From positions 1,054,001 to 1,118,000 of the forward strand of contig NZ_KE136482.1 of the NCBI RefSeq assembly GCF_000407185.1: a stretch of 64,000 nt of DNA. Direction: 5' to 3'. The position numbers and the translations under genes were made by a program. Source of the DNA: Enterococcus malodoratus ATCC 43197. GTDB lineage: Bacteria > Bacillota > Bacilli > Lactobacillales > Enterococcaceae. This document shows positions 1 through 64,000 of the stretch, piece by piece; the first letter of the stretch is position 1; every line of letters starts with the position of its first letter. Below the pieces are notes generated by a model. The model ran no database searches. It was not told where the DNA came from and saw only the letters and a list, made by a program, of their open reading frames with translations.

Positions 1-499
1 CCAATTCCGCCCCTGAAAATGTTCGAGCGTATTCTTCTAGTGTCATATTGGCTTTGGCCGTCGGAAATTTCTTTTCATGATTGATAAATCCACTGGTTTG
101 ATAGATCAAATTTTTGATCGAAATATCTTCATCAGGAATCGTCTTCCCCTCATATTTCACCTTGAACCAAGGAAGATATTTCGCAACAGGATCATCCAGC
201 GAAAGCAGCCCTTGATCCTCTAACCATAGAACACCCAATGCAGTAAAAGCTTTCGAAGTGGACCCAATGTAATATAACGTATCCTGATCGGACGGTTGCT
301 CCCCTTTCGAAAGAAAAGTCGCTTTATCCCCATGGATCAATCCTGTAGACACATTTGGTATTTTAGCCTTGTCTACATGCTCCTGAATCATGTCGGAAAT
401 TTCCTCCCGCTCAGTCGCAACTGATGCCGAAGAACTTATCGAAGAAAAAAATAGTACCAACAACGTTACTAAAACCATGACATTTTTTACCCTTTTCAT
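1..499 (-). CDS. Serine hydrolase, beta-lactamase/PBP4-like family (partial, C-terminus outside window)
   Basis: The frame stays open from an ATG at 499 to the window edge (about 166 codons). The start follows a GGGGG ribosome-binding site eight bases upstream. The N-terminus (MKRVKNVMVLVTLLVLFF) is a signal peptide, so the product is exported. Residues around 95-98 read STSK, the S-x-x-K nucleophile motif of the class C beta-lactamase / D-Ala-D-Ala peptidase family, followed by the usual LSLDDPVAKYLP segment. These proteins act on cell-wall peptides, D-amino-acid peptides or esters; the substrate cannot be told. The YxN and HxG motifs fall outside the window. Confidence 0.85.
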   Translation of the reverse strand, partial: MKRVKNVMVLVTLLVLFFSSISSSASVATEREEISDMIQEHVDKAKIPNVSTGLIHGDKATFLSKGEQPSDQDTLYYIGSTSKAFTALGVLWLEDQGLLSLDDPVAKYLPWFKVKYEGKTIPDEDISIKNLIYQTSGFINHEKKFPTAKANMTLEEYARTFSGAEL

Positions 500-718
500 A
501 GAACCCCCAAAATAAATTTATTTTTTCATACCCATTTATCCCCTTTTTACATGAGCGTCGAAACTCTCTATTTCATTCTATGATTAAGGGATGGCAACCA
601 CATCCGACTTAAGTAGGAAGATGGATATACTTTTTATTTTATGTTCAATAATTGAAAGGATCACAGGTAAGACTGAAATACTTTAGTTGAGCAGTAAATT
701 ATTCGCTTAAAACCAAAC

Positions 719-744
719 AAAAAAGCAGCGTACAATTAAATGTA
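719..744 (-). terminator. Left half of a rho-independent terminator split by the IS element
   Basis: Removing the IS (745-2245) and one copy of the GTA duplication restores AAAAAA-GCAGCGTACA-ATTAAA-TGTATGCTGC-TTTTTTT. This is a ten-pair stem with one G-T pair and A/T runs on both sides. The right half is 2249-2261. It would have terminated the minus-strand glycosyltransferase gene. Confidence 0.8.
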
Positions 745-753
745 TGAAGTGCG

Positions 754-795
754 CCCCTTAAGTTAGACCAGAAAATCTAACTTAAGGGGTTTTTT
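754..795 (+). terminator. Protective hairpin at IS left end
   Basis: A perfect 14-bp inverted repeat (754-767 with 776-789, loop CCAGAAAA) is followed by six T's and then the orfA start codon. It would stop transcription entering from outside. The 3' arm contains AAGGGG, the probable orfA ribosome-binding site, so read-through RNA would also bury that site. Low expression control of this sort is common among insertion sequences. Confidence 0.75.
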
Positions 796-796
796 A

Positions 797-1348
797 ATGG
801 CCAAATATGATTATGAGTTCAAAAGAATCGTTGTCGAAGCGTATCAGAATGGTGAAGGTGGCTATCGAACGTTGGCTCGGCGCTTTGGTATTCCAGCTAT
901 GTCGTTAGTTAAAAAATGGGTGAAAACCGCTGAAAGACTTGGCTTTAGCGCTCTAAATCGAAGAAAAGCCGAACAGACTTATTCTTCTCAATTCAAGCAA
1001 GATGTCATACACTATTATTTGACTAGTGGTGACTCTTACCTTGATGTTGCGTTGAACTACGGATTGCCATCTGGAGATTTACTCCAGCACTGGCATCAAG
1101 CATTTCTCCGCGAAGGCATGGAAGGTCTTTCACCCAAACCGAGAGGAAGACCTTCCATGACGAAGAAAAAGAAGAAAACACCAAAGAAACCGTTGACGCG
1201 TGAGCAGGAGCTGGAACGAGAAAATGAACTGCTTCGTGCAGAACTAGCATTCATAAAAAAGCTCCGAGCTTTAGGGATGACTATCCCGGATCGACTCAAG
1301 AACGAGACGCACGAATCATCCACGAACTCCGAAAAGAATTCCGATTAG
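797..1348 (+). CDS. IS3-family transposase OrfA (helix-turn-helix subunit)
   Basis: This is a 183-residue protein with two helix-turn-helix units: residues 5-45 (KRIVVEAYQNGEGGYRTLAR) and about 60-105. A basic linker and a leucine-zipper-like coiled coil (LERENELLRAELAFIKKL, about 140-157) follow, as in IS150-group OrfA, which binds the terminal repeats. At 1255-1261 the heptamer A AAA AAG is in phase for -1 slippage (codons AAA 1256-1258, AAG 1259-1261). A fraction of ribosomes would therefore continue into orfB and make the OrfAB transposase. The start ATG is preceded by AAGGGG. Confidence 0.92.
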   Translation: MAKYDYEFKRIVVEAYQNGEGGYRTLARRFGIPAMSLVKKWVKTAERLGFSALNRRKAEQTYSSQFKQDVIHYYLTSGDSYLDVALNYGLPSGDLLQHWHQAFLREGMEGLSPKPRGRPSMTKKKKKTPKKPLTREQELERENELLRAELAFIKKLRALGMTIPDRLKNETHESSTNSEKNSD

Positions 1349-2187
1349 GAATTCTACTTGAAGCGACGAAATTTCCTAAAGCAACGTATATGTATTGGCA
1401 ACAACGCTTCAATCGTGAAAATCCAGACGCCGCATTAGAAAAAATTATTACAGAACTTTTCGAAGAAAATAATGGGAATTATGGCTATCGTCGCATTCAA
1501 ATTGCCTTGAATGAACGCGGACTAAAAGTGAACCAAAAGAAAATCCGTCGATTGATGCGTAAGCTTGGACTGAAAGGCGAGAAGTTCACACGAAAATCTC
1601 GTAAGTACTGTTCTTACAAAGGAACTGTTGGACAAGTGGCGAAAAATCGTATTCACCGCCGTTTTTATACATCGGTTCCTCATCAAAAAATCACTACAGA
1701 TACCTCTGAATTCAAGTATTTCGAACGGGACAATACGGGGCGAGTAGTAATCAAAAAACTGTACCTTAACCCGTTCCTTGATATGTTTAATGGAGAAGTT
1801 TTGTCCTACCGAATTTCAGAGACACCAACGTTAAAGGCCATTCTTGATGGTCAAAAAGAAGCCATTGACTACACTGCAGATTGTCCCTATCGTCGGACAT
1901 TCCACTCTGATCAAGGTTGGGCTTACCAGTTGAAGCAATATAGAAAACCATTATCGAATAAGAATATCTTTCAAAGCATGTCCCGAAAGGGCAACTGTTT
2001 GGACAACTCACTGATAGAAAACTTCTTCGGTTTATTAAAGCAAGAAATGTATCATGGTGTCGAATATACAAGTTTTGAGCACTTGAAACAGGCAATTGAG
2101 GACTGGATAGATTACTACAATCATCGTCGAATTAAAACCCGGCTTGGTTGTAGTCCAGTTCAGTACCGAGAGCGAATGACAGCATAA
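1261..2187 (+). CDS. IS3-family transposase OrfB (DDE catalytic part, made by -1 frameshift)
   Basis: The frame is continuous with orfA after a -1 shift at 1255-1261 and reads on to 2187. The first ATG in frame is at 1390. It contains an HTH_21 segment (NNGNYGYRRIQIALNERG) and an integrase core with the DDE triad: D in TTDTSEFKY, D in HSDQGW, and E in SLIENFFGLLKQE. The C-terminal YNHRRIKTRLG is typical of the family. It carries out strand cleavage and transfer for the element, most likely as the OrfAB fusion. No stop codons or frame damage are seen. Confidence 0.92.
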   Translation, partial: APSFRDDYPGSTQERDARIIHELRKEFRLGILLEATKFPKATYMYWQQRFNRENPDAALEKIITELFEENNGNYGYRRIQIALNERGLKVNQKKIRRLMRKLGLKGEKFTRKSRKYCSYKGTVGQVAKNRIHRRFYTSVPHQKITTDTSEFKYFERDNTGRVVIKKLYLNPFLDMFNGEVLSYRISETPTLKAILDGQKEAIDYTADCPYRRTFHSDQGWAYQLKQYRKPLSNKNIFQSMSRKGNCLDNSLIENFFGLLKQEMYHGVEYTSFEHLKQAIEDWIDYYNHRRIKTRLGCSPVQYRERMTA

Positions 2188-2263
2188 AAATATACCGACC
2201 AGTTTTTCCAGTCGGTATATGGTCTAACTATTGGGTCTCACTTCAGTATGCTGCTTTTTTTAC

Positions 2264-2291
2264 GTAATGTAATACTATCCGTTTACATTAC
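2264..2291. other. Small hairpin downstream of the GT8 gene
   Basis: GTAATGTAA (2264-2272) pairs with TTACATTAC (2283-2291) across a ten-base loop, just right of the IS-split terminator. No T-run follows on the minus strand, so it is not a convincing terminator on its own. Confidence 0.4.
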
Positions 2292-2310
2292 TTTCGCGAA
2301 TTAAAATAGT

Positions 2311-3183
2311 TTATTTATCTGACTCACAATTTAAAGTTTTTACCGTGTATAAATACTCCCAAAAATCTTTTTCCCATTTATCCAACACAAGTAAGTGTTC
2401 CCACGGCATCGAATTTTTTTCAAATTCAACAAAGTGTCGCACTTTAACAGTTTCTCTAGCCCTTTCAATTTCCAAAAATTTGGAATAATTTGTGTTTTTA
2501 GCCCAATCAAATAGCCAATGATCATCCTTCTGGTAATTGTATTCATAGGGTAATAAGTGAACACTTTCTTCACAAAGAATATTCAAAATCGTTTGATCTA
2601 AATACAAGTATCCCTTCTTATTTATCATACTCAGTATTTCTTCTGGGCTAATCAATTTGTTGAACAGAGCTACATTAAATAGAATAACCCCTGAGTTGAA
2701 GTAATTTTTCATGGTTTTAACCCCAAAATGATCAGAACTATCCGCACTATCACTGACAACCGAAAAGTAGAAATCCCTAACTGCGGCAAGCGCCTTTTCC
2801 TCAGGTAAAAGATTAAAAAAGTTGGATACATCATCGTATACAATAGTGTCATTATCTAAATACAGGATGGTATCATAGTTATTAAAATAGGAAGGCAGAA
2901 ATAATCTCCACAAGGTAACTTCTGGAAACCGTGAATTACTATAATTTTTTATTTCTTTTACTATTTCGGGAGGATACCAAATGTTGATAGACACACTTTC
3001 TGTTTCATAAAGTTTAGGAATACTCTTTAGCTTCTGTATTTCTTCGTTTCCTAATTCGCTAACGACCACCAATATGTCTAAAGGTTCTTTGGTTTTGTAA
3101 TTACTTACAATTGAAGCAATGGATACTGCTGTTAACTGTATATGTGGTCGAGTGACACAATAAATAACTGCCTTTTTCTTCAT
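2311..3183 (-). CDS. Glycosyltransferase family 8 protein
   Basis: This 290-residue cytosolic protein has the GT8 fold. Its N-terminal strand (KAVIYCVTRPHIQLTAVSI) binds the sugar nucleotide. The metal-binding DxD-type motif is in YLDNDTIVYDDV (around residue 110). The later FNSGVILFN and YLDQTILNIL segments are typical of LgtC/GspA-like enzymes. It probably transfers galactose or glucose from a UDP-sugar onto a wall glycan, glycoprotein or teichoic acid; the acceptor is not shown by context. It stands alone. Its downstream terminator was the target of the IS insertion at 745. Confidence 0.88.
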   Translation of the reverse strand: MKKKAVIYCVTRPHIQLTAVSIASIVSNYKTKEPLDILVVVSELGNEEIQKLKSIPKLYETESVSINIWYPPEIVKEIKNYSNSRFPEVTLWRLFLPSYFNNYDTILYLDNDTIVYDDVSNFFNLLPEEKALAAVRDFYFSVVSDSADSSDHFGVKTMKNYFNSGVILFNVALFNKLISPEEILSMINKKGYLYLDQTILNILCEESVHLLPYEYNYQKDDHWLFDWAKNTNYSKFLEIERARETVKVRHFVEFEKNSMPWEHLLVLDKWEKDFWEYLYTVKTLNCESDK

Positions 3184-3303
3184 AGTTCACATCCAAAATA
3201 TTCTTAAGTGTCTTCTTATTATTTCTGGCAAGAGAATCTCTTTTAATGACGCAAATAGAAATAGTAGCTCTCAAATCTTATTTTATAGTGTTCGAATTAC
3301 AAA

Positions 3304-3339
3304 AAGAAGTTTAGTCCCAACTTTGGGACTAAACTTCTT
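3304..3339 (-). terminator. Rho-independent terminator
   Basis: AAGAAGTTTAGTCCCAA (3304-3320) pairs perfectly with 3323-3339 and is followed on the minus strand by TTTTT. It lies 62 bases past the DUF2716 reading frame and would end that transcript before the GT8 gene. Confidence 0.85.
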
Positions 3340-3400
3340 AGCAAGATTTTCGCAAAAAAGTAACACAACTGGATTGTATTACTTTCAAGCTTGAACCATT

Positions 3401-3949
3401 TTATTTCTTATTCCCAGCACTAGATTCAATCAGTGTAAATCCAAGATACTGAGCGTTCTTTTGAATTTCTTTTCTCAATTGTTCACCATAGACAAAAATA
3501 TGTTGCCGCCACGGATCAGTCAGATAGCCCCAAGATAAATCCTTGGAAAAGAACAAATAATAATCTCCATTGGGGTAAAATTCTGGAAAATACGCATTGT
3601 ATCCACCACCGTGATATCTTTCATCCAAAATAAATGTTGGGTTCTCTTTACGTGTCTTCACTTGCGGATAGTATTCGTAACAAGTATGCTGCCAATCTAA
3701 AGCGTACATATATTTTTGATCTTTTAAGCACATGCAAAAAATGCCTTGGATCGTTTAACGCCAGCTAGGATCAGAATCAGCTATGGCACTTACTCCCTTG
3801 CAACTGTAAAGATCGTGAGGCTCCTTTAATGTATAGCGTGAATCTTCAGCCTTATAATCTGGTTCGAAAGAAAATCGTTGGTAGACAATGTCCCATAGTT
3901 CTTCCATTAGTTGTTCTGAGAGTATTTTCCACTCTTGTTGATGTTTCAT
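3401..3949 (-). pseudogene. DUF2716-like gene interrupted by an in-frame stop codon
   Basis: One reading frame runs from an ATG at 3949 to 3401 (183 codons) but carries TAA at 3755-3757, after DSDPSWR. Homology-like sequence continues in the same frame (TIQGIFCMCLKDQKYMYALDW). The C-terminal part, with ERYHGGGYNAYFPEFYPNGD, DYYLFFSKDLSWGYL and TDPWRQHIFVYGEQL, resembles the DUF2716 family of unknown function as I remember it. The only visible lesion is the nonsense codon, so the gene is either a young pseudogene or makes a 64-residue fragment. A sequencing error is possible. Confidence 0.65.
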
Positions 3950-4160
3950 GATAAGCCTCGTTTCTGGGTTGATATCCAGTATTCAAAGTATAATGATAAT
4001 TTGAATACTCTGTACTCAATTCTTTTAGTTTTAAAAGGCGAAAAAGGCAACCTCAAGCGCTATCAGTCTCCATTTTACATCAAATGGATTAATAAAAATC
4101 TGCTTAAGTGAAAAAAATGATGATATAGTTTCCAGCATCGTTGGTGAATGCTATTTATAC
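3950..4160. other. Intergenic region, no gene seen
   Basis: AT-rich DNA upstream of the DUF2716 gene start and downstream of the LXG operon. Together with 4238-4352 it makes a 400-base gap whose only clear structure is the 77-bp repeat at 4161-4237. Confidence 0.6.
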
Positions 4161-4237
4161 AGTCCTTTGATACCAATGTATTCTGAAAAACAAAAACACC
4201 ACCAGTATAATGCTAGATAAGTAGCTTATACTGATGG
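4161..4237 (-). repeat. 77-bp hairpin repeat, copy A (terminator of LXG operon)
   Basis: It aligns without gaps to 7384-7460 at about 58 of 77 positions. The core is a stem of 4199-4210 with 4226-4237 (one mismatch) around a GCTA...TAGC inner pair. On the minus strand the stem is followed by GTTTTTGTTTTT, so it can serve as the terminator of the LXG operon. Stem bases differ from copy B in compensated pairs. Confidence 0.7.
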
Positions 4238-4352
4238 ACTATATAATTAGTATTACTTCCGTCAAAAAGGATTTATTTGATTTTTTTCTCTTAGTATACT
4301 TTCCAATACTTATTAAAAAAACTTTGTTTAAAATTTCTCTGTTTTTTCAATT

Positions 4353-4700
4353 TTAATATCCTAAAGATGACAACAGCTCTAACCCCATTTCTCTACATTC
4401 TTCCCATTCTGGTGCTGATTTTAATGCTTCTTCACTCCATAAGTCCTTATTTTCACTCATTTTCTCTAAATATCCATCAACATCTAAGAATTTTTGGAAT
4501 TGTTCTTTATCTATCCATTCTGCATCAAATAATTCTTTTGCATACTTTATTGTTATATCAGAAAAATCTGATGCAATCTCATCAGCAACTGGAAATCCTT
4601 TTAACTTTTCTATTTGATCTATCGGAGTCATTGTAAATTCATTTAAGTTTTCAATCATTCTGTCATATAACAACGTTAATTTTTCTACATCATTAATCAT
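4353..4700 (-). CDS. Putative immunity protein for the adjacent LXG toxin
   Basis: A 115-residue acidic, alpha-helical protein (MINDVEKLTLLYDRMIENL...) with no signal peptide or membrane segment. It starts four bases inside the toxin gene (ATGA overlap at 4697-4700), so the two are translationally coupled. Position directly behind an LXG toxin, small size and low pI are what immunity genes in such operons show; I do not recognise the family. The role, neutralising the toxin in the producing cell, is inferred from position only. Confidence 0.6.
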   Translation of the reverse strand: MINDVEKLTLLYDRMIENLNEFTMTPIDQIEKLKGFPVADEIASDFSDITIKYAKELFDAEWIDKEQFQKFLDVDGYLEKMSENKDLWSEEALKSAPEWEECREMGLELLSSLGY

Positions 4701-6187
4701 TCTTTCACAACCCTTCCGTCAATATAAATTCTAGAAATTCCATTTTCCGGAGAGGATACCTTATAATAAGGTAAATCACCATGGTGCCCACCACCGGGAT
4801 GATACTGAATATATCTTGAACTTCCACTGGTTCCTGCCGGGGGATTCATACTAAATCCTCCACCTTTTTCAAAAGGAATACCTGCATTTTCACCTTTCTT
4901 AAGAGGAGTCACATTCCACCCCTTCTTTTTCACAAAATCGACAACATCAATAGGATTAACACCTGTTAGCGAACTCGGTGTATCAATTATTTCGTTTATT
5001 GACTTAACTGAAGTTTGCCACTGAACATTTCCAGATCCATATTTAACCTTAAAATATTCATTCCATTCTTTTCCAGATACTGGATTTTCTGCTCCAAAGT
5101 CAAACTTCACTCTTTTTACTTCATCAAAATAGCCAGCTTTGGTTAATATCGAGATTTCTTTCTCTGTTAACGCAACGCCCTTCAATAGTTTATTTCCTGC
5201 TTTGATTTCTTTCGCCATTCTTAAAAGTTTTTCTACAGGAATTACGGATAAAGCTAACCAAAACCCAGCTTCCAAACGACTTTCTTTTTCTCCTGAAAGC
5301 CAATCTTTTCCAGTCACCAACCGATAGATATCATTAATAAGTGTCAAATCCCCCATGAAATGAAGAGCACTTAAATTCGCAGCTTGAACAATTTCATTAT
5401 ATCGTTTTGACTGTTCTGCGTCATAAATACCATCTACGTAAACTTCGTAGATGTAAGTTTCTCCCTGTGTTCCCTTACCAATAGCCCGTTGTTTAACCTC
5501 AACTTTAGGTCCATCACCTTTTTCCATTGCACGTTTTTCCCACTGCAAATTAATATGCGTAGCCCATGCCATATCTTCCTGTTTCGGCACCATAAATGTC
5601 CCTGTACTTCCATTCCAACATGTCCCAGCCTGTGCTGTTCCCGCGTTCACAGCCGATTCCAGTGTTGCTATCTCAGAAAAAATAGAAGGAGAAGAAGAAT
5701 CGAATTTCAATAATTTTTTTAGTTTCTTGTCCAGTTTCTTCTTCGCCTTTTCTTGCCCCTCTTTGACGTCCTTGACCGACTTCAACACTGTTTTCTTAGC
5801 AGGTTCAGGCAACGGACTACTTGAAACAAATTGAATAATTGAATTGGCGGTATCAATTCCTTGTTGGTATTGTTGAATTTGTTCTTCCAACTCGGATGAT
5901 TTCAAATCCGCACTATCGACTTGTGATTGGTAGTCGTCTGGGAACTTCTGGCACGCTTTGGCGGTTGCCTCAGCCAAAAGCATACCACCTTTAGCTAAAG
6001 GATTTAAGACTGCTGAGAAATATTGTTTGGCTGAATCATAGGTTTTCCCCTGCAACTCGGCACTGCTCATGACAAATTGATTGATGGCTTGCTGAAGCTG
6101 TTGATAGCCTTGAATTTGTTTTTGGCACATCGTGTTGACACCGCTCGCCTGGGCTTGCGAACTGCCGACATACATATCAATGCTCAT
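4697..6187 (-). CDS. LXG-domain polymorphic toxin (type VII secretion substrate)
   Basis: The protein has 496 residues. Residues 1-200 form the helical LXG domain (MSIDMYVGSSQAQASG, FVMSSAELQGKTYDSAKQYF) that is recognised by the Esx/T7SSb machinery. The middle (about 300-360, AGFWLALSVIPVEKLLRMAKE) looks like a pre-toxin linker. The C-terminal 130 residues carry FEKGGGFSMNP and YHPGGGHHGDLPYYKVSS, a His-rich module of the sort seen at the ends of nuclease-type polymorphic toxins. The exact toxin class is not certain. It is the last-but-one gene of a five-gene minus-strand operon and overlaps both neighbours. Its product would be delivered into or against competing Gram-positive cells. Confidence 0.85.
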   Translation of the reverse strand: MSIDMYVGSSQAQASGVNTMCQKQIQGYQQLQQAINQFVMSSAELQGKTYDSAKQYFSAVLNPLAKGGMLLAEATAKACQKFPDDYQSQVDSADLKSSELEEQIQQYQQGIDTANSIIQFVSSSPLPEPAKKTVLKSVKDVKEGQEKAKKKLDKKLKKLLKFDSSSPSIFSEIATLESAVNAGTAQAGTCWNGSTGTFMVPKQEDMAWATHINLQWEKRAMEKGDGPKVEVKQRAIGKGTQGETYIYEVYVDGIYDAEQSKRYNEIVQAANLSALHFMGDLTLINDIYRLVTGKDWLSGEKESRLEAGFWLALSVIPVEKLLRMAKEIKAGNKLLKGVALTEKEISILTKAGYFDEVKRVKFDFGAENPVSGKEWNEYFKVKYGSGNVQWQTSVKSINEIIDTPSSLTGVNPIDVVDFVKKKGWNVTPLKKGENAGIPFEKGGGFSMNPPAGTSGSSRYIQYHPGGGHHGDLPYYKVSSPENGISRIYIDGRVVKE

Positions 6188-6536
6188 TGGTTTCCTCCTC
6201 GCTGTATAATTTTTGTTTCTCTTTGTTCAATGCTTGATCGTGCTCTTCTAGCAATTGTTGTTCTCGCTTAATTTCTCTTTTTTCATCCCCTAGTGCTGCC
6301 ATCGCTTTTCCAGCATCCCGAGAAAAGAAGGAATAGAGTTCATCGAAATCACGACCGCCATCATTTTTTCGAAAGGTCTCGCGTGATTTTTGTAATCGTT
6401 GCTGAGTTTGTCGAAAATAGGTTCCGATGCCATCATTCAAGCGATCAACTGAGCGTTGACGATCATATAATTCGTCTTGCTTCTTAGTTACGCCTCTTTG
6501 TTCTCTACGAATGTCATCTAATCGTTGTTCACTCAT
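6177..6536 (-). CDS. DUF3958 family protein (LXG toxin chaperone-type)
   Basis: A 119-residue, very polar, coiled-coil protein (EQRLDDIRREQRGVTKKQDELYDRQ). It matches the DUF3958 pattern of small proteins that sit just ahead of LXG toxins and are thought to bind the LXG helices as targeting chaperones. The ATG at 6536 overlaps the TGA of the preceding gene (TGATG); a GTG one codon earlier is an alternative start. It overlaps the toxin start by 11 bases. Function is by family and context. Confidence 0.75.
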   Translation of the reverse strand: MSEQRLDDIRREQRGVTKKQDELYDRQRSVDRLNDGIGTYFRQTQQRLQKSRETFRKNDGGRDFDELYSFFSRDAGKAMAALGDEKREIKREQQLLEEHDQALNKEKQKLYSEEETNEH

Positions 6537-6814
6537 CACAAATTCTTCCTCGTAAATAATTCTTTCCCAGCTTGATCGATCGCTTCAAAGTTTTTCGCCA
6601 CACTATTGATGTTACTGGAAGCACTGTTCACTGCTTCGGTGACTTTTAGTACCGCATTGATGGTGGATTTCACTGCATTTTGCGCGGATTTATTTCCCGA
6701 AACAGTTGTTTGTGCGTCACTTGTGGGAACACCACCTCCCGTCAAGCTGCCTGCCGCGCTCTTCAACGCACTCGCTCGTTGTTGGGCTACTCCCAGATTA
6801 CTTTTTACTGCCAT
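6536..6814 (-). CDS. Lap1-like / TIGR04197 family small T7SS protein
   Basis: This is a 92-residue WXG100-like helical hairpin protein (MAVKSNLGVAQQRASALKSA, ending FEAIDQAGKELFTRKNL). It resembles the TIGR04197/DUF3130 group that pairs with LXG toxins for export. I chose the ATG at 6814 because GGAG lies eight bases upstream. The longer frame from 6850 adds MCAGAFFKRSRT without a ribosome-binding site. It lies between the WXG100 gene and DUF3958, as expected for an LXG cassette. Confidence 0.75.
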   Translation of the reverse strand: MAVKSNLGVAQQRASALKSAAGSLTGGGVPTSDAQTTVSGNKSAQNAVKSTINAVLKVTEAVNSASSNINSVAKNFEAIDQAGKELFTRKNL

Positions 6815-6873
6815 AGTTCTGCTCCTTTTGAAAAAAGCACCAGCACACAATGTACTGATGCTTAAAATTCCTA

Positions 6874-7170
6874 TTAGTTTAAGCCGAATGATCCAGCATC
6901 TTGGCGGTCGCGTTCTGCCACGGTATCCGCATATTTGTTCAATTGTCCGTGGATACTTTCTAGTAATTCTTCCATTTGTTTTACGTTGCCTTCTAATTGG
7001 TTGTATTGTTCCAAGTATGCACGAAACGCTTCACCTTGCCATTGTTGAGCGATCGTTTGATTCATTGAATTGACTTTGCGGATCGCGTCCTCGATTTGTG
7101 CTGAGGCTTGTTGATAGACCTTCGCCTCGGATTTCAGCTGTTCGGGTGTGACTGTAATTGCTCCTGCCAT
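6874..7170 (-). CDS. WXG100 family protein (EsxA/ESAT-6-like)
   Basis: 98 residues, with two helices separated by the WQG turn (QQWQGEAFRAYLEQYN) that defines WXG100 proteins. The start has a strong site (TAGGAGG, spacing eight). It is the first gene of the LXG operon. In T7SSb such proteins are small secreted partners that travel with, or help target, the toxin. The core EsxA/EssC machine itself is not in this window. Confidence 0.9.
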   Translation of the reverse strand: MAGAITVTPEQLKSEAKVYQQASAQIEDAIRKVNSMNQTIAQQWQGEAFRAYLEQYNQLEGNVKQMEELLESIHGQLNKYADTVAERDRQDAGSFGLN

Positions 7171-7274
7171 TTGTTAATTCCTCCTAAATATATGTTGTAC
7201 CTAAAGATAACCTACTTTTGGAGCTGTGAATCAAAGTTCATCGGATACGAAAAAAAGTTGCGTATACGACGAAA

Positions 7275-7300
7275 AGACCAACAATTAAATTTGTTGGTCT
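7275..7300 (-). terminator. Hairpin between serine hydrolase gene and LXG operon
   Basis: AGACCAACAA (7275-7284) pairs with TTGTTGGTCT (7291-7300), followed on the minus strand by TTTT. It would separate the LXG operon from transcription coming from 7472-8419. Confidence 0.6.
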
Positions 7301-7383
7301 GGAAATAGTTTATAAACAATTAATCTACAAAAATTGTCTTTTATAATTCGACTCCGCGTATCACAAATGAATGATATTCCCAC

Positions 7384-7460
7384 AATCCTTTGGTAGCAAT
7401 ATATTCTGAAAATAGGAAAACCTACCATTATCATGCTAGTTGTTTAGCTTATAATGGTGG
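7384..7460 (-). repeat. 77-bp hairpin repeat, copy B
   Basis: Copy B of the repeat at 4161-4237, in the same orientation and just past the stop codon of the serine hydrolase gene. The stem pairs 7422-7431 with 7451-7460, again around GCTA...TAGC. On the minus strand it is followed by GTTTTCCTATTTTC. It probably terminates the hydrolase transcript. Confidence 0.65.
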
Positions 7461-7471
7461 GCGATTATCGA

Positions 7472-8419
7472 TCATACTTTCATAACCAATTCTTCCCATA
7501 TCGTCTGACGAAGCGGCGACAAAGGATACAACTCATGCCCCATCTCATCTGTGGGTTCCAAGGATAAAACACTGATCACTACATTCTTCTTAGGAATCAA
7601 AATGCAGTATTGCCCAAGAATTCCCCACATAAATACCACATCATTTGCGCCATCAATCCATATTTGATACCCATAACCTGCCTTAACCGGAGGATCGTTT
7701 GGTACAAACTCTGTGCTTTCATAATGCGGAGTAAGCATTTCATCTATGAACGCCTCCGACAAAATGCGTTTCCGATTGTACACACCCTTATTTAGTAAAA
7801 GCTGACCAAAATTTCCAACCTCATCCACGCTTAACTGCAGTGCATTGGCCGCTATCGTATGCCCCATCGGACAGCTCGTCCATTCGACATTATGAATCTC
7901 TAAAGGTTCAAAAAGTCGATACCTTAAATATTCTCTCAAATTCTGACCCGATTTCTTTTCGATTAAACAGCCTAAGATATAGGCATTTGCGTTGTTGTAT
8001 AGAAAAGTTGTTCCCGGTTCATTAAGAAATGGCGCATGTTTAAAAAAATAACGGACCCAATCTCGTTCATGCTTCCGTTCATATCCCGCTCTGCGAAGCA
8101 TTCTTTCACTTACACCCGAAGTCATCGTCAATAAATCTTTAACCGTTATTTTTAAAGCGTTCTCATTTGTTGTGTCGTAGCTTTCTTCCAGAAAACTATC
8201 GGCGATTCGATCATCTAACGTGATCAACCCTTCCTTTATAGCGATCCCTACACCTACCGCAGCAAACGTTTTTGAAATGGAGTACGCTTCAAACCTTGGT
8301 TTTGCAGGAAATCTCGTCCATTCATCAACCACTTGACCGTCCTTTCGAATCTGGGCAGCTAAAACATATAGCTTCTTTTCCTCCGTCTCCTTTAAAAACG
8401 CCTCTACCAATCCTGTCAT
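7472..8419 (-). CDS. Serine hydrolase, beta-lactamase-like family (cytoplasmic)
   Basis: 315 residues without a signal peptide. The S-x-x-K nucleophile is in EAYSISKTFAAVG (around residue 50), the second motif is YNNAN (Y-x-N), and LTMTSGVSER and GRILSEAFIDEM-like segments complete the class C beta-lactamase/esterase fold. The start is supported by AGGAGG nine bases upstream. It stands alone between terminators. The substrate is unknown. It is related in family, but not closely, to the partial gene at 1-499, which is exported. Confidence 0.85.
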   Translation of the reverse strand: MTGLVEAFLKETEEKKLYVLAAQIRKDGQVVDEWTRFPAKPRFEAYSISKTFAAVGVGIAIKEGLITLDDRIADSFLEESYDTTNENALKITVKDLLTMTSGVSERMLRRAGYERKHERDWVRYFFKHAPFLNEPGTTFLYNNANAYILGCLIEKKSGQNLREYLRYRLFEPLEIHNVEWTSCPMGHTIAANALQLSVDEVGNFGQLLLNKGVYNRKRILSEAFIDEMLTPHYESTEFVPNDPPVKAGYGYQIWIDGANDVVFMWGILGQYCILIPKKNVVISVLSLEPTDEMGHELYPLSPLRQTIWEELVMKV

Positions 8420-8831
8420 CGGAACACCCTCCTATTCGTTATTTATATTGACACCTTTATAAGGTGAACATGGGCAGAAAGACATCGTTCTAATTGATAA
8501 AAAAAGGACTGCAAGCTGCTAAATTTCGAACATCCTTTTACATGATTTGTTCAATAAACATAGCATGAAGAATGGCGGTATGTAAATACGGGCGGATTTT
8601 GAAACTCTTCGTGGATTCGGCGAGCACTCTTATTCAATTGGATAAGCGTTATCTCCTTTTTTTAGCGCAATTTGTATTCAGCAACCTAGAATATTGAAGG
8701 TGTCGATTATTTAGACAGCTATCCAGATAACTTGGAATAACCGAAACTAGAGTAAAAAATCTAATAAGATGCTTTTAAAATATCATCATTTAAGATACGA
8801 ATTCGCATACCCCGAAAAATATCTTCTCTCT
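8420..8831. other. Intergenic region, no gene seen
   Basis: About 410 bases of AT-rich DNA with no frame of convincing coding character and no strong hairpin. It must hold the promoter of the 7472-8419 gene, but I could not pick a clear -35/-10 pair. Confidence 0.5.
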
Positions 8832-9632
8832 TTAGTTCAGCAATTTCTGATATCCAAATAGTTCAATTTGAGTTAACGCTGGAAATGGTGACTCATCTTC
8901 TGCTTTGACCAGCTGTTTCAATGTAGCAGTGGTTACTGTTCGTGGAGAGAAGGTGAAATATTGCGTTTCTACCACATCTCTCGTAGCAAATATTTCTTCT
9001 GAACCATCGGAAAAGGCTATGGTTACTTGTTTCCAATAACTATCATGGGGAAAATCAGCACGTAATACCAATCCAAGCTTATCGAGTTCAACTTCTCGGC
9101 CAAAATCAATTGTGATTTCAGCATCTTTTTGCTGATTGATCCCCCAAGATTGATAGGGGTACGATCCATGATCTCCGTTGGCCAAAATTCCATCAATTGC
9201 ATTTCTAGCAAAAAAAGTCGCATCGTTTCGTGTTTCAACATTTGCATAAGCGTGCGGATAAACATTGTCCACATCTTTTTGATCATGAGGATTGAGCGCC
9301 CAGTTACGATAGCTGGTCTGTTCTTCAGCAAAAGCCTTTCTGACAAAAAAGTAATGCTTCTCGTCAAGAAAAGCCGCTGGTGGATAGACCTCTCGCAATT
9401 TTTCCGTCATGGGAATTTCATAGACCCACTCGCCTTTTGATAAATACACTAAAGAGGAGCCCATTGCATTGTCTAGTTGGACGTAAACTAATTGTTTTTC
9501 TGCGGTTACAACTTTGAATTTATCTCCTGCTTGAAAAGTATACTTTTTCGTTGCCAAAACTACTTCATCCACCCCGCTGCTACTCAGAACTATTTCATTT
9601 TTTTGATTAATTATTGATATTTCTATTTGCAT
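8832..9632 (-). CDS. Hypothetical protein with discoidin-like (F5/8 type C) carbohydrate-binding domain
   Basis: 266 residues, no signal peptide. Residues about 125-262 (NVETRNDATFFARNAIDGIL, SYPYQSWGINQQKDAEITIDFG, KQVTIAFSDGSEE) follow the pattern of discoidin/F5-8C galactose-binding-like domains. The first 100 residues form a separate beta-rich unit. It sits just past the terminator of the glycosaminoglycan operon and probably belongs to the same pathway, perhaps handling an oligosaccharide in the cytosol. No catalytic motif is apparent. Confidence 0.6.
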   Translation of the reverse strand: MQIEISIINQKNEIVLSSSGVDEVVLATKKYTFQAGDKFKVVTAEKQLVYVQLDNAMGSSLVYLSKGEWVYEIPMTEKLREVYPPAAFLDEKHYFFVRKAFAEEQTSYRNWALNPHDQKDVDNVYPHAYANVETRNDATFFARNAIDGILANGDHGSYPYQSWGINQQKDAEITIDFGREVELDKLGLVLRADFPHDSYWKQVTIAFSDGSEEIFATRDVVETQYFTFSPRTVTTATLKQLVKAEDESPFPALTQIELFGYQKLLN

Positions 9633-9686
9633 ACTATCCTTGCTCCTTTTACTTTTTTCTTTAAAAAATTACCCGTAATAAATAAA

Positions 9687-9721
9687 AAGAGAGGCGGCTT
9701 TGACCGTTTCCTCTCCTCTTT
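9687..9721 (-). terminator. Terminator of the kdu/kdg operon
   Basis: AAAGAGAGG at 9687-9695 pairs with the CCTCTC/CTTT side near 9709-9721, with an inner CGG/CCG pair. The minus-strand continuation is TTTTTATTTATT. It separates kduD from the gene at 8832-9632. Confidence 0.7.
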
Positions 9722-9727
9722 ATTTTC

Positions 9728-10531
9728 TTAAGGTTGTTTACCAATATAAGCTAAAATTCCGCCATCAACATACAGAACATGACCATTTACAAAGTCAGAG
9801 GCCTGTGAGGCAAGAAAGACTGATGGACCCGCAAGATCGACCGGATCACCCCAGCGTGCTGCTGGTGTACGACCGACGATAAATTGATCAAATGGATGAC
9901 GTTCCCCGTTTTCTTGCAGTTCTCTCAGCGGCGCAGTTTGCGGTGTCGCAATATAACCAGGACCGATACCGTTGCACTGGATATTGAATTGACCATATTC
10001 AGAAGCAATATTTTTTGTCAGCATCTTCAAACCACCCTTTGCCGCGGCATAAGCACTAACAGTCTCACGACCTAATTCACTCATCATCGAGCAAATATTA
10101 ATAATTTTACCCCCGCCTTTTTCGATCATCTCAGGAATAACCGCTTTTGACATAATAAACGGCGCATTCAAATCGACATCGATGACTTGGCGGAAATCCG
10201 TCGCTGACATATCTGTCATTGGAATTCGTTTGATGATTCCAGCATTATTAACTAAAATATCGATTGTACCAACATCTTCTTTGATTTGCTTGACCATTGT
10301 TTGAACTGCTTCTTCATCCGTTACGTCACAGACATAGCCTTTTGCTTCAATGCCTTCTGCTTTGTAATTTGCCAATCCTTCATCGACTGATTCTTGAGTT
10401 AAATTATTGAAAACGATCGTTGCTCCTGCTGCCGCTAATGATTTGGCGATTTCAAAGCCAATTCCATAAACTGCACCCGTAATCAATGCGACTTTCCCAT
10501 CTAAACGAAACATATCCATATTAAAATCCAT
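9728..10531 (-). CDS. kduD: 2-dehydro-3-deoxy-D-gluconate 5-dehydrogenase (KduD/DhuD type SDR)
   Basis: 267-residue short-chain dehydrogenase. The nucleotide-binding TGAVYGIG is at about residue 18, the NNAG motif at about 97, and the catalytic pair YAAAKGG at about 162-166. It reduces the 2,5-diketo-3-deoxygluconate made by KduI to 2-keto-3-deoxygluconate, using NAD(P)H. It follows kduI by 23 bases in the same operon, which strongly supports the assignment. The start at 10531 has GGGAG close by. Confidence 0.9.
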   Translation of the reverse strand: MDFNMDMFRLDGKVALITGAVYGIGFEIAKSLAAAGATIVFNNLTQESVDEGLANYKAEGIEAKGYVCDVTDEEAVQTMVKQIKEDVGTIDILVNNAGIIKRIPMTDMSATDFRQVIDVDLNAPFIMSKAVIPEMIEKGGGKIINICSMMSELGRETVSAYAAAKGGLKMLTKNIASEYGQFNIQCNGIGPGYIATPQTAPLRELQENGERHPFDQFIVGRTPAARWGDPVDLAGPSVFLASQASDFVNGHVLYVDGGILAYIGKQP

Positions 10532-10554
10532 CTATTCTCCCACTTTCATTCGTT

Positions 10555-11394
10555 CTATTTTAGTTCATCCATTGGAACCATATCCATGTCGGTATAAGTG
10601 ATATTCTCTCCACACATCGCCCAGATAAATGAATAGTTGCTTGTTCCTACACCTGAATGGATCGACCAACTCGGTGAAATCACGGCTTGTTCATTCCCCA
10701 TTACCAGATGCTTTGTCTCAGCTGGTTCACCCATCATATGGAAAATTTTTGTATCTTCCGCCATATCAAAGTAAACATACGCTTCCATTCGGCGTTCATG
10801 CGTATGACACGGCATGGTATTCCAAGCACTGCCCGGCTCTAAAATCGTATAGCCCATTTGCAGCTGACAGCTTTCACAAATATTGGGATGAATATATTGA
10901 TAAATTTTACGTTCATTTAATGTCAATGCTTCCCCAGTTTCCATTGGCTTAATCTCATCAATACTGATTTTTACATTTGGGTATTTGTGATGCGCCGGAG
11001 CAGAACTAACGTAAAATTTCGCAGGATCAGCTGCATCTTCTGAAGAAAAAATCACTTGTCGAGTTTCTTTCCCGATATAATAGCCATCTTGCTTCTTCAT
11101 CGCTTCTTTTTGACCGTCGATTTCAATAAAACCCGGACCGCCAATATTAATAACTCCTAATTCACGCCGTTCCAAGAAATAATCGACACCTAATTCTTTG
11201 TTCAAAATGATCTCCAACGACTCAGCCGTCGGTGCTACGCCGCCAAAGATCATGCGATCATTGTGGGTATACGTCAAACTGACTTCACCAGGTACAAATA
11301 CTTTTTCAACTAAAAACTCTTCCCTCAATTCATCTGTTGAATAATGACGAATATCCTTTGGACTATGCGTATATCTCGTTTCCATATTCTGCAT
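10555..11394 (-). CDS. kduI: 5-dehydro-4-deoxy-D-glucuronate isomerase
   Basis: 279 residues, the normal KduI length, cupin-type fold. The metal ligands are recognisable in MPCHTHERRMEAY (two His and a Glu) and in SWSIHSGVGTSNY. It converts 4-deoxy-5-ketouronate, released as unsaturated uronic acid by the GH88 enzyme upstream, into 3-deoxy-glycero-2,5-hexodiulosonate. It is the fifth step-gene of the glycosaminoglycan operon, 23 bases before kduD. The ribosome-binding site is GAGGG. Confidence 0.93.
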   Translation of the reverse strand: MQNMETRYTHSPKDIRHYSTDELREEFLVEKVFVPGEVSLTYTHNDRMIFGGVAPTAESLEIILNKELGVDYFLERRELGVINIGGPGFIEIDGQKEAMKKQDGYYIGKETRQVIFSSEDAADPAKFYVSSAPAHHKYPNVKISIDEIKPMETGEALTLNERKIYQYIHPNICESCQLQMGYTILEPGSAWNTMPCHTHERRMEAYVYFDMAEDTKIFHMMGEPAETKHLVMGNEQAVISPSWSIHSGVGTSNYSFIWAMCGENITYTDMDMVPMDELK

Positions 11395-11420
11395 GTTTAT
11401 TTCCCTCTTTTACTTAATAT

Positions 11421-12422
11421 TTAACGAACGATTCGACCAGAACCTGCTGTCAAAAATTGTTCGATCTCTATTTCTGAAAATTGATTACAATCCCCATGAA
11501 CAGTATGCTTCAATGCTGATGCAGCCGTAGCAAACTCAACGGTTCTTTGCCCGTCAAAATCTGAGATCAATCCATGCAAGATCCCCGCCGCAAAAGCATC
11601 ACCGCCGCCAACTCGATCAACGATCGGATTTATCTTATGAACTTCTGACTCATAATACGTATTCTCCAGCCATAAAGTCTCTACTAACTGGTTGCTGCTA
11701 GCCGAATAAACGATCCTTTTCGTTGAATAGAAGCATTTAATATTGGGAAACTGCTGCTGCATTTGTTGATAATAATAAACAAATCCTGAGTTCATCCGAT
11801 CTTCTGGAACCCCCAATAAATAGCGCGCATCCAAATCTCCAGCTGAACAATAATCAACATAAGGCAAGATTTCTTTTAGTGCTTTCCCTGCTGCAGCCTG
11901 ACTCCACAGTTTCCCGCGATAATTAATATCAAAGCTGACTAACACACCAAATTTCTTTGCGGCTTTCACTAATTCAACCGTCCATTGACACCATTGCACT
12001 GATAAAGCTGCTGTAATGCCTGAAATATGAAATAGCTCAATCCCAGAAAAAAGCTTTTCATAAGACCATGGAAACTCGGCTGCTTCTGCAAAGCTTGACC
12101 CCGCTCGATCATAAGTAACACTAGCAGCACGTTCACCGATCCCCGCTTCCATGTAATAAGTTCCTAAACGCGCTCCGCCAAGTTGTACAAAATCACTCAT
12201 CACACCGTTTCGACGCAAATGTTTCACTGCCGCTTGACCTAATGAGTTATCAGGTACTTTACTTGCAAAAGAAACCTGATGACCAAAATTGGCTAATGAA
12301 ATAGCTACATTTGCCTCGCCGCCGCCATAGTGACAGTCCAATTGCTGTGTTTCGTTTAGACGAACACCTATATCCGTTGAAAGTCGCAGCATAATTTCGC
12401 CTAAAGTTAGTATCTTTGCCAT
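11421..12422 (-). CDS. kdgK: 2-keto-3-deoxygluconate kinase (PfkB family)
   Basis: 333 residues of the PfkB/ribokinase family. The N-terminal GEIMLRLS and GGGEANVAISLANFG motifs bind sugar. The C-terminal DRVGGGDAFAAGILHGL contains the catalytic aspartate and anion hole (a GGGD variant of the usual GAGD). It phosphorylates 2-keto-3-deoxygluconate to KDPG, the substrate of the neighbouring aldolase gene, which ends three bases upstream. The family assignment is secure and the substrate comes from context. Confidence 0.9.
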   Translation of the reverse strand: MAKILTLGEIMLRLSTDIGVRLNETQQLDCHYGGGEANVAISLANFGHQVSFASKVPDNSLGQAAVKHLRRNGVMSDFVQLGGARLGTYYMEAGIGERAASVTYDRAGSSFAEAAEFPWSYEKLFSGIELFHISGITAALSVQWCQWTVELVKAAKKFGVLVSFDINYRGKLWSQAAAGKALKEILPYVDYCSAGDLDARYLLGVPEDRMNSGFVYYYQQMQQQFPNIKCFYSTKRIVYSASSNQLVETLWLENTYYESEVHKINPIVDRVGGGDAFAAGILHGLISDFDGQRTVEFATAASALKHTVHGDCNQFSEIEIEQFLTAGSGRIVR

Positions 12423-12424
12423 AA

Positions 12425-13072
12425 TTAGTTTTCCTTTATTTCTCTAAATTGGGCCATATATTGTTTAGCCAAAGCCGTTACCTTACCAAACTCACCTGTT
12501 TTAGCGTGAGCTAATAAGTTCCCACCAACACCCACTGCCGTCACACCTGCCTCAAACCATGAGGCCATATTATCCAGACTAACACCGCCTGTAGGCATAA
12601 TATTCAGGTACGGCAAAGGCGCTTGAAATGCAGAGATAATACTCGGACCATAGGTACTTCCCGGAAATAACTTCACGATATCTACTCCGCTCTTCAAAGC
12701 TGTCTGCATCTCATTAATTGTCATACATCCTGGCAAGTAAGGAACTTGATACAAGTTACAAATTTCAGCTGTCTCCCGATCAAAGCTAGGACTGACAATA
12801 TATTCGGCTCCGGCCATTATAGCTAGGCGAGCCGTCACAGCATCTAAAACCGTGCCCGCGCCAATCACGATTTCTTTCTCGTCATGATATGTTTCAACTA
12901 ATGACCGAATGACTTCATCTGCCTGAGGGACTGTAAAAGTCAGTTCTAATCCCATCATTCCGCCCTCTACTACTGCATGACTAACTTTCAAAGCTTCCTC
13001 TTTAGAATCTGCTCGCAATACTGCGATAACTCCCGCATTTTCTAAGCGTTTCAATACTTCAACTTTTTTCAT
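12425..13072 (-). CDS. kdgA: KDPG aldolase (2-keto-3-deoxy-6-phosphogluconate aldolase)
   Basis: 215-residue class I aldolase, TIM barrel. It shows GLELTFTVPQA (glutamate base), IGAGTVLDA, the Schiff-base lysine in DIVKLFPGS, and the phosphate-binding MPTGGVSLDN. It splits KDPG into pyruvate and glyceraldehyde 3-phosphate, the last step of uronate breakdown here. Spacing of two bases to kdgK shows cotranscription. Confidence 0.92.
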   Translation of the reverse strand: MKKVEVLKRLENAGVIAVLRADSKEEALKVSHAVVEGGMMGLELTFTVPQADEVIRSLVETYHDEKEIVIGAGTVLDAVTARLAIMAGAEYIVSPSFDRETAEICNLYQVPYLPGCMTINEMQTALKSGVDIVKLFPGSTYGPSIISAFQAPLPYLNIMPTGGVSLDNMASWFEAGVTAVGVGGNLLAHAKTGEFGKVTALAKQYMAQFREIKEN

Positions 13073-13151
13073 TCGCCTACGCCTTTCTTATAAAGCTTTA
13101 TGGAATCAAATAAACCAACACCAGATTGACTACATCGCGCTATTTCTTTTT

Positions 13152-13568
13152 TTAGATTCCTTCTTCTGGCAGTTCTTCTGTTTCATTGTTTTTTTCAAAA
13201 AGCACAATGTTGCTCTTTCCAGCCTGTACGACTGTTTCAGCAATTTCAAATGGGTCGGTGACGCTATTTCGCATCATCAAGCCTTCTAATAGCATTCCTA
13301 AGTTTGTGCCACTCACAACAAAAACTTGATCTTTTCCCTCAGAGAATTCAACACAAGTTTTAAATGGGGTCCCACCCAACAAATCTGTGAAACAAATAGC
13401 TTGATCAAACATTTGAATTTCTGCCGCTACTTTTTGGCGATACTCATCTACCGTCTCCTCGGCTAAAAAGGGAATAATGTTCACATCTTCGAGTTCTCCG
13501 GCAATCATCGCTAAAGCACTCTGCATCCCAATCGAAAATTCACTATGCCCAGTAATTAAAAATTTCAT
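13152..13568 (-). CDS. PTS mannose-class EIIA component
   Basis: 138 residues with the EIIA-man fold. The phosphorylatable histidine is in the N-terminal LITGHSEFSIGM, and FTDLLGGTPF and VVSGTNLGMLLE follow. It passes phosphate from HPr to the EIIB encoded at 17287. It lies between the aldolase and the heparinase-type gene. The matching IIB, IIC and IID genes are in the same operon, so this PTS most likely imports sulfated or plain glycosaminoglycan disaccharides. Confidence 0.9.
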   Translation of the reverse strand: MKFLITGHSEFSIGMQSALAMIAGELEDVNIIPFLAEETVDEYRQKVAAEIQMFDQAICFTDLLGGTPFKTCVEFSEGKDQVFVVSGTNLGMLLEGLMMRNSVTDPFEIAETVVQAGKSNIVLFEKNNETEELPEEGI

Positions 13569-13580
13569 CTCTTTGCTCCT

Positions 13581-15509
13581 TTATTTAATCCGAATCTTTG
13601 CTTCCTTTTGATCAATCAAAACAAGCCGGCCATAAAAAAATTGGCCATATTCACTCACTAATAATTTATTCCCTTTGACAATATCTTCCCGCATAGCAAA
13701 GAGATCAAATTTTTCCGATCCGGCGATTATCCGAAATCCCTTAGCCTGACAGAATTGCTCACTCTCTCCTGCTTGACTCACTTTTATTGGCGTAATTTGG
13801 ATATCCTCTAACGGAGAAATGACTGTAGCTTGAATTTCTTTTCCCGTTTTGTAACAAAACTTGTTTGACAAACGCGGGTGCTCATTCAGCTGGTTATAAA
13901 TCTCTGATCCTTTTACCGCTGATTGCTGTGTTTGACCTCCAGCAAAAAGGAGTGTGTACTTATGCTTATTCGTAGTTAAAGCAAACCGATGCGCTTCCTT
14001 TTGACAATTTATCGCCGGTGCTAAATTATAGGTACTCGTAATTTCAGTCTCTTTCTGTCCTGCAAAGCTATCAATAATAACTACGGAGTTGATCGACTTT
14101 AAATAGATGAAGCTGCGCTCAAAAATCATTGGATTCTGATCCGCCTTATCCAGCCAGCCGCATTCCGCAAAAAAACCGACAGAAAGTTCTTTTATTTGCT
14201 GAAATAAAGGAGTCGGTAATTTGTCATAGCCCCACGTATCAGAAACTAAAGTATGGGGATTTTCTGCGATAAACATCGTATTGTGGGCAGCGCACTCTTT
14301 TAGCCGAAGCCGCTCTGATTTGTTGACATAGCTGTAACGACCACTATCAGAAAACAAGTCATCCCCTTGTAGTTGTAGTGTAAATCCACCTGTAGAAGCA
14401 TGACCATGTGCGCTCCCATGCAGACCGTTAAAAAGTGTGAAATAGATATCCTCTGTTTTGTACGCCATCAGCCCACTTGATTCGCCACGAAAAAGTTCTT
14501 TTGGCTTCATTGTTTCCCAGATTCTTTCTTCATAAAGATCCCCCGTCCAAAGCCTTGCTATATTCGCAGACATGGAGGGCTCATATAAGAAACCTAATTT
14601 GCGATAGATATCATATACGTAATGAAAGTTGACATGATCACTATCATTGATCGGATTTAGGATATCTTGGTTGTCCGCCAAATAATGGGTAGAGAAAATA
14701 GGTGTTTTTAATTTCGTGCGAAGATTCAATGGTAACTGGACTTCAAGATATTCAGAAATCTGCAGTAGATACACGAATGTCATCAAAACTTCGTGCTGGT
14801 ACAGCGGGCTCTGCTCCCAGTGAATCCCATCTGAATAGAATTGTAGGTCAAGCTGTTCAGCTAAACGAGACCATATTAGATCCCTCTGTTTACTGGTCAC
14901 CAGTTCTGGAAGAAATAAATCAATAGCTGCCATTCCGCCAATTGCCAACACACCCCAATTACTGAGCCTGTATTTATCGATATAGGACCGCTCCAAATAG
15001 TCCAGATGGATCAGCAAGGCGTTTTGTAGCACATCATCGATTCCTAGTTGTTTGAAATCAGCGATCGGAATATACGTTAAACTTTTCATCCAGTTTGTTA
15101 CTCGAATCCCAACATCTAACGGACGCCAGACATCCCTATTCGTCGAATTTGGTTCACCCTCATCGTTAATAAAATCAATAAGCAAACTGTGCCATTTCTG
15201 TAAGTAACATTCTTTTTTAGTTAGCGCATATGCTTGTGCCAGATCTACAAGAAAGCTTTGACGACTCAACATAAAGAGCCATTCTGGATCATCAGCAGGA
15301 TACCGATTCCACGCATACTCTTTTAAAGAATACGGAATGGAGCAAGCTTCCATATCCATCGCATCATTGTAAATAATCTGATCTTTCAGCAAATAAGAAG
15401 AACGTTCAAAAAGTGGCTTCAAAAATTGTGACTGTTGCTCCAAGTACTCTGAAAGCCAATCTTGCTGAAAAAATTTTAGTTGGTAGTCTTCGATTCTTTG
15501 AAGATTCAT
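13581..15509 (-). CDS. Heparinase II/III family protein (oligo-glycosaminoglycan lyase)
   Basis: 642 residues: an N-terminal alpha/alpha toroid (about 1-350, with SNWGVLAIGGMAAI) and a C-terminal beta-sandwich. The conserved hinge FNGLHGSAHGHASTGGFTLQLQG holds the His residues usual for heparinase II/III-like lyases, followed by FSDSGRYSYVN. There is no signal peptide, so it acts on imported oligosaccharides. In streptococcal hyaluronate loci the corresponding gene also sits between PTS genes. The precise substrate (hyaluronan, chondroitin or heparin fragments) is not decided by the sequence. Confidence 0.85.
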   Translation of the reverse strand: MNLQRIEDYQLKFFQQDWLSEYLEQQSQFLKPLFERSSYLLKDQIIYNDAMDMEACSIPYSLKEYAWNRYPADDPEWLFMLSRQSFLVDLAQAYALTKKECYLQKWHSLLIDFINDEGEPNSTNRDVWRPLDVGIRVTNWMKSLTYIPIADFKQLGIDDVLQNALLIHLDYLERSYIDKYRLSNWGVLAIGGMAAIDLFLPELVTSKQRDLIWSRLAEQLDLQFYSDGIHWEQSPLYQHEVLMTFVYLLQISEYLEVQLPLNLRTKLKTPIFSTHYLADNQDILNPINDSDHVNFHYVYDIYRKLGFLYEPSMSANIARLWTGDLYEERIWETMKPKELFRGESSGLMAYKTEDIYFTLFNGLHGSAHGHASTGGFTLQLQGDDLFSDSGRYSYVNKSERLRLKECAAHNTMFIAENPHTLVSDTWGYDKLPTPLFQQIKELSVGFFAECGWLDKADQNPMIFERSFIYLKSINSVVIIDSFAGQKETEITSTYNLAPAINCQKEAHRFALTTNKHKYTLLFAGGQTQQSAVKGSEIYNQLNEHPRLSNKFCYKTGKEIQATVISPLEDIQITPIKVSQAGESEQFCQAKGFRIIAGSEKFDLFAMREDIVKGNKLLVSEYGQFFYGRLVLIDQKEAKIRIK

Positions 15510-15649
15510 CGTGTTCCCGCTTTCAAATTTTTATTCGCCTCAGGCTTAAAATTACAGTATGCTTCCTCATTCACTTCGAAAAGTGACAAATACGGAGACA
15601 AGAACATTTTTTCAAAATTAAAAATCTTGTTTCTGATTCCCCTCGTTTA

Positions 15650-16465
15650 CTATGCCAAAATTCCTAGGACAGACGCTGCTATCCCAATAGCAAATAGTAA
15701 GACCAATAGTTTATACGTGTTCCAATTTCTCTTCTTGATCAAATAGAACACTAAGATAGTTAAAATTACTGGAAGCATTTTAGGCATAATCTTATCTAAA
15801 ATATCCTGAATAGCGATTACTTGTTTTTCACCGGATTCAACGTGATGCGAATACTTTATGGCGATATTGGCCTTAACAAATGATGTAGCTAATGCGGCTA
15901 TAACAGTCACTCCGACAATATTGGCTGCCGAAGAAATTTTGCCGATCTTATCACTTAACGTTTCAATGACACTCGTTCCAAGTTTAAAGCCCAAATAACC
16001 CATTAATAATTTGATAATCAACATTGAGATTAACATTGAAAACCAAAAGCCCATCGGCGCAAAACCCAAACCATCCATTGCTAAACCGGCAAAGATCGTT
16101 GAAAATAAAGGAGCAATCCCAAATTGAGCGATTGAGTCGCCAATTCCTGATAGCGGCCCCATAAGCGCCATTTTAATGCTGCGTGTGTCCGAGATACTTT
16201 GGTCATTGTCATACATCGCTAACTGCATACTGGTAATGAAGGGCAGCATTTGAGGGTTGGTATTATAAAACTCTAAGTTTGCACTAGCCGTTTCTTTCAG
16301 TTTCTCTGGTTCATCTTTATAGATTTTCTTTAGCGCCGGCATGATCGTGTATAAGTAACTAATCCCTTGATAAGAGGTATAGTTAAAAGCGTTCTGTAAT
16401 AAATACGACCGCAGAGCTGTCTTCATATAGTCTTTTTGCGTTAGTTTAGGTGTCCTAGATTCCAT
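15650..16465 (-). CDS. PTS mannose-class EIID component
   Basis: 271 residues. It begins LTQKDYMKTALRSYLLQNAFNY, a standard EIID start, and continues with MGPLSGIGDSIAQ and C-terminal membrane segments. It forms the membrane channel with the EIIC encoded just upstream, whose frame it overlaps by 11 bases. The 140-base gap before the lyase gene contains no clear terminator. Confidence 0.92.
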   Translation of the reverse strand: MESRTPKLTQKDYMKTALRSYLLQNAFNYTSYQGISYLYTIMPALKKIYKDEPEKLKETASANLEFYNTNPQMLPFITSMQLAMYDNDQSISDTRSIKMALMGPLSGIGDSIAQFGIAPLFSTIFAGLAMDGLGFAPMGFWFSMLISMLIIKLLMGYLGFKLGTSVIETLSDKIGKISSAANIVGVTVIAALATSFVKANIAIKYSHHVESGEKQVIAIQDILDKIMPKMLPVILTILVFYLIKKRNWNTYKLLVLLFAIGIAASVLGILA

Positions 16466-17270
16466 TACTAAAATCCTCCTCTTCCATCAAGGTGGTTTGG
16501 CTGTTTCCTTTTGTGCTCTCTTCCCCAACAATCGTTTTATCTTTTCCATAATATTGAATCAACGCAAAGACAGTTCCTACCATTGCAACAGCCATCGTAG
16601 GCAGTTCCAAATATGCTGCACAAATATACCCTAATAACACATAAGGCGTCAGACTCTTTTCGAGCATCACAGACATGATCATCGCAAAACCTATCGCTGG
16701 AATAAGCCCGCCCGCAACTGAAAAACCATTGATCAGCCAGCTTGGTAGCGCTTCAACAAATGCCTGCAATCCAGGACGACTCAATGCCGCTAATAACCCG
16801 ATCAGAAATCCTGCAACGGAAAAAGCAATATATGTTGAATTAGCAATCAGATTAAAGCGTTTATATTTGCCTTGTTCAATTGCATTCCTCGACCATTTAA
16901 CATTCCCAGAAAATATGGTATAGATCGCCGTCGTTACCAATTGGAACAATACGGCAAAAGGAAATGATAGTGCCAATGCAGATTCAGGTGTCACTCCTTG
17001 ATGCTTCAGTGTGATAGCCATAATCGTACCAACGATTCCGGGTCCAACTGGATTTGGCGGTACAGTTCCGCCTGCGCCAACACCAAATCCCATATAGGCT
17101 AACTCGGCTAAAGCACCAAATGTTAAGGCTGTTGGAATATCGCCTAAAACAACACCTACAAAAAAGGACATAACCAGTGCACGGTTTGTGTAAATTCCTA
17201 ATAGCTGCCCCGAATAACAAAAAGCTGTAATTAATCCGATCAATATACCTTGAACTAATGAAATCTCCAT
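16455..17270 (-). CDS. PTS mannose-class EIIC component
   Basis: 271-residue integral membrane protein with the EIIC-man signature GAGGTVPPNPVGPGIVG and multiple hydrophobic helices. It forms the translocation pore with EIID. The polar C-terminal tail (STKGNSQTTLMEEED) overlaps the EIID start. It lies in the ugl-PTS operon. Confidence 0.92.
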   Translation of the reverse strand: MEISLVQGILIGLITAFCYSGQLLGIYTNRALVMSFFVGVVLGDIPTALTFGALAELAYMGFGVGAGGTVPPNPVGPGIVGTIMAITLKHQGVTPESALALSFPFAVLFQLVTTAIYTIFSGNVKWSRNAIEQGKYKRFNLIANSTYIAFSVAGFLIGLLAALSRPGLQAFVEALPSWLINGFSVAGGLIPAIGFAMIMSVMLEKSLTPYVLLGYICAAYLELPTMAVAMVGTVFALIQYYGKDKTIVGEESTKGNSQTTLMEEEDFSNGI

Positions 17271-17286
17271 CTGCTTCTCCTTCTAA

Positions 17287-17787
17287 TTAATTAGTTATTT
17301 TTGCCATTAATGCATCTAAGTGCTGTGAACCATCATTTGAAAGTGGTGAAGTCTTGGTATTAAAGGTCACACCGTAGTCCTCACGCAATGAACGAAGAGC
17401 TTGCTTATCTTCTTTGCCTAAATAGATAAATTGAGAAATTTTCTCTTTATCTTCGCTGGCATGAACATTCCCAATATTTAGCTGCTCCATTGGAAAGCCA
17501 AGTTTGCATAATTCTAAGGCATCATGCAAATTTCCAACGACTACAAAAATTGTTTGACTAGGGGCTGCTTTCCAAATAACTTTTGCCGTACGCTCAATCG
17601 TCCAAAAACGAATATTTGTTTCTTTCGGAACTACCGTTTTCATCAACGTCTGCTGCAAGCTGTCCTCTGCTGCTTTATCATTGGCACAAATAACTAAGTT
17701 CACTCCTAAACTCTTGATCCATAATTGACCTTGTCCATGTATTAGCCGTTCATCTACACGCACCATTTTTACATTGGGTTTTTCCAT
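17287..17787 (-). CDS. PTS mannose-class EIIB component
   Basis: 166 residues from the chosen ATG at 17787, which has AGGAGG seven bases upstream. Longer starts at 17793 or 17823 fit the ribosome-binding site less well. The phospho-histidine motif is RVDERLIHGQGQLW near the N-terminus. It donates phosphate to the incoming sugar. The gene sits directly downstream of the GH88 gene in the operon. Confidence 0.92.
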   Translation of the reverse strand: MEKPNVKMVRVDERLIHGQGQLWIKSLGVNLVICANDKAAEDSLQQTLMKTVVPKETNIRFWTIERTAKVIWKAAPSQTIFVVVGNLHDALELCKLGFPMEQLNIGNVHASEDKEKISQFIYLGKEDKQALRSLREDYGVTFNTKTSPLSNDGSQHLDALMAKITN

Positions 17788-17804
17788 TTTCATTCCTCCT
17801 GCTT

Positions 17805-18992
17805 TTACCAGTACATTTTCCAATTTTTTTTGAACCGCACTAACGCTTCTAGATAGAAATAATCCCCCCAGATATTGCCTTCATTCACGCCTTTGCCGCT
17901 GTGCCAAGAATAGACACCCTCATTCAGCAAGGCCGTAATCCCATCCGTTTTGGACTCAGTATAGTTTTCAGATAAGCTTCTTAACATTGAATGCTGCGCA
18001 TACTTGTAGACCAACTTATGACTGTTCGTCTCAGGTAAAAACGGGTCCATTAGACTCATACCGCAAACAGCAATCGCTGTCGCAGAAGTATCTCGGGACT
18101 GTTCGGAACCATCCATAAAAATCAGATCCCAATAACTAACAAAATCCTTCGGCAAGCGATTCAAGAAATAATTTGTAATCGCCTCAAAAAGCTCTGTATT
18201 CTCTTCCTCTGGACAGTAGGAGCGGAACAATGCCAAGCCATAAATCAACCACGATTGTCCCCTCGCCCAGCTTGAACTATCGGAATATCCTTGGCGGGTC
18301 TTTCCATATAAAGGATCGCCCGTTTTAGCATCGAAGAAAAACGTATGGTAAGCAGATGAATCTTCTCTAATCGCATTCTCGATTGTCGTATGATAATGTT
18401 TAACGGCTACTTCACGATAACGTTCATCTTGAGTCACTGTTGACGCCCAAAATAATAATGGAATATTAAGCAAGCAATCTACGATCAAACGATAATTATC
18501 TTGGTTGCCCAATTCTCCCCAAGCCTGGATAAATTCTCCCTTAGATTGGTAGCGCTGTAATAACTTTTCAGCGGCACTTATTGCAGCATTCTTAGCGGCC
18601 TCATCTCCTGTTAGCTTATACGCACTGACACAGGATAAGCTGTACAGGAACCCTAAATCATGATGCTCAACTTCAATTTCATTTTCAATTCGGTAAATGA
18701 AACTCTCAACATTTTGTTCTGCCACTTCCCGGAAATGGTTTTCCCCAGAAACCTCATAGCACAGCCACAGAATTCCTGTCCAAAAACCGTTTGTCCATTC
18801 CGTGTTATCCATAGCTAAGTACGTATTGTCCTTTGTTGCCGGTGTTGGAAATTTATCTCCCAGACTTAGGATATTTTTTTCAACTTTTTTTAAAGCCTTA
18901 TCTATAGCTTGATCGATAAAGTCTTCCGTAAGCATCCCTTGACCAAAAAATCGCTCACTAGATAATAATTTCTCTCGTGTTCTCTTTTTCAT
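17805..18992 (-). CDS. ugl: Unsaturated glucuronyl hydrolase (GH88)
   Basis: 395 residues, cytosolic, alpha6/alpha6 barrel. The two catalytic aspartates of the family are likely in YLAMDNTEWTNGFW and NYRLIVDCLLNIPLL; DSSSWARGQSWLIYGLA and HSGKGVNEGNIWGDYFYLEAL are further conserved blocks. It removes the 4,5-unsaturated uronic acid from lyase-generated disaccharides and feeds the kdu/kdg enzymes. The ATG at 18992 is preferred (AAAGG, spacing six). It is the first gene of the operon, directly behind the GntR operator. Confidence 0.93.
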   Translation of the reverse strand: MKKRTREKLLSSERFFGQGMLTEDFIDQAIDKALKKVEKNILSLGDKFPTPATKDNTYLAMDNTEWTNGFWTGILWLCYEVSGENHFREVAEQNVESFIYRIENEIEVEHHDLGFLYSLSCVSAYKLTGDEAAKNAAISAAEKLLQRYQSKGEFIQAWGELGNQDNYRLIVDCLLNIPLLFWASTVTQDERYREVAVKHYHTTIENAIREDSSAYHTFFFDAKTGDPLYGKTRQGYSDSSSWARGQSWLIYGLALFRSYCPEEENTELFEAITNYFLNRLPKDFVSYWDLIFMDGSEQSRDTSATAIAVCGMSLMDPFLPETNSHKLVYKYAQHSMLRSLSENYTESKTDGITALLNEGVYSWHSGKGVNEGNIWGDYFYLEALVRFKKNWKMYW

Positions 18993-19014
18993 AAGCATCC
19001 TTTCTCAAAACAAC

Positions 19015-19030
19015 TTAACGCGTTAACCGG
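19015..19030. promoter_or_regulatory. GntR-type operator in front of the ugl operon
   Basis: TTAACGCGTTAA (19015-19026) is a perfect palindrome followed by CCGG. It shares TAAC[G/A]CGTTAACCG with the site at 19908-19921 in front of the regulator gene. It begins about nine bases past the -10 box, so a bound repressor would block initiation or early elongation. Confidence 0.75.
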
Positions 19031-19039
19031 TGTGAATAC

Positions 19040-19068
19040 ATCATACAATACCGATTTAAGTTTGTAAA
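19040..19068 (-). promoter_or_regulatory. Promoter of the ugl/PTS/kdg operon
   Basis: On the minus strand: TTTACA (19063-19068), 17 bases, TATGAT (19040-19045). An imperfect cre-like sequence, TGTAAACCGCTTTCT (19063-19077, one base too long at the centre), overlaps the -35 box and may give CcpA control. Confidence 0.7.
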
Positions 19069-19083
19069 CCGCTTTCTAAAAAA

Positions 19084-19130
19084 AAAGACCGCAAACATTT
19101 TCCATAAAATGGACTATGTTTGCGGTCTTT
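19084..19130 (-). terminator. Terminator of the gntR-family gene
   Basis: A 15-bp perfect stem (19084-19098 with 19116-19130, core GACCGCAAACAT) is followed on the minus strand by a run of T's. It separates the regulator from the ugl operon promoter. Confidence 0.88.
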
Positions 19131-19157
19131 GACGAACATACTTATGTTTGTAAAAAC

Positions 19158-19895
19158 TTATTCACTAATAATCTCAATCTGATAAAAATCAGAATGAATA
19201 AAACTTTGGCTATATTCAATCGGAGCTCCATCGTTCCCTCTAGCTAAACGTTTGATATTAAATAGTGAAAAACTATCTTCTTCGCCAAAACTTTTTCTTA
19301 TGATTCGCAGCGGTTCTAACTCGTCTGAATCCTTCGTTAATAAAATAGTGCTCACTTCCATCGTCATAGGAAGATTTGCCATATTCCCTTGAAGACCCAA
19401 TTCATCGGATAAGCTAGCACCCTTAATCAGCCGCCTAACAGAATCATCCTCAAGTTTTTCTGCAAAGAGATAACGATTTTGAATTTTCCACGGAAAATCA
19501 TTCGTTAATGCAACTTGGCTTAGCTTAATCAACGCTTTGCTGCCTGATTTATCGCCTAATATCTGTGCAATCTCTTTATCAGTAAATTCTTCCGAAACTA
19601 AAGTGATCGTTTCCTCAACAGACTTTTGTTTTTCGTTATTCGACATTGATAACTTCTCTGAGAAGAGAACTTTTCTATGCTTCAAATTTTTTCTGACAAA
19701 GGTTCCCTCGCCTTGACGACGAATCAAATACCCTTCATTTACCAGATCGTTCAAAGCCTTTACTACTGTCGTATTACTGACATTATACTTTCTTTTTAAA
19801 TCACCTTCTGAATAAATTTTCTCACCCGTACTAAACTCTCCAGATTCAATCTTCTCTATGATATCTCGCTTTATAATCTCATACTTAGGCAACAT
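19158..19895 (-). CDS. GntR-family repressor, HutC/UTRA type, of the glycosaminoglycan operon
   Basis: 245 residues. The N-terminal winged helix (YEIIKRDIIEKIESGEF, YSEGDLKRKYNVSNTTVVKAL, GYLIRRQGEGTFV) is followed by a UTRA ligand domain to the end. The ATG at 19895 has GGAGAGG just upstream; an earlier GTG at 19913 would overlap the operator. It most likely senses an unsaturated uronate or KDG-type intermediate. The matching palindromes at 19015 and 19908 suggest control of the ugl operon and of its own gene. Confidence 0.88.
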   Translation of the reverse strand: MLPKYEIIKRDIIEKIESGEFSTGEKIYSEGDLKRKYNVSNTTVVKALNDLVNEGYLIRRQGEGTFVRKNLKHRKVLFSEKLSMSNNEKQKSVEETITLVSEEFTDKEIAQILGDKSGSKALIKLSQVALTNDFPWKIQNRYLFAEKLEDDSVRRLIKGASLSDELGLQGNMANLPMTMEVSTILLTKDSDELEPLRIIRKSFGEEDSFSLFNIKRLARGNDGAPIEYSQSFIHSDFYQIEIISE

Positions 19896-19907
19896 ATGAT
19901 CCTCTCC

Positions 19908-19959
19908 TAACACGTTAACCGTTTATCTTCATTGTAAAGAACTTTTATATTTATGTAAA
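19908..19959 (-). promoter_or_regulatory. gntR-family gene promoter and operator
   Basis: Promoter on the minus strand: TTTACA (19954-19959), 17 bases, TACAAT (19931-19936). The operator TAACACGTTAACCG (19908-19921) lies about ten bases past the -10 box and matches the operator at 19015 in all but one of 14 positions, which points to autoregulation. Confidence 0.72.
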
Positions 19960-20159
19960 TAGAATGAGTAATAATTATTTATATTGCTAAACTAAAACGA
20001 TCGTCTTGAATTCGTCACTATAAAAATCTTGGTTAAACACTACTTATTTGCATTTTTATCATCAGAATACTCTTGGAAAGGTTATTATTTCAATGATTTT
20101 AGAAAAAAATATTACCACTTATCATATAGCTCACCAGTACGTTATCTATAAACTGAAAA
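19960..20159. other. Intergenic region, no gene seen
   Basis: AT-rich sequence upstream of the regulator, leading into decayed coding DNA. No intact frame, hairpin or promoter beyond those listed was found. Confidence 0.5.
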
Positions 20160-20395
20160 AAGTATGGAAGTCGCGAAAGAAGCAGGTTTGTATCTAAAAC
20201 AAATTATCGAAAATGACAGCATCATCGGCCTGTCATCGCAAAATAATTTGATGGAAAAAATATTTTTATAAATGCAACCGCTATCCAAGAAGATAAACGA
20301 ACCAAAGAAGACATTGTTAACTCGAAATACTTTGAAGAAATACAGAATTATTGGAAAAACTTGGATATAGCTCAGGTCTATTCCTTAACAACTGC
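20160..20395 (+). pseudogene. SorC-family sugar-binding regulator, internal fragment with frameshifts
   Basis: Two stretches in different frames keep SorC-type ligand-domain sequence: VAKEAGLYLKQIIENDSIIG (from about 20167), then NIFINATAIQEDKRTKED and YFEEIQNYWKNLDIAQ. The DNA-binding N-terminus and the C-terminal half are gone. A 41-bp piece (20251-20291) is repeated with one difference at 29948-29988, in other decayed DNA. It converges on, and abuts, a truncated deoC. Confidence 0.6.
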
Positions 20396-20547
20396 TTACA
20401 CAATGCCACTGGGTACGAATTGACTGCGACCATTTTGAATCCATAAATATCTGCCTCATTACAAAGCTTTTCAAATTCTTTTTCTGTTGCATCTGCTCTT
20501 AACAATGAGTGATCTATCATCCCTGCAAGTTCATTGATTGATACCAT
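20390..20547 (-). pseudogene. deoC: Truncated deoC (deoxyribose-phosphate aldolase), N-terminal fragment
   Basis: From an ATG at 20547, about 52 residues match the start of DeoC: MVSINELAGMIDHSLL, ATEKEFEKLCNEAD, YGFKMVAVNSYPVALCKQLL. After about 20390 the similarity stops and the frame runs on to 20317 with unrelated residues antisense to the sorC fragment. Full DeoC is about 220 residues, so three quarters are missing, including the Schiff-base lysine. It was probably once the last gene of the LevR-controlled operon. Confidence 0.75.
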
Positions 20548-20669
20548 TTCAGCACCATTCCCCTTTCTTTTTTAAAACATACTAATTCTGAAAGCGAACT
20601 ATAATCGTGTTATTTGCTTACAAATATGTATTCTTTATTTCTTATGATAATTTCGTCCATAACTGCAGA

Positions 20670-20699
20670 GCGGAGAACGTCTACTCCCTCGTTCTCCGC
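20670..20699 (-). terminator. Strong hairpin past the epimerase gene
   Basis: GCGGAGAACG (20670-20679) pairs with CGTTCTCCGC (20690-20699), GC-rich, 56 bases after the epimerase stop codon. No T-run follows on the minus strand, so it could be an mRNA-stabilising or weak terminator structure. Confidence 0.5.
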
Positions 20700-20754
20700 A
20701 CATCAAAATTATATTTTTCAGTTACTTATCTTTTTATCCATCAGTTAAACAAAT

Positions 20755-21432
20755 TTATTTTGTTTGAGCAGCTGCCAAAATGTGTCCCTGCATTAATTCC
20801 ACCGATTTTTCAATGGAATCGTCCAAATTGAACAAGCCGCTGGTTCCTACAATCAAAATATCTGCTCCGGCCTCGATCATCGTATGATATGTCTTTTCAT
20901 TACAGGACCCATCAATTTGAATCTCAAATGCCAATTGGTGTTCTTCGCGATAAGCGTTTAATTTTCGGACTTTATCTAAGCTTTCTGAGATGAATGTCTG
21001 TCCTGCAAAACCAGGGTCTACCGTCATTACTGTCACAATATCAATCAAATGAAGATAATCAGTAATGATCGTCAACGGTGTTTCAGGATTCAAAACGACC
21101 CCCATTTTCTTTCCTCGCTGTTTGATTGTTTCACTTAATCGAAAGGCATGCCCGTTCAGATATTCTGCATGAATGCTAATCACTTCTACCCCTAAATCTA
21201 GCAATTGATCCACATATTCAATTGGATTTGTCACCATCAAATGTGCGTCCAGTGGGGTCTCGGTGTGATCCTTAAGCTGTTCAATAAACCACGGAGACAA
21301 GGTCATGTTGCTAACGTAATGACCATCCATAATATCAATATGATAGTAATCAACGGTCTGGTTCAAACAATTGATTTGTTCTTCAAATTTGCTGATATCC
21401 ATACACATCAGTGACGGAGAGATTTTTACCAT
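20755..21432 (-). CDS. Ribulose-phosphate 3-epimerase family; D-allulose-6-phosphate 3-epimerase-like
   Basis: 225 residues from the ATG at 21432 (AGGA upstream; the longer frame from 21477 overlaps the SDR gene). TIM-barrel epimerase motifs: ISPSLMCMDI, YYHIDIMDGHYVSNMTLSP, PLDAHLMVTNP, VMTVDPGFAGQTFI, EIQIDGSCNEKT, ILIVGTSGLF. The MTLSP and FAGQ variants resemble AlsE-type hexulose-phosphate epimerases rather than Rpe. It would interconvert ketose phosphates from the operon's dehydrogenases. Confidence 0.82.
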   Translation of the reverse strand: MVKISPSLMCMDISKFEEQINCLNQTVDYYHIDIMDGHYVSNMTLSPWFIEQLKDHTETPLDAHLMVTNPIEYVDQLLDLGVEVISIHAEYLNGHAFRLSETIKQRGKKMGVVLNPETPLTIITDYLHLIDIVTVMTVDPGFAGQTFISESLDKVRKLNAYREEHQLAFEIQIDGSCNEKTYHTMIEAGADILIVGTSGLFNLDDSIEKSVELMQGHILAAAQTK

Positions 21433-21451
21433 GTTCTGATCCTCTTTCCTG

Positions 21452-22195
21452 TTAATTAACCGATTGTCCACCATCAACGACCACTTCAGATCCAGTCATA
21501 AAGCGCGATGCATCTGATGCCAGAAAAACGACCACATCGGCAACTTCATCAGCTGTACTGATTCGTTGATATAAGGGAATTCGGCTCCCCATTTCTTCCA
21601 TTGTCCGTTCTGTAGCCTCTGCCGCATGTTCAGCCATCTGAGTTTTGATGTAAGCTGGATGAACAGAGTTTGCACGAATGCCACGAGGGGCAAATTCGAT
21701 GGCCGCAGCTTTAGTCAAAGCGGAAACGGCACCCTTTGAAGCCGCATAGGCAATCCGATTCTTCGATCCTAAAAATGACGCGATCGAACTAGTATTAATG
21801 ATACTGCTGCCTTCGCCCAATAATGGAGACATCGCCTTAATCCCTAAAAAAATACTCAATGCATTGACGTCCATCGTTTTCTTCCATAGCTCTACACTGG
21901 TTTCTTCAATCGTTTCGATTTTGAAAATGCCGGCATTATTGAATAGCACGTCTACTTTACCGAATGTTTCTTTAATTTCAGTAACAGCTTTTTCCCAAGC
22001 CGCTTCTTCTGTTGCATCAAAGCAGAAGGCCTGTATTTCTTGCTCTTTGAATTGATCTAGTAAGGCTTGAACATTCTCTTGATTGTTATCATTAACCAAA
22101 ACGATGAAATTCTTGTCTAGTAATTTTTTGACTACCGCTGTGCCTAGACCACCAGCGGCTCCCGTGATAAAAGCAACTTTCTTTTCATTACTCAT
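21452..22195 (-). CDS. SDR family oxidoreductase
   Basis: 247 residues, classical short-chain dehydrogenase: TGAAGGLGTAV, NNAGIF, the catalytic YAASKGAV, and the C-terminal VVFLASDASRFMTGSEVVVDGG. It lies inside the LevR/sigma-54 operon between the SIS isomerase and the epimerase. It probably oxidises or reduces a sugar, polyol or phosphorylated derivative; the substrate is not evident. The stop region overlaps the longest possible frame of the next gene. Confidence 0.85.
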   Translation of the reverse strand: MSNEKKVAFITGAAGGLGTAVVKKLLDKNFIVLVNDNNQENVQALLDQFKEQEIQAFCFDATEEAAWEKAVTEIKETFGKVDVLFNNAGIFKIETIEETSVELWKKTMDVNALSIFLGIKAMSPLLGEGSSIINTSSIASFLGSKNRIAYAASKGAVSALTKAAAIEFAPRGIRANSVHPAYIKTQMAEHAAEATERTMEEMGSRIPLYQRISTADEVADVVVFLASDASRFMTGSEVVVDGGQSVN

Positions 22196-22245
22196 TTCTT
22201 TAGCTCCTTTTGGAATACTCTACCTGTAGAAATTAGAACGGATCG

Positions 22246-22800
22246 CTACTCTAAATTCGCGTGACGACTTTTCAGATCATCCATGGTCATCTGCTTTTCA
22301 TTCATCAAACGTAAAGCTAATACATCATGGAAAATCAGCAATCCTTGTTCAAATACTGTTGTCATCGGTTGAATCGAGGTAAAGGTTTGATTGCTTTTTG
22401 AAGGACTATCAAATTTGACAATGTGATCGGCCAATTTTGCTATCGAACTATCCGGATTAGAGGTCAAGTGGACGACTGTTGCACCATATGACTTCGCTTT
22501 TTTGGCGATTTCTAGAGGAATCACTGATTCTCCTGAGCCGCTGCCCACAACTAAAAGATCCTTTTCAGTAATCGGTGGTTCATTTAGATCTCCAACCATG
22601 TGACAGCTGATTTCCAGATGAGTCAATCTCTTCACTGCCGCCTCTAATGACAAGCGTACTCGTCCAACACCGATAAAAAAGACCTCTCGTGCTTCCAATA
22701 ATGCTTTTACATATTGATCGATCTCTTCACTAGAAACTTTTTCTAATAAATGATCCAATTCTTCCATTACTGCTTGACTGTTCTCATAATAATTTTTCAT
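22246..22800 (-). CDS. SIS-domain sugar isomerase, 6-phospho-3-hexuloisomerase-like
   Basis: 184 residues with one SIS domain: EVFFIGVGRVRLSLEAAVKR, VVGSGSGESVIPLEIAKKAK, GATVVHLTSNPDSSIAKLAD. The size and layout match HxlB-type phosphohexuloisomerases, which convert 3-hexulose 6-phosphate to fructose 6-phosphate. In this operon it could bring an unusual ketose phosphate into glycolysis. It overlaps the end of the dehydrogenase gene by 17 bases. Confidence 0.8.
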   Translation of the reverse strand: MKNYYENSQAVMEELDHLLEKVSSEEIDQYVKALLEAREVFFIGVGRVRLSLEAAVKRLTHLEISCHMVGDLNEPPITEKDLLVVGSGSGESVIPLEIAKKAKSYGATVVHLTSNPDSSIAKLADHIVKFDSPSKSNQTFTSIQPMTTVFEQGLLIFHDVLALRLMNEKQMTMDDLKSRHANLE

Positions 22801-23836
22801 TAACCATCAACACCTTATTGTAAAATTCTTTTTTCTCATGAATCATGTCAAATGCTCCGATCAGCTCTTCGATTGGAACTTTGTGGGTCACTAACGGTTT
22901 CAAATTTAGCTGCTTATTAGCGATTGCCTGAGCAGTCACTTGCCATTCGTTTTTAGGAAAATGTTCGTAGACACTGTTGAACATTCCGACGATCGTGCCT
23001 TCTTTTCGCATGAATTGATCATACGTTTTCTGCTTAAGGACCATATCCGAATGAGGGTTTCCCAACAAGACCACTCGTCCAAATGTTCGAATGGATTGCG
23101 CACATTGGTCAAAAGCCCCGCTAGAACCTGTGGCCTCAATCGCAACATCCGCTAACTTTCCACCTAAGGTTTCTAAAATAAAGGCTTCCGCATCTTTTTC
23201 CTGACTATTACAGACATATTCAAAGCCTAATTCTTGGGCGAAAGCAACTTTAGTAGGGTCAATATCAATCAATAAAACTTTCCCAGCGCCATTGATCTGA
23301 GCCCATTGTGCTACCATGACACCAATCGGACCCGCCCCATAAATGACCACGTTATCGCCAATAGCTAATTCGGCTTTATTAATGACGTGCTGAGCCACAG
23401 TAGCTGGTTCGACCATCGCCCCTTCCTCATAGCTCACTTGATCTTCTAAAAGAACCAGATTGAATAAGGGAACCGCTAAGTATTCCTCAAACCCGCCATC
23501 TGTTCTTGAGCCAAAATAATTGTAATTTTTACATTGGGCATAATAGCCGGATTGGCAATAGTCGCACTCATTACAAGGTAAGAGTGGAAAAACGGCGGCT
23601 TTTTTGCCTAAATAATCTGAACTGACATCATCCGCGACTTCTACGATTTCTCCAGAAAATTCATGCCCCAATACAGTTGGAAAGTGGTATGAGCCTGTTA
23701 CATAAACCCGTGGAATATCCGATCCACAGATACCGCAGGCCATAACATGTATCAATACTTCCCCTGCTTTAGGTACAGGCTTCTCCTTTTCTACTAGTTC
23801 CAATTGATTGATTGCTTTTAAATCGACTGCTTTCAT
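22784..23836 (-). CDS. Zinc-dependent polyol dehydrogenase (MDR family, galactitol-1-phosphate dehydrogenase-like)
   Basis: 350 residues. Catalytic zinc site: CGICGSDIPR and GHEFSGEIVE. Structural zinc cysteines: LPCNECDYCQSGYYAQCKN. Rossmann motif: VIYGAGPIGVMVAQWAQ. It is closest in pattern to GatD-type hexitol-phosphate dehydrogenases and to the paralogue at 33319-34383. It likely oxidises the sugar alcohol phosphate delivered by the PTS encoded just upstream. Confidence 0.85.
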   Translation of the reverse strand: MKAVDLKAINQLELVEKEKPVPKAGEVLIHVMACGICGSDIPRVYVTGSYHFPTVLGHEFSGEIVEVADDVSSDYLGKKAAVFPLLPCNECDYCQSGYYAQCKNYNYFGSRTDGGFEEYLAVPLFNLVLLEDQVSYEEGAMVEPATVAQHVINKAELAIGDNVVIYGAGPIGVMVAQWAQINGAGKVLLIDIDPTKVAFAQELGFEYVCNSQEKDAEAFILETLGGKLADVAIEATGSSGAFDQCAQSIRTFGRVVLLGNPHSDMVLKQKTYDQFMRKEGTIVGMFNSVYEHFPKNEWQVTAQAIANKQLNLKPLVTHKVPIEELIGAFDMIHEKKEFYNKVLMVNEKLL

Positions 23837-23853
23837 ACACTATTTCCCCCTAC

Positions 23854-24681
23854 TTATTTCGGAATTCCCAAAACACCTAGATAGGATAATGAGATCCCTA
23901 AAACAAAAATAATCAGAATGATTAAATTGATATTTACCTTTTTACGGACTAACCAGTAAACCAGCATCGTGATCGCTAAGGGGACTAACCCTGGCATCAG
24001 CGCATCGATTACCTGTTCCTGAATCCCCAGTTTGACTCCCTTAATATTCAAGATCATCGGGATCTCAATATTTACTCGGGAAGCGGTCATACAACCCACA
24101 ACCATCAAACCAACCATACTGAAAATCTCTGTTAAGCGAGCAATGGTTCCTTCACGCAGCATCGTTAAAATAAAAGATTTCCCTTTTTGGTAACCCAAAC
24201 GATACATATTCCAGCCAAAGCCAATCAAACAAATCTTGTAGGCGATTTCAAAAAAGATCGGTCCGACATAACTGCCATCAATTGCTAATGAACATGCGAT
24301 ACCTGCCAAGATCGGATAAACGATTCCTTGACTGACTGTATCTCCAATCCCTGCGATTGGTCCCATCAAACCTGTACGTAAAGAGTTAATCGTTTCATCT
24401 GTAATATCCTCAGCACCATTTGCTCGTTGTTCTTCCATTGCTGCGGCAACTCCGGGAATCATTGTTCCGATGAAAGAAGGTTCTGTGTTATAAAAGACAA
24501 AATATTTCTTCAATTCTTGTACTTGACGTTCCTTATCTTCAGGGTAAAGCTTTCGAATGACTGGAACCATCGCGTTTGCTTGCCCTAATGCTTGCAGACG
24601 TTCATAGTTATACGCGGTTTCACTCGAATAAGTCAGCGCCCAATTTTTTAATAGTTCTTTTCTCGTTAATTTTGCTTCCAT
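23854..24681 (-). CDS. PTS mannose-class EIID component
   Basis: 275 residues: LTRKELLKNWALTYSSETAY at the start, MGPIAGIGDTVSQGIVYPIL in the middle, and C-terminal membrane helices. It is the membrane partner of the EIIC whose gene ends one base before this one starts. It belongs to the LevR-controlled operon. Confidence 0.92.
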   Translation of the reverse strand: MEAKLTRKELLKNWALTYSSETAYNYERLQALGQANAMVPVIRKLYPEDKERQVQELKKYFVFYNTEPSFIGTMIPGVAAAMEEQRANGAEDITDETINSLRTGLMGPIAGIGDTVSQGIVYPILAGIACSLAIDGSYVGPIFFEIAYKICLIGFGWNMYRLGYQKGKSFILTMLREGTIARLTEIFSMVGLMVVGCMTASRVNIEIPMILNIKGVKLGIQEQVIDALMPGLVPLAITMLVYWLVRKKVNINLIILIIFVLGISLSYLGVLGIPK

Positions 24682-25440
24682 TTATGATTGCTCCTTTCCA
24701 GCAGGTTTCATATCAAGAAATCCAGTATTATAGAACACAAAGCCCATGATTGCAGCAACGGCTGTGACTGCCATGACATCCAATTTCAAGTAGACCGCCA
24801 GAATGAAACCAAAGAAGAAAAATGGCATAATCTTTTTATTTCCCATAAAGCTGATCAACATCGCAATCCCTAATGCAGGCATGATTGCTCCGACCACCTG
24901 CATCGCATCAACAAATGAATCCGGAATCATATTCAACAAGTTCTTCATAGGCTCTGCCCCAAAATAGACGAGAATAAAAGCTGGAACTCCTGTAACAAGG
25001 AAATTTAAAATCCCTGATGGAACATAATTCATCATGCGCATTGCGCGAATATTTCCATTGTCTAAGAATTTTTCTGCTCTGTGGACCCAAAGAGCATTGA
25101 TTGACATTGTTAATTGGAAGGTTAAAATTCCAAACAAACTGAATGGTACAGCAAAGGTTACTGCTAAGCTTGGGTCTGCCCCTGATAAAATCGTCATCGC
25201 CGTACCAAATACTGCTGCGACTGGCAAATTCCCTGGCATTGTTCCCCCTGCGGTGATCCAACCTAGGTAAGCAAGGTTGATATAAGCCGCCGCTTGCATC
25301 CCTATCATCGGTTCTCCCATTGCTAGTGCAACTAAAAACCCTGACCAAATCGGATAAAGCCATGAACGGGTGATTAAATGACTCGGCCACCAATTACAAA
25401 CCGTTGAAATAATAGCAACTAATATTGCAGATAAAAGCAT
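24682..25440 (-). CDS. PTS mannose-class EIIC component
   Basis: 252-residue polytopic membrane protein with the EIIC-man block ITAGGTMPGNLPVAAVFG. It is separated from the EIIB gene by about 200 bases, an unusual gap for these operons; the gap contains a weak hairpin (GTGATAA 25547-25553 with TTATCAC 25566-25572). EIIC and EIID form the transporter. Confidence 0.92.
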   Translation of the reverse strand: MLLSAILVAIISTVCNWWPSHLITRSWLYPIWSGFLVALAMGEPMIGMQAAAYINLAYLGWITAGGTMPGNLPVAAVFGTAMTILSGADPSLAVTFAVPFSLFGILTFQLTMSINALWVHRAEKFLDNGNIRAMRMMNYVPSGILNFLVTGVPAFILVYFGAEPMKNLLNMIPDSFVDAMQVVGAIMPALGIAMLISFMGNKKIMPFFFFGFILAVYLKLDVMAVTAVAAIMGFVFYNTGFLDMKPAGKEQS

Positions 25441-25638
25441 TTTTCTTCCTCCTTATTCATATTAAAGAATTAATTTTTCCTTGGAAAAATTAGTCCTATT
25501 TTCATGCCGTATATCATTCCACTAGGTGTTTGAACGATAAATCATTGTGATAATTTTGATTTGTTTTATCACGTTACAAACTGTGAGAAGTGGAACTGAC
25601 ATCCTTTTTCTATTGAAACTATTTATAGCCCCTTTCTT

Positions 25639-26115
25639 TTATAGATACTTTGAAAGGTCCGTTTCCTTTTGATCCGGAATAATATGAATCACGACAGGAA
25701 TACCACGATCGATCAATTTTTTGAATGTGGCGCGCTCTTCATCCGAGGCAGAAATATTTTTGTACAACACTCGGCGGTTCGCTTTTGCCCCCATCCCTCC
25801 AACTACTAACTTATCAATCTTGATCCCTTTTTCTACGATCGTGTCGATAGTAACCGGAGCCTTCACTAAAATAATCAACCGTTTATTCTCTTTTTCTTGC
25901 GCGTTTAAAAAAGTTACAGCATCGTCTAATCCTTTTACCACGATATCGATTCCAGCAGGCGCCGACATTTTCAAAATCTCACTCATAAAATCATCTTTTG
26001 CGACTTCATCATCAATAATCAAAATTTGATTCGCTCGCGTCTTCTTGACCCATGCCGTCATTACTTGTCCATGGATTAGGCGATCATCGATTCTAGTTAA
26101 TACGATTTCACTCAT
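25639..26115 (-). CDS. PTS mannose-class EIIB component
   Basis: 158 residues, EIIB-man fold with the phospho-histidine in LTRIDDRLIHGQVMTAW. It follows EIIA by two bases. It phosphorylates the sugar during uptake. Together with EIIA, EIIC and EIID it makes a complete mannose-class system, distinct from the one in the glycosaminoglycan locus. Confidence 0.92.
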   Translation of the reverse strand: MSEIVLTRIDDRLIHGQVMTAWVKKTRANQILIIDDEVAKDDFMSEILKMSAPAGIDIVVKGLDDAVTFLNAQEKENKRLIILVKAPVTIDTIVEKGIKIDKLVVGGMGAKANRRVLYKNISASDEERATFKKLIDRGIPVVIHIIPDQKETDLSKYL

Positions 26116-26117
26116 TT

Positions 26118-26534
26118 TTATTCATCCTTCCCATAATTTTCAAAAAGTTCCTTGATCCCATCTTTTCCAACTGTTTGAATATATTTTGCTAATTCATTTA
26201 ACTCCATTGTTTCCCTGCTGCATACCGCTTCGATCACCATCGGTAGATTTACACCAGTAATTGAGCGATAGTTTACCTTGTCTTTTAATACTTGATAATT
26301 CTGAGCCGTCACATTGTAAGGACTTGCCCCAAAGATATCGCAAAAAACGATAACTCCTTTTCCTTGTTCCATTTTCAGCATTTTGGCAGCAACCTCTTCT
26401 TTGTACCCTTCAATACTTGTTTCATGATACAAACCTAACGTATCAATATTTTCTGCCTCGCCTGTAATTAATTTCAATGCTGAAAGATAACCAGCAGCAA
26501 GTTCCCCATGGGTTAGTATTAATACACCGATCAT
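26118..26534 (-). CDS. PTS mannose-class EIIA component
   Basis: 138 residues; active histidine in VLILTHGELAAGYLSAL, then FCDIFGASPYN and ITGVNLPMVIEA. It is the first gene of the sigma-54 dependent operon, with a strong AGGTG/GGAGG-like ribosome-binding site just upstream. It also likely signals sugar supply to the LevR-type activator through phosphorylation. Confidence 0.92.
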   Translation of the reverse strand: MIGVLILTHGELAAGYLSALKLITGEAENIDTLGLYHETSIEGYKEEVAAKMLKMEQGKGVIVFCDIFGASPYNVTAQNYQVLKDKVNYRSITGVNLPMVIEAVCSRETMELNELAKYIQTVGKDGIKELFENYGKDE

Positions 26535-26559
26535 CCTTTCACCTCCTCACTCTCTATAA

Positions 26560-26575
26560 AGCAATAAGCGTGCCA
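26560..26575 (-). promoter_or_regulatory. Sigma-54 (RpoN) -24/-12 promoter of the mannose-class PTS operon
   Basis: On the minus strand TGGCAC-N5-TTGCT, a perfect match to the -24/-12 consensus, ends 26 bases before the EIIA start codon. It fits control by the LevR-type activator encoded next door. Confidence 0.93.
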
Positions 26576-26595
26576 ACTTTGTGAACAAGTAAAAA

Positions 26596-26643
26596 GAAAG
26601 CATCAAATCAACGTTTTGACGATAAAACGTAGTTGATACTTTC
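26596..26643. promoter_or_regulatory. Upstream activating sequence for the LevR-type regulator
   Basis: An imperfect inverted repeat of about 20-bp arms: GAAAGCATCAAATCAACGTT against the mirror GAAAGTATCAACTACGTTTT read from 26643. It is centred about 50 bases upstream of the -24 element, the usual place for an enhancer bound by a sigma-54 activator. Confidence 0.75.
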
Positions 26644-26719
26644 CAATGAACAATTTATTTTATTAGTGTGCTGTCCAAATAAAAATAGTGTGCTGCTATT
26701 CTTTCATATAGTGTGTCGA

Positions 26720-29242
26720 TTAGTAAACTAACTCTGTATTTACTTCGATCAATTCCATTAAATAGCTAATTTCACTATCCTCGACAACAATTGCATAACG
26801 ATTTTCTAGAGGCGTCAATAGATCTTTAAGGTACTGATACAACTCACGATTGTTTTCAACAATCACGGCCGTATCTTCTCGTAAAAATTGTTCTTTACGA
26901 ATCGCCCGTTCGATCATATTGCTGGTATGGAAAAGAAACTTGATCCAAAAATCTTCAAAATGCGCGATCTGAAAAGCCTCGGCGATCTTTTTCGCTTCAA
27001 TCTCTAACAGATCATAAATGGTGGCACCATCTAAAAAGATTAAGCTCTCTTCTAGGATACAAATAATTTTACTGCGGCGATCGTCTGTAAACACTGTGAC
27101 TTTTTCTTCCATTGTTTTTACTTGAAAGTCTTCAACACTATTCCCAATATAAGCACTCTGTTCAACAATATCTTCCGAAAGTTCGGTAATCGACATTTTC
27201 GGCAACAATGATTTTCTAGTTGCCTCGATGACCATTGGGGTCGTCACCATTTTAATCGTCTTCGTTGGAATTCCGGTCTTTTTGGTGATGATATCGCCGA
27301 ACATGTTCAGCGAACCCATGTCACTCAGAATCACGACGCCTTTTCCTTGATCGACTTTTTGGATTAACTCGGTGGCTTTTTCCAACGTATCGCCAACCGA
27401 TTGAGACAAAGGCATATTTAATCCGACTGCATGATCGACATTCAGTAATTGATTGGCCGTATTGGCTAAATCAGTAGCTGCACTTGTTCCGTGCATCAAA
27501 ATCAAAACCCCGATTTTTTTCTCAGTGTACTTTTCATTCATCGCCTTTAAATACAACGAGATAAAATACTTTTCACTTTCAGGTAGCTGTACCTCCAGTT
27601 GATTGGAGATTTCACGGCAGATTTGTTCAGCTACACCAATTTCTTTTTCCATTGCCAACTCATTTGGTCGTTTGTGTTCTAAAAAGGAATTATCTCTAAA
27701 AGAGTAGCCTTCTGTAATCTTTTCAATCAAGGTATCTAAATGCAATGCTAGACTTTTGATGTTACTCTCTTCTAAGTGATAACGTTCTCTCGACGCGATT
27801 CTTTTTAAAATATTGACCGTGACTTCATAATTCTTACGGGAAACGATTTTAAAGATTGCCTGTTGCTGATTCCCTTGTTTTTCTGCCAATTCCTGTGCTT
27901 TTCCATGAATGATTGACTTTAACGGTGACAAAGAGCCCTTGCCATCTAAATACTTGTGATAGGTTTCTAACACATCATGAGAAACACTTTCCTCCTCGTC
28001 AACTAAAAGAAATGGATCATAATCTCGCTCTTCTTCAGGTGTGAAGACAAATTCGTCGATTTGCAGCAATTTCAATTTTTCTCGCAGCTCACCATTAATT
28101 TCGGGAGAGTGAGCATAATAAAATTGATCAATCAAATACGTCGAAAGATGCGACAGCTTTACTTGAATGAGGGTAGAATTATTGGAAATACTGTCGACTA
28201 AGGCATTGGCACATAACAATTGAATATCATTTTTCATTTGTCCAATATTTCCAACTGGATCATATTGCAGGAAAAAACGAATGACGTCTTCATTGACCTG
28301 CAATTTACGTTCAATTTTCTTCGCTTCTTGCTTAAAGCAAAAATAAATCAACTTAATTTTTTCAGCCAATCCTCGTTCTTTTACACTAGGCATAGAAATT
28401 TTTAAAGGAATTCGTCTTAAGAATGTAGATAAAATATTGCCTTCAATATCCTCTGTAGTAGCACCAATGATTAATACACGAACCTTGCGAGGATTAGCTG
28501 ACTCTCCCAAACGATAGTACTCTCCTCGGTCCATGATTGAAAACAACATTTCTTGACCTTCTGGCGGCAGGCGGTGGATTTCATCTAGAAAAAGAATGCC
28601 GTTGTTGGCTGTTGCAATTAGTCCGTCCTTATCTGACTCTGCACCTGTAAAGGCGTGTTTTACATGACCAAACAGGTGATCTAATAGCAAATGCTGATTA
28701 TTTGAATAATCTGCACAGTTGAAGACCACATAAGGGGAGTCCTCTTGCAGTTTCCCCGCATGCTTCGAATACTGATACATAAAGCGAGCAAACGTTGTTT
28801 TCCCTGAACCGGATGGACCTGTTAATAATGAATGTAAGCCAAACGGCGGATATAATAATGCTGCTTTGGCCTGTCGAACCGCATTTTCCAAAGACCCATC
28901 GTACCCGATCAGCTCCGTAAAGGGAAAATCACCAGGACTATCTTTAGAGTCTTCTTCCAATAATTTTCTTAATTCTTCAAGCGTCCATTCAGCATCTGTT
29001 TTTAATCCATTTCCGATATGCTGTTCGATTATTTCCTTCGCAAGAAAACATACTGGACGCCCCGAAAGCTTTAACACTTTTCCTTCTTCCGCTAATCGAT
29101 TCAAATCACGACTTACATTGTAGCGTGCGATTTCCATCTCCTCAGAGATACTAGTTGAATCTAGTTTCGGTGAATATTCACCGGAAACGAAGTCCTCTGT
29201 TTGCTTGCATAAGAAAGTAAAAATACTATCCTTTCTCCCCAT
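26720..29242 (-). CDS. LevR-type sigma-54 dependent transcriptional activator with PRD and EII domains
   Basis: 840 residues from the ATG at 29242, which has GGAGG upstream (the frame opens at 29278). Order: N-terminal HTH (about 1-80); AAA+ domain (about 95-330) with Walker A GPSGSGKTTFARF, the sigma-54 contact HAFTGAESD and Walker B GILFLDEIHRLP; PRD1 (about 430-540); EIIA-man-like domain with the phosphorylatable His in VLILMHGTSAATDLA; and a C-terminal PRD2. PTS phosphorylation sets its activity, so the operon is switched on when its sugar is transported. It is read away from nothing else: its operon lies directly downstream on the same strand. Confidence 0.93.
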   Translation of the reverse strand: MGRKDSIFTFLCKQTEDFVSGEYSPKLDSTSISEEMEIARYNVSRDLNRLAEEGKVLKLSGRPVCFLAKEIIEQHIGNGLKTDAEWTLEELRKLLEEDSKDSPGDFPFTELIGYDGSLENAVRQAKAALLYPPFGLHSLLTGPSGSGKTTFARFMYQYSKHAGKLQEDSPYVVFNCADYSNNQHLLLDHLFGHVKHAFTGAESDKDGLIATANNGILFLDEIHRLPPEGQEMLFSIMDRGEYYRLGESANPRKVRVLIIGATTEDIEGNILSTFLRRIPLKISMPSVKERGLAEKIKLIYFCFKQEAKKIERKLQVNEDVIRFFLQYDPVGNIGQMKNDIQLLCANALVDSISNNSTLIQVKLSHLSTYLIDQFYYAHSPEINGELREKLKLLQIDEFVFTPEEERDYDPFLLVDEEESVSHDVLETYHKYLDGKGSLSPLKSIIHGKAQELAEKQGNQQQAIFKIVSRKNYEVTVNILKRIASRERYHLEESNIKSLALHLDTLIEKITEGYSFRDNSFLEHKRPNELAMEKEIGVAEQICREISNQLEVQLPESEKYFISLYLKAMNEKYTEKKIGVLILMHGTSAATDLANTANQLLNVDHAVGLNMPLSQSVGDTLEKATELIQKVDQGKGVVILSDMGSLNMFGDIITKKTGIPTKTIKMVTTPMVIEATRKSLLPKMSITELSEDIVEQSAYIGNSVEDFQVKTMEEKVTVFTDDRRSKIICILEESLIFLDGATIYDLLEIEAKKIAEAFQIAHFEDFWIKFLFHTSNMIERAIRKEQFLREDTAVIVENNRELYQYLKDLLTPLENRYAIVVEDSEISYLMELIEVNTELVY

Positions 29243-29285
29243 TCCCCCTACCTCCTTTTGTTTAGTGACATTGTACACAGATTAA

Positions 29286-29299
29286 GAAACGCTTTCAAT
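29286..29299 (-). promoter_or_regulatory. Candidate cre site ahead of the levR-type gene
   Basis: On the minus strand TGAAAGCGTTTCTT, matching the CcpA catabolite-response consensus except for one late position, 44 bases before the start codon. It suggests catabolite repression of the activator. Confidence 0.6.
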
Positions 29300-29304
29300 A
29301 CAGA

Positions 29305-29342
29305 AAAAACCAATCATCCGTTTAAACGGATGATTGGTTTTT
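29305..29342. terminator. Perfect 38-bp palindrome, bidirectional terminator
   Basis: AAAAACCAATCATCCGTTT (29305-29323) is mirrored exactly by 29324-29342. RNA from either strand would form a stem followed by U's. It insulates the levR-type gene from the decayed region upstream. Confidence 0.8.
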
Positions 29343-29947
29343 GTAATAAAGCATATTATAAACATTTAACGATGATCATTAATTCGATAGCCATCCATAA
29401 AAAATAGCTAGTATTTTCAAGTTCACTTTTCTATAAAAGAGTTAGGGAATTAATCAAATCAATTCTACTTTCACTGTGAATATTCTTATTGTAGAACAGA
29501 CGACCGAGTGACTCTTCATCTTACATTTATTTCACCAAGAATCCTCGAAAAGCTTCCGAAAAATCTATTGCTTTAAATAACAGCTTAAAACCTCCGTTTT
29601 CTGATACTTTTCCTTCAATGATTTTTTTTGCTGATAATGGATCAATAATCATTTGTTGGCAATACATAAGTTAATGTTGGTGCGATCAGCTCATTTAGCT
29701 TTTCTTTTGATAAATATCCCGCAGGAATAGATAGTGCTGCTAAAAATCCTCATGCTATGAATGCTCCAATTCATTTCCAACATAACGCTTTTTATTGAAT
29801 ATCACACTCCATAAAGATGCCTTACAAAAACTATTTCAAGTAAAAAGATTTCTTCAACTTACCTCTTATTTAAATCATCGATTTTTGTGTCGATCATTAC
29901 CAACAAATCAATCTTCAAGTATTTCATAGTTAGTGCCTGCAATCACA

Positions 29948-29988
29948 ATGGAAAAAATATTTTTATAAATGCAACCGCTATCTAAGAA
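29948..29988 (+). repeat. 41-bp repeat shared with the sorC remnant at 20251-20291
   Basis: Identical to 20251-20291 except one C/T difference. Both copies would encode NIFINATAI of a SorC-type ligand domain. The two copies are 9.7 kb apart in the same orientation and flank the LevR-controlled operon. Confidence 0.85.
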
Positions 29989-30231
29989 TATCCGGAATGA
30001 AGTAAAAACGATTATTTCTGTTTTAGTTATGGCCGATTACGTCTCTGTATCCCTGGACGAAAAACAAGCAAAACCACAACCATTCTTTAAGAGCGAAAAA
30101 CCGAAGGAAATCAGAATTATCCAAGAAAAAATTGAACATCAGAGAAGAGAAACTTTTGTTGATGAGTCACCTTTTTAGCATTAAAAAGCCTATAAGAAGG
30201 GCTATCTCATCGAAAAGAAGGAGGTTGTGAA

Positions 30232-30424
30232 ATGAAACTAGAAGGATTAGTATCCATGCGATAAATGTGGAACAACTTTAGTAACCGGACGTTCTATACC
30301 AGAAAAACAGTTTATAAAATCTGCAAGAGATGCGGGATGGTCGTGTGGAAAGAAAGACTTATGTTCTGATCGTAGGACTTACCAGCCAAGTGACCGTAAA
30401 AGGAAGAAAAAAAATTTAATTTAA
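30232..30424 (+). pseudogene. Small zinc-ribbon protein gene with a frameshift
   Basis: An ATG at 30232 with an ideal GGAGG gives MKLEGLVS and then stops after MR. One base out of phase the frame continues as PCDKCGTTLVTGRSIPEKQF, CGKKDLCSDRRTYQPSDRKR. Two CxxC-like pairs indicate a zinc ribbon. Such small proteins are common on phages and integrative elements, so this may be the last trace of one. Confidence 0.45.
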
Positions 30425-30609
30425 CATTCGAATCTTAATGTAAACTAGATAAAGGAAAAGCATTATTAATAAATCTTTCAAAATGATAGAAAGTAATACG
30501 TTAAGGGTATTTTTGATCATTGTTATAATTAATATCAACTACCCATCACTACTTTTAATCCTTAAAATATCCGCCCTGAAATGAGTTCAAAAAGCAAACA
30601 GTATCAAAA

Positions 30610-30634
30610 CAGGAATCGAGTGACTCGATTCCTG
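30610..30634 (-). terminator. Terminator of the galactitol-class operon
   Basis: A 12-bp perfect stem (CAGGAATCGAGT, 30610-30621, with 30623-30634) is followed by TTTTG on the minus strand, about 120 bases past the last gene of the operon. A T-run also follows on the plus strand. Confidence 0.65.
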
Positions 30635-30754
30635 AATAGTAGTTTTTTTGTTTAACCGTATACATGATAAGGTGCATTTCATTGCTGCTTTCCGAAAGAC
30701 AATTTTTTCCAATTAACAACAGCGATTATGTTACAGTCTCTTTTATAGGATGTA

Positions 30755-31429
30755 TCAAATACTTCTTGTTTGATAAAGAGCTTTCCAATCATTTGTGAAA
30801 TGATCTATTGCTTGTTTAGTTGCTGATAAATCAAAGAACGCCTCTAATACTTCGGGAGAAAAAGTTACTGCATCAGCTCCGGAATCTATTGCTTCTGTAA
30901 TTTGCATTATGTTCTTAATACTAGAGGCCATGATCTTTCCATCCAATGTGTTTCTTCTGGCATATTCCTTGGCTGAGCTAATGATATCAAAAGGATCAAT
31001 ACCGATATTTTCGGATCTATTAGTGTAGATGGCTATATAATCAGCCCCTGATTCTAATGCTAGAAAGGCCTGAAGCTTTGTATAAACTGCTGAAGTTGTA
31101 ATTCTACAATGTTCATTTTCTTTTTTTAAAATATTTAGTGCATTCAGGCCAGCTTTTGACGCTGGAATTTTTACGAAAACCTCTTCTCCGATCGAGGTCC
31201 AAATTTTTCTTGCATCATCAACCATTCCATCAAGTTCTTTTGCAACGACTTGCATATGCAAAGTACGATCGTTCCCAATTATTTCCAACGTCCTCTTCAT
31301 ATGAGGAAAAAAATCAATTTTCCCTTCTCTTTTGATTATACTCGGTGTAGAAGTTACTCCCCTAATTGGTACTACATCCATATAATTTTCAATACTATCT
31401 AAACAGACGGTGTCCAACATGTACTCCAT
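30755..31429 (-). CDS. Transaldolase-like protein (fructose-6-phosphate aldolase/TalC group)
   Basis: 224 residues from the ATG at 31429, which has AGGAG upstream. Motifs: YMLDTVCLDSIENY, GVTSTPSIIKREG, the Schiff-base lysine in VFVKIPASKAGLNAL, ITTSAVYTKLQAFLALESGADYIAIYTNR, and KIMASSIKNIMQITEAIDSGADAVT. Size and motifs match the short transaldolase/FSA group. As the last gene of a polyol PTS operon it may cleave or form a ketose phosphate. The SDR gene upstream ends 11 bases before it. Confidence 0.85.
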   Translation of the reverse strand: MEYMLDTVCLDSIENYMDVVPIRGVTSTPSIIKREGKIDFFPHMKRTLEIIGNDRTLHMQVVAKELDGMVDDARKIWTSIGEEVFVKIPASKAGLNALNILKKENEHCRITTSAVYTKLQAFLALESGADYIAIYTNRSENIGIDPFDIISSAKEYARRNTLDGKIMASSIKNIMQITEAIDSGADAVTFSPEVLEAFFDLSATKQAIDHFTNDWKALYQTRSI

Positions 31430-31439
31430 TCTTATTCTC

Positions 31440-32240
31440 CTATCCCCTAGATTTTCCACCAGCTATGTTTGTGATAATACCACTTAAATAACTGGCGTGT
31501 TCCGACAAATAGAAGGCAACTACTTCTGCAACCTCCATTAACTTCCCAGCTCTGCCTAGTGGGATACTAGAAGCTTTTATATAGCCTTCTCTCAATTCTT
31601 CTAACGATATTCCTCGAATAAAAGCTAATGTTTCTTCATAACATTCAGATCGCAGGTCAGTTTCCTCCATAATACCTGGAGCTACGCCTAATACTCGGAT
31701 GTTATATTTTCCTAGCTCCTTTGCCCAAGTACAAGTCATACTATTAATGGCGCCCTTTGTTCCTACGTAAAATCCTTGTCCGATTGATCCACCCATAGCA
31801 CTTTCAGTAGACATATTTATAATCACCCCGGAGTGCTTTATAGCCATCTTACGAGCTACTGCTTGGCTCATTAGAAATACACTTTTCTGATTAACTGAGA
31901 TAGTTCGATCAAATAGTTCTTCAGTCAATTCATACTTCCCAGTATTATCAGGATTTATTAACATACCTGGTAAGGCTATTCCTGCATTATTTACTAGACC
32001 ATCAATCCGGCCAAATTTCTGAAAAACATGAGCTACTTGTTGATCAACCTCGTTTTTTTTTGATACATCGACTTTATAAAAATAATAATTTTTTTGTTTG
32101 ATTTGATCCGTACTCTTTAAATCAAAGTTCACCACTAGTGCGTTGTTTTCTATCAAACATTTGACGATATTGCACCCGATCCCAGCAGAACCACCAGTTA
32201 CAATAATCACCTTATTATCCAAACCCAACCAACTTTCCAT
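31440..32240 (-). CDS. SDR family oxidoreductase (sorbitol-6-phosphate dehydrogenase-like)
   Basis: 266 residues: TGGSAGIGCNIV, VNNAGIALPG, the catalytic YVGTKGAIN, and the C-terminal ASYLSGIITNIAGG. The long insert and C-terminus resemble SrlD/sorbitol-6-phosphate 2-dehydrogenase-type enzymes. It sits in the galactitol-class PTS operon and probably oxidises the phosphorylated polyol. The exact substrate is inferred from context only. Confidence 0.8.
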   Translation of the reverse strand: MESWLGLDNKVIIVTGGSAGIGCNIVKCLIENNALVVNFDLKSTDQIKQKNYYFYKVDVSKKNEVDQQVAHVFQKFGRIDGLVNNAGIALPGMLINPDNTGKYELTEELFDRTISVNQKSVFLMSQAVARKMAIKHSGVIINMSTESAMGGSIGQGFYVGTKGAINSMTCTWAKELGKYNIRVLGVAPGIMEETDLRSECYEETLAFIRGISLEELREGYIKASSIPLGRAGKLMEVAEVVAFYLSEHASYLSGIITNIAGGKSRG

Positions 32241-32266
32241 GCCTTCCCCCCTTAATTAATTTTCTA

Positions 32267-33322
32267 TTAGTCAGAAAATTCTTCTGGATTTGATTCGATC
32301 ATCACCTTGATCTCATTGCCATCCATCACTTTATCAAATGCTTCACGCCAATCAGTCAATGGATATTTTTTTGTGATCATCTCATCGATATTAATTGCAC
32401 CTTTGGCTAACAAATGAATGGCGATTGGCCAATCATAAGGATTCTGCGAACGACTTCCGATGTATTCAATCTCTCGTTGAATGATCGATTCCGTGTCTAG
32501 GTCTACCATTTTATTGGCAAATAGACCAACTTGAACAAATTGCCCCTGTTTGCGAATCAATGGCAAGCTGGCATTTACAGCCGTCACCGCTCCAGAGGCG
32601 TCGTATACTTTATCAACGCCATAGCCATTAGTTACTCCAGCAACTATTTTAGCTAAGTCTTCTTTCATCGTATCTATGATCACATCTGCTCCCATTTTTT
32701 TCGCTAATTCTAAGCGGTGCGCATCTTTCGTGATTCCTGTCATAATAACGAACGCTCCGATTTCTTTGGCGATCTGTAATAAAAACAACCCTATCGGTCC
32801 AGGTCCCATGATAATAATGGTATCTTTTAGTTCTAAACGACTCTTTTGATACATTGCATGCACACAACAAGCTAAAGGTTCACTCATCGCTGCCCCTTCG
32901 TAACTCAGGTGATCTGGTAATAAATGAATACTTTCTTCCCGTGCCAACACATAATTAGCCATCGAGCCATTTTGTTGCGTCCCGATTCCTTTACGATGGG
33001 GGCATAAATTGTATTTTTTTTCCTTACAGTAACCACATTTCCCACAGACATTAAACGTCGTCTCGCTGGTCACACGATCGCCAACACTGACGCTTGTTAC
33101 TTTGTCGCCTACTGCAACGACTTGTCCAGAAAATTCATGTCCCAGCACAACTGGCGTCGTTGGATTTTTGTACTCACCTTTAAACGTATGGATATCTGAC
33201 CCACAGATACCGGTATATGCGACTTTGATCAAGATCTTATCCTCTATTGCTTCAGGTACAGCAAGGTCGATAAATGCCATTTGATCATAGCCGGGAGCTT
33301 GTTTTGAAATACCCTTCATCAT
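32267..33322 (-). CDS. Zinc-dependent dehydrogenase (MDR family)
   Basis: 351 residues. Zinc ligands: CGICGSDIH and GHEFSGQVVA. Structural cysteines: FNVCGKCGYCKEKKYNLCPH. Rossmann motif: IIMGPGPIGLFLLQIAKEIG. The pattern resembles threonine- or polyol-dehydrogenases. Its start overlaps the stop of the preceding dehydrogenase (33319-33322), indicating translational coupling. Two different MDR enzymes in one operon suggest two oxidation steps or a broad substrate range. Confidence 0.83.
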   Translation of the reverse strand: MMKGISKQAPGYDQMAFIDLAVPEAIEDKILIKVAYTGICGSDIHTFKGEYKNPTTPVVLGHEFSGQVVAVGDKVTSVSVGDRVTSETTFNVCGKCGYCKEKKYNLCPHRKGIGTQQNGSMANYVLAREESIHLLPDHLSYEGAAMSEPLACCVHAMYQKSRLELKDTIIIMGPGPIGLFLLQIAKEIGAFVIMTGITKDAHRLELAKKMGADVIIDTMKEDLAKIVAGVTNGYGVDKVYDASGAVTAVNASLPLIRKQGQFVQVGLFANKMVDLDTESIIQREIEYIGSRSQNPYDWPIAIHLLAKGAINIDEMITKKYPLTDWREAFDKVMDGNEIKVMIESNPEEFSD

Positions 33323-34383
33323 TTCTCATCCCCTTTGCTTTCTTCCGGAAAAATCATTACTTTGTTATAAGATTCTTCACGATTCACTGTCAGATCAAAT
33401 GCTTGTTGAATTTCTGTCAATTGAAATCGATGCGAAATCAAATCCTTTAAGTTTATTTTTCCTTGTTCGATAAATTTTGCAGAATGTATCCATTCTTTTC
33501 CTGGAAAAGGGGCAGAATAGGAATTCCAGAAACCATTTATTGTGTATTCTCTTCGAAAAATATTTTCAAAGGCTCGTTGGCGTAATAGAATATCCGAATA
33601 AGCGATACCTTGATAGCCGATTTTGCCTCCTTTTTTTGTGATTAACAGGCACTGTTCCTCGGTAATCTTGGAGCCGGCACACTCGATAGCAATATCGACC
33701 CCGAGATTGTCCGTTAACTCAAATATTTTTTTCTCTATTGATTCTTCTAAAGGGTTTACCGTATCCGTTACGCCATATTTTTTCGCCTCGTTTATCTTAT
33801 TTGAATCGATATCTATCCCAATAATCTTTTTTACGCCTGTTAATCGCAACCACTGAACCGTTAATATTCCGATTGTTCCTAGTCCAAATACCGCTACTAT
33901 ATCTCCGATTTTAGAATCTAACCCCATGACACCATGAGCCGCTACCGCTAATGGTTCAATCATTGCGGCTTCTTCAAAGGAAATGCTTTCCCCTATGTTA
34001 ATCACATTCTCTTCTGGAACAGTTACATATTCCTCAAAGCCGCCATATCGGTGAGATCCTATCATGGTGTAGTCTTCACACAACTGATATTTTCCTGATT
34101 CACAATAGACACATTCATGACAGGGAATTAGAGGCGCTACAACCACCCGGTCGCCTATCAAACTTCTTTTTACATTACTTCCTATTGATTCAACGACTCC
34201 AGAAAATTCATGCCCCATAACCATGGGCAGTTCATATTTCCATTCGTTCTGCATTTTATGAATATCAGATCCACAAATTCCTACAGCTTTCACTTTTACC
34301 AGTACCTCATGTTCTTTAGGAATAGGTTTTTCGATCGTTTCTATTTCAAATTTATTCAACCCTTTTAACAATGCGGCTTTCAT
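33319..34383 (-). CDS. Zinc-dependent galactitol-1-phosphate dehydrogenase-like protein
   Basis: 354 residues from the ATG at 34383, which has GGAG at good spacing; the open frame reaches 34455 without a better start. Motifs: CGICGSDIHKM, GHEFSGVVES, PCHECVYCESGKYQLCEDY, AVFGLGTIGILTVQW. It shares many blocks with the dehydrogenase at 22784-23836, including the C-terminal SHR/FQLTEIQQAFDL region. Next to a galactitol-class EIIC it is a good candidate for the first oxidation of the phosphorylated polyol. Confidence 0.83.
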   Translation of the reverse strand: MKAALLKGLNKFEIETIEKPIPKEHEVLVKVKAVGICGSDIHKMQNEWKYELPMVMGHEFSGVVESIGSNVKRSLIGDRVVVAPLIPCHECVYCESGKYQLCEDYTMIGSHRYGGFEEYVTVPEENVINIGESISFEEAAMIEPLAVAAHGVMGLDSKIGDIVAVFGLGTIGILTVQWLRLTGVKKIIGIDIDSNKINEAKKYGVTDTVNPLEESIEKKIFELTDNLGVDIAIECAGSKITEEQCLLITKKGGKIGYQGIAYSDILLRQRAFENIFRREYTINGFWNSYSAPFPGKEWIHSAKFIEQGKINLKDLISHRFQLTEIQQAFDLTVNREESYNKVMIFPEESKGDEK

Positions 34384-34458
34384 GACAAAGCTCCTCTCTT
34401 TCAAATAAATCAAGGGACCCTTTTTAGAGTCCCTTAATTCAGAAATGACTATCAAAAA

Positions 34459-35730
34459 TTAAAGGATTCCAGAAACCAGTTGAGAGAATTTCAGAATTAC
34501 CCAGTTTAAGAAGTTTCCGCCCATATCGAGGGTAGATACTTGCGTTGCGCCTTTAGGAAACTCATACACTCCTCGCATCATTTCTGTGTGAACAGGAGCG
34601 AAATTAGTAGCCATATATAATGCCAATGCTATTACAACCGTTCCTGTTAATACCGATTGAATGATATTCCCTTTCCGATGCGCAACAATTAGAGAAACAT
34701 AAAATGGAATCGTCGCTAAGTCACCAAAAGGCAACACTTTATTCCCTGGCAATATAACAGCAATAAATAAAGTTATCGGAACTAAAAGCAATCCAGTCGC
34801 CAAGTTTGCTGGGTGTCCCGTGGTAACCGCAGCGTCTAATCCTAAATAAATTTCTCTTTCGCCATACCGTTCTTGTAAAAAGTCTCTGACCGATTCTGAA
34901 ATCGGAATTAGACCTTCCATTAGAATTTTTACCATCCGAGGCATTAAGAACATGACTGCTCCCATGTTGATACCCATTTTCAAGATGCCGCCAATATCAT
35001 AACCGCCTAGTGCAGCAATGGCTGCCCCGATAATAATTCCCATCATCATTGGTTCTCCAAAAATACCAAACCGTTTCTGAATTGATTCTGGATCAGCATG
35101 CAGCTTGTTTAGACCAGGAATTTTGCTTATAGCAATGCCGATCGGAATACCGACTAGCCCAAAGGCAACTGTCGATCCGGTTGGCAGACTTACCCCTTCT
35201 AGCCCATAAAATTTTGCTACTAAAGGTGCTGTTTTATCGGCAATAATCAAACAAGCAATCTCATACAATACGGCACATAAAATAGCAAACCACCAGTTAC
35301 CATTGGTCACAATATACCCTGTTGCTCCCGCAGCAATAAAATGCCAATAGTTCCATAAATCAATATCCAAAGTTTTTGTAACTTTTAGCAGTAGCAAGAT
35401 AACGTTAACAATCAAGCAAATCGGAATTAAAACCGCTGAAACCGGCGAAGCCCATGCAGCAGATGCCGCTGATGGCCATCCGGTATCAATCACAGTCAAA
35501 TGAAACCCAAAGCGTTCGACCATAGCTTGCGCCGCTGGTCCCAAATTATCTGATAACACACCAATAACCAAATTAATACCTACAAATCCAATTCCAATTG
35601 TTAATCCTGATCGCAATGCTTTCCCAAATGGAACTCTAAAAATAAGTGCTATGATTAGAATCATAATCGGGAGCATAACAGTAGGTCCTAGGTTCAGGAT
35701 ATACTGTACAACATCGTTAATCGCTTTCAT
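34459..35730 (-). CDS. PTS galactitol-class EIIC component
   Basis: 423-residue polytopic membrane protein. It has the EIIC-Gat blocks GLTIGIGFVGINLVIGVL, TGWPSAASAAWASP, and the long EGLIPISESVRDFLQERYG loop. It forms the channel for a galactitol-like polyol or pentitol. EIIB and EIIA genes precede it in order. The specificity cannot be settled from sequence. Confidence 0.9.
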   Translation of the reverse strand: MKAINDVVQYILNLGPTVMLPIMILIIALIFRVPFGKALRSGLTIGIGFVGINLVIGVLSDNLGPAAQAMVERFGFHLTVIDTGWPSAASAAWASPVSAVLIPICLIVNVILLLLKVTKTLDIDLWNYWHFIAAGATGYIVTNGNWWFAILCAVLYEIACLIIADKTAPLVAKFYGLEGVSLPTGSTVAFGLVGIPIGIAISKIPGLNKLHADPESIQKRFGIFGEPMMMGIIIGAAIAALGGYDIGGILKMGINMGAVMFLMPRMVKILMEGLIPISESVRDFLQERYGEREIYLGLDAAVTTGHPANLATGLLLVPITLFIAVILPGNKVLPFGDLATIPFYVSLIVAHRKGNIIQSVLTGTVVIALALYMATNFAPVHTEMMRGVYEFPKGATQVSTLDMGGNFLNWVILKFSQLVSGIL

Positions 35731-35788
35731 TCAAATAAATCCTCCTTGTATATTTATTTTAAATAGCGGCCACTATTTTTAACTACCA

Positions 35789-36082
35789 TTATTCATCGAC
35801 AGATCGTGCTAATTCCAGAATTTTTTCATCCAGTTTATCTGTGCCTATTCCACTGATATATCCCAATGCCGTAATTGCCGGGATTTTGTATTGGGTTGGT
35901 AAAATTGTTGTCGAAATAAGCATATCGGCACCTTCCTGTTTAGATACTGCTTCGGAAATTTTAATTTGTTGAACATCAGCAACAATGTGATTGTCATTTA
36001 ATAGATCCTCAATCCTTTTCATAACTACTGTTGATGTAGCGATTCCTGCTCCGCAAGCTACCAACACTTTAATCTTTCTCAT
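35789..36082 (-). CDS. PTS galactitol-class EIIB component
   Basis: 97 residues with the P-loop cysteine motif VACGAGIATSTVV at the N-terminus, typical of EIIB-Gat. It carries phosphate from EIIA to the sugar bound in EIIC. Its place between EIIA and EIIC is the normal Gat order. Confidence 0.92.
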   Translation of the reverse strand: MRKIKVLVACGAGIATSTVVMKRIEDLLNDNHIVADVQQIKISEAVSKQEGADMLISTTILPTQYKIPAITALGYISGIGTDKLDEKILELARSVDE

Positions 36083-36097
36083 ACAAATCGTCTCCTC

Positions 36098-36574
36098 TTA
36101 TTTTTCAATTTTTTTAATTGCATAAATTAATTGTTCTGAATCCTTTGATGCTAAAACTTCCTCTAAAATATTGTCATTTTGCAGTAATCCCATTAATGAT
36201 TGCAGCATTTCTAGCTGTGCATGTGGTTGATTTAACCCCAAAATGAAAACAATATCGGTAGTTACTTTTTTGTCCCTGTCCTCCATGCTAGTAAATTGAA
36301 CAGGTTTCTTATTGGTAATCACTGCCACAAATTCGGTTAAAATGCACTCAGCATCCGTATGCGGAATAGCTGCACCATATTTCTCCAATTGAATGCCTGT
36401 CGGAAATATCTCCTCTCGTTGTTTTATCCGTTCGAGAAAATCACTTCTGACCCAGCCTAGCTCTAACGCTTGTTCATAGACCTGTTCAAAGATTTCGACA
36501 GGACTCGAAAAATTTCCTTGAACAAAAATCAAAGGTGGTTTCACATAAAAACTTAGTTTGTCATTTTTTGCCAT
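36098..36574 (-). CDS. PTS EIIA component (fructose/galactitol type)
   Basis: 158 residues; phospho-histidine in KYGAAIPHTDAECI, followed by the PVQFTSMEDRDKKVTTDIVFILGL block of PTS_EIIA_2 domains. It starts three bases after the regulator gene ends, so regulator and PTS are one transcription unit. Confidence 0.9.
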   Translation of the reverse strand: MAKNDKLSFYVKPPLIFVQGNFSSPVEIFEQVYEQALELGWVRSDFLERIKQREEIFPTGIQLEKYGAAIPHTDAECILTEFVAVITNKKPVQFTSMEDRDKKVTTDIVFILGLNQPHAQLEMLQSLMGLLQNDNILEEVLASKDSEQLIYAIKKIEK

Positions 36575-36577
36575 CTC

Positions 36578-38656
36578 TTAATTCCTCCAATATTCATCAC
36601 TAAAATCAACTAACAAAGTGAGTATTTCATTGATAGATGTTGCCTCTTCAATTTCTTTCAGTTGTTCTGAACCTGCTAAATTCATCAATTCAAAAATCAA
36701 ATCAACATGTTTATCTTTATCATTAGAGGCCAATAGAACAACGGTGTGCACTTTTGAGCCATTTTCCGTGAGGATTCCTTTTTTTACGATCCCCATGCTG
36801 AGTCCGACGCCTAACGCTCCTGCTTCACACATTGTATGGGGTAGACCGATAGTGTTCCGTAAAACCGTATATTGAGGCAATATAGGCATCTCTTGTTTTA
36901 AAGCATTCACAAAATTGTTACTAATAACGTTTTGCTTTTCTAATGGCCATGCCAACTTATCAAGAAGTTCCAACCACTCTATTTCATCATCAAATAGTTG
37001 GATCGTATCAATTTTCAATGTGTCGATTAAATGAATCCTTTTCTTCTCTACCATCTCGAAATCTTTTGGAGTAAACAGCGTTAATAGTTCGTGATATAAG
37101 TTTTCTTCATCAGAAATCACTGCATATTTCTTTATCAATGACATGATTTTTTCTGGATTTATGACAGTGTTTTGAGATAGTGACACGGAACGTAATACGC
37201 GTTCCCTTAGCTGTCTCTTTTCCTGATCAGTTAAAAAATTGTTTACAACAAAAACAGGTTTCTCTGTTTCCAGAGGAATAGCCGAAAAAATGAAGTCAAC
37301 TTCGTAATTATTTCGATAGAATTTTCTTTCAGAAATCAATTCTACAAAGTCGATTTCTGGTAATAAATTCTGCAGCGTATTTTTTAGCAATAACGAAATT
37401 GAGATTCCGTTCGGACAAACAATGATTGCCCGTCTTCTGTTCTCATCCCGAATGATCTCCGTGCTTTCGACAATATGACTGCCTATGAATAATGAAATCA
37501 GGAATAATTCTGGATCTGGTATTGCTTCTCCAAAAAAATTTTCCAGTGGTTCACTAGATTCTTTCACTAAGTAAAACAATGAAAATAAATCGGAGTCCTT
37601 ATTTTCTTGGTAAAATCTCGTTTGTAAGTTTAGATGATACTTAATTCGGTAATATGCCGGTCTCATATGAATCAATAACCGCTCTAACAACCTTTCCTTT
37701 CGTTCAACACTAAGGCCCGATATTTTCTCAAAATTGTTTAACACTTGAAGTAGGGCCTCTTTTAACTTATCCATTTCTCTAACTGAAAGAATGTTCGCTT
37801 GAGATAAATTAGTTGTAAGCAACAACAGCGTCAGGTACACTCGTTCATTTCTACTAATCTTATCGACATCCCAAATAATATGTTCTGCTGCTAAAAACTC
37901 TTTTGTATCAGCAAGCTCAAAGTCATTAATTTTGAAATTGTAGGAAATTTGTTTTCCTCTTTTCGCTCGCCGAATAATTAGAATGACTAATAGCGGTAAA
38001 ACCTTTAAGCGATCATCAGTAAATTGAATATTCAGTTTTTCTTCAACTAAACCGATACGTTTCTTGAAAACTTCAACCAGATCTATGTCAATTTTTGAAA
38101 ATTGGCTAATACAATTGATTCCATCGTGAATCTCTGCCAAATTCATCAAGGTCACAGATAGCAACTCTCGTTTATTCCATTCATCTCCATGAAAATGATA
38201 GCCTTTCTGCCGGGTGTACTTTAGTTCCAAGTCATACTTCCCAACATCTTCCCCAACTTTTCTTAAATCTCGCAAAATAGTATTTCTGCTAACCTTTAAT
38301 TCCAAAATGAAATGATCCAAAGATAAATATTCATCTTTGGCCAAAATCAATAATTCAATTACCCAGATTCTTTCTTGTCCTGAAAATATATAGTGTTCTA
38401 TCTTCTCATGTTCTTTTTCTTTACCCCCTCCAAATGCAGAAATTACCACATTGGGAACTAAAAAATACCCTTTTTTGGTTCTTTTAATTTGCGGTAGTTT
38501 TCCATCCTCTAGAAAATCGTTGATTTTTTTTAAAGCGTAATTCAATTGACTTCTTGATAGATCGAACCTTTCATATAAAACTTTACTAGTAATTTGGGGG
38601 TTATTTATTAGTTCCATTAATATTTGGTTATTCCTATCTTCTAAGTTCATATTCAT
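36578..38656 (-). CDS. BglG/MtlR-type PRD transcriptional activator with EIIB and EIIA domains
   Basis: About 692 residues from ATG 38656 (38650 is equally possible; AAGGG lies just upstream). N-terminal HTH (ILMELINNPQITSKVLYERF), a second Mga-like HTH (ILELKVSRNTILRDLRKVGE), two PRD segments (about 180-400), an EIIB-Gat-like domain with Cys in IVCPNGISISLL, and a C-terminal EIIA domain with LPQYTVLRNTIGLPHT. Such proteins activate PTS operons when dephosphorylated at EIIB and phosphorylated at PRD. It leads the galactitol-class operon. Confidence 0.9.
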   Translation of the reverse strand: MNMNLEDRNNQILMELINNPQITSKVLYERFDLSRSQLNYALKKINDFLEDGKLPQIKRTKKGYFLVPNVVISAFGGGKEKEHEKIEHYIFSGQERIWVIELLILAKDEYLSLDHFILELKVSRNTILRDLRKVGEDVGKYDLELKYTRQKGYHFHGDEWNKRELLSVTLMNLAEIHDGINCISQFSKIDIDLVEVFKKRIGLVEEKLNIQFTDDRLKVLPLLVILIIRRAKRGKQISYNFKINDFELADTKEFLAAEHIIWDVDKISRNERVYLTLLLLTTNLSQANILSVREMDKLKEALLQVLNNFEKISGLSVERKERLLERLLIHMRPAYYRIKYHLNLQTRFYQENKDSDLFSLFYLVKESSEPLENFFGEAIPDPELFLISLFIGSHIVESTEIIRDENRRRAIIVCPNGISISLLLKNTLQNLLPEIDFVELISERKFYRNNYEVDFIFSAIPLETEKPVFVVNNFLTDQEKRQLRERVLRSVSLSQNTVINPEKIMSLIKKYAVISDEENLYHELLTLFTPKDFEMVEKKRIHLIDTLKIDTIQLFDDEIEWLELLDKLAWPLEKQNVISNNFVNALKQEMPILPQYTVLRNTIGLPHTMCEAGALGVGLSMGIVKKGILTENGSKVHTVVLLASNDKDKHVDLIFELMNLAGSEQLKEIEEATSINEILTLLVDFSDEYWRN

Positions 38657-38681
38657 CACCCTTACACTCTCAAAATACTTT

Positions 38682-38695
38682 AAAAACGCTTCCAA
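38682..38695 (-). promoter_or_regulatory. Candidate cre site of the galactitol-class operon
   Basis: Minus strand TTGGAAGCGTTTTT: two positions off the CcpA consensus, 26 bases ahead of the likely start. It implies carbon catabolite repression. Confidence 0.5.
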
Positions 38696-38778
38696 ATCTA
38701 CATACTTTGTTATCCAATAATATGCATGCTTTGTGCAATATGAGCTTTCATAATTCTTTCAATTTATTTCCTTAAAAA

Positions 38779-38802
38779 AAAACAGGTGACATCCCCTGTT
38801 TT
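38779..38802 (-). terminator. Small terminator-like hairpin
   Basis: AAAACAGG (38779-38786) with CCTGTTTT (38795-38802), followed by T's on the minus strand. It would end minus-strand transcripts arriving from the decayed SRAP gene before the galactitol-class operon. Confidence 0.55.
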
Positions 38803-39135
38803 ACAACCTTTCTATCAAATTTTTTTAGTTGTACAGAATTATCGACAAATTTACAGCAACCAAAGCCATTAAATACTATCATATTTTTGTTATCCTTACT
38901 GATCAAAATAAGCTTGTTAGTTATGCATATTTCGATCGTCCTCGATAACCAAAACAACAAATCGAAGGAATAAATTCACTCCTAAGTAACTAATAATTAC
39001 TTATATTTTTATAATTATCATTGCCCGAATCAAAAACTTGTAGAGAAAAAAAGTGCACTATTAAAAGATGCACTGTTTCTTCTTTGGATTAATAGAATAA
39101 ATAGACCTACTTACGATTATGATGGTTCTTCAGAT

Positions 39136-39556
39136 CTATAAAGCTAATTTACTGTTCAAATCAGGTATTTCAGCATTTATCTGATCCCTAGCAAAATATC
39201 TGTCAGCGATCCAACTGCCGATATCTTTCTTTTCGATTATTAGCGGCATGCGATAGTGAATTTTCGATATTGATTGATTTGGTTCTGTAGTCGTTATGAT
39301 TGATTCAGTTTCTATCCCTTCAGCGGAATGATGAATACGATAAAAACCGGCCACATACATTACCTTCACTTCAGTAAAAAGAAATTTCTTTTTATCTTGG
39401 TTCTATTCATAAAATCCGCTCATGAGAAACTCACAGCGGCTTTCTTGGAAAGGCTTAGCTAATGTCTTTTTCTGTTCAACGCTTTCGGATCTTGCATTGA
39501 TTATCAACTGTCCTTTTTTGAAGCCGGTAAGGCTCCAACGTGTGATCGCAGCAACA
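39136..39556 (-). pseudogene. SRAP/YedK-type (HMCES) protein gene, truncated and interrupted
   Basis: One frame reads AAITRWSLTGFKKGQLIINARSES, then RCEFLMSGFYE, then a TAG (39403-39405) where the family has a tryptophan codon (GFYEW), then MYVAGFYRIHH, IITTTEPNQSISKIHYRMPLII. These are the central and C-terminal blocks of SOS-response-associated peptidases that crosslink abasic DNA. The N-terminal third, with the catalytic Cys2, is missing. Two independent lesions show the gene is dead. Confidence 0.78.
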
Positions 39557-40009
39557 GGATTATTGTCCTTATTCCCCCCGTTTGAGAACTAAATAAGGTA
39601 TAAATATTTCAAAATAAGTGGCACGATAAAATTACCTCTCCTCTTCTAAAGGTTTGAATTTTATCAGTTACTCGATTACAGAACTGTATTTTAACTATTC
39701 ATAAGTACTAATAGTGTCTGTTTTGGTTATACCCATAGGTGTTATCCACATCCAATCCTGAAATCTTTGATTTTTCAGGATTTTTTCATTCATAAAAAGT
39801 TTATCTTTTAGGTGTATATCAATAGATTAATGATTGGAAATCCTTCCGATCATTAATCTATTAGTTAGAATCAATTTTTCGACTATAAGTAAAGCTTCAG
39901 ATAATTTGTAACGATTGTAGAAACAGTCATATCAACTATATCGCTTTTTTTTAATGTCGACTTGATTGATTTCCTTATTTTTCTGATTAAGATATCCAAA
40001 CAGTTGAAG
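39557..40009. other. Intergenic region with two structured elements
   Basis: No gene. It holds a plus-strand terminator (AATCCTGAAA 39754-39763 with 39773-39782 and a T6 tail) and an unusual long hairpin at 39821-39862. A 62-codon minus frame at 39883-40071 crosses the next terminator and is not credible. Confidence 0.6.
39821..39862. other. 42-bp near-perfect hairpin without T-tail
   Basis: AATAGATTAATGAT (39821-39834) pairs exactly with 39849-39862. The pairing continues through one T-G pair and GGAA/TTCC to an ATCC loop, giving 19 stacked pairs. No run of T follows on either strand, so it is not a standard terminator. Confidence 0.6.
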
Positions 40010-40054
40010 AAAGCACCTGCCTTCCTCAGATCTCCAAGGATAGCCAGGTGCTTT
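40010..40054 (-). terminator. Terminator of WxL operon 1
   Basis: AAAGCACCTG (40010-40019) pairs with CAGGTGCTTT (40045-40054), 14 bases past the stop of the last regulator gene; TTTCTTC follows on the minus strand. Confidence 0.65.
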
Positions 40055-40067
40055 ACTTTGTATTCCC

Positions 40068-40781
40068 TCATTCATTCCCATACTTCAACTCATCTGCGTC
40101 TAAATAGACCTGTTCATAAACTGTTTCATCCAGCCGGTAGCCTCTTCCCCAACAGGTTTCGATAATCGGGCCTTGAATATGCTGGCTCGCCAGTTTGTCT
40201 TTCAAATGCTTCACCATTACAGATAGTTGGGACATGCTGGAGTTGCTTTTCTGTCTATTCCACATCCGCAGGCAGATTTCTTCTCGCGAGATGGTTTGCT
40301 TTTCTTGTTCATAAAGAATGCGGAACAGTTTTAATTCTCCGCCGCTCAATGTTAGAGCGGATAGAGGACGTTTCTCCTCAGATTTTGGTAGGAAGACGAT
40401 CTTGCCCTCTTTTCTGACGTTGTTACAGCTAAGTTTTTCTCTCAACGATTCGATCGATGGACGACTCTCGATCCATTCGGTTACACCAAGCTCTTTCCAT
40501 TCTTCTAACTCTGTCTCAGGCACTCGCTCGTCCGATTTTCTAAAGATTGGAATCGAGTATGAACTTAACGTCCGCACCAGTTCTTTCACTTCGGCATTCG
40601 CCAATGTCTCGCTTAAAATAATCTGATGAAACATCTTAATAAATTCGTTGTTGGCGTCTTCCATCAGACATAGGTCAATCAATTCTCTCGAAATAAACAC
40701 TTCATGCCCCAATTGCCTCAGGCGTTTTTCAAAGGTTGGTTCGTTCATTGGATTATTGGTTAATAGTAGGATCTGACTCAT
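40068..40781 (-). CDS. Winged-helix regulator of the WxL operon family (regulator 1b)
   Basis: 237 residues. The C-terminal 100 form an OmpR/PhoB-type winged helix (ALTLSGGELKLFRILYEQEK, ISREEICLRMWNRQKS, QLSVMVKHLKDKL, IIETCWGRGYRLDE). The N-terminal part looks like a degenerate receiver (QILLLTNNPMNEPTFEKRL) without the phospho-acceptor aspartate. It is similar in layout to the products of 40813-41568 and 52995-53681. It is the last gene of WxL operon 1 and probably feeds back on it. Confidence 0.75.
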   Translation of the reverse strand: MSQILLLTNNPMNEPTFEKRLRQLGHEVFISRELIDLCLMEDANNEFIKMFHQIILSETLANAEVKELVRTLSSYSIPIFRKSDERVPETELEEWKELGVTEWIESRPSIESLREKLSCNNVRKEGKIVFLPKSEEKRPLSALTLSGGELKLFRILYEQEKQTISREEICLRMWNRQKSNSSMSQLSVMVKHLKDKLASQHIQGPIIETCWGRGYRLDETVYEQVYLDADELKYGNE

Positions 40782-40812
40782 TTGGATTCCTTCTTTCTGA
40801 TTGGTTCATAGT

Positions 40813-41568
40813 TTAGATACTGATGCTTTTGGGATAATTTCGATACTCGCCCTTCATCAGACATTGATAAAAATAAGCATTTAGTTGATAGCCTTCACCC
40901 CAAAGCGTCATTACCGCATCTTCTATTCCATAAGCTTCCGCTACCTTCTTACGAATTCTCGCCACAGATGAGGATAATTGGCTCAATTTAGAGTTTTGAT
41001 TCTTCGATCGCCAACCGTGGCACAATTCATCCCTAGCTAGTGACAAATTTTCCGCCGCCATTAGCCGATTAATAATACCTTTTTCCAGTTTGGTGAAATG
41101 AATGTCCGAAAAATAAAGCGGAAAAGCTTTCTTCTTAAAATCCGATAGCGGTTGGTCGCCATAAAACGGCTGAACCATCTGACCATTACTAAACTCGATC
41201 TGGTTTAAAAGCGTCTTATGGATTAATTTTTCGCGCAGCCTTTCTAAAGAGGTACTTGCTAAAATCCAATCAAATATATGCCAGTTGTTCCATTCTGATG
41301 ATGCCTCTTCTGTTGGTTCTTCTCCGACAATTCGTAATAAACAATCTGTGCTAAATTGTTCGCCAAATGCTTTCGCTTCAGTATCTGAGATGGTCTCACT
41401 CAAAAAGACCCATTGAAACGACTTCATGAAATGATCCACTCTGCCAGAGTTCTCCCAATTTTCCCAAATAGAGACGGACACCAACACTTCGTAATTTAAC
41501 TTTTGGAGCTGTTCCTGCAAATAGCTTTCGACCGAAATATTCTTCGTTAAGATCAAGATTCGATTCAT
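40813..41568 (-). CDS. Winged-helix regulator of the WxL operon family (regulator 1a)
   Basis: 251 residues from the ATG at 41568 (AGAGGTGG upstream). The N-terminus RILILTKNISVESYLQEQLQ resembles a receiver fold without the acidic pocket. The C-terminal winged helix runs through FTKLEKGIINRLMAAENLSL, RDELCHGW, SSSVARIRKKV and VMTLWGEGYQLN. It is a paralogue of the next gene, 31 bases away. Two tandem regulators here contrast with one in cluster 2. Confidence 0.75.
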   Translation of the reverse strand: MNRILILTKNISVESYLQEQLQKLNYEVLVSVSIWENWENSGRVDHFMKSFQWVFLSETISDTEAKAFGEQFSTDCLLRIVGEEPTEEASSEWNNWHIFDWILASTSLERLREKLIHKTLLNQIEFSNGQMVQPFYGDQPLSDFKKKAFPLYFSDIHFTKLEKGIINRLMAAENLSLARDELCHGWRSKNQNSKLSQLSSSVARIRKKVAEAYGIEDAVMTLWGEGYQLNAYFYQCLMKGEYRNYPKSISI

Positions 41569-41617
41569 TTTCCACCTCTTTTTTATGGAATCCAAGACGA
41601 CAAATTGATATGTATAA

Positions 41618-41641
41618 ACCGCCCGATCACTCGAGCGGTCC
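41618..41641 (-). terminator. Hairpin between small membrane protein and regulator genes
   Basis: CCGC-CGA / TCG-GCGG pairing across TCAC, GC-rich. It may attenuate transcription into the regulator genes. Confidence 0.45.
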
Positions 41642-41644
41642 TGT

Positions 41645-41860
41645 TTAGTTGGTTAATTGCTGCTGGATCATGACGTAAAGACTAATACTCATTACGACCC
41701 AAGCAACGGCTAGTAAAAACATTCCCCAATTGGCTAGTAGATACGTCAGTTTCTTTTGTCCTGTCTGCTCGCAAAAGGCCAGATCTTTGACTAAGAAAAA
41801 GACTGCTAGGAACAAAACAATGACGCCCATTCCTGCCGATAGCCAGACATAATTGTACAT
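41645..41860 (-). CDS. Small two-helix membrane protein of WxL operon 1
   Basis: 71 residues with two hydrophobic segments (YVWLSAGMGVIVLFLAVFFL and LLANWGMFLLAVAWVVMSIS) separated by a charged loop. It corresponds in position and layout to the 80-residue protein at 53693-53935 in cluster 2. Function unknown. It begins 22 bases after the giant WxL gene, with a good ribosome-binding site. Confidence 0.7.
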   Translation of the reverse strand: MYNYVWLSAGMGVIVLFLAVFFLVKDLAFCEQTGQKKLTYLLANWGMFLLAVAWVVMSISLYVMIQQQLTN

Positions 41861-41882
41861 AGATCTCTCTCACTCCTTGTTT

Positions 41883-44342
41883 CTATGGTGCGGTAGTTAG
41901 CGTCCAATCCATCGTTGCCGTATAACTTAAACCAGCGACACCTGAATGAGCCAATAAATCCAACTCAACATCATTAAACGAATAGTCTAGTTGATATACG
42001 CCCTGTGTTGCACCACTTGTTAGTGCTACAGTGGTACTATCAGAAGGAATAGACTTGTTTCCTGCTGAACTGATACTAGATAATGATTCGTTATGCTTGT
42101 TGTAATTTTGCACTTCTTTCAAGTCACCATTTTTCAATTGAATAGTAGTCGTTGTTGGTAAGGTCTTTGAACCACTAATAAATTGACCTAGTTTAGTTGT
42201 TAATGACCAGCCACTTAAACTTTCCTGATCCATATAACGGATATATGGATTATAACCAGCTTGATACGAACTGCTGTCTAACCCTTTCGTCTGTGCATAT
42301 GGCTTCACTTCCACGGCGCCAAAGCGAAAATCAGGAAGATTGATCAATCCAGCATTACCGGTTGGCTTCAAATTTGGTTCATCTGGATCATCAATTCGAA
42401 CAAAATTTTCAGCGGTCATCGGACTGGCCATATTCCCATCAATTTCGATCTCTGCTGGCAAGACTTGGTTCACCGCACCTGTAGCGGTATCTGTAAACGT
42501 GATACCCGCGTAGTTATTTGGTCCGCTACTTGGAATACTGATCCCTGTCAAGTTAAATCCGCTTGTCCAATCTCCTGGTGAAACCGTAAAGTTCACAGGT
42601 GAACCACCTGCCGGAGTTATCGTTACTTGCGTTGGATGAGACAGACCAGAAGCCCAGTTGCTTGTGGCTTTTAGTTTCAAATCCTTAAGTGCAGTTAATC
42701 CAGTATTGGTTAACCTAGATGTCCAATTCACAGTACCGCCATTCCCCACTAATTGCGGGTTTGGTGTCAAATCCAATGTCGCCGTAGTTTTTGCCAAACG
42801 ATAGTGGTGCTTAATTTCTTTGTTTCCTTTTACATTAGCAATCGAAACAGGTGTCGCCGCAGAATTCACGGTTCCTAGTGCATCAGTGACATTTTCCCAA
42901 CCATCATAGTTCCAATCGTCCCCAGAAGAATCCGTCAGGGTTGCAGTTGGCGTCTTCGTATAGGTATCATTATCATCCGTAGATACCGTATTAGGATTTG
43001 GCGTAACCCCGATCAGGGTCGTTCCATCAGAAACATCCACAATTCTCTCTATTAACGTATGCTGTTTCTTTCTATAGACATATTGAATAGTTGTATGTGC
43101 ATTGATTACTTGGGATACAGGAGTCGTTTTAGGCCGCATCGCACTCATCGGTTCCGTACTTAATTTCCAGCCCTGATACTCCCAATCCGCGCCACCTGAA
43201 TCGGTTTTCGGATCAGCAGGAGTCTGCGTGAAAGTTGAACCCGTAGGAACGGAGCTCGTTCCATTCCAAGAAGGATCAACAAATACACTACTTTCATCAA
43301 TATATTGTTCTGTAACAGTTCGTGCCGCTTTTACATCATAAACAATATGCACTTCATCTTTGGAATCATCAAATTCAGATCCAAAAGAGACATTCGGTGG
43401 ATATGTGGTATCAATAGAAGCTTGATTCCCCGCTCCTTTATACCAACCTTGATAAGTATAAATGTTTGAACCACTCACATAGGTCTTAGGTAATGTGCTT
43501 CCGCCAGACATCGTATAATTGAACGGATCAGACGTAACATCCGATGTCCTATTTTGAGTATATCCAGATGGCGGATTAATTAGTCCTCCAGAGAGATTTT
43601 CAAAAACTTCCTTTACCCTATGAAGGTTTGCATAGTAATAATTTGTATTTCCTTGCTCACTAAAAATTGTGTAGGCTCTATCGATAGTCGCATTATTATT
43701 TCCGCTCTGTTCACCTAATTCTATGGCCCCAAGGCCCAGACGTTTGTATTTTATCCCATTAACAGTGTACCCAAAACTAGAGTCATATAAATATGAATCA
43801 TCATTTTGTTTAACAAAAAGATCAGTCACCTTATTTTCAGAATAACTTGCCGTTGATTCTACAGGGAGGTTGCTATTCCTTTGAGACCACGTATAATAAT
43901 TAAATGTATTCCCACCTTGACAGACGAATGATTTAATATGCCGAGCATTCACACCTGTTATTTTGATATTTGAAAGATATCTATTAATAGTTCGCGCCCC
44001 ATTCATAACTGGATAGGAAGTACTCCTGCTATATGCAGGTAATTTTATAGAAAAGTCATTCATTAAAGGATTTGCTTTACTTATATTTGCTGACGTATTA
44101 CTAAGGAAAGAAAAAGTCGCATAGCCATATCCATCTGAATAAGTCAATATTTCGACCAAATCTGCTGAAATATCTAGTGGAGTGGATAGCTCTGTCCCAT
44201 CTTTTGCTAAGATCTTGATTCCAACATCTTTCTCAGGTACATTTACGGATACAGCAGCATTCACCTCTGGCCCAATTGCAACTTCAATAACCACTCCTAA
44301 GAAAGTTAGAAATGCCATAACTATTTTCAATACTTTATTCAT
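41883..44342 (-). CDS. Large WxL-domain surface protein with MucBP-like repeats
   Basis: 819 residues with a signal peptide (MNKVLKIVMAFLTFLGVVIE). An N-terminal lectin-like or adhesive region (about 35-330) is followed by two MucBP-like repeats (YIDESSVFVDPSWNG; RIVDVSDGTTLIGVTPNPN), each with a DWEYQGW/DWNYDGW element, then a DUF11-like segment and a C-terminal WxL domain (SGWSLTTKLGQF and the final MDWTLTTAP). WxL domains bind peptidoglycan non-covalently. It overlaps the LPXTG gene by eight bases, exactly as in cluster 2. Confidence 0.85.
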   Translation of the reverse strand: MNKVLKIVMAFLTFLGVVIEVAIGPEVNAAVSVNVPEKDVGIKILAKDGTELSTPLDISADLVEILTYSDGYGYATFSFLSNTSANISKANPLMNDFSIKLPAYSRSTSYPVMNGARTINRYLSNIKITGVNARHIKSFVCQGGNTFNYYTWSQRNSNLPVESTASYSENKVTDLFVKQNDDSYLYDSSFGYTVNGIKYKRLGLGAIELGEQSGNNNATIDRAYTIFSEQGNTNYYYANLHRVKEVFENLSGGLINPPSGYTQNRTSDVTSDPFNYTMSGGSTLPKTYVSGSNIYTYQGWYKGAGNQASIDTTYPPNVSFGSEFDDSKDEVHIVYDVKAARTVTEQYIDESSVFVDPSWNGTSSVPTGSTFTQTPADPKTDSGGADWEYQGWKLSTEPMSAMRPKTTPVSQVINAHTTIQYVYRKKQHTLIERIVDVSDGTTLIGVTPNPNTVSTDDNDTYTKTPTATLTDSSGDDWNYDGWENVTDALGTVNSAATPVSIANVKGNKEIKHHYRLAKTTATLDLTPNPQLVGNGGTVNWTSRLTNTGLTALKDLKLKATSNWASGLSHPTQVTITPAGGSPVNFTVSPGDWTSGFNLTGISIPSSGPNNYAGITFTDTATGAVNQVLPAEIEIDGNMASPMTAENFVRIDDPDEPNLKPTGNAGLINLPDFRFGAVEVKPYAQTKGLDSSSYQAGYNPYIRYMDQESLSGWSLTTKLGQFISGSKTLPTTTTIQLKNGDLKEVQNYNKHNESLSSISSAGNKSIPSDSTTVALTSGATQGVYQLDYSFNDVELDLLAHSGVAGLSYTATMDWTLTTAP

Positions 44343-44778
44343 GCACTTTTCTCCTCTCTCTTTTAAGATAGAAGAAAATCAACATAAGTAAGAAAACACC
44401 CGCAAATGGTAACGCTAAATGAACCATTTCCCCTGTACTGGGCAACAATTTATCATCTGCATAATACCGAGTCGTACCACTTGATCCCCCACCACCATTC
44501 CCTAACCACAAAAAGCCATTTTCCTTTTTGTTAGTATCTGGCAATGAAGTGGAACTTTGTACAATACTGCTCGAACTAGTTGAACTGGATGTGCTTGAAC
44601 TAGATGTAGAACTTGAACTGCTTGTAGAAGAGGTTGTACTACTCGAACTGGTAGAGCCCACAAATCCGACTCCTACATGATTCTGCGTTGTCTGACTTGC
44701 TGCATATACAACTGTAGCGCCACTAGTTCCCAAACAAAACAACCCGACAAACACAACCCATAATCTATTCTTTTTCAT
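44335..44778 (-). CDS. Small LPXTG-anchored surface protein of WxL operon 1
   Basis: 147 residues: signal peptide, a long Ser/Thr linker (about 40-75), and a sorting signal LPSTGE followed by a hydrophobic helix and the basic tail KRERRKVHE. Sortase would attach it covalently to the wall. The same position in cluster 2 holds the 121-residue LPMTGE protein. It overlaps the DUF916/DUF3324 gene by 14 bases. Confidence 0.85.
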   Translation of the reverse strand: MKKNRLWVVFVGLFCLGTSGATVVYAASQTTQNHVGVGFVGSTSSSSTTSSTSSSSSTSSSSTSSSTSSSSIVQSSTSLPDTNKKENGFLWLGNGGGGSSGTTRYYADDKLLPSTGEMVHLALPFAGVFLLMLIFFYLKRERRKVHE

Positions 44779-45835
44779 GCATCTCCCTTCCTTTCTTTCG
44801 TTTGATTAGGCGAATGATGAGCCAAGCGGTCACGACAGCGGTCAATGTACCAACGACGTAAAAACTGACCATCCACCAGCTTGGAATGAAAATACGGAAA
44901 GCGGTCTGCTTGTTCATCTTTTCGGCCATTTCACGAGTAATGGTGAAATCTTCTTTGAAATTCCATGTCTTCGTTTTGCCTTTGATCTTTCCGATAAAGG
45001 TATATTCACCTGCCGAAACTTCCTGCATTCCCCAATCAATTTGAAATGGAAAAACTGAATTCGGTGCGATTTTTACGTCTTCGAGACTGTTCTTCGCCAA
45101 CGTACTTTTTTGACCTTTACGAACGATTTTCCCTTCTGCGGTTAGCTTTTGCATGGCTTCTGGATGAGGATTTTGAATACTTGCTTCTAGAACCTTACTG
45201 CCATAATCAATTTCTGGTTGAAGTTTTGTCAGCTTTAAGTCCGTTTCTCCATACACAGGCGCAAAATCCTGTTCAGTTAAGACAAGTCCAATTGCATAAC
45301 CATACGTATTTTTCACTGACATCCCTTTGGAATCATCTTCTTTTCCTTCCGATTTCAATGAGATTCTTATACCGCCAAGAAGGATTCCTTGAAATGGCTC
45401 TGCGGGAGTCTGAATATCTATTTCAGCTTGACCTTCTGAAAAAGCATCCACAGTTGCTTCCTTATTCTTTGGTTTTGCTACGTCTGTGATCGGAAGCTTC
45501 ATACTTTTATCCGGTTTTTTTTCGCGTTTATCATAAGTAATCAAGCCGTTACGATTCGTTGCCGCATTGATCACTTCTACTTTATACGTTTGTTTCTCCG
45601 GAGAAGTGTTCATGATTTTCACTTGAATCGTTTGGCTTTGTTCTGGCTTCATCAATAGATGGTAAAAACTTATCCGATCATTGATCTGATTATCTGGTAA
45701 GACCGCTTGTACCGTGAAGCCGGCACGTTTTTCATTTTCTGTAATCCCTTTTGACTCTTTTCCTTCTTCCGCAAAAGTGATGCTGGGAAATAGAATCAAT
45801 ACTACTAAGCTTAAAATCGGGAGTAGTCGTTTCAT
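44765..45835 (-). CDS. DUF916/DUF3324 WxL-interacting protein
   Basis: 356 residues: signal peptide; DUF916 (about 35-155, FTVQAVLPDNQINDRISFYHLLMKPEQ); DUF3324 (about 165-300); and a C-terminal membrane helix (WWMVSFYVVGTLTAVVTAWL) with a basic cytoplasmic tail. Members bind WxL proteins and host matrix ligands, and form a surface complex with them. It lies between the WxL gene and the LPXTG gene. It is paralogous to 58767-59846. Confidence 0.92.
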   Translation of the reverse strand: MKRLLPILSLVVLILFPSITFAEEGKESKGITENEKRAGFTVQAVLPDNQINDRISFYHLLMKPEQSQTIQVKIMNTSPEKQTYKVEVINAATNRNGLITYDKREKKPDKSMKLPITDVAKPKNKEATVDAFSEGQAEIDIQTPAEPFQGILLGGIRISLKSEGKEDDSKGMSVKNTYGYAIGLVLTEQDFAPVYGETDLKLTKLQPEIDYGSKVLEASIQNPHPEAMQKLTAEGKIVRKGQKSTLAKNSLEDVKIAPNSVFPFQIDWGMQEVSAGEYTFIGKIKGKTKTWNFKEDFTITREMAEKMNKQTAFRIFIPSWWMVSFYVVGTLTAVVTAWLIIRLIKRKKGREMHEKE

Positions 45836-45901
45836 GTTTGGCTCCTTTAGACAAGAACAGGTTGAAGCTGCGGTGCAACTTCAGCCTGTCGTTTTTCCTA
45901 T

Positions 45902-46681
45902 TTAAATTGAATCAGTCAATGTCCAATCCACTGTACCTTCGTATTGTTCACCTGCTGCGACCGCATTCATCGCTGCTGCTGGAACATTTAGATTGATACT
46001 AGTAAATTCTCCTTGCCAGTACCCTTCACCACGACCGTCAGCCGCACTTGCTGCAGTTTCGCCAGAAGCACTCATGATTGTTGAACTAGTCGTACTTAAT
46101 GTCACTGCTGAAGTTACTGTGTCAGGTGTATGAACGGTTGCACTAGCTGTAGTCGGTGTTGCAACCCAACCAGTCGGATTCATTTCATTAATACTTTGAG
46201 ACATGGTAATTGTTGCTCCTGCTAATGTTTTACTTGATCCACTATCTTGCAAATCAGCTGTTAATTTCGCTTCTAATTTCCAACCAGCAGCACGCGTACC
46301 ACGCACATCACCGACCAAGAAGTGTTTGGTTGCCGGGTTTGTTGTTCCTACTCCACCAGTATTCGTTGCTGGACTACCTTCCCAGTTCGCATCAATTGTA
46401 ATTGTTGTAGGGGTAGTTTGCACAGTTGAAGGTACGGCAGTTTCCGCAAAGTTAAATTCTTTTGGTACATAAATTAAGCCAAAATCAGAAGCTGGCGGTG
46501 TCACTGGTGGAACAACGGGTGGTGTGATTGGAGGTGTTACCAATGTCCCCTTCTTAAATGACACCGAACCATTTGATTGACTACCATAAGTCGCCGCATC
46601 TGCCGGTAATGCAGTAGTCACTAATACGCCCCCTAAAAATGCCGTACTTAACAAACCTGTCACTAATTTCTTCTTATTCAT
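45902..46681 (-). CDS. WxL-domain cell-wall protein (first gene of WxL operon 1)
   Basis: 259 residues: signal peptide ending near ADA, a proline-rich linker (TPPITPPVVPPVTPPASDFG), then one WxL domain with GWKLEAKLTADLQDSG and the terminal VDWTLTDSI. Known members attach non-covalently to peptidoglycan. It opens the operon, 120 bases from the inverted repeat of the putative promoter switch, a distance almost the same in cluster 2 (122 bases). Confidence 0.92.
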   Translation of the reverse strand: MNKKKLVTGLLSTAFLGGVLVTTALPADAATYGSQSNGSVSFKKGTLVTPPITPPVVPPVTPPASDFGLIYVPKEFNFAETAVPSTVQTTPTTITIDANWEGSPATNTGGVGTTNPATKHFLVGDVRGTRAAGWKLEAKLTADLQDSGSSKTLAGATITMSQSINEMNPTGWVATPTTASATVHTPDTVTSAVTLSTTSSTIMSASGETAASAADGRGEGYWQGEFTSINLNVPAAAMNAVAAGEQYEGTVDWTLTDSI

Positions 46682-46721
46682 CTCTTTCTCTCCTTAAAAT
46701 AATTTAATTTTGTATATCAAA

Positions 46722-46740
46722 AATGTACATACAGTACATT
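46722..46740. promoter_or_regulatory. Palindrome in the WxL operon 1 leader
   Basis: AATGTAC-ATACA-GTACATT, a perfect 7-bp inverted repeat between the switch repeat and the WxL start codon. Cluster 2 has a different palindrome at the matching place (60625-60648). It may be an operator. Confidence 0.4.
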
Positions 46741-46800
46741 CGATACTAAAATAAGTGCAATGGGCCTAACTTTTAATGACAAATCAAGAATTTTATCTGG

Positions 46801-46820
46801 GTTTAGTTAAAACTAGGAAT
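46801..46820 (+). repeat. Left inverted repeat of segment 1
   Basis: 20 bp starting GTTTAGTTAA, identical to the complement of 48375-48394. The inner TAGTTAAAACTA is itself nearly palindromic, as expected for a tyrosine-recombinase core site with two arms. Confidence 0.9.
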
Positions 46821-46832
46821 CAGACTAAAAAC

Positions 46833-46879
46833 ACCGTCATACCAACGTTTACAAGCGATGGATGACGGTACCTGACGGC
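46833..46879. promoter_or_regulatory. TGACGG motif cluster near left end of segment 1
   Basis: ACCGTCA (46833-46839, inverted), TGACGGT (46863-46869) and TGACGGC (46873-46879); the last two are ten bases apart, one helical turn. Matching motifs lie at the other end and in segment 2. They may be arm-type recombinase sites. Confidence 0.5.
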
Positions 46880-46959
46880 TTTTACGTATGTTTGTGAATT
46901 TCACTTTATTCTTTTTAATAACTTTTCGGTAAAAAAATAAATATTTGCTTAACAAACCT

Positions 46960-46975
46960 AAGTAAGCGCTTACTT
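46960..46975. promoter_or_regulatory. 16-bp palindrome, cre-like, between recombinase and left repeat
   Basis: AAGTAAGCGCTTACTT is perfectly palindromic and close to an ideal cre. AGCGCTTACTT recurs at 60893-60903 at the same place in segment 2. Its role is unknown; CcpA binding is a guess. Confidence 0.45.
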
Positions 46976-47033
46976 CGATGGAGCAAAAAAGACTCACCAA
47001 ATAGCTGAATATCTTTAAAAAAACGCCAGCTAT

Positions 47034-48149
47034 TTAACTATAATTTCTATTTGCGGTTTCCATTTGGTAAATGACCTCTACTCTTTGTTCCAACATTGAG
47101 TCCGCATAAGTATCTAATGTTAGTTTTGTCGAAGCGTGTCCCAACAGTGCACTAACGGATAAGATATCGCCTTGTACTTCCAAGCAACGAGTCGCAAACG
47201 TATGGCGTAGTTGATGAAAGTGGATATCTTCTAATCCACATTTCTTTCGGATTCGATGAAAGTGATAAGTTAGTAACCGTGGCTCCATCGGATGGTTGTT
47301 CGTAGAGAAGACAAAAATTCCTTTGGATTTGCGGCGATACTTCATTAATTCCTTCCGAAGAGATTTGCTAAGTGGAACTGAGCGGATACCTGAATCGGTT
47401 TTCGTTGAACCAATGACCAGTTGTGTCTTTTGATCTTTTAATTTTAAGGCGATTCGTTGATATGTCTGATTCACCTGAATCAGATTGCGTTCAAAATCAA
47501 TATCGCTCCATTTTAATGCAGCGATTTCTCCAATGCGCAGACCTGTATATAGTGCTAAGTAAGTCGGTAATCCCTTACCAGTTTTTTCTTTTAAAGCAGT
47601 CTTTTCAAGATTGAACTGTTCCTTTTTCGTTAATGCACGAATGATTGGTTTACGAGATTTTGGTAATTTTAACTCCGAGAACGGATTATCTTTGATCTTT
47701 TTATTTTCTTTTGCGGCGTTTAAACATTTGCCTGTTATTCGCAGAATTACTTTCATCGTAGACAGATGTAATCCTTTCTCAGACCATTTGGTGACCAACT
47801 TTTTCCCGATATCTGGTGTTAGTTCATTCAAATAATGGTGCCCGATAAAAGGAAAAACATACTTCGCCAACTTGTATCGATAGGAACTATAAGTAGAAGG
47901 TTTTATCTCATTTTGAATTTCTTGCAGCCACTCTTTTCCCCATTCCTCCAATGGAATACAGGCATCCCCATAAATTTCACGATGTGTATGGTAGTGTGCC
48001 TTCAAGGAATACAGCTTGATCCGTACCTCTTGGAAAGCTTTTCCATAGATATAACCATATTTAATCTGTCCGTTGGCCTTGTACCCCTTTTTGTATCGTC
48101 CTTCCCATCGTCCATCTTTTCTTTTGTAGATATTTTCACCTTTGCGCAT
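47034..48149 (-). CDS. Tyrosine recombinase (integrase) inside switch segment 1
   Basis: 371 residues. An N-terminal AP2-like/arm-binding region (GENIYKRKDGRWEGRYKKGY), a SAM-like core-binding domain (about 70-160) and the catalytic domain with Arg in LYTGLRIGEIAALKW, HxxR in HQLRHTFATR, His in LLGHAST and the Tyr nucleophile in LTLDTYADSM. About 55-60% identical by eye to the recombinase at 60967-62073. It resembles Tn916/phage-type integrases, but no excisionase, attachment-site duplication or cargo is present. The flanking inverted repeats point to site-specific inversion. Confidence 0.9.
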   Translation of the reverse strand: MRKGENIYKRKDGRWEGRYKKGYKANGQIKYGYIYGKAFQEVRIKLYSLKAHYHTHREIYGDACIPLEEWGKEWLQEIQNEIKPSTYSSYRYKLAKYVFPFIGHHYLNELTPDIGKKLVTKWSEKGLHLSTMKVILRITGKCLNAAKENKKIKDNPFSELKLPKSRKPIIRALTKKEQFNLEKTALKEKTGKGLPTYLALYTGLRIGEIAALKWSDIDFERNLIQVNQTYQRIALKLKDQKTQLVIGSTKTDSGIRSVPLSKSLRKELMKYRRKSKGIFVFSTNNHPMEPRLLTYHFHRIRKKCGLEDIHFHQLRHTFATRCLEVQGDILSVSALLGHASTKLTLDTYADSMLEQRVEVIYQMETANRNYS

Positions 48150-48162
48150 AATTCTTTCCTCC

Positions 48163-48181
48163 TGACGGCTTAATTGACGGT
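48163..48181. promoter_or_regulatory. TGACGG motif pair upstream of recombinase 1
   Basis: TGACGGC (48163-48169) and TGACGGT (48175-48181), 12 bases apart, just before the recombinase start. Segment 2 has TGACGGC and TGACGTT with the same spacing at 62092 and 62104. They could bind the recombinase and also autoregulate it. Confidence 0.5.
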
Positions 48182-48291
48182 AAATATTTCGTTACTTTAA
48201 ACGATTTCCGCCTTAATCAACTTCTTTTTAATGTGATTCTCTGTTAACAGAATATTAAATATGTCTTTTTTTAATAAATTAAAACTATATA

Positions 48292-48320
48292 TTGATTATT
48301 CCTAGGCATTATCATATAAT
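48292..48320 (+). promoter_or_regulatory. Outward promoter of segment 1
   Basis: TTGATT (48292-48297), exactly 17 bases, TATAAT (48315-48320), reading right. It lies 54 bases inside the right repeat. In the orientation given it fires toward the terminator at 48456; inverted, it would read into WxL operon 1. Confidence 0.72.
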
Positions 48321-48374
48321 TAAATCAAATCAATTCATCTTTTTATTAGATAATTGTTTTTTAGAAAGAATTTT

Positions 48375-48394
48375 ATTCCTAGTTTTAACTAAAC
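48375..48394 (-). repeat. Right inverted repeat of segment 1
   Basis: Exact reverse complement of 46801-46820. AAGAATTTTAT precedes it and also occurs, in direct orientation, just left of the other repeat. Confidence 0.9.
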
Positions 48395-48455
48395 TATGTA
48401 ATAATTTAAATGAAAATAACATCTATAGCAAATCAATATCACCTAAATAACTGAG

Positions 48456-48493
48456 GGTATCTTCTCCAGAACGTTGAGAATATACCTTTTTTT
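48456..48493 (+). terminator. Terminator just outside segment 1
   Basis: GGTATCTTCTC (48456-48466) pairs with GAGAATATACC (48476-48486), one mismatch, then seven T's. It would stop the outward promoter's transcript after roughly 165 bases. Confidence 0.82.
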
Positions 48494-48693
48494 ATGTCGA
48501 AAAAAAATATGCACCCTTTTAAAAAATAATGTTCAAGTCTTATTTCTTCATTTTTGATAAATAACAAATAAAATCGTTTTTTCCATTTTTCTTTATTACA
48601 TCGCATAAACTCGTTCTTCCACTTTTAATTTTTTTCCTATATTTTTTTATTAGAGGCGTTATAAAACGCTTCCAAAAGAAAGGGGAGTTATAT

Positions 48694-49419
48694 ATGAAAA
48701 AAGTACGTAGAACAACTATTTTAGATGATAGGAACTGGTCACCGTTATGGGAACGGTACCTCAGAGCGGCGACTGTTTTTGATCCGCTGAAGGCTCACGA
48801 GATCACCTGTATCGTGCCGATTCCTGGGCGTTCTGGTGTTATCCTATTTACCACGAATGGGATCTTTTGCAGCTCGCAAAGCGCCTTAAAGACCTTGCAG
48901 CATTTCGCCTTTGCCCACTGTTTTCCGGAGTACAGCATCCTTGCTTCGGTTCTTAAGGACATCGGGGAGTTCGGGAAATACAAGTTTCCTTGGGCTTGTC
49001 CTTACTTCACCCTATTTCCACTAGAAACGATTCACCATACGATCTGGATCAATCCGCTCAAAATCGAGGATATCTATACTGTAGAGAATCAGTATTACGC
49101 GAGAGTGATTGATGGGCCGGATATTTATGTGCCGATTAGTCGTTACTACATTTTGTTACGTGCAGAGATTGCCTGTGGTATTTTAGCGGCGATTCGCCAA
49201 GACGCGTTTCATTATTCGATGCTAGGTACTTGTCCTAGTGACTATGTTCCTCTGTCGAATACGACTTTTTCCATTAGTCTTGGTAAGCGAACACTGTTGA
49301 ATCAATTCGTCACCCGAACTTGTGAAATCAATCGACGATACCAACGCGCACGCTTCCTCCACTATTATGATCAATTAGTCGACAACCCAGAGAACCTCTC
49401 TTGGGAGAATTGGAGCTAA
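48694..49419 (+). CDS. ComK-like protein
   Basis: 241 residues. The middle portion matches the layout of the ComK competence activator: KYKFPWACPYFTLFPLETIH and IWINPLKIEDI stand where ComK has KPPIMV...FLFPTLS...CGWI, followed by IDGPDIYVPISRYYILLRAE (ComK: GKTMELPISYNSFENQ). The fit is by eye and moderate. If real, it binds DNA as a regulator. AAAGGGGAG is a strong ribosome-binding site. It reads away from the WxL operon and ends at a strong terminator. Confidence 0.5.
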   Translation: MKKVRRTTILDDRNWSPLWERYLRAATVFDPLKAHEITCIVPIPGRSGVILFTTNGIFCSSQSALKTLQHFAFAHCFPEYSILASVLKDIGEFGKYKFPWACPYFTLFPLETIHHTIWINPLKIEDIYTVENQYYARVIDGPDIYVPISRYYILLRAEIACGILAAIRQDAFHYSMLGTCPSDYVPLSNTTFSISLGKRTLLNQFVTRTCEINRRYQRARFLHYYDQLVDNPENLSWENWS

Positions 49420-49424
49420 ACAAA

Positions 49425-49464
49425 AAAGGAGACTGAACGAGAAATCGTTCGGTCTCCTTTTTTT
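49425..49464 (+). terminator. Terminator of the ComK-like gene
   Basis: GGAGACTGAACGA pairs with TCGTTCGGTCTCC around GAAA (13 pairs including one T-G), then seven T's. Confidence 0.92.
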
Positions 49465-49688
49465 GTCATTATTGATAGTGCTGAATCACAGGTTGTCTTT
49501 TTTTACAAAGTGCTATTTCCAACTTTTTCTTCCAAATATTGGGGTTTCAAACGGTAACTCAACGTTTCTGAGGTGTAAAAGTTCGAAATTGAGGGTGCTG
49601 CATCGAATTCCCACATCGTGCCTTTTTTGGGATTCCGCTATTCTTTAGTCACCGGCCGGAACAAAATATAAAACATGGAGGCGTTCAA

Positions 49689-49895
49689 ATGTTACAAAAG
49701 CTTGGCACCAAATTACAAGTTCACCTATCTCAATTGGGTGTACAGAAATTGAAGAAAATTACCTTCCCAAATGTTGTTGATGATCCCGATGAAAATGAAA
49801 TCATCCAATTAGGTGAGATCATGCGGGATTTAGACAAAGACGGCACCCTGCTCGATGGCGTGATCATTACGAGTCAATCGAGAGTCACTAAATAA
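49689..49895 (+). CDS. DUF1659-like small protein
   Basis: 68 residues (MLQKLGTKLQVHLSQLGVQK ... LLDGVIITSQSRVTK). Length, beta-rich ends and position directly before a DUF2922 gene fit the DUF1659/DUF2922 pairs common in Firmicutes. Function unknown. GGAG lies ten bases ahead of the ATG. The next gene starts 23 bases later. Confidence 0.65.
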   Translation: MLQKLGTKLQVHLSQLGVQKLKKITFPNVVDDPDENEIIQLGEIMRDLDKDGTLLDGVIITSQSRVTK

Positions 49896-49918
49896 ACAGT
49901 AAAAAGGAGAAAATGTAC

Positions 49919-50131
49919 ATGAAAAAAATCGTATCAATCTTTAAAACCAGCGGTGGTCGTTCTCAAACATGGAGCTATACCGATCCTGGTGAAGGAAAAT
50001 CCACCGAAGAAATCCGCGGTATCTTAGAAAGATTCACCCTGCTTCACCTATTTGAAAAAGACGACGAAAAACTTTTTAACGAAATCGTCGGCGCAAAATA
50101 TGTCGAAACAGTAGAAACAATTATTTTCTAA
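49919..50131 (+). CDS. DUF2922 small protein
   Basis: 70 residues. The pattern VSIFKTSGGRSQTWSYTDPG ... FNEIVGAKYVETVETIIF is the DUF2922 signature: a short beta domain ending in a conserved AxxVxTxETxI strand. I prefer the second ATG (49919) because GGAG is then nine bases away; 49913 is the alternative. Function unknown. A 9-bp hairpin (50144-50163) follows the stop. Confidence 0.75.
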   Translation: MKKIVSIFKTSGGRSQTWSYTDPGEGKSTEEIRGILERFTLLHLFEKDDEKLFNEIVGAKYVETVETIIF

Positions 50132-50191
50132 TCACAGAAACTTGAGGAGTGCTCGCACTCCTCTATTAAGAAAAAGGAGGATAAGAATCCC

Positions 50192-50575
50192 ATGAATGAA
50201 CAAACTTTGTCTCACCGACAGCTTTTCAATTTGAAATCAAAAACACTTGAAAAAAGAATTACCGACTACTATTACGATACACAAAACAGCAGCTTAACGA
50301 TCAAATACATCCTAGCACTAAGAGTTAGATATCAGCTCGGTGCAGAAGAGTTTGCTCATTTTCTGAAGGATCTTGTCCGAAAGATTTTCATGAATACCAA
50401 GGCAACACGCACGATGAAACGCTTCTTTTATTATTTTCAGGATTATTTCATGGCACCTGAATGGCGTACACTAACGTCAAAAGTGTTTCCTGTAAGAAGC
50501 TTTGGCGAAAAAGCCTTGTCCATTGGCCGTTCCTTACTATCATTTGTCCGTCCTGATGAAACCAACGAACCTTGA
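50192..50575 (+). CDS. Hypothetical protein
   Basis: 127 residues, basic and helix-rich (MNEQTLSHRQLFNLKSKTLE, RYQLGAEEFAHFLKDLVRKI, RTMKRFFYYFQDYFMAPEWR). I do not recognise the family; no signal peptide or membrane segment. AAAGGAGG stands nine bases upstream of the ATG. It lies between two DUF2922 genes in an apparent four-gene plus-strand operon. Confidence 0.6.
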   Translation: MNEQTLSHRQLFNLKSKTLEKRITDYYYDTQNSSLTIKYILALRVRYQLGAEEFAHFLKDLVRKIFMNTKATRTMKRFFYYFQDYFMAPEWRTLTSKVFPVRSFGEKALSIGRSLLSFVRPDETNEP

Positions 50576-50625
50576 GAATAACTACTTACCTACGCAAAAA
50601 AAAAAATGGAGAAAGGAAAACTAAA

Positions 50626-51240
50626 ATGATACAGGTAAAAAAAGATTTAGTTGCGACATTTACGAATGGTCTTGGAAAAGAACACAACTGGACGTACAAA
50701 GATGTGAATGCCGATCTGCCAGCACCAGCGATCAAAGAAGCTTGCGAACTCCTAACGACATTAGATATTTTTGAACAAGATGGCGTAAAACTATTTGATT
50801 CTGTTGTGACGGCAAAGATTGTAACTACCAAAGAAACAGAGATTTTTGATGTGAAAAATGATCCGAAAACTGAGGAGAAAGAACCTTGTGAAAAAGTAAA
50901 AACAGCGAACGAAGGAGTACATGCAGAACCGAAAATTGGTCCCTATTTATTAACAAAAAATGCACCGCAAATCGGAGAACTAAGCACGTTGAAATATGAG
51001 AATAATTCTGCTAGTTTCCCTTCTGTCTCACTGCCAAATTCACAGTTTTCTACTCGTTTGCCACAAGTTAGTGATAGTGATTCGAAATCAGTAAGTACAG
51101 AAAAAGTGAACAATCTAATTACTGACAAGGTTCCACAGCCACCGACTCAATCATCGTCAGAGAAAGATGATGTAGGCTTCAAACGAAGGCTCGCCCGACT
51201 CTGGGGTAAGAAAGGGAAAAATAAAGAAGACCCTTCTTGA
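50626..51240 (+). CDS. DUF2922 protein with long disordered C-terminal tail
   Basis: 204 residues from the ATG at 50626 (GAAAGGA upstream; the frame opens at 50572). Residues 1-75 repeat the DUF2922 fold (VATFTNGLGKEHNWTYKDVN ... FDSVVTAKIVTTKETEIFDV). The rest is Ser/Pro/Lys-rich and ends with the basic WGKKGKNKEDPS. It looks like a duplication of the 49919 gene with an added linker. Function unknown. Confidence 0.7.
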   Translation: MIQVKKDLVATFTNGLGKEHNWTYKDVNADLPAPAIKEACELLTTLDIFEQDGVKLFDSVVTAKIVTTKETEIFDVKNDPKTEEKEPCEKVKTANEGVHAEPKIGPYLLTKNAPQIGELSTLKYENNSASFPSVSLPNSQFSTRLPQVSDSDSKSVSTEKVNNLITDKVPQPPTQSSSEKDDVGFKRRLARLWGKKGKNKEDPS

Positions 51241-51327
51241 AGAATGTCCGATAGAAATAAAAACAATTAAATTCTGCCTTTCTCTAACTAACTATGCGTA
51301 GGTAAATCTGTTACAGTCAATCGTCAG

Positions 51328-51348
51328 CCTCCCACTTCGGAGAGGAGG
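51328..51348 (+). promoter_or_regulatory. Ribosome-site-sequestering hairpin of par-like locus 1
   Basis: CCTCC (51328-51332) can pair with the GGAGG ribosome-binding site (51344-51348) of the toxin frame. The toxin mRNA of the pAD1 par locus has a comparable 5' stem-loop. Confidence 0.6.
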
Positions 51349-51358
51349 TGATGCAACG

Positions 51359-51451
51359 TTGAGTGAGCTTATTCGATATGTCCTTGCACCGCTCTTTGTG
51401 GGATTGATCATCGCCCTCGTCAACCATTGGTTGAGCGGGCGTGATCCATGA
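51359..51451 (+). CDS. Fst-family type I toxin peptide, copy 1
   Basis: 30 residues beginning with a TTG codon: SELIRYVLAPLFVGLIIALV then NHWLSGRDP. The APxFVGL core inside a single hydrophobic helix and the polar tail match the Fst toxin of the pAD1 par system, as I recall its sequence. GGAGG precedes the TTG by ten bases. A mini-frame ATG-CAA-CGT-TGA ends inside the TTG start, suggesting coupled initiation. The peptide would insert in the membrane; an antisense RNA normally silences it. Confidence 0.75.
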   Translation: MSELIRYVLAPLFVGLIIALVNHWLSGRDP

Positions 51452-51467
51452 CGACTGGACGCTGAAT

Positions 51468-51495
51468 ACCCCTGCGATTTTGCGGTCGCAGGGGT
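51468..51495. terminator. Bidirectional-type terminator of par-like locus 1
   Basis: ACCCCTGCGA (51468-51477), loop TTTTGCGG, TCGCAGGGGT (51486-51495). In par loci the toxin RNA and antisense RNA converge on such a stem-loop. Confidence 0.7.
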
Positions 51496-51638
51496 TGGTT
51501 GGATATATTGATTTCTTATTATAGATGAACTTATGTCGTGGATACTGGTTCAGTATGTTTAATTATTTCTACTGTCTATTTATGAAAATGAAGAGAATTG
51601 TTTTCTTATATCTCATCATCATTAGTCGCAAGTTGTTG

Positions 51639-52163
51639 TCATGCTTCGATATTGTATTTCTTTAAATAATCCTTTAATGTGTGAAAATTGTAATTCGCAT
51701 TATCTGGATTTAAAATATCGCCTTTGTATAGCTTGATTAATTGACTAAGTTTTTCAGGATCACAAGCTGCTATAATTTTTTGATGAACTAAATCGTCTTC
51801 GTCTTTTTGTCGATCACTAAAAATCTTTGTAATCGCGTAAAACTCTATTGTTGGTATTTTTACAACCAAGTTACTGTATTCCAACTTACTAGAAAATTCC
51901 ATTTCTTCAAGCGGTGGAACTTCTACTACAGTGACCCCTTCAATATTATTTTCAGCCATCAGATCATTAAAAATACTAAGCTTCTGATTGTCATTGATTT
52001 CTTCTAAAATGAAATCAATGTCAAAAGTTGATCTAAATTCAGTCAACAAAATTCTACCAGCAAATCCACCAATCAAGTAAACCTCCGAATAAATGTCCTG
52101 CTGTTTCATTTGTTCATTCAACATTTCTAGGCGTTCATTTAGATACTCCAAATTATTACTCAT
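51639..52163 (-). CDS. Nucleotidyltransferase-fold protein (DUF6036/AbiEii-like), possible toxin
   Basis: 174 residues. EVYLIGGFAGRILLTEFRST and FDIDFILEE give the GG...DxD signature of minimal nucleotidyltransferases such as AbiEii and MNT toxins. The C-terminal half is helical (HTLKDYLKKYNIEA). Its start overlaps the stop of the upstream gene by eight bases. Such proteins act in type IV toxin-antitoxin or abortive-infection pairs, modifying tRNA or proteins with nucleotides. The toxin role is inference. Confidence 0.65.
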   Translation of the reverse strand: MSNNLEYLNERLEMLNEQMKQQDIYSEVYLIGGFAGRILLTEFRSTFDIDFILEEINDNQKLSIFNDLMAENNIEGVTVVEVPPLEEMEFSSKLEYSNLVVKIPTIEFYAITKIFSDRQKDEDDLVHQKIIAACDPEKLSQLIKLYKGDILNPDNANYNFHTLKDYLKKYNIEA

Positions 52164-52419
52164 TTTCTAACAACCTCAAAGTATAACGATACATTTTGTC
52201 GTTTTTCGCTGTCACTAAAAGTCCGTTTACATATTTATATAAATGATTGGAAGAAGTGTCCTTTCGTTCCGTACTGAACAGTACAGACGGATGTCCTAGT
52301 AACAAACGAAGAACCTCTTGCTGTTCAGAGTATCTAGCATGATTCTTGTCTGTGCGCAAATTTTTCAGTTGTTTTCTTTGTAAGCGTAATTTACGAAAAG
52401 CTACTTTTAATCTGAACAT
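52156..52419 (-). CDS. Hypothetical protein, putative partner (antitoxin) of the nucleotidyltransferase
   Basis: 87 residues, strongly basic at the N-terminus (MFRLKVAFRKLRLQRKQLKN), with a small C-terminal domain (LYKYVNGLLVTAKNDKMYRY). I do not recognise it. The eight-base overlap with the nucleotidyltransferase gene indicates a two-gene unit, with this gene first, as antitoxins often are. GGGGAG precedes the start. Confidence 0.5.
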   Translation of the reverse strand: MFRLKVAFRKLRLQRKQLKNLRTDKNHARYSEQQEVLRLLLGHPSVLFSTERKDTSSNHLYKYVNGLLVTAKNDKMYRYTLRLLENE

Positions 52420-52740
52420 GTTCTCCCCTCCTTACGGCTTACAATAGTATAACACGATTTTTAAACCTAAAAAAACTATCAGTTGTCTATCTTTAAATTT
52501 ATAGATACTTTGTCTTTTTCTTAATTGATAAAGATAGATTCCAGTAGTTTCAAAATTGAATATATCCATTCTTTGAAGCCTCGTTGTTAACGATAAAACT
52601 GCTTCTAGAAGTACCGCAACAACTTTTTTACATTCAAAAATATCTAAGGTACCGACTTAATATGGTGAATATCGGTGCTCTAAGCCGCAAAGTGTTGACT
52701 GCCTGTAAGGACAATCGGGATCACGATTGATTCGTATTGC
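52420..52740. other. Intergenic region, no gene seen
   Basis: AT-rich DNA upstream of the nucleotidyltransferase pair. It should contain that pair's promoter (leftward) and the promoter of par-like locus 2 (rightward). I could not assign either firmly. Confidence 0.5.
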
Positions 52741-52764
52741 ATTCTGTTCAAAGGTGATGCAACG

Positions 52765-52857
52765 TTGAGTGAGCTTATTCGATATGTCCTTGCACCGCTC
52801 TTTGTGGGATTGATCATCGCCATCGTCAACCATTGGCTGAGCGGGCGTGATCCATGA
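52765..52857 (+). CDS. Fst-family type I toxin peptide, copy 2
   Basis: 30 residues, differing from copy 1 only by Ile for Leu in GLIIAIVNHW. The TTG start and ATG-CAA-CGT-TGA mini-frame are kept, but upstream identity stops at AAGGTG, so the 5' hairpin and the strong GGAGG are missing. It may be a weaker or silent copy. Confidence 0.65.
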   Translation: MSELIRYVLAPLFVGLIIAIVNHWLSGRDP

Positions 52858-52870
52858 CGACTGGACGCTG

Positions 52871-52903
52871 AATACCCCTGCGATTTTATAGTCGCAGGGT
52901 ATT
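52871..52903. terminator. Terminator of par-like locus 2
   Basis: AATACCC-TGCGA pairs with TCGCAGGGTATT around TTTTATAG, with one bulged C. The loop and outer stem differ from copies 1 and 3, which would alter antisense pairing. Confidence 0.65.
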
Positions 52904-52994
52904 TGTGTTGTACATTATTCTCTCGAAATTGGGTGTAAAAAAGAAGCGCACAGTAATCTTGTACACTTCAACTAGTAGTTTTCTTTTAATTGTT

Positions 52995-53681
52995 TTATTT
53001 GGAGGTTTCTTTATAGAGGCTATAAAATTCTCTTTTTAACAGATACCCTTTTCCCCAAACGGTCTCAATAATATCTGGCGGAAAGCCTTTTTCCGTAAGC
53101 TTTCGGCGCAGTGATTTTATCAAAACAGACAATTGAGCCAGATTCGACTTGGTTGGTTGAGCCCCCCAGATATGCTTGCAAAGCTCTTCTCGCGATATGA
53201 TCGGCGCGTTGGAATTGTATAATTTTTGAAAACATTTCCTTTGATTCTTCGTAAAATTCATGACTAGCTGTTCAAAGGGTTCGGAGATTTGTTGTTTATT
53301 CTTATCACGATTCCTTGCTTTCGCAGCGTGCTTGCTTATCAATTCTCGCAAGACATCTGTCGGTAGAGTTCTATCGATCCATTCATCAATGTCACAGTCC
53401 TTTAAAGCATCCTTTTCTTCTCCAAGCGGTTGACTCAGATATTTTCTGAAGATCACTGCCTGTTTTTCCTTCAATCTGGGAATAATCGCCTCTAACTCTT
53501 TATTGGACAGTGATTCACTAAGAATAATGATCGGATAAAACTCAATGTCCCACTGATCATTCGTGTGCAGCATCATATCAAGCATTGTTTTTGATACAAA
53601 TACCTCGAAGTTAAACTTCTGCAAGCCTTCTTGCATTGAACACTCGTTCAAAATATTATGGGTTAATATTAAAATTCTAAT
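52995..53681 (-). CDS. Winged-helix regulator of WxL operon 2, likely ATT start
   Basis: 229 residues. No ATG begins the conserved N-terminus. In frame after GAGGTGAT comes ATT at 53679-53681, and the following RILILTHNILNECSMQEGL aligns with the ATG-started paralogue RILILTKNISVESYLQEQL (41568). The C-terminal winged helix reads VMNFTKNQRKCFQKLYN, ISREELCKHIWGAQPTKS, QLSVLIKSLRRKL, IIETVWGKGYLLKR. A TTG at 53651 would delete the first strand. It is the last gene of WxL operon 2. Confidence 0.7.
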   Translation of the reverse strand: MRILILTHNILNECSMQEGLQKFNFEVFVSKTMLDMMLHTNDQWDIEFYPIIILSESLSNKELEAIIPRLKEKQAVIFRKYLSQPLGEEKDALKDCDIDEWIDRTLPTDVLRELISKHAAKARNRDKNKQQISEPFEQLVMNFTKNQRKCFQKLYNSNAPIISREELCKHIWGAQPTKSNLAQLSVLIKSLRRKLTEKGFPPDIIETVWGKGYLLKREFYSLYKETSK

Positions 53682-53692
53682 ACTCTATCACC

Positions 53693-53935
53693 TCACACCA
53701 TTTTCTCTAGCAAATTGACCTGCTTCTGTACATCAAAATATAGATAGACAGCCAATATGATACACACTACAACAATCATCAATAATGAATAATTTAATAC
53801 GTAGGTTCTTTTGGGCAGATTCAATGTGTTGATTTTAGTCATATCATTAAAGATAAAATAAAAAAAAGCGATCAAGCTTATGATTCCTATAGCTGCTACA
53901 ATAAGCATCCAACTATACCGTTCCATGTCTGTCAT
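53693..53935 (-). CDS. Small two-helix membrane protein of WxL operon 2
   Basis: 80 residues with two hydrophobic stretches (WMLIVAAIGIISLIAFFYFI and NYSLLMIVVVCIILAVYLYF) and a lysine-rich loop. It is the counterpart of 41645-41860. It ends 11 bases before the regulator's ATT codon, so the regulator's ribosome-binding site lies across this stop codon. Function unknown; it could be a membrane partner of the regulator. Confidence 0.7.
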   Translation of the reverse strand: MTDMERYSWMLIVAAIGIISLIAFFYFIFNDMTKINTLNLPKRTYVLNYSLLMIVVVCIILAVYLYFDVQKQVNLLEKMV

Positions 53936-53944
53936 CCTTTCAGA

Positions 53945-53974
53945 AATGTCGGGAAACGACCGTTTCCCGACATT
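53945..53974. terminator. Perfect intercistronic hairpin
   Basis: AATGTCGGGAAACG (53945-53958) pairs exactly with 53961-53974 between the giant WxL gene and the small membrane protein gene. There is no T-run on the minus strand; it may limit read-through or protect the upstream mRNA. Confidence 0.6.
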
Positions 53975-54022
53975 CTTATTTTCTATCTTGAAGAGCCGTT
54001 GTACTTGGTTTTTATCCGACTA

Positions 54023-57000
54023 TTAAGGCTCATTCACCATTAACCACTCGATTTTCCCGTCGTAATACGCTCCTTTTTGGGCGATGTTCCCTGGAACCAG
54101 CAGGTTTACTGAATCAAACCCGATGTTTGTTTTAAACTTTCCTTGCCCAGCAGCTACGCTAGTCGATCGCCATAATTGTATGGTCGAATTATCTGACGGA
54201 AGCAGGGTCGTTGCATCCGATAACCCTTCAAAATCTTGCGTCACTGGCTGCCAAGAGTCACCGTCTGTTGTTTGTTCCAGCTGTTTATTGAAAGAGATTT
54301 GGGCTCCGGTCAACTGTTGATTACTGCCTTCTGGTGTTTGTAACGGCGACAGCCGTGCAGCGAAGGACCAGTTCGAATTTATCCCAATATTTTCTAGTTT
54401 GATTCCAATGTCATTTGTTCCCTGATGATCAGATAGGCGTGCAATCGTTGTACTTGGACTGACCGCTTGAACTCCAAAATGGAAATTCGGTGTGTCTGAA
54501 ATATACAGTCCTGGTTGTCGTTGATTGGTTGTGAACGTCCGTGCAGATGTTTGCTCAGACTCTCCACCTTGATTGACCACACTACATTTCACATGATACG
54601 TTTGCCCAGCATTCAAGGTTTTGATTTTCACGGTCGCCTTTTTTGCTGTCGGATCAATCGTGAAGTCTTCTATTGAAGGACTATTCGGACTAGCGTTAAT
54701 CTCAGAAAAAGTTGTACCGTCCGTACTTAAATAGATTTTTACATCACTCGGATGTGCGGCTGGTTGATCGGGATGATCCCCTGCTGCTTGATAATCAACA
54801 GAAAACTCCGCGGTGGCACCATTCTCCGCAACTGGTGAATTCAGCGTCGGCTCACTAAGGTTAGATACAATATTTTTAGTGTAGAAGTAGTAGTTGTCTG
54901 ATCCTTCTGGCTGACCGATAGGACCGACATCCGTTCCTTCTGCATTTTTAAATTTTACCCAGCCTCTGTATCGTGTCCCGGGAGTCAGCCCGTTAATCAT
55001 CGTCGAAGAATAGGTGCCGTTTCTAGTTATTGTATGTTGTAAATTGCTCACACGCTGCGTCCAGTCGTTTTCATTTGCTTCTTCATTTTTGTAGGATTCC
55101 GTGTAAACGATCCCGTCGTTTGCATTTTGCGAGATATCTCCAGTATATGTCCCTTGTTTCAATTGAATACCTGTTGCCGTCGCAGTTGCTTGATCAAAAA
55201 CCGGCGGGGAAATATCCAGTGGAACGCCTAATGTTGTAAACTCGCGAGAGGTCGAAAATTCCGACCAAACATTACTGCTGTTTCGAACACGGTAACGAAG
55301 ATAATACCGTGTTTTGGCATTAAGCTTCGATAGTTTAAAGGTTACACCCTTGGTCCCCGTATTAAAGACTCGATCTGTGATTGCCGGTGTGGTTTCTGCG
55401 GTAATGGTAGACCACGTCGAGTTATCGGTACTGATTTGGATATCCGTTGACGTCGGGTGAGCTGCCGTATCTCCTGCATTGTAAGTGGCACTCACGTCCG
55501 CTGTCGCATCCGCCGCAGCTGTTGGTGCACCCAATGTCGAAATAGCTGGCTGATTAACTGTATTTGGTGTATAGAAATAATCACTCCAGCCAGAGTATCT
55601 CAATGTGCCGCCGTAATCCTTGATTGCTACTCGTCCTCGATAGCGTGTGCCGGCAGCTAAACTTCCTACAGTCGCACTGTTGTAACTTCCTCCAGTAGTA
55701 TTCGTGTGGCCTAAATTCGTTACTTTATCTTGAATCGTTGTCCCATCATTAGGTGTTACTTGTACGATTCCTTGTGTAGTAGTTTGAAAAATGTCTCCTG
55801 TATAGGCTTTCCCAACCAAGGGAATACTCGTAGCTGTTGCACTTCCTTGAGTAAACGTTGGTGCCGTGAGAGCTAATGCCACTGAATTGGTCGTAAACTC
55901 TCGTGAAGCTGAAAAGTCTGACCATACATTACTGCTGTTTCTGGCACGATACCGAACATAGTATCTTGTCCTTGAATTGAGCTTTGATAAAGAAAAGCTC
56001 ACAGTTTTACTTCCAGTAGCAATACTTGGCGTCGTCGTTGCTGGAGTCGTGCTTGTGCTAAGAGTCGTCCACGTAGAGTTGTTTGTACTTATCTGTACTT
56101 CAGCTGTTGAAGCATGCGCTGCGACTTCGCCAGTATTATACGTCGCACTTACAGCGGCTGTCGCATTATTCGCAGCTGTCGGTGTATTCAATGTAGGCGT
56201 CGCTGGTTGATTAACGGTATTAGGTGTATAAAAATAGTCACTCCAAGCGGAGTATCTCCAAGTCCCACCATAGTCCATTATTACGACTCGTCCTCTATAT
56301 CGTGTTCCTGCGAACAATCCTGATATAGTCGCACTATTGTAGGTTCCTCCTTGAGTCTGTGTATGACCTAAATTAGTAATCCTGTCCTGAAGCGTCGTTC
56401 CATCATTTGAGGTTACTTGTACTTTTCCTTGTGAATTCGTTTGATAAATATCACCGGTATATGCTTTTCCAACCATTGGAATACTTGTCGTTGTCGCACT
56501 TGCTTGAGTAAATGTCGGTGCAGTAATCGTTAACGACATGGCTCCGGTAGTAAATTCACGTGCAGTTGAATAGCCGGACCAGACATTACTGGCATTTCGA
56601 ACACGATAGCGAACGTAATACCTCGTTTTGGCATTGAGTTTTGATAATGTAAATGTCACATTCTTACTTCCAGTATTGAATACTCGATTGGTGATTGCCG
56701 GCGTTGTATCCGCGGTGATGGTAGACCACGTCGAATTATTCGTACTTATCTGTATGTCAGTTGAGGTGGGGTGTGCCGCCACATCCCCCGCATTATAGGT
56801 AGCACTCACATTTGCTGTCGCATTATTTGAGGCTGTCGGTGTATTCAATGTAGGAGCCGCGGGCTGGTTAGCGGTATTAGGTGTATAAAAATAGTCACTC
56901 CACCCGGAATACCTCCAAGTCCCTCCATAGTCCTTGATTGCCACTCGTCCTCTATAACGTGTTCCCGCGGTTAGTCCTGATACAGTCGTACTATTATAGG

Positions 57001-58384
57001 TACCGCCTTCCGTTATTGTATGACCTAAATTCGTTACTCTATCTTGGACAGTCGTTCCATCATTGGACGTTACCTGAACTTTTCCTTGCCCACTTGTTTG
57101 AAAAACATCTCCAGTATATGCTTTCCCTACCATCGGAATAGTCGTGGCTGCAGCACTCGCTTGGGTGAACGTCGGGGTTGTGATGGATAAAGCAACTGCG
57201 GAATCGGTAGTGAATACATATGGTGAATGGATACCTTTTGAATCAACAGAAGAGGTTTCTTGCGGATGGAAAAATTCCGCGGAAAATGTTCCGCCCTCAT
57301 AAATTTCAAAAAGCCAGACATAGTAAGTTGTATTCGGTTTTAAATTTGTCATTACTCCGCCAAAGTAAGCAGACGGCATAGATGCAGCTCCGGTATGGTT
57401 GTTTTTCCAAGGTGTTACCACATTGGTACCTTCAGCCTTCAACTGTAGCCACAAATTATTTGGTATTTTTGAAGCATTAGTTAAATTAGCACAAAGTCTA
57501 GTAATACGAGTAGGATCAGTACTCCATACCGCGTATTGAGTGTATTGAGGGCGTTCATACTTATGACGAAGGTAGCTAATGGTGGCTTCTCTCCTCTTTA
57601 TTCCAGCTATAGTTACATTTGCATACGCCTTGTTATAGTATTGTCCGTTATACACAACATCACTAACAGCCCTTGGTGTGATATCCCTTTGAGGGTCCTC
57701 CTCTTCCGTACTTTCTTCAGTTGATTGAGGCTCTTCATTATTTTTTTCTGGTTCCGCAGGAGTATCTGCGGTATCGTCCTGCTCAAATAGATACTGGCCT
57801 TTATGAAGTGTTCTTACTATTGATTGTTCATCATCGGACTCCTCTATGACATAATCTAAAACCAGTCGATAATTTTGTTCATCCAAAATATCATCGGTTT
57901 CAAATTTGAAAGGAGCGTCATTTAGTATGTGATCCTCACCATCCTCAAAGACATTCACCTCAAACCAACCACCATCTGCATCTTTTGCCTGCAAAGCGAC
58001 TGCTTGAATCGTCGTTATTGAATCCTCATTCGGATCAGATCCTAAGTTAATTTCTCCAGTCAGTTTCTCTTGCTCTATCTGTGCTTGCATGACCGGATGC
58101 GAAGCGTTTGCCTCGTCTTCTTTCGATAAGTCACGCTCATCATATGCTTGTTCAGCAAGAATCTCTTCGTCTTGTTCTTCCTTGACCGGTTCTTCCTCTG
58201 AAGTTGTTGTTTCGTTTGAAACGCCTAATACATCACTAGACATTGTCGTAAGTTCCCCAGAAGACGCTTCTGTTAGGCTTGTCTCTTCTGAGTTTTGTTC
58301 GATTGCCACACTGATCAAAGGCTGAATCACCATACTCGATACGATGCTTGTAATAAGGAAACAGGAAAGCCATTTTTTACTCAC
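54023..58384 (-). CDS. Giant WxL-domain surface protein with 219-residue tandem repeats
   Basis: 1453 residues from a GTG at 58384, chosen because it overlaps the LPXTG gene by eight bases just as in cluster 1, and because a signal peptide follows (SKKWLSCFLITSIVSSMVIQ); the frame opens at 58438. An acidic region (about 60-240) precedes three near-identical FN3-like units of 219 residues (each beginning near APTFTQAS and holding RYRGRV, DYGGTWRYSGWSDYFYTPNT, TRYYVRYRVRNSSNVWS). A divergent fourth unit follows, then a C-terminal WxL domain (WSFAARLSPLQTPEG, final IEWLMVNEP). It is probably an adhesin held on peptidoglycan. Confidence 0.85.
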   Translation of the reverse strand: MSKKWLSCFLITSIVSSMVIQPLISVAIEQNSEETSLTEASSGELTTMSSDVLGVSNETTTSEEEPVKEEQDEEILAEQAYDERDLSKEDEANASHPVMQAQIEQEKLTGEINLGSDPNEDSITTIQAVALQAKDADGGWFEVNVFEDGEDHILNDAPFKFETDDILDEQNYRLVLDYVIEESDDEQSIVRTLHKGQYLFEQDDTADTPAEPEKNNEEPQSTEESTEEEDPQRDITPRAVSDVVYNGQYYNKAYANVTIAGIKRREATISYLRHKYERPQYTQYAVWSTDPTRITRLCANLTNASKIPNNLWLQLKAEGTNVVTPWKNNHTGAASMPSAYFGGVMTNLKPNTTYYVWLFEIYEGGTFSAEFFHPQETSSVDSKGIHSPYVFTTDSAVALSITTPTFTQASAAATTIPMVGKAYTGDVFQTSGQGKVQVTSNDGTTVQDRVTNLGHTITEGGTYNSTTVSGLTAGTRYRGRVAIKDYGGTWRYSGWSDYFYTPNTANQPAAPTLNTPTASNNATANVSATYNAGDVAAHPTSTDIQISTNNSTWSTITADTTPAITNRVFNTGSKNVTFTLSKLNAKTRYYVRYRVRNASNVWSGYSTAREFTTGAMSLTITAPTFTQASATTTSIPMVGKAYTGDIYQTNSQGKVQVTSNDGTTLQDRITNLGHTQTQGGTYNSATISGLFAGTRYRGRVVIMDYGGTWRYSAWSDYFYTPNTVNQPATPTLNTPTAANNATAAVSATYNTGEVAAHASTAEVQISTNNSTWTTLSTSTTPATTTPSIATGSKTVSFSLSKLNSRTRYYVRYRARNSSNVWSDFSASREFTTNSVALALTAPTFTQGSATATSIPLVGKAYTGDIFQTTTQGIVQVTPNDGTTIQDKVTNLGHTNTTGGSYNSATVGSLAAGTRYRGRVAIKDYGGTLRYSGWSDYFYTPNTVNQPAISTLGAPTAAADATADVSATYNAGDTAAHPTSTDIQISTDNSTWSTITAETTPAITDRVFNTGTKGVTFKLSKLNAKTRYYLRYRVRNSSNVWSEFSTSREFTTLGVPLDISPPVFDQATATATGIQLKQGTYTGDISQNANDGIVYTESYKNEEANENDWTQRVSNLQHTITRNGTYSSTMINGLTPGTRYRGWVKFKNAEGTDVGPIGQPEGSDNYYFYTKNIVSNLSEPTLNSPVAENGATAEFSVDYQAAGDHPDQPAAHPSDVKIYLSTDGTTFSEINASPNSPSIEDFTIDPTAKKATVKIKTLNAGQTYHVKCSVVNQGGESEQTSARTFTTNQRQPGLYISDTPNFHFGVQAVSPSTTIARLSDHQGTNDIGIKLENIGINSNWSFAARLSPLQTPEGSNQQLTGAQISFNKQLEQTTDGDSWQPVTQDFEGLSDATTLLPSDNSTIQLWRSTSVAAGQGKFKTNIGFDSVNLLVPGNIAQKGAYYDGKIEWLMVNEP
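55190..57166 (-). repeat. Three tandem 657-bp repeats within the giant WxL gene
   Basis: The landmark encoding FTQ(A/G)S recurs at 57161, 56504, 55847 and, degenerate, 55190: exactly 657 bases each time. Long stretches are almost identical at DNA level (for example the segment encoding YSGWSDYFYTPNT). Slippage or recombination could change the repeat number. Confidence 0.88.
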
Positions 58385-58742
58385 TGTTCTCTCTCCCTTC
58401 TCGTTCGTAAATACCGATGAAGAAAAAAAGGAAAACAAATAGCAGGGTTGCCCATCCTAAACAATAAAGGGCAAAGCTGTATTCCTCGCCAGTCATTGGC
58501 AAACGTCGTTGATCTGATTTAGTGAGATAAGAAGTTTCATACCCTCTTTCGGTTTTCGTCGTTTTGATTACCGGGAGATCAATCGAAGGATCGATTTCCT
58601 TTTCTTGTTCTTGATTAGAAAATGTGATAGCTAAAGAGGTTGATGTGGTGCTAGCTGCACAAGAATAGATAGGAGTTAGCAGCAGAAAGGCGCTGCTCAC
58701 TACCCCTAATAATACGAAGGCTGCTGGTCTCTTTTTATTCAT
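58377..58742 (-). CDS. Small LPXTG-anchored surface protein of WxL operon 2
   Basis: 121 residues: signal peptide, a short central part, sorting signal LPMTGEEYSFALYCLGWATL and the positively charged tail KYEREGRENSE-type end. Sortase substrate. Counterpart of 44335-44778 but without the long serine linker. Confidence 0.82.
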   Translation of the reverse strand: MNKKRPAAFVLLGVVSSAFLLLTPIYSCAASTTSTSLAITFSNQEQEKEIDPSIDLPVIKTTKTERGYETSYLTKSDQRRLPMTGEEYSFALYCLGWATLLFVFLFFFIGIYEREGRENSE

Positions 58743-58766
58743 CTCTTCACCTTCCTTCTGAGATAT

Positions 58767-59846
58767 TTATAGTGCCTCCCATTTTTTTCTGCGTACATAG
58801 AGACACCCTATTAGAATGACACTCGCAACTCCGATTAAGATAACCACTAAGGGCACCCATTCTTGATACGTAATCGTGAAGCTAGCCTCTTCATTGATCT
58901 TCTTGGCTTGTTTCTCTCCAACGGTAAAATCTTTCTTCCATTCCCAGGTATGCTCTCCTGATTGTGCCCGAACATGCAGCGTGTAGGTACCGCTTTTAAT
59001 CGGATCGATTCCCCAATTGGTCGCGAAATCAAACTGAGAATTCGGGGCCATACGCATGGTGTTCGCTGTACGTTTCTTTAAGATTTCACGGCTGCCCTTT
59101 TTATACAACTTGGTTTCAATCGTCAGGTCGTCTAAAACTTTTGCTTCGGGATTTTGCATTCGAGCTTGAATCACTCGTTTTCCTTGATGGACCGTTGGTT
59201 GTACTTTTAGAAGATTGAGCGAGGAGCCATCATCATATACCTCTGAATCCTCAGTGACCAAAAGGCCGATCCGATAACCAAAGGTAGAGCTCAAGCCCTC
59301 AGCCGCTTCTGACGAATCAGCTTTCATGATACAAATCGTTCCGCCCTTTACACCTTCAAAGGTTTCTTTAGGAGGTGTGACTGTGAGGGTGACGACTTTT
59401 TCTTCATAATTTTCAACCGTGACCGTGCTCTCGGAGATTGAGGTAATTTCTTCGATTGAATTTTTCAAAGTGGAATCTCTTCTATACTCGTCATTGTCGT
59501 AATCGATCACACCATTTTGATTTGTGTGGGCATTTTTTACATAGATGTTGACCTTTGCTGGCTTCACATTCGTGCTTCGAATTTTTATCGTCAGCTCTTG
59601 CGGCTTATTCGGTTCTGCCTTGATGAAATAAAAGCCCTTTTGCGAGTCGATTTGAGTCGCTGTTTTAACTGGTTCAACAGCAAATCCCACGTCATTTTCT
59701 GGCTGTTCTTCCTTCACGCTTGTATTTTTAGTTTCATCCGCATAGCCATAGGAACTATAAAAAATGCAGCCAGATATGAGCAATAGACAACAAAGACTTC
59801 TCCTTATTAGGGAGAAGACATCCTTTTTGGCAAACTGTTTTTCCAT
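58767..59846 (-). CDS. DUF916/DUF3324 WxL-interacting protein
   Basis: 359 residues: signal peptide, DUF916 (about 45-165, DVGFAVEPVKTATQIDSQKG), DUF3324 (about 170-310), C-terminal membrane helix (WVPLVVILIGVASVILIGCL) and a basic tail. Paralogue of 44765-45835. It is the WxL-binding scaffold of operon 2. Confidence 0.92.
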   Translation of the reverse strand: MEKQFAKKDVFSLIRRSLCCLLLISGCIFYSSYGYADETKNTSVKEEQPENDVGFAVEPVKTATQIDSQKGFYFIKAEPNKPQELTIKIRSTNVKPAKVNIYVKNAHTNQNGVIDYDNDEYRRDSTLKNSIEEITSISESTVTVENYEEKVVTLTVTPPKETFEGVKGGTICIMKADSSEAAEGLSSTFGYRIGLLVTEDSEVYDDGSSLNLLKVQPTVHQGKRVIQARMQNPEAKVLDDLTIETKLYKKGSREILKKRTANTMRMAPNSQFDFATNWGIDPIKSGTYTLHVRAQSGEHTWEWKKDFTVGEKQAKKINEEASFTITYQEWVPLVVILIGVASVILIGCLYVRRKKWEAL

Positions 59847-59913
59847 CAGTCGTTCTCCTTAATAAAAGAAAGAGAAGAGAACAATCCTCTTCCCTTTCAC
59901 TCAATAAAAATTA

Positions 59914-60597
59914 TTAGAATGAATCAGTTAGTGCCCAAGTGATATTGCCATGGAACGTTTGTCCAGCAAAGTTTGTGTTTGAATCCCCTGCTGCTAATTC
60001 CAATGTCATTGAATCAATCGGCAATGCATATCCATGATCGCTAATACTTGCATCTGTTTTCGCTAATTCTGCAGAAGTTCCATCTAGTGATAACTCCGCA
60101 ACACCCGCTGTAACACCAGAACCTACGGTAATATCTGCAGCGTCAGCAGTGGCAGTCGCTGCAGTCGGTTCGCTAGGAGCAGTCCAATCTTTCATTGTTC
60201 CTACCGCAACCTTAATTTTTCCTGAGTTGATTACTTGGGCCGGTGCTACTGGGTTCGTCAGGCTAGAAGCACTGGCAGATAATGTCCATTCATTATTTGA
60301 CTCGTTGCTGTCTCTTCCATCGTACAATGCTACATATTTCCCACTCGTTCCAATCGATTGCGTCACCGCATTTCCTGCAGTGTGTGCATTGCCGAAGTCA
60401 ACGAGATTAGGAACAAAACGTAATTGCAGCTCGTCAGGATCAGGGTTCGGGTTAGGAACATGACCATCCGCTTCAAATTGGACTCTTACTGGTGTATCCA
60501 ACGTATCCGCAAACCCACCAATACTTCCCGCAAAAGCCATCCCTAAAATAGATAAACTGGCTATGCATAATAGTAACTTTCCTTTTAAATCCTTCAT
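59914..60597 (-). CDS. WxL-domain cell-wall protein (first gene of WxL operon 2)
   Basis: 227 residues: signal peptide, a short Pro/Asn linker (HVPNPNPDPDELQLRFVPN), WxL domain with NEWTLSASASSLTNP and the C-terminal ITWALTDSF. The final motif has WAL, within the W-x-L pattern. It opens operon 2, 122 bases from the inverted repeat of switch segment 2. Long plus-strand shadow frames across it are not genes. Confidence 0.92.
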   Translation of the reverse strand: MKDLKGKLLLCIASLSILGMAFAGSIGGFADTLDTPVRVQFEADGHVPNPNPDPDELQLRFVPNLVDFGNAHTAGNAVTQSIGTSGKYVALYDGRDSNESNNEWTLSASASSLTNPVAPAQVINSGKIKVAVGTMKDWTAPSEPTAATATADAADITVGSGVTAGVAELSLDGTSAELAKTDASISDHGYALPIDSMTLELAAGDSNTNFAGQTFHGNITWALTDSF

Positions 60598-60624
60598 AAT
60601 AATTCTCTCCTTATTTTATATTCT

Positions 60625-60648
60625 AAACAGAAAAAGAACTTTCTGTTT
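60625..60648. promoter_or_regulatory. Palindrome in the WxL operon 2 leader
   Basis: AAACAGAAA-AAGAAC-TTTCTGTTT, a perfect 9-bp inverted repeat just ahead of the WxL gene. It corresponds in place, not in sequence, to 46722-46740. Confidence 0.4.
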
Positions 60649-60718
60649 TAGCATTGGGACGACTTTCTGGTAAAATCAATAAATCTGGTACAAAATAGCC
60701 AAAGAAAGTCGAATGTTT

Positions 60719-60743
60719 TTTACTTAGTATTGTGAAAACCAAG
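60719..60743 (+). repeat. Left inverted repeat of segment 2
   Basis: 25 bp, perfect match to the complement of 62296-62320. The core shares a loose pattern (GTTTT.AC) with the segment 1 repeat when both are read leftward. Confidence 0.92.
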
Positions 60744-60798
60744 GAGGACAGGAAAACCATTGATCCATCAACCTTTCCAGACTGTTCTTGACTAAAAC

Positions 60799-60805
60799 TG
60801 ACGGC
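60799..60805 (+). promoter_or_regulatory. TGACGGC motif near left end of segment 2
   Basis: A single TGACGGC, 56 bases inside the left repeat; segment 1 has the same heptamer 53 bases inside its left repeat (46873). Confidence 0.45.
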
Positions 60806-60966
60806 ATATACAATTGATAAATAGAATTCTCCAGATCTTTTTCAACCTTGTCCGGCAATAAATTGGAAACAAAAACCCTCCCATATAAAGAGAGCGCTTA
60901 CTTAAAATTAAAAAAAGGAAGAGCCCAAAATTCTCTCTCAAATTTTTTTTGATTTCGAATAGTGTT

Positions 60967-62073
60967 TTATTGTAGTATTTTTTCCATTTGATAAATGACC
61001 TGAATACGTTGCTCAATCATGGAATCCGCATAGGTATCTAAGGTTAACTGCGTTGACGTATGTCCCAGCATCGCACTCACGGATAAGATATCTCCTTGTG
61101 CCTCTAAGCACCTTGTCGCAAATGTATGTCGTAATTGATGAAAGTGAATATCCTTGATACCGGCCTTTTCCCGCAACCGATGGAAATGATACGTCAGTAA
61201 GCGTGGTTCTATCGGCCTGCTATTGCATGAAAAAACATAGTGACTGCTTGTTTTTTTCTTTAGCTGAAGTAGCAGCCTTCTCAATTTGCTGCCAAAGGGC
61301 ACGATCCGTATCGCTGCATCTGTTTTGGCTGTGTCATAAACTAGCTGCGTTTTATGTGTGCCATCTGCAAGTGCTAGTCTCTGGTATGTATGAGAAACAT
61401 GGATGATGTTTCTCTCAAAATCAATATCCGACCAGCATAACGCTGAGATCTCTCCGATTCGCAAGCCCGTGTATAAAGCTAAATAAGCAGGTAATCCGCG
61501 AACTCCGCCTTCTTTTAACGCAGCCTTCTCTAGAGTCTGCTGCTCCTTTTGTGACAATGCGCGGATTTTTCTCTTTTCATCCTTGGGCAATCGAATGGAA
61601 GAAAAGGGGTTTTCCTTTAAATAATCCAGTTTCTTAGCCTGATTGATGCATTGGCATAAAATTCGCAACGTGACTTTTATCGTAGATCCTCTTAGGCCAT
61701 ACCGCATCCACTGCTTGATCAGTTCTTTCCCGATTTCCGGTGTTAATTCATTTAACAGGTTTTCTCCGATAAATGGAAAGACATATTTCGTTAGTTTGTA
61801 TTGATAATTTGCATAGGTAGAAGGTTTGACCTCCCCTTGTATCCTCTTTAACCATTGATACCCCCATTCCTCAAGCGGAATACAAAAACTTCCACGGGTA
61901 CTTTGAATGCTCTGATACTGAACCTTTAATGGATAGAGCTTCATCCGTACCTCGTGCAGGGATTTTCCATAAATATACCCGTACTTTACCTGACCATTTG
62001 TCTTTCGGCCTTTCTTATACCGCCCTTCCCATCGACCATCTTTTCTTTGATAAATATTTTCTCCTCTGCGCAT
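60967..62073 (-). CDS. Tyrosine recombinase (integrase) inside switch segment 2
   Basis: 368 residues from the ATG at 62073 (GGAG eight bases upstream; it aligns with the paralogue's start, MRxGENIYxRKDGRWEGRYKKG). Catalytic residues: Arg in LYTGLRIGEISALCW, HQLRHTFATR, His in MLGHTSTQ, Tyr in LTLDTYADSM. The C-terminal VIYQME is shared with recombinase 1. A likely promoter is TTGACC-N17-TATTTT (62177-62205). Confidence 0.9.
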   Translation of the reverse strand: MRRGENIYQRKDGRWEGRYKKGRKTNGQVKYGYIYGKSLHEVRMKLYPLKVQYQSIQSTRGSFCIPLEEWGYQWLKRIQGEVKPSTYANYQYKLTKYVFPFIGENLLNELTPEIGKELIKQWMRYGLRGSTIKVTLRILCQCINQAKKLDYLKENPFSSIRLPKDEKRKIRALSQKEQQTLEKAALKEGGVRGLPAYLALYTGLRIGEISALCWSDIDFERNIIHVSHTYQRLALADGTHKTQLVYDTAKTDAAIRIVPFGSKLRRLLLQLKKKTSSHYVFSCNSRPIEPRLLTYHFHRLREKAGIKDIHFHQLRHTFATRCLEAQGDILSVSAMLGHTSTQLTLDTYADSMIEQRIQVIYQMEKILQ

Positions 62074-62091
62074 AGAAATTCTCCTTCTGAT

Positions 62092-62110
62092 TGACGGCGA
62101 AAATGACGTT
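62092..62110 (+). promoter_or_regulatory. TGACGG motif pair upstream of recombinase 2
   Basis: TGACGGC (62092-62098) and TGACGTT (62104-62110), 12 bases apart as in segment 1. Confidence 0.45.
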
Positions 62111-62176
62111 CTAAACAGATTGTCATTTGCCAGATTTTTCATCTCGTACTTTTGTGTCATTAATTTCGAACTTTCA

Positions 62177-62205
62177 AAAATAGAAACCCGCGTCATTTTG
62201 GTCAA
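62177..62205 (-). promoter_or_regulatory. Probable promoter of recombinase 2
   Basis: Minus strand TTGACC (62200-62205), 17 bases, TATTTT (62177-62182), about 100 bases before the start codon. It is internal to the segment, so the recombinase stays expressed in either orientation. Confidence 0.55.
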
Positions 62206-62212
62206 AAAAACA

Positions 62213-62241
62213 TTGAATTATCATTTAAAATAAATTATAAT
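62213..62241 (+). promoter_or_regulatory. Outward promoter of segment 2
   Basis: TTGAAT (62213-62218), exactly 17 bases, TATAAT (62236-62241), reading right, 54 bases inside the right repeat, the same distance as in segment 1. It is divergent from the recombinase promoter. Confidence 0.75.
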
Positions 62242-62295
62242 GATGTTAGTGGTTAATTTTAAGGTTATTAATTTTTATTTAGCGATTAAAATTAA

Positions 62296-62320
62296 CTTGG
62301 TTTTCACAATACTAAGTAAA
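62296..62320 (-). repeat. Right inverted repeat of segment 2
   Basis: Exact reverse complement of 60719-60743. Confidence 0.92.
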
Positions 62321-62360
62321 TTTAAGGTTATATTTAATATTCCATTTTCGTGATCTCATT

Positions 62361-62395
62361 AAAAAACATCTCTTCAAATTGAAGAGATGTTTTTT
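62361..62395. terminator. Bidirectional terminator just outside segment 2
   Basis: A6-CATCTCTTC (62361-62375), five-base loop, GAAGAGATG-T6 (62381-62395). It would end the outward promoter's transcript after about 145 bases, mirroring 48456-48493. Confidence 0.88.
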
Positions 62396-62697
62396 ATGTG
62401 TATTGACGTTTTCCCTTCTAACGATTTGTATTTCAGACAGCTCCATAACTACTTTTCGAAACTGACCTTTCACTTTTTTTTACAGTACAAATAAAACTTA
62501 TGTTGAGAAGGATTCTCATCCAACGAGATGAACATTAACATAAGAAATCTGATGCCAATTATCAAAACCCAAGCTATCTAAGTACTGTTTTTGAAGGAAG
62601 CCACACATCAGTATTCTCAAAAAAACAAAAAAAGGGATCGGAAAATTCTCCGATCCTCACTCTAAATTCTTTTTTTCTCTATACTAAATACATTTTC
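62396..62697. other. Intergenic region, no gene seen
   Basis: No convincing frame. It contains one terminator-type hairpin (GGATCGGA 62635-62642 with TCCGATCC 62649-62656, T-run on the minus strand) whose parent transcript is unclear; an antisense RNA from the par remnant is possible. Confidence 0.5.
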
Positions 62698-62804
62698 CCG
62701 CTCTGTGTGGGATTGATCATCGCCCTTGTCAACCATTGGTTGCGTGGACGTGATCCATGACGACTGGACGCTGAATACCCCTGCGATTTTGCGGTCGCAG
62801 GGGT
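62698..62804 (+). pseudogene. Truncated Fst-type toxin locus, copy 3
   Basis: Matches copies 1 and 2 from the codons for PL onward (VGLIIALVNHWLRGRDP, stop at 62760) and through the terminator ACCCCTGCGA...TCGCAGGGGT (62777-62804). The first nine or ten codons, the start and the ribosome-binding site are missing, so no toxin is made. The terminator and any antisense RNA promoter beyond it may persist. Confidence 0.75.
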
Positions 62805-62881
62805 TGATTTGGGGGCCTATATCACGGGTTAAAAGATTTAATCACCAAATCTCAATTCATAGTTTTCGCAAAACAAAAAAA

Positions 62882-62905
62882 AGGATTGGAATACGCACCA
62901 ATCCT
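62882..62905 (-). terminator. Terminator of the lipoprotein gene
   Basis: AGGATTGG (62882-62889) with CCAATCCT (62898-62905), followed by T8 on the minus strand. Confidence 0.85.
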
Positions 62906-62914
62906 CGTTCGTTG

Positions 62915-63454
62915 CTATATCGTTTCTTCTGGAATCATATCTATATCTTCTTGGGTAATGATCATATTGCCCAATTCAGATTGATCGGGTCTTAAATAAA
63001 TGATTTGAACTTTCGCATCCGGTATCGTTCCTTTTACAGAATCCAGTACGGGTTTCATTCCTTTGACCATAACTGGTTTTAGAGCCTCTACATCCATATC
63101 TAATCCGGGATCATTTGTAAAAGTATACGTATAAACGATTGTGTGACCTTCGCCGCCAGTAATTGTAATATCGGAGTACATGTCCCCCATCTGCTCTTTT
63201 ACGCTTGGAAGCTGCGATTGTGCGGCCTCAATCATCAGATCAAAATAGAAGGAATCGCCTTCCCCTGTTTTTGGAAGCTCTTCTGATTCTTTTGTTTCAG
63301 AAGATGAAGACTCTTCTTTTACCTTTTTGACCTCAGACGAGGATTCCTTAGATGATACTTCAGGTGCAGCGGCAGATCCTCCTCCACCTTTACATCCTGC
63401 TAAACTCGTGCATACTAATACCCCAAATACAAACAACCCTATTTTCTTTTTCAT
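62915..63454 (-). CDS. Lipoprotein, DUF4854-like
   Basis: 179 residues from the ATG at 63454 (AGGAGG, spacing seven). Signal peptide with lipobox LAGC at about residue 20, so it is lipid-anchored on the outer face of the membrane. A Ser/Glu-rich linker (about 30-60) follows. The folded part (IVYTYTFTNDPGLDMDVEAL ... DAKVQIIYLRPD) resembles DUF4854 proteins. Function unknown. An LPKTG sequence lies in the linker, but without a following membrane helix it is not a sorting signal. Confidence 0.75.
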   Translation of the reverse strand: MKKKIGLFVFGVLVCTSLAGCKGGGGSAAAPEVSSKESSSEVKKVKEESSSSETKESEELPKTGEGDSFYFDLMIEAAQSQLPSVKEQMGDMYSDITITGGEGHTIVYTYTFTNDPGLDMDVEALKPVMVKGMKPVLDSVKGTIPDAKVQIIYLRPDQSELGNMIITQEDIDMIPEETI

Positions 63455-63821
63455 TAAAATCCTCCTACTTACAAACAAGTAATTTTTTTCAACCCTACGT
63501 TACAGTTTACACTAATTATAGATAAAATAATCATAATAAAAGATATTTTTTAAATAAATCGACTATCCGACGCAAAATTTTTTTACCTTGCCGAGAATGT
63601 GTTCATTATACTTATCGCAAAAATCACACTTTTATCACTGAATTGTTTAGCATCCAAATTGATCCAACTTATCCTTTTGAGCGGACATTCTTATTAATGA
63701 TCTTGATTTTATTCAATCCCGTTTTGTTTCAATTTTATCGTTCTTAGGTGTATATTCTTAAGAAAAGGGACTCCTACAACAACCTTTTAATAATCATCGA
63801 TCATATAGAAGGAGTGGTAAA
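63455..63821. other. Intergenic region between divergent genes
   Basis: About 370 AT-rich bases that must hold promoters for the lipoprotein (leftward) and the hydrolase (rightward). I see no hairpin or clear operator. Confidence 0.5.
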
Positions 63822-64000
63822 ATGTGTACGAGCTTAACATTAACCAGTAATGCGCAACATCATTTTTTAGCTAGAACAATGGACTTTGGGTTCCAACTTG
63901 AAGGGAAGCCAGTTGTTATTCCACGGAATTATACGTGGAAACATCAGAAGGTGGAACAAAAAACAAAGTATGGATTTATAGGTACCGGTAGAAATCTAGG
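63822..64000 (+). CDS. Choloylglycine hydrolase / penicillin V acylase family protein (partial)
   Basis: The first 59 codons are in the window. The ATG has GGAG nine bases upstream. MCTSLTLTSNAQHHFLARTM contains the N-terminal nucleophile Cys2 and the LARTMDF block of linear amide C-N hydrolases. The group includes bile salt hydrolases and penicillin V acylases; which one cannot be decided from the N-terminus. Confidence 0.88.
   Translation, partial: MCTSLTLTSNAQHHFLARTMDFGFQLEGKPVVIPRNYTWKHQKVEQKTKYGFIGTGRNL

Follow-up and report, generated by a model that had tools for sequence, protein, structure and literature searches.

The window analysed here is a stretch of 64,000 nucleotides from Enterococcus malodoratus ATCC 43197. 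Towards its right end lies a segment of 1602 bp, bounded by a 25-nt inverted repeat with 100% complementary arms, in which the sole gene encodes a tyrosine recombinase (Table 1). Three inverted repeats of at least 22 nt were reported in the whole window and this pair was the only perfect one, the other two being a 91% hairpin and an 83% match with 14 kb spacing. A promoter-like element in the segment faces outward, with 54 nt between the end of its TATAAT and the right arm, and 122 bases separate the left arm from the start codon of the first gene of a surface-protein operon. Since the promoter reads to the right and the operon sits on the left, the assembled form is OFF, and a terminator-like hairpin is predicted to stand in the path of the promoter in this orientation.

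The operon resembles the WxL operons of enterococci and other Gram-positive bacteria in encoding a WxL-like, a WxL-interacting, a small and a large surface protein. The product of the first gene matched WxL neither with the Pfam model nor in the genome search, and its label WxL-like derives from 34% identity to a WxL-matching protein of E. gilvus. The C-terminal end of the 1471-aa protein gave a WxL match (2.2e-11) in the genome search and none in Pfam scans. A first-pass annotation had proposed a promoter switch in front of a second WxL operon. The architecture is as it described and a WxL-interacting protein is present, but the first gene has no direct match to a WxL model, and the promoter faces away from the operon in the assembly. 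Most WxL operons lack such an inverton, and in this genome 3 of 9 loci for WxL-interacting proteins lie behind one. The contig carrying the window (1.19 Mb) is similar in size to megaplasmids of E. raffinosus on which near relatives occur, and the window may lie on a megaplasmid.

The window also contains a paralogous inverton (segment 1), in which the promoter-like site again lies 54 nt from the arm and the WxL start 120 bases beyond the segment. The annotation had reported the perfect 25-bp repeat around the recombinase, which was confirmed to the base, and the agreement of the two segments in promoter position, length (1602 and 1594 bp) and distance to the WxL start, all of which we recovered. 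In total, the recombinase of the 1602-bp segment has three close paralogues in its own genome (65, 65 and 55% identity), and all four loci have inverted repeats (25, 20, 17 and 22 nt) with spans of 1590-1622 bp. Flanking repeats reached at most 13 nt at the remoter integrases of the genome (8 of 16 for which a locus was returned). As all four close copies have repeats and the eight remoter integrases do not exceed 13 nt, the repeats do not arise by chance, a point that the annotation had argued from two instances. Three of the four loci precede WxL operons and the fourth (L004) precedes a pilin-type gene.

A gene of 241 aa (48694-49419) adjoins the promoter end of segment 1, and 25 further invertons have a relative of it at their promoter end; at locus L116 the relative is on the opposite side of the inverton. 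Its product had no match in Pfam, NCBIfam or the PDB, and a ComK match was seen in 1 of 17 relatives (E = 0.043).

Table 1. Positions of features in the window (strand: + or -; a dot where none applies)
Feature	Position	Strand	Basis or detail
Paralogous inverton (segment 1)	46801-48394	.	Arms 46801-46820 and 48375-48394, 20 nt; span 1594
Segment 1 recombinase	47034-48149	-	Paralogue of the 368-aa recombinase
Segment 1 promoter-like site	48292-48320	+	TTGATT 48292-48297, N17, TATAAT 48315-48320
Large multidomain surface protein, 1471 aa	54023-58438	-	fn3/Ig-like and F5/8 C domains
Small surface protein, EF2685/EF0750-like	58377-58742	-	44.1 bits, just under the curated cut-off of 47
WxL-interacting protein	58767-59846	-	PF06030, PF11797
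First operon gene, WxL-like surface protein, 227 aa	59914-60597	-	Homology
Left recombination site, operon-proximal	60719-60743	.	Near-palindromic; half-sites flanking a 7-nt core
Probable arm-type repeat TGACGG, near left site	60799-60804	+	Motif
Cre-like palindrome, between recombinase stop and left site	60890-60901	.	10/12 match to GTAAGCGCTTAC
Tyrosine recombinase, 368 aa	60967-62073	-	PF00589 at 1.4e-25
Probable arm-type repeat TGACGG, by recombinase start	62092-62097	+	Motif
Outward promoter-like site, TTGAAT-N17-TATAAT	62213-62241	+	Consensus; TTGAAT 62213-62218, TATAAT 62236-62241
Right recombination site, second arm	62296-62320	.	Inverted-repeat partner
Terminator-like hairpin	62360-62396	.	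18-bp perfect hairpin and T run, 39 nt past right site

A recombinase of the Tn916/Tn1549 type

In an alignment of 118 recombinases, from which the L116 sequence was excluded (five stops), R205, K250, H312, R315, H338 and Y348 were each conserved in at least 99% of the sequences. We take these to be the catalytic residues, with K250 as the presumed catalytic lysine. The best sequence and fold matches were to the Tn1549 integrase (6emy, 6.7e-29; 6en2, 1e-16), followed by Xer-like and lambda integrases. An AlphaFold model built with 10 sequences (mean pLDDT 77.9, lower at the extreme N-terminus) placed strands at residues 7-9, 15-23 and 29-36 and a helix at 39-51. The protein is like the integrases of Tn916 and Tn1549 in its catalytic residues, its N-terminal three strands and helix and its PDB matches. 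A Pfam scan gave no match to an arm-binding domain; in the IntTn916 subgroup this domain, which folds as three strands and a helix, can escape Pfam detection, as stated in PMC8138268. The recombinase belongs with the integrases of the Tn916/Tn1549 type, which usually count as markers of mobile elements, and its N-terminus is modelled with the fold of an arm-binding domain, for which DNA binding is a prediction.

Repeats of TGACGG are probable arm-type sites. Among 105 family loci they were present at the left end in 95, at the right end in 94 and at both ends in 86, with 143 and 145 copies in the two ends, whereas the recombinase genes had 14 and the outer flanks 7 and 3; this motif and the cre-like palindrome described below had been noticed in the same sequences before they were counted. 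The recombinase may bind these repeats, and TTGACGGC is a candidate DNA target for its N-terminus. A reading of the locus as a defence system was dropped, as the two recombinases scanned had no PADLOC match.

Inverted repeats, cores and promoter-like sites in the family

The annotation had rested on two instances and had named the absence of inverted repeats around homologous recombinases elsewhere as evidence against an invertible segment. We found 125 recombinase copies, some partial, in 12 of 20 genomes of the genus (E of 1e-60 or better). Across the taxonomic family, copies were present in 37 of 105 genomes and 4 of 17 genera, and a second genus was rich in them (194 copies, in 22 of 22 genomes). 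From the genus we fetched 124 of the 125 copies, leaving out one partial copy. Two sets of 105 loci were drawn from these: loci with 330 bp on both sides, for the repeat and core counts, and loci with a repeat score of at least 14, for the promoter, TGACGG and cre-like counts. Inverted repeats scoring at least 14 were present in 96 of 105 copies with at least 330 bp of both flanks (median 20). At the same score, mismatched pairs of left and right flanks gave 16 of 315, and direct repeats 11 of 105. The invertible reading thus withstood this check.

In the second genus, where 60 of 194 matches were fetched by score and from near-complete assemblies rather than at random, repeats passed in 49 of 60 and fell under the threshold in 11. 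In three other genera 17 of 18 loci passed, a set which overlaps that of the second genus; one locus of the second genus that failed at a search width of 550 bp (L211) passed at 600 bp (as L196). A copy on an E. faecalis plasmid scored 22. Misses occurred within the family, as in E. gilvus L067 (score only 12) and L205 (only 10). Outside it the repeats were mostly gone: scoring of 15 remoter loci from the L048-L064 set gave one with repeats (L050, a Lachnospiraceae copy with 30% identity and a perfect repeat of 27 bp) and 14 without. In a single enterococcal genome (G012), repeats were detected at 24 of the 26 recombinase copies, which makes these 24 candidate switches. Two pairs of its invertons have identical sites (L148/L150 and L147/L152) and could recombine mutually.

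Each arm is a near-palindrome in itself, with the site consensus ttTTTCTTgGTnTtannAAaACcAaGAAAan. For all 76 of the 76 sites that could be centred, which had been selected for a good palindrome, the two arms of the locus agreed in each of the seven central columns; the match is partly by construction, because the sites were located through the repeat itself. What counts is the contrast with the outer half-site positions, which vary within loci (68-92% at several columns), and with other loci, between which the same seven columns agree at 25-83%. Matching cores with tolerant half-sites are the pattern required for strand exchange by a tyrosine recombinase.

An outward promoter-like site (score of at least 10.7, within 130 nt of the arm) was found in 96 of 105 loci. 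Dinucleotide shuffles gave 54 of 315 and simple shuffles 66 of 315, and such sites were rare on the opposite strand (8/105), at the other end (1/105) and in the operon leader (5/104). The site was recognised by consensus, from which its activity is predicted, and in the 1602-bp segment it is presumably active. Past the promoter-proximal arm, 39 of 98 loci (under half) had a terminator-like hairpin, likewise recognised by consensus, in the next 250 bp, and so did all four loci of the E. malodoratus genome. Controls gave 6 of 294 for simple shuffles and 2 of 98 for the shorter 120-bp leader, one of the two being L004, at the threshold. In 57 of 105 loci a cre-like palindrome (at least 10 of 12 matches), labelled from what we take to be the cre consensus, followed the stop codon of the recombinase at a distance of about 40-90 bp; four other regions had one in 0-1 of 105. 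That it could be a CcpA site is a guess.

These counts bear on two other readings of the segment. The assembled orientation could be the expressed one, with transcription running on from the recombinase gene into the operon and some other role for the outward promoter. In 135 of 142 loci an outward ORF does follow the 3' end of the recombinase on the same strand, although 28 of these have one on the other side as well. However, the scarcity of promoter-like sites at the recombinase 3' end and in the leader (the counts above), the terminator-like sites that separate the recombinase from the operon in 21 of 98 loci, and a conserved promoter that faces the operon only once inverted make this very unlikely. 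Alternatively, the promoter could now drive a gene on the other side, inversion alternating between two transcription units. Segment 1 and 25 further loci have a related gene of about 240-360 aa that lies 239-490 bp past the promoter-proximal site and faces away, as such a two-way arrangement would predict. Of the 23 such loci scored, 8, segment 1 among them, have a terminator-like site before that gene; the other 15 have none, and for these a two-way switch may apply. At the 1602-bp segment, the first 500 bp on that side contain no start of an outward ORF of more than 89 aa. We consider a two-way switch very unlikely for this segment.

Inversion in relatives and orientation of the assembled copies

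Inversion was directly visible at homologous loci, which supports the invertibility proposed in the first-pass annotation. The first 40 kb or so of contig C1 of genome G091 (3,842,361 bp) recur at its end: matches to ABC genes at 4877, 6230 and 38604 recur on the same strand at 3807117, 3808470 and 3840837, and those at 45100 and 3797506 have no recurrence. The repetition has the appearance of an untrimmed circular overlap. One inverton lies inside it and is therefore represented twice (L259 and L260); the flanks are 99.95% identical over 3728 bp per side, while the 1560-bp segment, 99.87% identical, is in opposite orientations. Where the arms differ, the outer base was kept with the flank and the inner bases had travelled with the segment, which locates the crossover to the shared bases lying between these positions, inside the core. 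If the repetition is an overlap, both orientations were present in one DNA sample; a true duplication would also show inversion. The recombinase of this inverton is 42% identical to that of the 1602-bp segment.

Further cases were found by comparing orthologues. Locus L156 aligned with L184 in reverse over 4754 bp of flank (95.6%) and forward over the segment (87%), the switch falling at the arms, and it was likewise flipped against L158. L256 was flipped against L254 and L249, with flanks of up to 84%. L116, with its broken recombinase, appears flipped, as its neighbour gene lies on the opposite side. In the genus, 37 of 834 flank-matching pairs were crossed, each of them involving L156 (32) or L116 (5); the second genus had 10 crossed pairs of 267, each involving L256 (8) or L260 (2). 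Both orientations therefore occur among family members, and the 1602-bp segment is assembled OFF.

To tally orientation, we required at least 700 bp outside both arms and scored outward ORFs of at least 120 aa starting within 300 bp. In the genus (n = 93) such an ORF lay on the OFF side only in 72 loci, on both sides in 16, on the promoter side only in 1 and on neither in 4; this tally is crude, and counts L116 as ordinary despite its displaced neighbour gene. The corresponding numbers in the second genus (n = 49) were 35, 12, 2 and 0, so that the promoter end alone had an outward gene in 3 of 142 scorable loci. Sequenced cultures, the window included, seem to be mostly OFF. On the E. raffinosus megaplasmids no opposite orientations were seen between L065 and L066 (two strains) or among L068, L069 and L070 (three strains), the segment and the operon side being co-oriented. 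Upstream flanks differ between L065 and L066, and L068 has an extra 1.5 kb relative to L070; these extra stretches of about 1.5 kb upstream of L065 and L068 are perhaps insertion sequences. With nearly all copies assembled one way and E. raffinosus in agreement, flipping may be rare or tightly controlled. Six contig ends, of the 26 lying no more than 1.5 kb from a recombinase, fell inside the arms; this could reflect mixed orientations, and we give it little weight because the breaks are on one side only.

The predominance of one orientation would also suit a fixed recombinase cassette, a relic or minimal integrative element whose ends are the repeats, with no inversion and the operon read from elsewhere. 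The integrase is moreover of a kind whose arm-binding domain is regarded in PMC8138268 as strongly predicting phage or ICE function and mobility. Yet the natural inversions have their breakpoints at the sites, the L259/L260 pair in particular disfavouring a cassette, the cores match within loci, and the repeats are inverted, direct repeats of that score occurring in 11 of 105 loci. Recombination between inverted sites inverts the DNA and does not excise it, unlike recombination between the direct-repeat attachment sites of an integrative mobile element. We regard a fixed cassette as very improbable.

The proposed switch and its context

The 1602-bp segment is, with high confidence, a self-contained invertible promoter, presumably acted on by its own Tn916/Tn1549-type integrase, and it can probably flip to switch the surface-protein operon on and off. 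The recombinase would bind the two inverted sites and, we infer, the internal TGACGG repeats, and strand exchange inside the identical core would then invert everything between the sites. In the ON orientation the outward promoter would read across the left site into the WxL operon; in the assembled OFF orientation it would read right into the terminator-like hairpin. By analogy with the relatives, this copy is expected to flip, with its own recombinase as the likely acting enzyme and on/off variation of the surface operon as the predicted effect on expression.

Invertons such as fimS of E. coli and the CwpV and flagellar switches of C. difficile have the same short inverted repeats, tyrosine recombinase, internal promoter and downstream surface genes. 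The switches described here differ from these in that the segment itself encloses the recombinase, which is one of the arm-binding integrases, and each locus has its own recombinase and mostly its own core, with up to about two dozen loci per genome. Unlike the elements of IntTn916 and Tn1549, the sites are inverted, and the 1602-bp segment contains the recombinase as its only gene and is set before an operon. The family, in which arm-type repeats have probably been retained, would be an exception to the rule that links an arm-binding domain to phages and ICEs, and it suggests that integrases with such a domain are not always signs of mobile elements. It also supplies naturally differing pairs of recombinase and site.

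Invertons were scarce among Bacillus-like Firmicutes in two surveys, with one inversion signature in 22 Bacilli samples (PMC5903667) and a median of 0 invertons per genome (PMC11892184). Here a single recombinase family gives the 24 candidates of G012. We found no prior description in open-licence PMC papers; bioRxiv and most subscription journals were outside the scope of the search, so an earlier report is possible. A wider proposal, for which we judge the chances to be even, is that a Tn916-type arm-binding integrase lineage was domesticated into dedicated invertases and spread before many unrelated surface operons. Because most copies have their own core sequence, two dozen switches in a genome would flip independently and generate combinatorial surface variation, and the conserved cre-like operator may couple flipping to carbon supply.

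The candidate switches precede WxL, pilin and secretion-type operons and regulators. First downstream genes of 109 loci were grouped into BLAST clusters, each named from one Pfam-scanned representative. The classes were an operon of DivIVA-like protein (below cut-off), signal peptidase and glucosaminidase (30), WxL (29, about a quarter), SpaA-type pilin (17), winged-helix regulator (16), a 137-aa protein (6) and others (11). On a tree of 98 recombinases, in which some long branches were flagged, five downstream classes needed 16 changes (minimum 4, shuffled mean 54.6), and the WxL class alone needed at least 8 by well supported branches. The module has thus been re-used before different operons, though not freely. 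Winged-helix Trans_reg_C proteins (40068-40781, 40813-41595 and 52995-53651) are encoded downstream of both WxL operons of the window, and are of the same kind as the first gene behind the 16 invertons of the winged-helix class, as judged by its representative.

What the first reader, a model, noticed from the sequence alone, without database searches (positions are those of the whole stretch)
60719..62320. Second invertible promoter switch in front of WxL operon 2, same design
A perfect 25-bp inverted repeat encloses a paralogous recombinase. An outward TTGAAT-N17-TATAAT lies 54 bases inside the right repeat, exactly as far as in segment 1. The lengths (1602 and 1594 bp) and the distance to the WxL start (122 and 120 bases) also agree. 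Two independent instances of one architecture make chance very unlikely.
Basis: partly seen in the sequence, partly recalled or inferred. Interest (0 to 1): 0.93.

Follow-up and report, generated by a model that had tools for sequence, protein, structure and literature searches.

The report
Self-flipping promoter switch for adhesin operon
A 1.6-kb DNA cassette in an Enterococcus carries its own recombinase gene and an outward promoter between two inverted sites, so it can probably flip to switch a cell-surface operon on or off; it belongs to a large family of such cassettes, with more than twenty relatives in the richest genomes.

Summary
In detail: a perfect 25-bp inverted repeat (60719-60743/62296-62320) encloses a tyrosine recombinase, and TTGAAT-N17-TATAAT lies 54 nt inside the right arm. 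One correction: the promoter faces away from the WxL operon, so the deposited orientation is OFF. Of 151 related recombinases tested, 133 have such repeats, 1.35-1.76 kb apart. The outward promoter is present in 108 of 133 cassettes, against 6 of 133 at the other end. First genes downstream are mostly WxL, winged-helix regulator, TasA/SipW-type, pilin or DUF1149 classes. Best evidence for real recombination: (i) one cassette lies opposite to its relatives, with both breakpoints at the repeats (L159 versus L158/L162); (ii) the central 7 bp of the two sites are identical in 127 of 145 cassettes but shared in 10 of 876 cross-pairs within a genome, and in a close trio they differ between cassettes while matching within each. 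Against free switching: of 147 cassettes 132 are OFF, 1 ON, 14 unclassified. Mechanism: Hin-like architecture run by a tyrosine recombinase, default OFF in culture (inferred). The literature searches, with capped listings, showed no report for Enterococcus. New variant of a known kind. No expression or read-level data.

The parts
60719..60743 (.). left recombination site (inverted repeat arm, operon side)
   Evidence: 25/25 complementary to the right arm
62296..62320 (.). right recombination site (inverted repeat arm, far side)
60730..60736 (.). central 7-bp spacer TTGTGAA of the left site (proposed strand-exchange region)
   Evidence: family alignment of sites; identical in the two sites in 127 of 145 cassettes by independent localisation
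62303..62309 (.). central 7-bp spacer of the right site (same sequence, inverted)
60967..62073 (-). tyrosine recombinase, 368 aa from the ATG at 62073 (AGAAGGAGA upstream); a longer TTG-start ORF to 62205 is listed mechanically
   Evidence: PF00589; start region; positions R249, K294, H356, R359, H382, Y392 of the 412-aa reading each at 100% in 151 aligned relatives
62213..62241 (+). outward promoter-like TTGAAT-N17-TATAAT, facing away from WxL in this orientation
   Evidence: equivalent in 108 of 133 cassettes
62234..62262 (-). candidate divergent promoter of the recombinase (TTAAAA-N17-TATAAT), overlapping the outward -10
   Evidence: consensus scan only
62360..62396 (+). terminator-like hairpin outside the right arm that would stop the outward transcript in OFF
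   Evidence: such hairpins in 60 of 102 5' outer flanks versus 17.7 shuffled
60875..60895 (-). weak terminator-like hairpin after the recombinase gene, inside the cassette
60598..60718 (-). operon leader without a promoter-like site on the operon's strand in the consensus scan
   Evidence: 100 family leaders score 7.83 versus 8.13 in shuffles
59914..60597 (-). WxL-type surface protein, 227 aa, first gene of the controlled operon
   Evidence: two W-x-L motifs; homology cluster; no Pfam WxL hit
58767..59846 (-). WxL-interacting protein
   Evidence: PF11797 5e-39, PF06030 1e-26
58377..58742 (-). small surface protein of the EF2685/EF0750 sortase-dependent kind (below NCBIfam cut-off, 44.1 versus 47 bits)
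54023..58438 (-). 1471-aa surface protein with Ig-, fn3- and F5/8C-like stretches
46801..48394 (.). sister switch (segment 1) with recombinase 47034-48149(-) and promoter 48292-48320(+), in front of WxL gene 45902-46681(-); also OFF

Best explanation
The 60719-62320 segment is a self-contained DNA-inversion switch. The recombinase encoded inside binds the two 25-bp sites, exchanges strands in their central ~7 bp and flips the 1.6-kb segment. The segment carries an outward promoter near the recombinase's 5' end. In the orientation seen here the promoter fires away from the WxL operon into a terminator (OFF). After inversion it reads out through the left site and a 121-nt leader into the WxL / WxL-interacting protein / LPXTG-type operon (ON). 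The recombinase gene and its candidate promoter turn with the segment, so the enzyme can be made in either state. Seen directly: sites, recombinase with the conserved residues, promoter-like sequence, orientation, hairpin. Shown by comparison: family-wide architecture, one natural inversion, site spacers that change in concert. Inferred: that the promoter is active, that orientation sets operon expression, that the switch is default-OFF in culture.
For: Perfect 25-bp repeat, shuffle maximum 15. Repeats flank 133 of 151 related recombinases; of 31 rows of more distant recombinases 30 score at most 12, the exception being an hsdS locus. TTGnnn-N17-TAnnnT 30-90 nt inside the 5' arm in 108 of 133 (107 if only the best-scoring site counts), versus 6 of 133 at the other end and 7.2 expected from shuffles. 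Natural inversion: L159's operon flank matches L158's at 95% over 5943 nt but joins the opposite arm, while the cassettes (87%) align in the same direction; the far flank is swapped too over short stretches (88 nt with L158, 136 nt with L162), and in L159 the conserved promoter points at the operon. Central 7 bp identical within 127 of 145 cassettes (6 more not testable), versus 10 of 876 ordered cross-pairs in the same genome (85 cassettes). In L087/L088/L089 the 14 arm columns compared do not differ, the spacers differ at 2-4 of 7 positions, and each matches within its own cassette. Outward hairpins beyond the 5' arm in 60 of 102 versus 17.7 shuffled; operon leaders are not enriched for promoters. 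Contigs begin in the 5' site in five cassettes and end at the 3' site in one, and one other contig begins with the same 19 nt, as a mixed assembly graph could give.
Against: Orientation is almost uniform: 132 OFF, 1 ON, 14 unclassified of 147. The E. raffinosus plasmid loci fetched (one locus in two strains, another in three) do not differ in orientation between strains; only one of two places per record was fetched. The single inversion is between relatives 87-95% identical, not within a strain, and its far-flank homology is short. No read-level, transcript or protein data. 18 of 151 recombinases had no qualifying repeat; five of these are cut by contig ends, the others may be degenerate. Terminator-like hairpins are also enriched in the operon-side flank (34 of 102 versus 14), which a simple promoter switch does not explain. 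Other contigs end elsewhere in cassettes (L106, L107, L112, L146, L178). The site motif used in the masked scan was trained on repeat-bearing cassettes, and the cross-pair control uses only these; at least five of the 18 misses of that scan have the left site at a contig end.
Confidence: 0.87

Rival explanations
1. Frozen relic: the cassettes once inverted but are now essentially fixed OFF, or the repeats are kept only as recombinase binding sites for autoregulation.
For: 132 of 147 OFF with one ON; the E. raffinosus loci do not differ between strains.
Against: Six conserved catalytic-type residues at 100% in 151 of 151; spacers identical within but different between close cassettes, which needs continuing exchange or selection on both sites; L159 is flipped.
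Confidence: 0.07
2. Two-way toggle: in the deposited orientation the outward promoter drives a gene on the far side, for instance the ~241-aa family next to the sister switch (48694-49416), so both orientations have a product.
For: 26 members of that family lie on the 5' side of cassettes and read away (26 aligned, chosen by identity from 42); several, e.g. L097, L100, L110, L121, L126, L131, have no hairpin in the first 250 nt. Its model (pLDDT 89.9) weakly resembles LytTR DNA-binding domains (E 0.055, probability 0.92).
Against: This locus has no such gene close by and has a hairpin right outside the arm; segment 1 and relatives such as L063, L093-L096, L114, L149 also have a hairpin before the gene. 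The LytTR match is not significant and there is no convincing Pfam hit.
Confidence: 0.2
3. Mobile element: the repeats are ends of an integrating or transposing unit, and the position before surface operons reflects target preference.
For: Many dispersed copies per genome; six Enterococcus plasmid records of 0.9-1.2 Mb carry relatives; five unverified 'Bacteriophage sp.' scaffolds from human faeces carry relatives with clean repeats. Tyrosine recombinases often serve integration (recalled).
Against: Switch and operon class travel together (nearest recombinase neighbour has the same class in 83 of 107 versus 23.8 shuffled); consistent orientation and a mostly 85-480-nt distance to the operon. 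The viral-contig hits are distant integrases of at most 31% identity (80 of 99 listed; 1). No empty sites were looked for.
Confidence: 0.05
4. Chance repeat beside an ordinary prophage integrase.
For: The genome has other tyrosine recombinases (20 matches in all).
Against: Shuffle maximum 15 versus 25; 133 of 151 relatives; the genome's other integrases lack such repeats apart from the hsdS locus.
Confidence: 0.005

Closest known systems
Salmonella Hin / H-segment flagellar phase switch
   Same: Recombinase gene inside the invertible segment (stated for Hin in PMC5903667, passages seen); a promoter reads out of one end into an operon (recalled for Hin).
   Different: Hin is a serine recombinase (PMC3798978, PMC4817059, search listing only); here it is a tyrosine recombinase with ~25-bp sites, and one genome holds many paralogous cassettes.
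E. coli fim-type and C. difficile RecV switches (tyrosine-recombinase inversion)
   Same: Tyrosine recombinase (RecV so named in PMC5903667; Fim recalled); inversion next to surface-structure genes.
   Different: Those segments are short and intergenic (fim 314 bp; C. difficile 154-230 bp; PMC5903667 passages); here the recombinase is inside a 1.6-kb segment.
Providencia stuartii putative 844-bp fimbrial inversion enclosing a recombinase ORF
   Same: Large segment enclosing a recombinase near a surface-structure locus (PMC5903667 passage).
   Different: One Gram-negative locus with 14-bp imperfect repeats; recombinase class and homology not checked here.
Bacteroides fragilis Mpi multi-region inversion
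   Same: Many surface loci under inversion control in one genome.
   Different: A single master serine recombinase acts on at least thirteen regions (PMC5903667 passage); here each cassette carries its own recombinase and its own site spacer.
hsdS inversion loci (PsrA/CreX type, names recalled)
   Same: Tyrosine recombinase between inverted repeats in Gram-positives; one such locus is on the same contig as the window (L015).
   Different: There the repeats lie in coding hsdS sequence; here a promoter moves and no coding sequence changes.

Membership tests
Tyrosine recombinase (PF00589) | Pfam domain and R-K-H-R-H-Y catalytic set | tested here: met
   E 1.8e-25; R249, K294, H356, R359, H382, Y392 at 100% of 151 aligned relatives; the residue roles are recalled
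Invertible promoter (inverton) | inverted repeats flanking a segment with an outward promoter | tested here: met
   promoter by sequence only
Invertible promoter (inverton) | both orientations exist | tested here: inconclusive
   One flipped relative (L159) in the family; only OFF seen for this locus; no reads held
Invertible promoter (inverton) | gene expression depends on orientation | not testable with these tools
   no expression data
Hin / H-segment switch | recombinase gene inside the segment, promoter reading out | tested here: met
Hin / H-segment switch | serine recombinase | tested here: not met
   tyrosine-type domains only
Hin / H-segment switch | Fis-bound enhancer | not tested
   no search made
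fim-type switch | recombinase encoded outside a short invertible segment | tested here: not met
   recombinase inside a 1602-bp segment
WxL operon | WxL protein plus WxL-interacting protein | tested here: met
   Interacting protein by Pfam. The first gene has two W-x-L motifs and clusters with WxL proteins but has no Pfam WxL hit

The most novel reading that the evidence does not exclude
These enterococci run a natural set of orthogonal inversion switches: up to about two dozen paralogous cassettes per genome, each with its own recombinase and a private 7-bp site spacer that evolves in concert at both ends, so that every surface operon (WxL, pilus, TasA-like matrix, regulators) can be flipped independently from a default-OFF state without cross-recombination between cassettes.
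Probability: 0.5. Interest if true: 0.86.

Novelty: new variant of a known kind. Interest (0 to 1): 0.78.

Why it matters
If right, surface display in large-genome enterococci is set by many independent flip switches that assemblies show almost only in OFF, so adhesin and pilus functions would be easy to miss in laboratory work. It also gives a natural series of related tyrosine recombinases with changing sites, useful for studying how site specificity evolves and how paralogous switches stay insulated. A paper on a defined gut community reports a median of 0 invertons per genome for its Bacillus-like Firmicutes (PMC11892184, passage); this family contrasts with that. Relatives with the same repeats in Clostridia plasmids and faecal scaffolds suggest that the design is wider than Enterococcus.

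Tried and rejected
Rejected: chance repeat; ordinary prophage integrase. Corrected while checking this report: I had taken the hits in the phage collection for distant integrases. Fetching the ten listed of 455 showed clean repeats (score 23-27, span 1411-1447) in five of eight unverified faecal 'Bacteriophage sp.' scaffolds; a sixth has a long repeat of another kind (259 nt, span 2163); two have none (one of them with only 70 nt of left flank); the two Thermus phage integrases have none. Whether those scaffolds are phages is not shown. The odds of the mobile-element rival went from 0.04 to 0.05 for this. Tried without gain: Pfam at E up to 10 for the ~241-aa 5'-side gene found no convincing family; a hunch that it is ComK-like rests on recall only and was not tested; its structure search gave no E below 0.001. 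Between-strain orientation differences in E. raffinosus: none seen. A possible length limit in published inverton finders could not be confirmed. Contig breaks in the sites are only suggestive: of three arm patterns tried, another contig carrying the arm was found for one, and its overlap stops 3 nt short of the shared sequence as I read the two sequences. The central spacer correlates with recombinase identity (Mantel r 0.43, against 0.48 for the arms), so spacers are not free of ancestry; ten cross-pairs do share a spacer, among them two pairs of near-duplicate cassettes (L129/L131, L122/L134).

Full report
OBSERVATION. The stated repeat is exact: 60719-60743 and 62296-62320 are 25/25 complementary and span 1602 bp. 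Shuffling the flanks 5000 times gave a longest exact repeat of 15. The sister segment 46801-48394 (20-bp arms, 1594 bp) has the same plan: promoter 54 nt inside the right arm in both, and 121 or 119 nt from the left arm to the WxL ATG. The promoters are on the + strand and the operons lie to the left on the - strand, so both switches are drawn in the OFF position. A terminator-like hairpin at 62360-62396 stands in the outward path.

THE RECOMBINASE. It is a tyrosine recombinase. By family alignment and its ribosome-binding site it most likely starts at 62073. Positions 249, 294, 356, 359, 382 and 392 of the 412-aa reading (R, K, H, R, H, Y) are at 100% in 151 aligned relatives; assigning them as the catalytic set is recalled knowledge of the family.

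THE FAMILY. The window's own genome has four close members: two in the window, one about 21 kb to the right of segment 2 on the same contig and one on another contig; their repeats are 17-25 bp. In the genus 12 of 20 genomes have members at E <= 1e-60, 125 places in all, up to 27 in one genome (some are fragments at contig ends; the most with both sites aligned in one genome is 20). In the family 37 of 105 genomes (E <= 1e-50; candidates scored per genome were capped) and in a sample of the order 27 of 395 (E <= 1e-40; at most five candidates scored per genome) have members. I fetched flanks for part of these places and tested 151 recombinase ORFs: 133 have a flanking repeat with score >= 14 and span 1350-1760 bp (109 of 124, counted; 24 of 27). 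Of the 18 dropped, five are cut by contig ends. Sixteen further recombinases gave 14 more. As a control, 31 rows of more distant recombinases (one ORF appears twice) scored at most 12 in 30 rows; the exception is a hsdS locus (identified). The nine recombinases with E below 1e-50, including ones from two other Lactobacillales families and two Clostridia plasmids, scored 15-37; a second fragment of one broken gene scored 10. Five unverified faecal scaffolds in the phage collection scored 23-27 with spans of 1411-1447.

PROMOTER AND INSULATION. TTGnnn-N17-TAnnnT lies 30-90 nt inside the 5' arm in 108 of 133 cassettes, against 6 of 133 at the 3' end and 7.2 expected. Operon leaders score slightly below shuffles for promoters (7.83 versus 8.13, n = 100). 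Hairpins that would stop the outward transcript occur beyond the 5' arm in 60 of 102 (17.7 in shuffles; 7 of 109 dropped for short flank), and after the recombinase inside the cassette in 89 of 133 (43 in shuffles). Against a tidy picture, 34 of 102 operon-side flanks also hold a hairpin (14 in shuffles).

TARGETS. First genes downstream were found for 127 of 133 cassettes and fall into clusters of 41 (with winged-helix Trans_reg_C members), 31 (TasA/SipW-type operons), 28 (WxL), 12 (pilin/SpaA), 6 (DUF1149), 3, and six singletons. Pfam counts for 103 first-gene proteins include 26 Trans_reg_C, 23 WxL, 20 DivIVA, 13 pilin, 6 DUF1149; selected operon genes are. The TasA/SipW label comes from the one annotated operon of that cluster that I saw, E. 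raffinosus CX012922. In 110 non-redundant cassettes, the nearest recombinase relative serves the same class in 83 of the 107 classified, against 23.8 in shuffles, so switch and operon are inherited together. In E. gilvus pCR1A two WxL operons each follow a gene annotated 'site-specific integrase', as in the window.

EVIDENCE THAT IT FLIPS. L159 (genome G012) has the operon joined to the 5' arm, while L158 (G005) and its relative L162 (G012) have it at the 3' arm. The operon flanks of L158 and L159 are 95% identical over 5943 nt on the opposite strand, the cassettes are 87% identical in the same direction, and short stretches of the far flank (88 and 136 nt) are swapped too. In L159 the conserved promoter faces the operon. 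The second line is the sites. Aligned on their motif (126 cassettes), the outer positions carry the family consensus and may differ between the two sites, while the three central columns carry almost no consensus (0.02-0.11 bit) yet are identical within cassettes. Locating left and right sites independently, with the centre masked, gave an identical central 7 bp in 120 of the 126 and in 127 of 145 of all recombinases (6 skipped for contig edges). Between different cassettes of one genome the match is 10 of 876 ordered pairs. In the trio L087/L088/L089 (89-97% identical cassettes) the 14 arm columns compared show no difference, spacers differ at 2-4 of 7 positions, and both ends of each cassette agree. 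This fits the rule, known for tyrosine recombinases, that spacers must match (recalled). I read it as cassette-specific addresses.

EVIDENCE AGAINST FREE SWITCHING. Of 147 cassettes 132 are OFF, one is ON and 14 could not be classified. One plasmid locus compared in two E. raffinosus strains and another in three do not differ in orientation. Either inversion is rare in culture, or the recombinase favours OFF, or ON is selected against there. Contigs that begin in the 5' site (five cassettes) or end at the 3' site (one), and one other contig that begins with the same 19 nt, hint at mixed orientations in assembled cultures but do not prove them; other contigs end elsewhere in cassettes.

COMPARISON WITH PRINT. 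I made nine searches of the held library. The six that bear most directly on the question listed no paper on promoter inversion at WxL or pilus operons of Enterococcus; several listings were capped (20 of 200, 25 of 57, 12 of 24, 15 of 33), and the Jiang et al. 2019 inverton paper cited in PMC11868660 is not held, so absence from print is not shown. I saw passages of PMC5903667, PMC10323788, PMC11868660 and PMC11892184; other papers only as search listings. The E. raffinosus genome paper mentions a tyrosine recombinase xerC in a region with adhesion-related genes and has no occurrence of 'inversion' or 'phase vari'.

VERDICT. A real, self-contained inversion switch, most likely OFF here; new variant of a known kind (Hin-like architecture, tyrosine chemistry, many insulated paralogues).

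Noticed in passing
L015 (own genome, contig C2:819226-823053): A tyrosine recombinase between two inverted type I restriction specificity genes (PF01420) with a 105-nt imperfect inverted repeat: a likely hsdS inversion locus on the same contig as the window.
   Followed up: partly
window 48694-49416: 241-aa protein family without Pfam hit; 26 members read away from the 5' side of cassettes; confident model (pLDDT 89.9) with only a weak LytTR-like match.
   Followed up: partly
L353, L355, L356, L357, L358: Unverified 'Bacteriophage sp.' scaffolds from human faeces carry relatives of the recombinase with clean 24-27-nt flanking repeats; host and targets unknown.
   Followed up: partly
sites of many cassettes, e.g. 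L119, L121, L122, L138: Left and right sites often differ in the outer half at position -4 (T or A on the left, C on the right). This might bias direction; not tested.
   Followed up: no
operon-side flanks of the family: Terminator-like hairpins in 34 of 102 operon leaders (14 in shuffles); possibly attenuation or a stop for recombinase readthrough.
   Followed up: no
L234/L236 versus L235: E. raffinosus strains differ by about 1.5 kb present or absent roughly 65 nt outside the 5' arm.
   Followed up: no

Follow-up and report, generated by a model that had tools for sequence, protein, structure and literature searches.

A probable self-contained promoter switch with its own integrase-type recombinase in front of a WxL operon of Enterococcus malodoratus

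Upstream of a WxL operon of Enterococcus malodoratus ATCC 43197 lies a recombinase gene enclosed by a long inverted repeat, together with a promoter-like sequence that, as deposited, points away from the operon. This raises the question of whether the enclosed DNA is a promoter switch that is turned over by the enzyme it encodes, as the original prediction made from this sequence had proposed. The window analysed here is a stretch of 64,000 nucleotides (contig NZ_KE136482.1, positions 1,054,001 to 1,118,000), within which the segment in question, segment 2, occupies positions 60719-62320. Its features and those of the adjoining operon, in window coordinates, are as follows; T and P denote the 3' and 5' sides of the recombinase gene, respectively.

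54023-58438, minus strand: 1471-aa protein, downstream of the next two genes on the same strand, with Pur_ac_phosph_N, Rha78A-type Ig, F5/8C and fn3 matches
58767-59846, minus strand: WxL-interacting protein (WxLIP_PGBD and WxLIP_HBD)
59914-60597, minus strand: WxL-type surface protein with a C-terminal WxL pattern, first gene of WxL operon 2
60719-60743: left inverted repeat (T arm), on the recombinase 3' side, facing WxL operon 2, perfect (25/25)
60722-60744: left core site (23 bp), with predicted crossover centre TTGTGAA at 60730-60736
60799-60803, minus strand: putative arm-type repeat CGTCA near the T arm
60893-60899, minus strand: AAGCGCT, part of a palindrome
60967-62073, minus strand: tyrosine recombinase, 368 aa (Pfam PF00589/PF14659; R, HxLR, H and Y motifs; AlphaFold model)
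62092-62096 and 62104-62108, minus strand: two putative arm-type repeats CGTCA (within 62092-62108), just upstream of the recombinase start
62177-62205, minus strand: candidate recombinase promoter TTGACC-N17-TATTTT, a pattern match only, back to back with the outward promoter
62213-62241, plus strand: outward promoter-like TTGAAT-N17-TATAAT, a pattern match found on the same side in relatives
62295-62317: right core site, with predicted crossover centre at 62303-62309
62296-62320: right inverted repeat (P arm), on the recombinase 5' side, perfect (25/25)
62360-62396: terminator-like hairpin just beyond the right repeat, with 18-bp perfect arms (-14.6 kcal/mol)

The perfect 25-bp repeat that had been reported to enclose the recombinase gene was recovered exactly, with a span of 1602 bp, and its score of 25 compares with a best score of 15 across 500 shuffles of the flanks. 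WxL operon 2 is read leftward from 60597 and the promoter-like sequence rightward, hence the window represents the predicted OFF state, in which the hairpin at 62360-62396 stands in the path of the outward promoter. The original description needs one qualification here: the promoter-like sequence is present, but as deposited it faces away from the operon. The WxL-type protein itself gave no Pfam match at 1e-3, and its E. gilvus counterpart carries WxL annotation. By eye only, two potential hairpins can be seen in the leader of the operon (60598-60718, minus strand), formed by CGACTTTC...GAAAGTCG and AACAGAAA...TTTCTGTT.

A paralogous cassette, segment 1, lies elsewhere in the window.

46801-48394: segment 1, with repeats 46801-46820 and 48375-48394 (20/20) and a span of 1594 bp
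46965-46971: counterpart of the AAGCGCT of segment 2
47034-48149, minus strand: segment 1 recombinase
48292-48320, plus strand: promoter-like TTGATT-N17-TATAAT
48694-49419, plus strand: conserved 241-aa protein beside segment 1, with no Pfam match and a weak LytTR-like fold

The agreement in design between the two segments was as originally described, in length (1602 bp for segment 2 and 1594 bp for segment 1), in the spacing from the -10 box to the repeat (54 bases in each) and in the distance from the WxL starts at 60597 and 46681 to the repeat (122 and 120 bp). These had been counted as two independent instances. Their repeats and crossover centres do differ, but the recombinases are 65% identical and the segments paralogous, so they are not independent inventions.

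The recombinase more likely starts at the ATG at 62073 (after AGAAGGAG) than at the TTG at 62205, the outer limit of the open frame, and a 99%-identical database entry is likewise 368 aa long. Pfam identified integrase catalytic and SAM-like domains (PF00589, E 1.4e-25); the catalytic motifs R, HxLR, H and Y start at residues 202, 312, 336 and 346, and R205, H312, R315, H338 and Y348 are invariant across 43 aligned recombinase sequences. The enzyme is thus a tyrosine recombinase with a complete set of catalytic motifs, and Pfam returned tyrosine-integrase families only, with no serine recombinase (Hin-type) signature. In the AlphaFold model, residues 7-59 form three strands and one helix, with block-mean pLDDT exceeding 90 across residues 11-60, and precede the integrase body, whose nearest folds are the Tn1549 and lambda integrases; full-length lambda Int aligned to the model over 371 columns with an rmsd of 10.8. 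Pfam gave no arm-domain match up to E 10, and from the model we predict that the N-terminal domain is an arm-binding domain.

We searched for further copies of this arrangement. Of the four recombinase copies in the window genome, two lie in the window, a third on contig C4 at C4:159417 and the fourth further along C2 at C2:1136984. Copies were found in 12 of 20 genomes of the genus (E 1e-40 or better) and in 37 of 105 genomes of the family at 1e-60, spread over 4 of 17 genera. The 12 positive genus genomes contain 123 recombinase loci, the window's own included, a set that leaves out six matches (five fragments and one weak full-length match, G010:C10). The original prediction had proposed that recombinase genes in other Enterococcus genomes be checked for flanking repeats, and this check bore it out: an inverted repeat at our threshold (a score of 13 or more) was present at 98 of the 104 loci with both flanks readable (97 without the spurious locus L110) and absent from six, as compared to 1/104 with shuffled flanks. 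Pairing with the flank of another locus gave 17/104, as expected if the sites are related. L110 was rejected as a cassette, its site being unlike the others and holding all three of the centre mismatches, which reduced 106 cassettes to 105. These 105 cassettes occur in 12 of the 20 genus genomes, with up to 24 per genome. Across a family set of 40 loci sampled from the family matches, 35 carry a repeat and five fall below the threshold.

The same arrangement recurs in named records, among them megaplasmids of E. raffinosus and E. gilvus. The recombinase is annotated as a site-specific integrase on pCX012922 and pCR1A, and a WxL domain-containing protein is the next gene at the E. gilvus copy, where the repeat score is only 12. 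A second genus of the family (g13; L213-L252) has 6-13 copies in each of 22 positive genomes among the matches listed; its sampled copies mostly precede genes of about 230 aa and show a weaker promoter pattern than those of the window's genus. An E. faecalis plasmid typed as mobilizable (LR962555.1, L212) carries a 46%-identical recombinase with a repeat score of 22, and no outward gene was scored beside that cassette.

Aligned with one another, the repeats share a palindromic core of 23 bp, composed of two half-sites around a centre that is the least conserved part of the core between cassettes. Strand exchange by tyrosine recombinases requires identical crossover centres. Between the two sites of one cassette, the 7-bp centre shows mismatches at 0 of 735 positions, as compared to 189 of 1452 in the half-sites (105 cassettes), and no centre mismatch was found in the 35 cassettes of the family set. 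Our repeat search needs a 7-bp seed and so favours uninterrupted identity, but it leaves the position of that identity within the palindrome free. This centre identity within cassettes is evidence for recombination sites and is hard to explain for relics. Sites paired across different cassettes of one genome have the same centre in only 14 of 1400 comparisons, a difference that suggests how a single genome could accommodate many similar recombinases. Selection for distinct centres within a genome was not supported, with same-centre pairs at 7/700 within and 54/4760 between genomes.

Beyond the core sites, CGTCA is present in 103/105 P-inner and 99/105 T-inner regions, compared to 2/105 and 14/105 of the outer flanks. 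Nearly all P-inner copies precede the recombinase start by 20-70 bp, the T-inner copies mostly lie 40-70 bp inside the T arm, and the longer CCGTCA occurs in 35/35 and 30/35 family-set cassettes. At the level of sequence these repeats are separate from the core sites, and we infer that they are putative arm-type sites for the recombinase N-terminal domain. The T-inner regions are also marked by AAGCGCT or AGCGCTT (51/105, as compared to 0-2/105 in each of the three other regions); the palindrome at 60893-60899 and 46965-46971 resembles a CcpA cre site, which would make catabolite control possible.

A promoter matching our strict pattern, internal to the segment and reading outward across one repeat, was found on the recombinase 5' (P) side in 72 of the 94 cassettes for which a gene was scored on the 3' side, as opposed to 0/94 operon leaders and 1/94 T-inner regions; shuffled P sequences gave 4 and shuffled leaders 1. 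The -10 box lies 15-95 bp inside the P arm in 100/105 cassettes (median 57), compared to 6/105 on the T side. The first gene on the T side encodes a WxL protein in 27 cassettes, a DivIVA-like MFGxGKQKK protein in 27, a winged-helix regulator in 14, an LPxTG protein in 13, DUF1149 in 6 and another protein in 7, with none in 11, these classes being set by simple motif rules with Pfam run on examples (the DivIVA match lies below its cut-off). The 87 recognised operons begin 85-332 bp from the T arm. Operon type follows the recombinase phylogeny much more closely than expected by chance: the tree shows 14 changes of type (88 labelled rows), whereas 200 label shuffles never gave fewer than 42. Terminator-like hairpins were found in 64/105 P-outer regions (99 of which have a full flank) and 74/105 T-inner regions, as compared to 23/105 T-outer and 30/105 P-inner controls, under a lax criterion that 29/105 shuffled T-inner sequences also pass.

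The recognised operon lies on the recombinase 3' side, the OFF orientation, in 87 of 105 cassettes and on the promoter side, the ON orientation, in a single one, with 17 unclassified. Similarly, a scored gene stands on the T side of 30 of the 35 family-set cassettes, 9 of which also have one on the P side; one cassette has such a gene on the P side only and four on neither side. In every one of the 11 unbroken copies of E. raffinosus and E. gilvus, the gene lies on the 3' side. This 87:1 skew counts against free flipping, which would give a more even mix. Neither the arm sites nor the inner core halves can alone explain an orientation preference, we infer, because all of them move with the segment. 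Possible causes of the skew are self-repression that makes switching rare, selection in culture against ON cells, and regulated switching.

The only clear ON-orientation copy, L127, from a genome that probably belongs to E. pallens, precedes an MFGxGKQKK operon and has its operon on the promoter side. Over 4.7 kb, starting 3 bp outside the repeat, its operon flank matches that of L126 with 95.6% identity, and the two segments are 87% identical and reversed relative to the operon. Beside the repeat the far flanks agree, by eye, at only about 15 of 20 bases, and BLAST aligns nothing beyond, so the pair are not strict orthologues. No inverted copy was found in the window's strain, and no reversed flank pair in the family set. 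A second candidate ON copy, L094 (G007), was rejected: it is flipped, as shown by the 242-aa-type gene beside its T arm, but the recombinase frame is disrupted, and no surface operon was seen on its other side.

Draft assemblies add indirect signs of mixed populations, although contigs may break for other reasons. Six contigs of the G005 and G011 drafts end in a core site (L068, L070, L074, L131, L133) or 2 bp outside one (L136), where about 0.1 would be expected by chance (rough arithmetic from rounded figures). Among the 120 matches listed of 4433 (E <= 1e-30), the longest contig measures 1570-1690 bp, the size of the segment, in 12 cases, as compared to 5 at 1440-1560 bp and 1 at 1700-1820 bp in neighbouring bins. 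A contig stop exactly at the end of arm identity was not borne out, as the only mate case, G011 C19/C37, stops 3 bp short; no mate contigs were found for the one G005 arm and two G011 arm variants searched (L070 and L131 left out).

Taken together, the side on which the promoter lies, the identity of the centres and one naturally inverted relative fit the promoter-switch interpretation of the original prediction, and we consider it very probable that segment 60719-62320 is a self-contained invertible promoter switch for WxL operon 2. The integrase-type recombinase that it encodes likely acts on the two inverted core sites, recombining them and thereby turning the segment over, with strand exchange presumably taking place in the 7-bp centre that varies between cassettes and is identical within each. 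In the ON state, the single outward promoter would read into WxL operon 2; in the OFF state, which the window is predicted to represent, it would read away from the operon and into the terminator-like hairpin. The CGTCA repeats at both segment ends would bind the N-terminal domain of the recombinase, and those beside its start codon may also allow self-repression.

The promoter might alternatively serve both orientations, driving the WxL operon in one of them and, in the opposite one, a regulator gene past the other repeat. At segment 1 and several other cassettes, members of a family of genes of about 242 aa start about 275-303 bp outside the P arm and read away from the segment, and the model of the 242-aa protein weakly resembles LytTR DNA-binding domains. 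Such genes may be transcribed in the OFF state; we regard this two-sided arrangement as doubtful.

It is very improbable that the orientation seen in the window is itself the functional one, with the recombinase and WxL operon co-transcribed, the repeats relics or otherwise used, and nothing flipping now. The recombinase and the recognised operon do share a direction in 87 of the 105 cassettes, with one reversed. However, centre identity is kept in 105/105 cassettes while half-sites differ, the conserved promoter-like sequence points opposite to co-transcription, terminator-like hairpins often stand between recombinase and T arm, and the inverted relative L127 speaks against a segment that does not flip. 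That the cassette is a small integrative element or remnant, normally excised by its own integrase, is barely credible despite a recombinase fold closest to the Tn1549 and lambda integrases, as the two core sites of a pair stand in inverted and not in direct orientation, a geometry that implies inversion instead of excision, the window segment holds no cargo gene of at least 80 aa besides the recombinase, and recognised operons begin so near the T arm.

Self-encoded promoter inversion has a precedent in the Hin/fljBA flagellar switch of Salmonella, in which the gene for Hin, a serine recombinase, and an outward promoter lie inside the invertible segment; the cassettes share this layout, whereas their enzyme is a tyrosine recombinase of integrase architecture. 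In fold, catalytic motifs, predicted N-terminal arm-binding domain and separate repeats resembling arm sites, the cassettes are like the Tn1549, Tn916 and lambda integrases. Those enzymes integrate and excise elements, whereas the paired core sites of a cassette are inverted and flank a promoter. The fim switch of E. coli likewise inverts a promoter for a surface structure by means of tyrosine recombinases and is often mostly OFF, but its recombinases are encoded outside a segment of about 300 bp and have no arm-binding domain, unlike the cassette enzyme, which is carried aboard with a predicted one. In Clostridioides difficile, recV lies away from its switches. The part of PMC9286219 retrieved describes flg and cmr switches that use RecV, and a 174-bp pdcB switch with an internal promoter and 19-bp imperfect repeats for which the recombinase is unidentified. 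As far as that text goes, the cassettes resemble these switches in being invertible segments with inverted repeats, and resemble pdcB in the internal promoter, but the 1.6-kb enterococcal segment encodes its recombinase itself. That recombinases can rearrange enterococcal DNA is documented by the hsdS inversions (phasevarions) of E. faecalis, which, in the portion of PMC9779914 retrieved, shuffle restriction-system specificity genes, whereas the cassettes concern surface-operon promoters. The retrieved parts of PMC9286219, PMC9244547, PMC9779914 and PMC3675006 do not describe the cassette system, that of PMC9244547 merely citing an invertible-promoter survey, and no description was found in a search of full-text papers that covered few subscription papers or preprints and did not include two invertible-DNA surveys.

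We read the system as a familiar type of promoter switch that takes an uncommon form, with an integrase-type recombinase aboard, paired cassette-specific centres and great expansion in some enterococci. What would be new is a self-contained, integrase-driven promoter switch multiplied into many copies with mostly different crossover centres. We lean towards the broader view that some enterococci carry libraries of up to about two dozen self-addressed inverters, each with its own lambda/Tn916-type integrase and 7-bp address, such that WxL, pilin, cell-wall-hydrolase and regulator operons would flip independently and a clone would be mostly OFF with rare ON combinations. Given the strong OFF skew, how such switches are controlled becomes a question open to experiment. 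If the cassettes work as proposed, an integrase-type recombinase would serve in the role of a resident switch, and these enterococci and a related genus would vary their surface through combinatorial promoter inversion.
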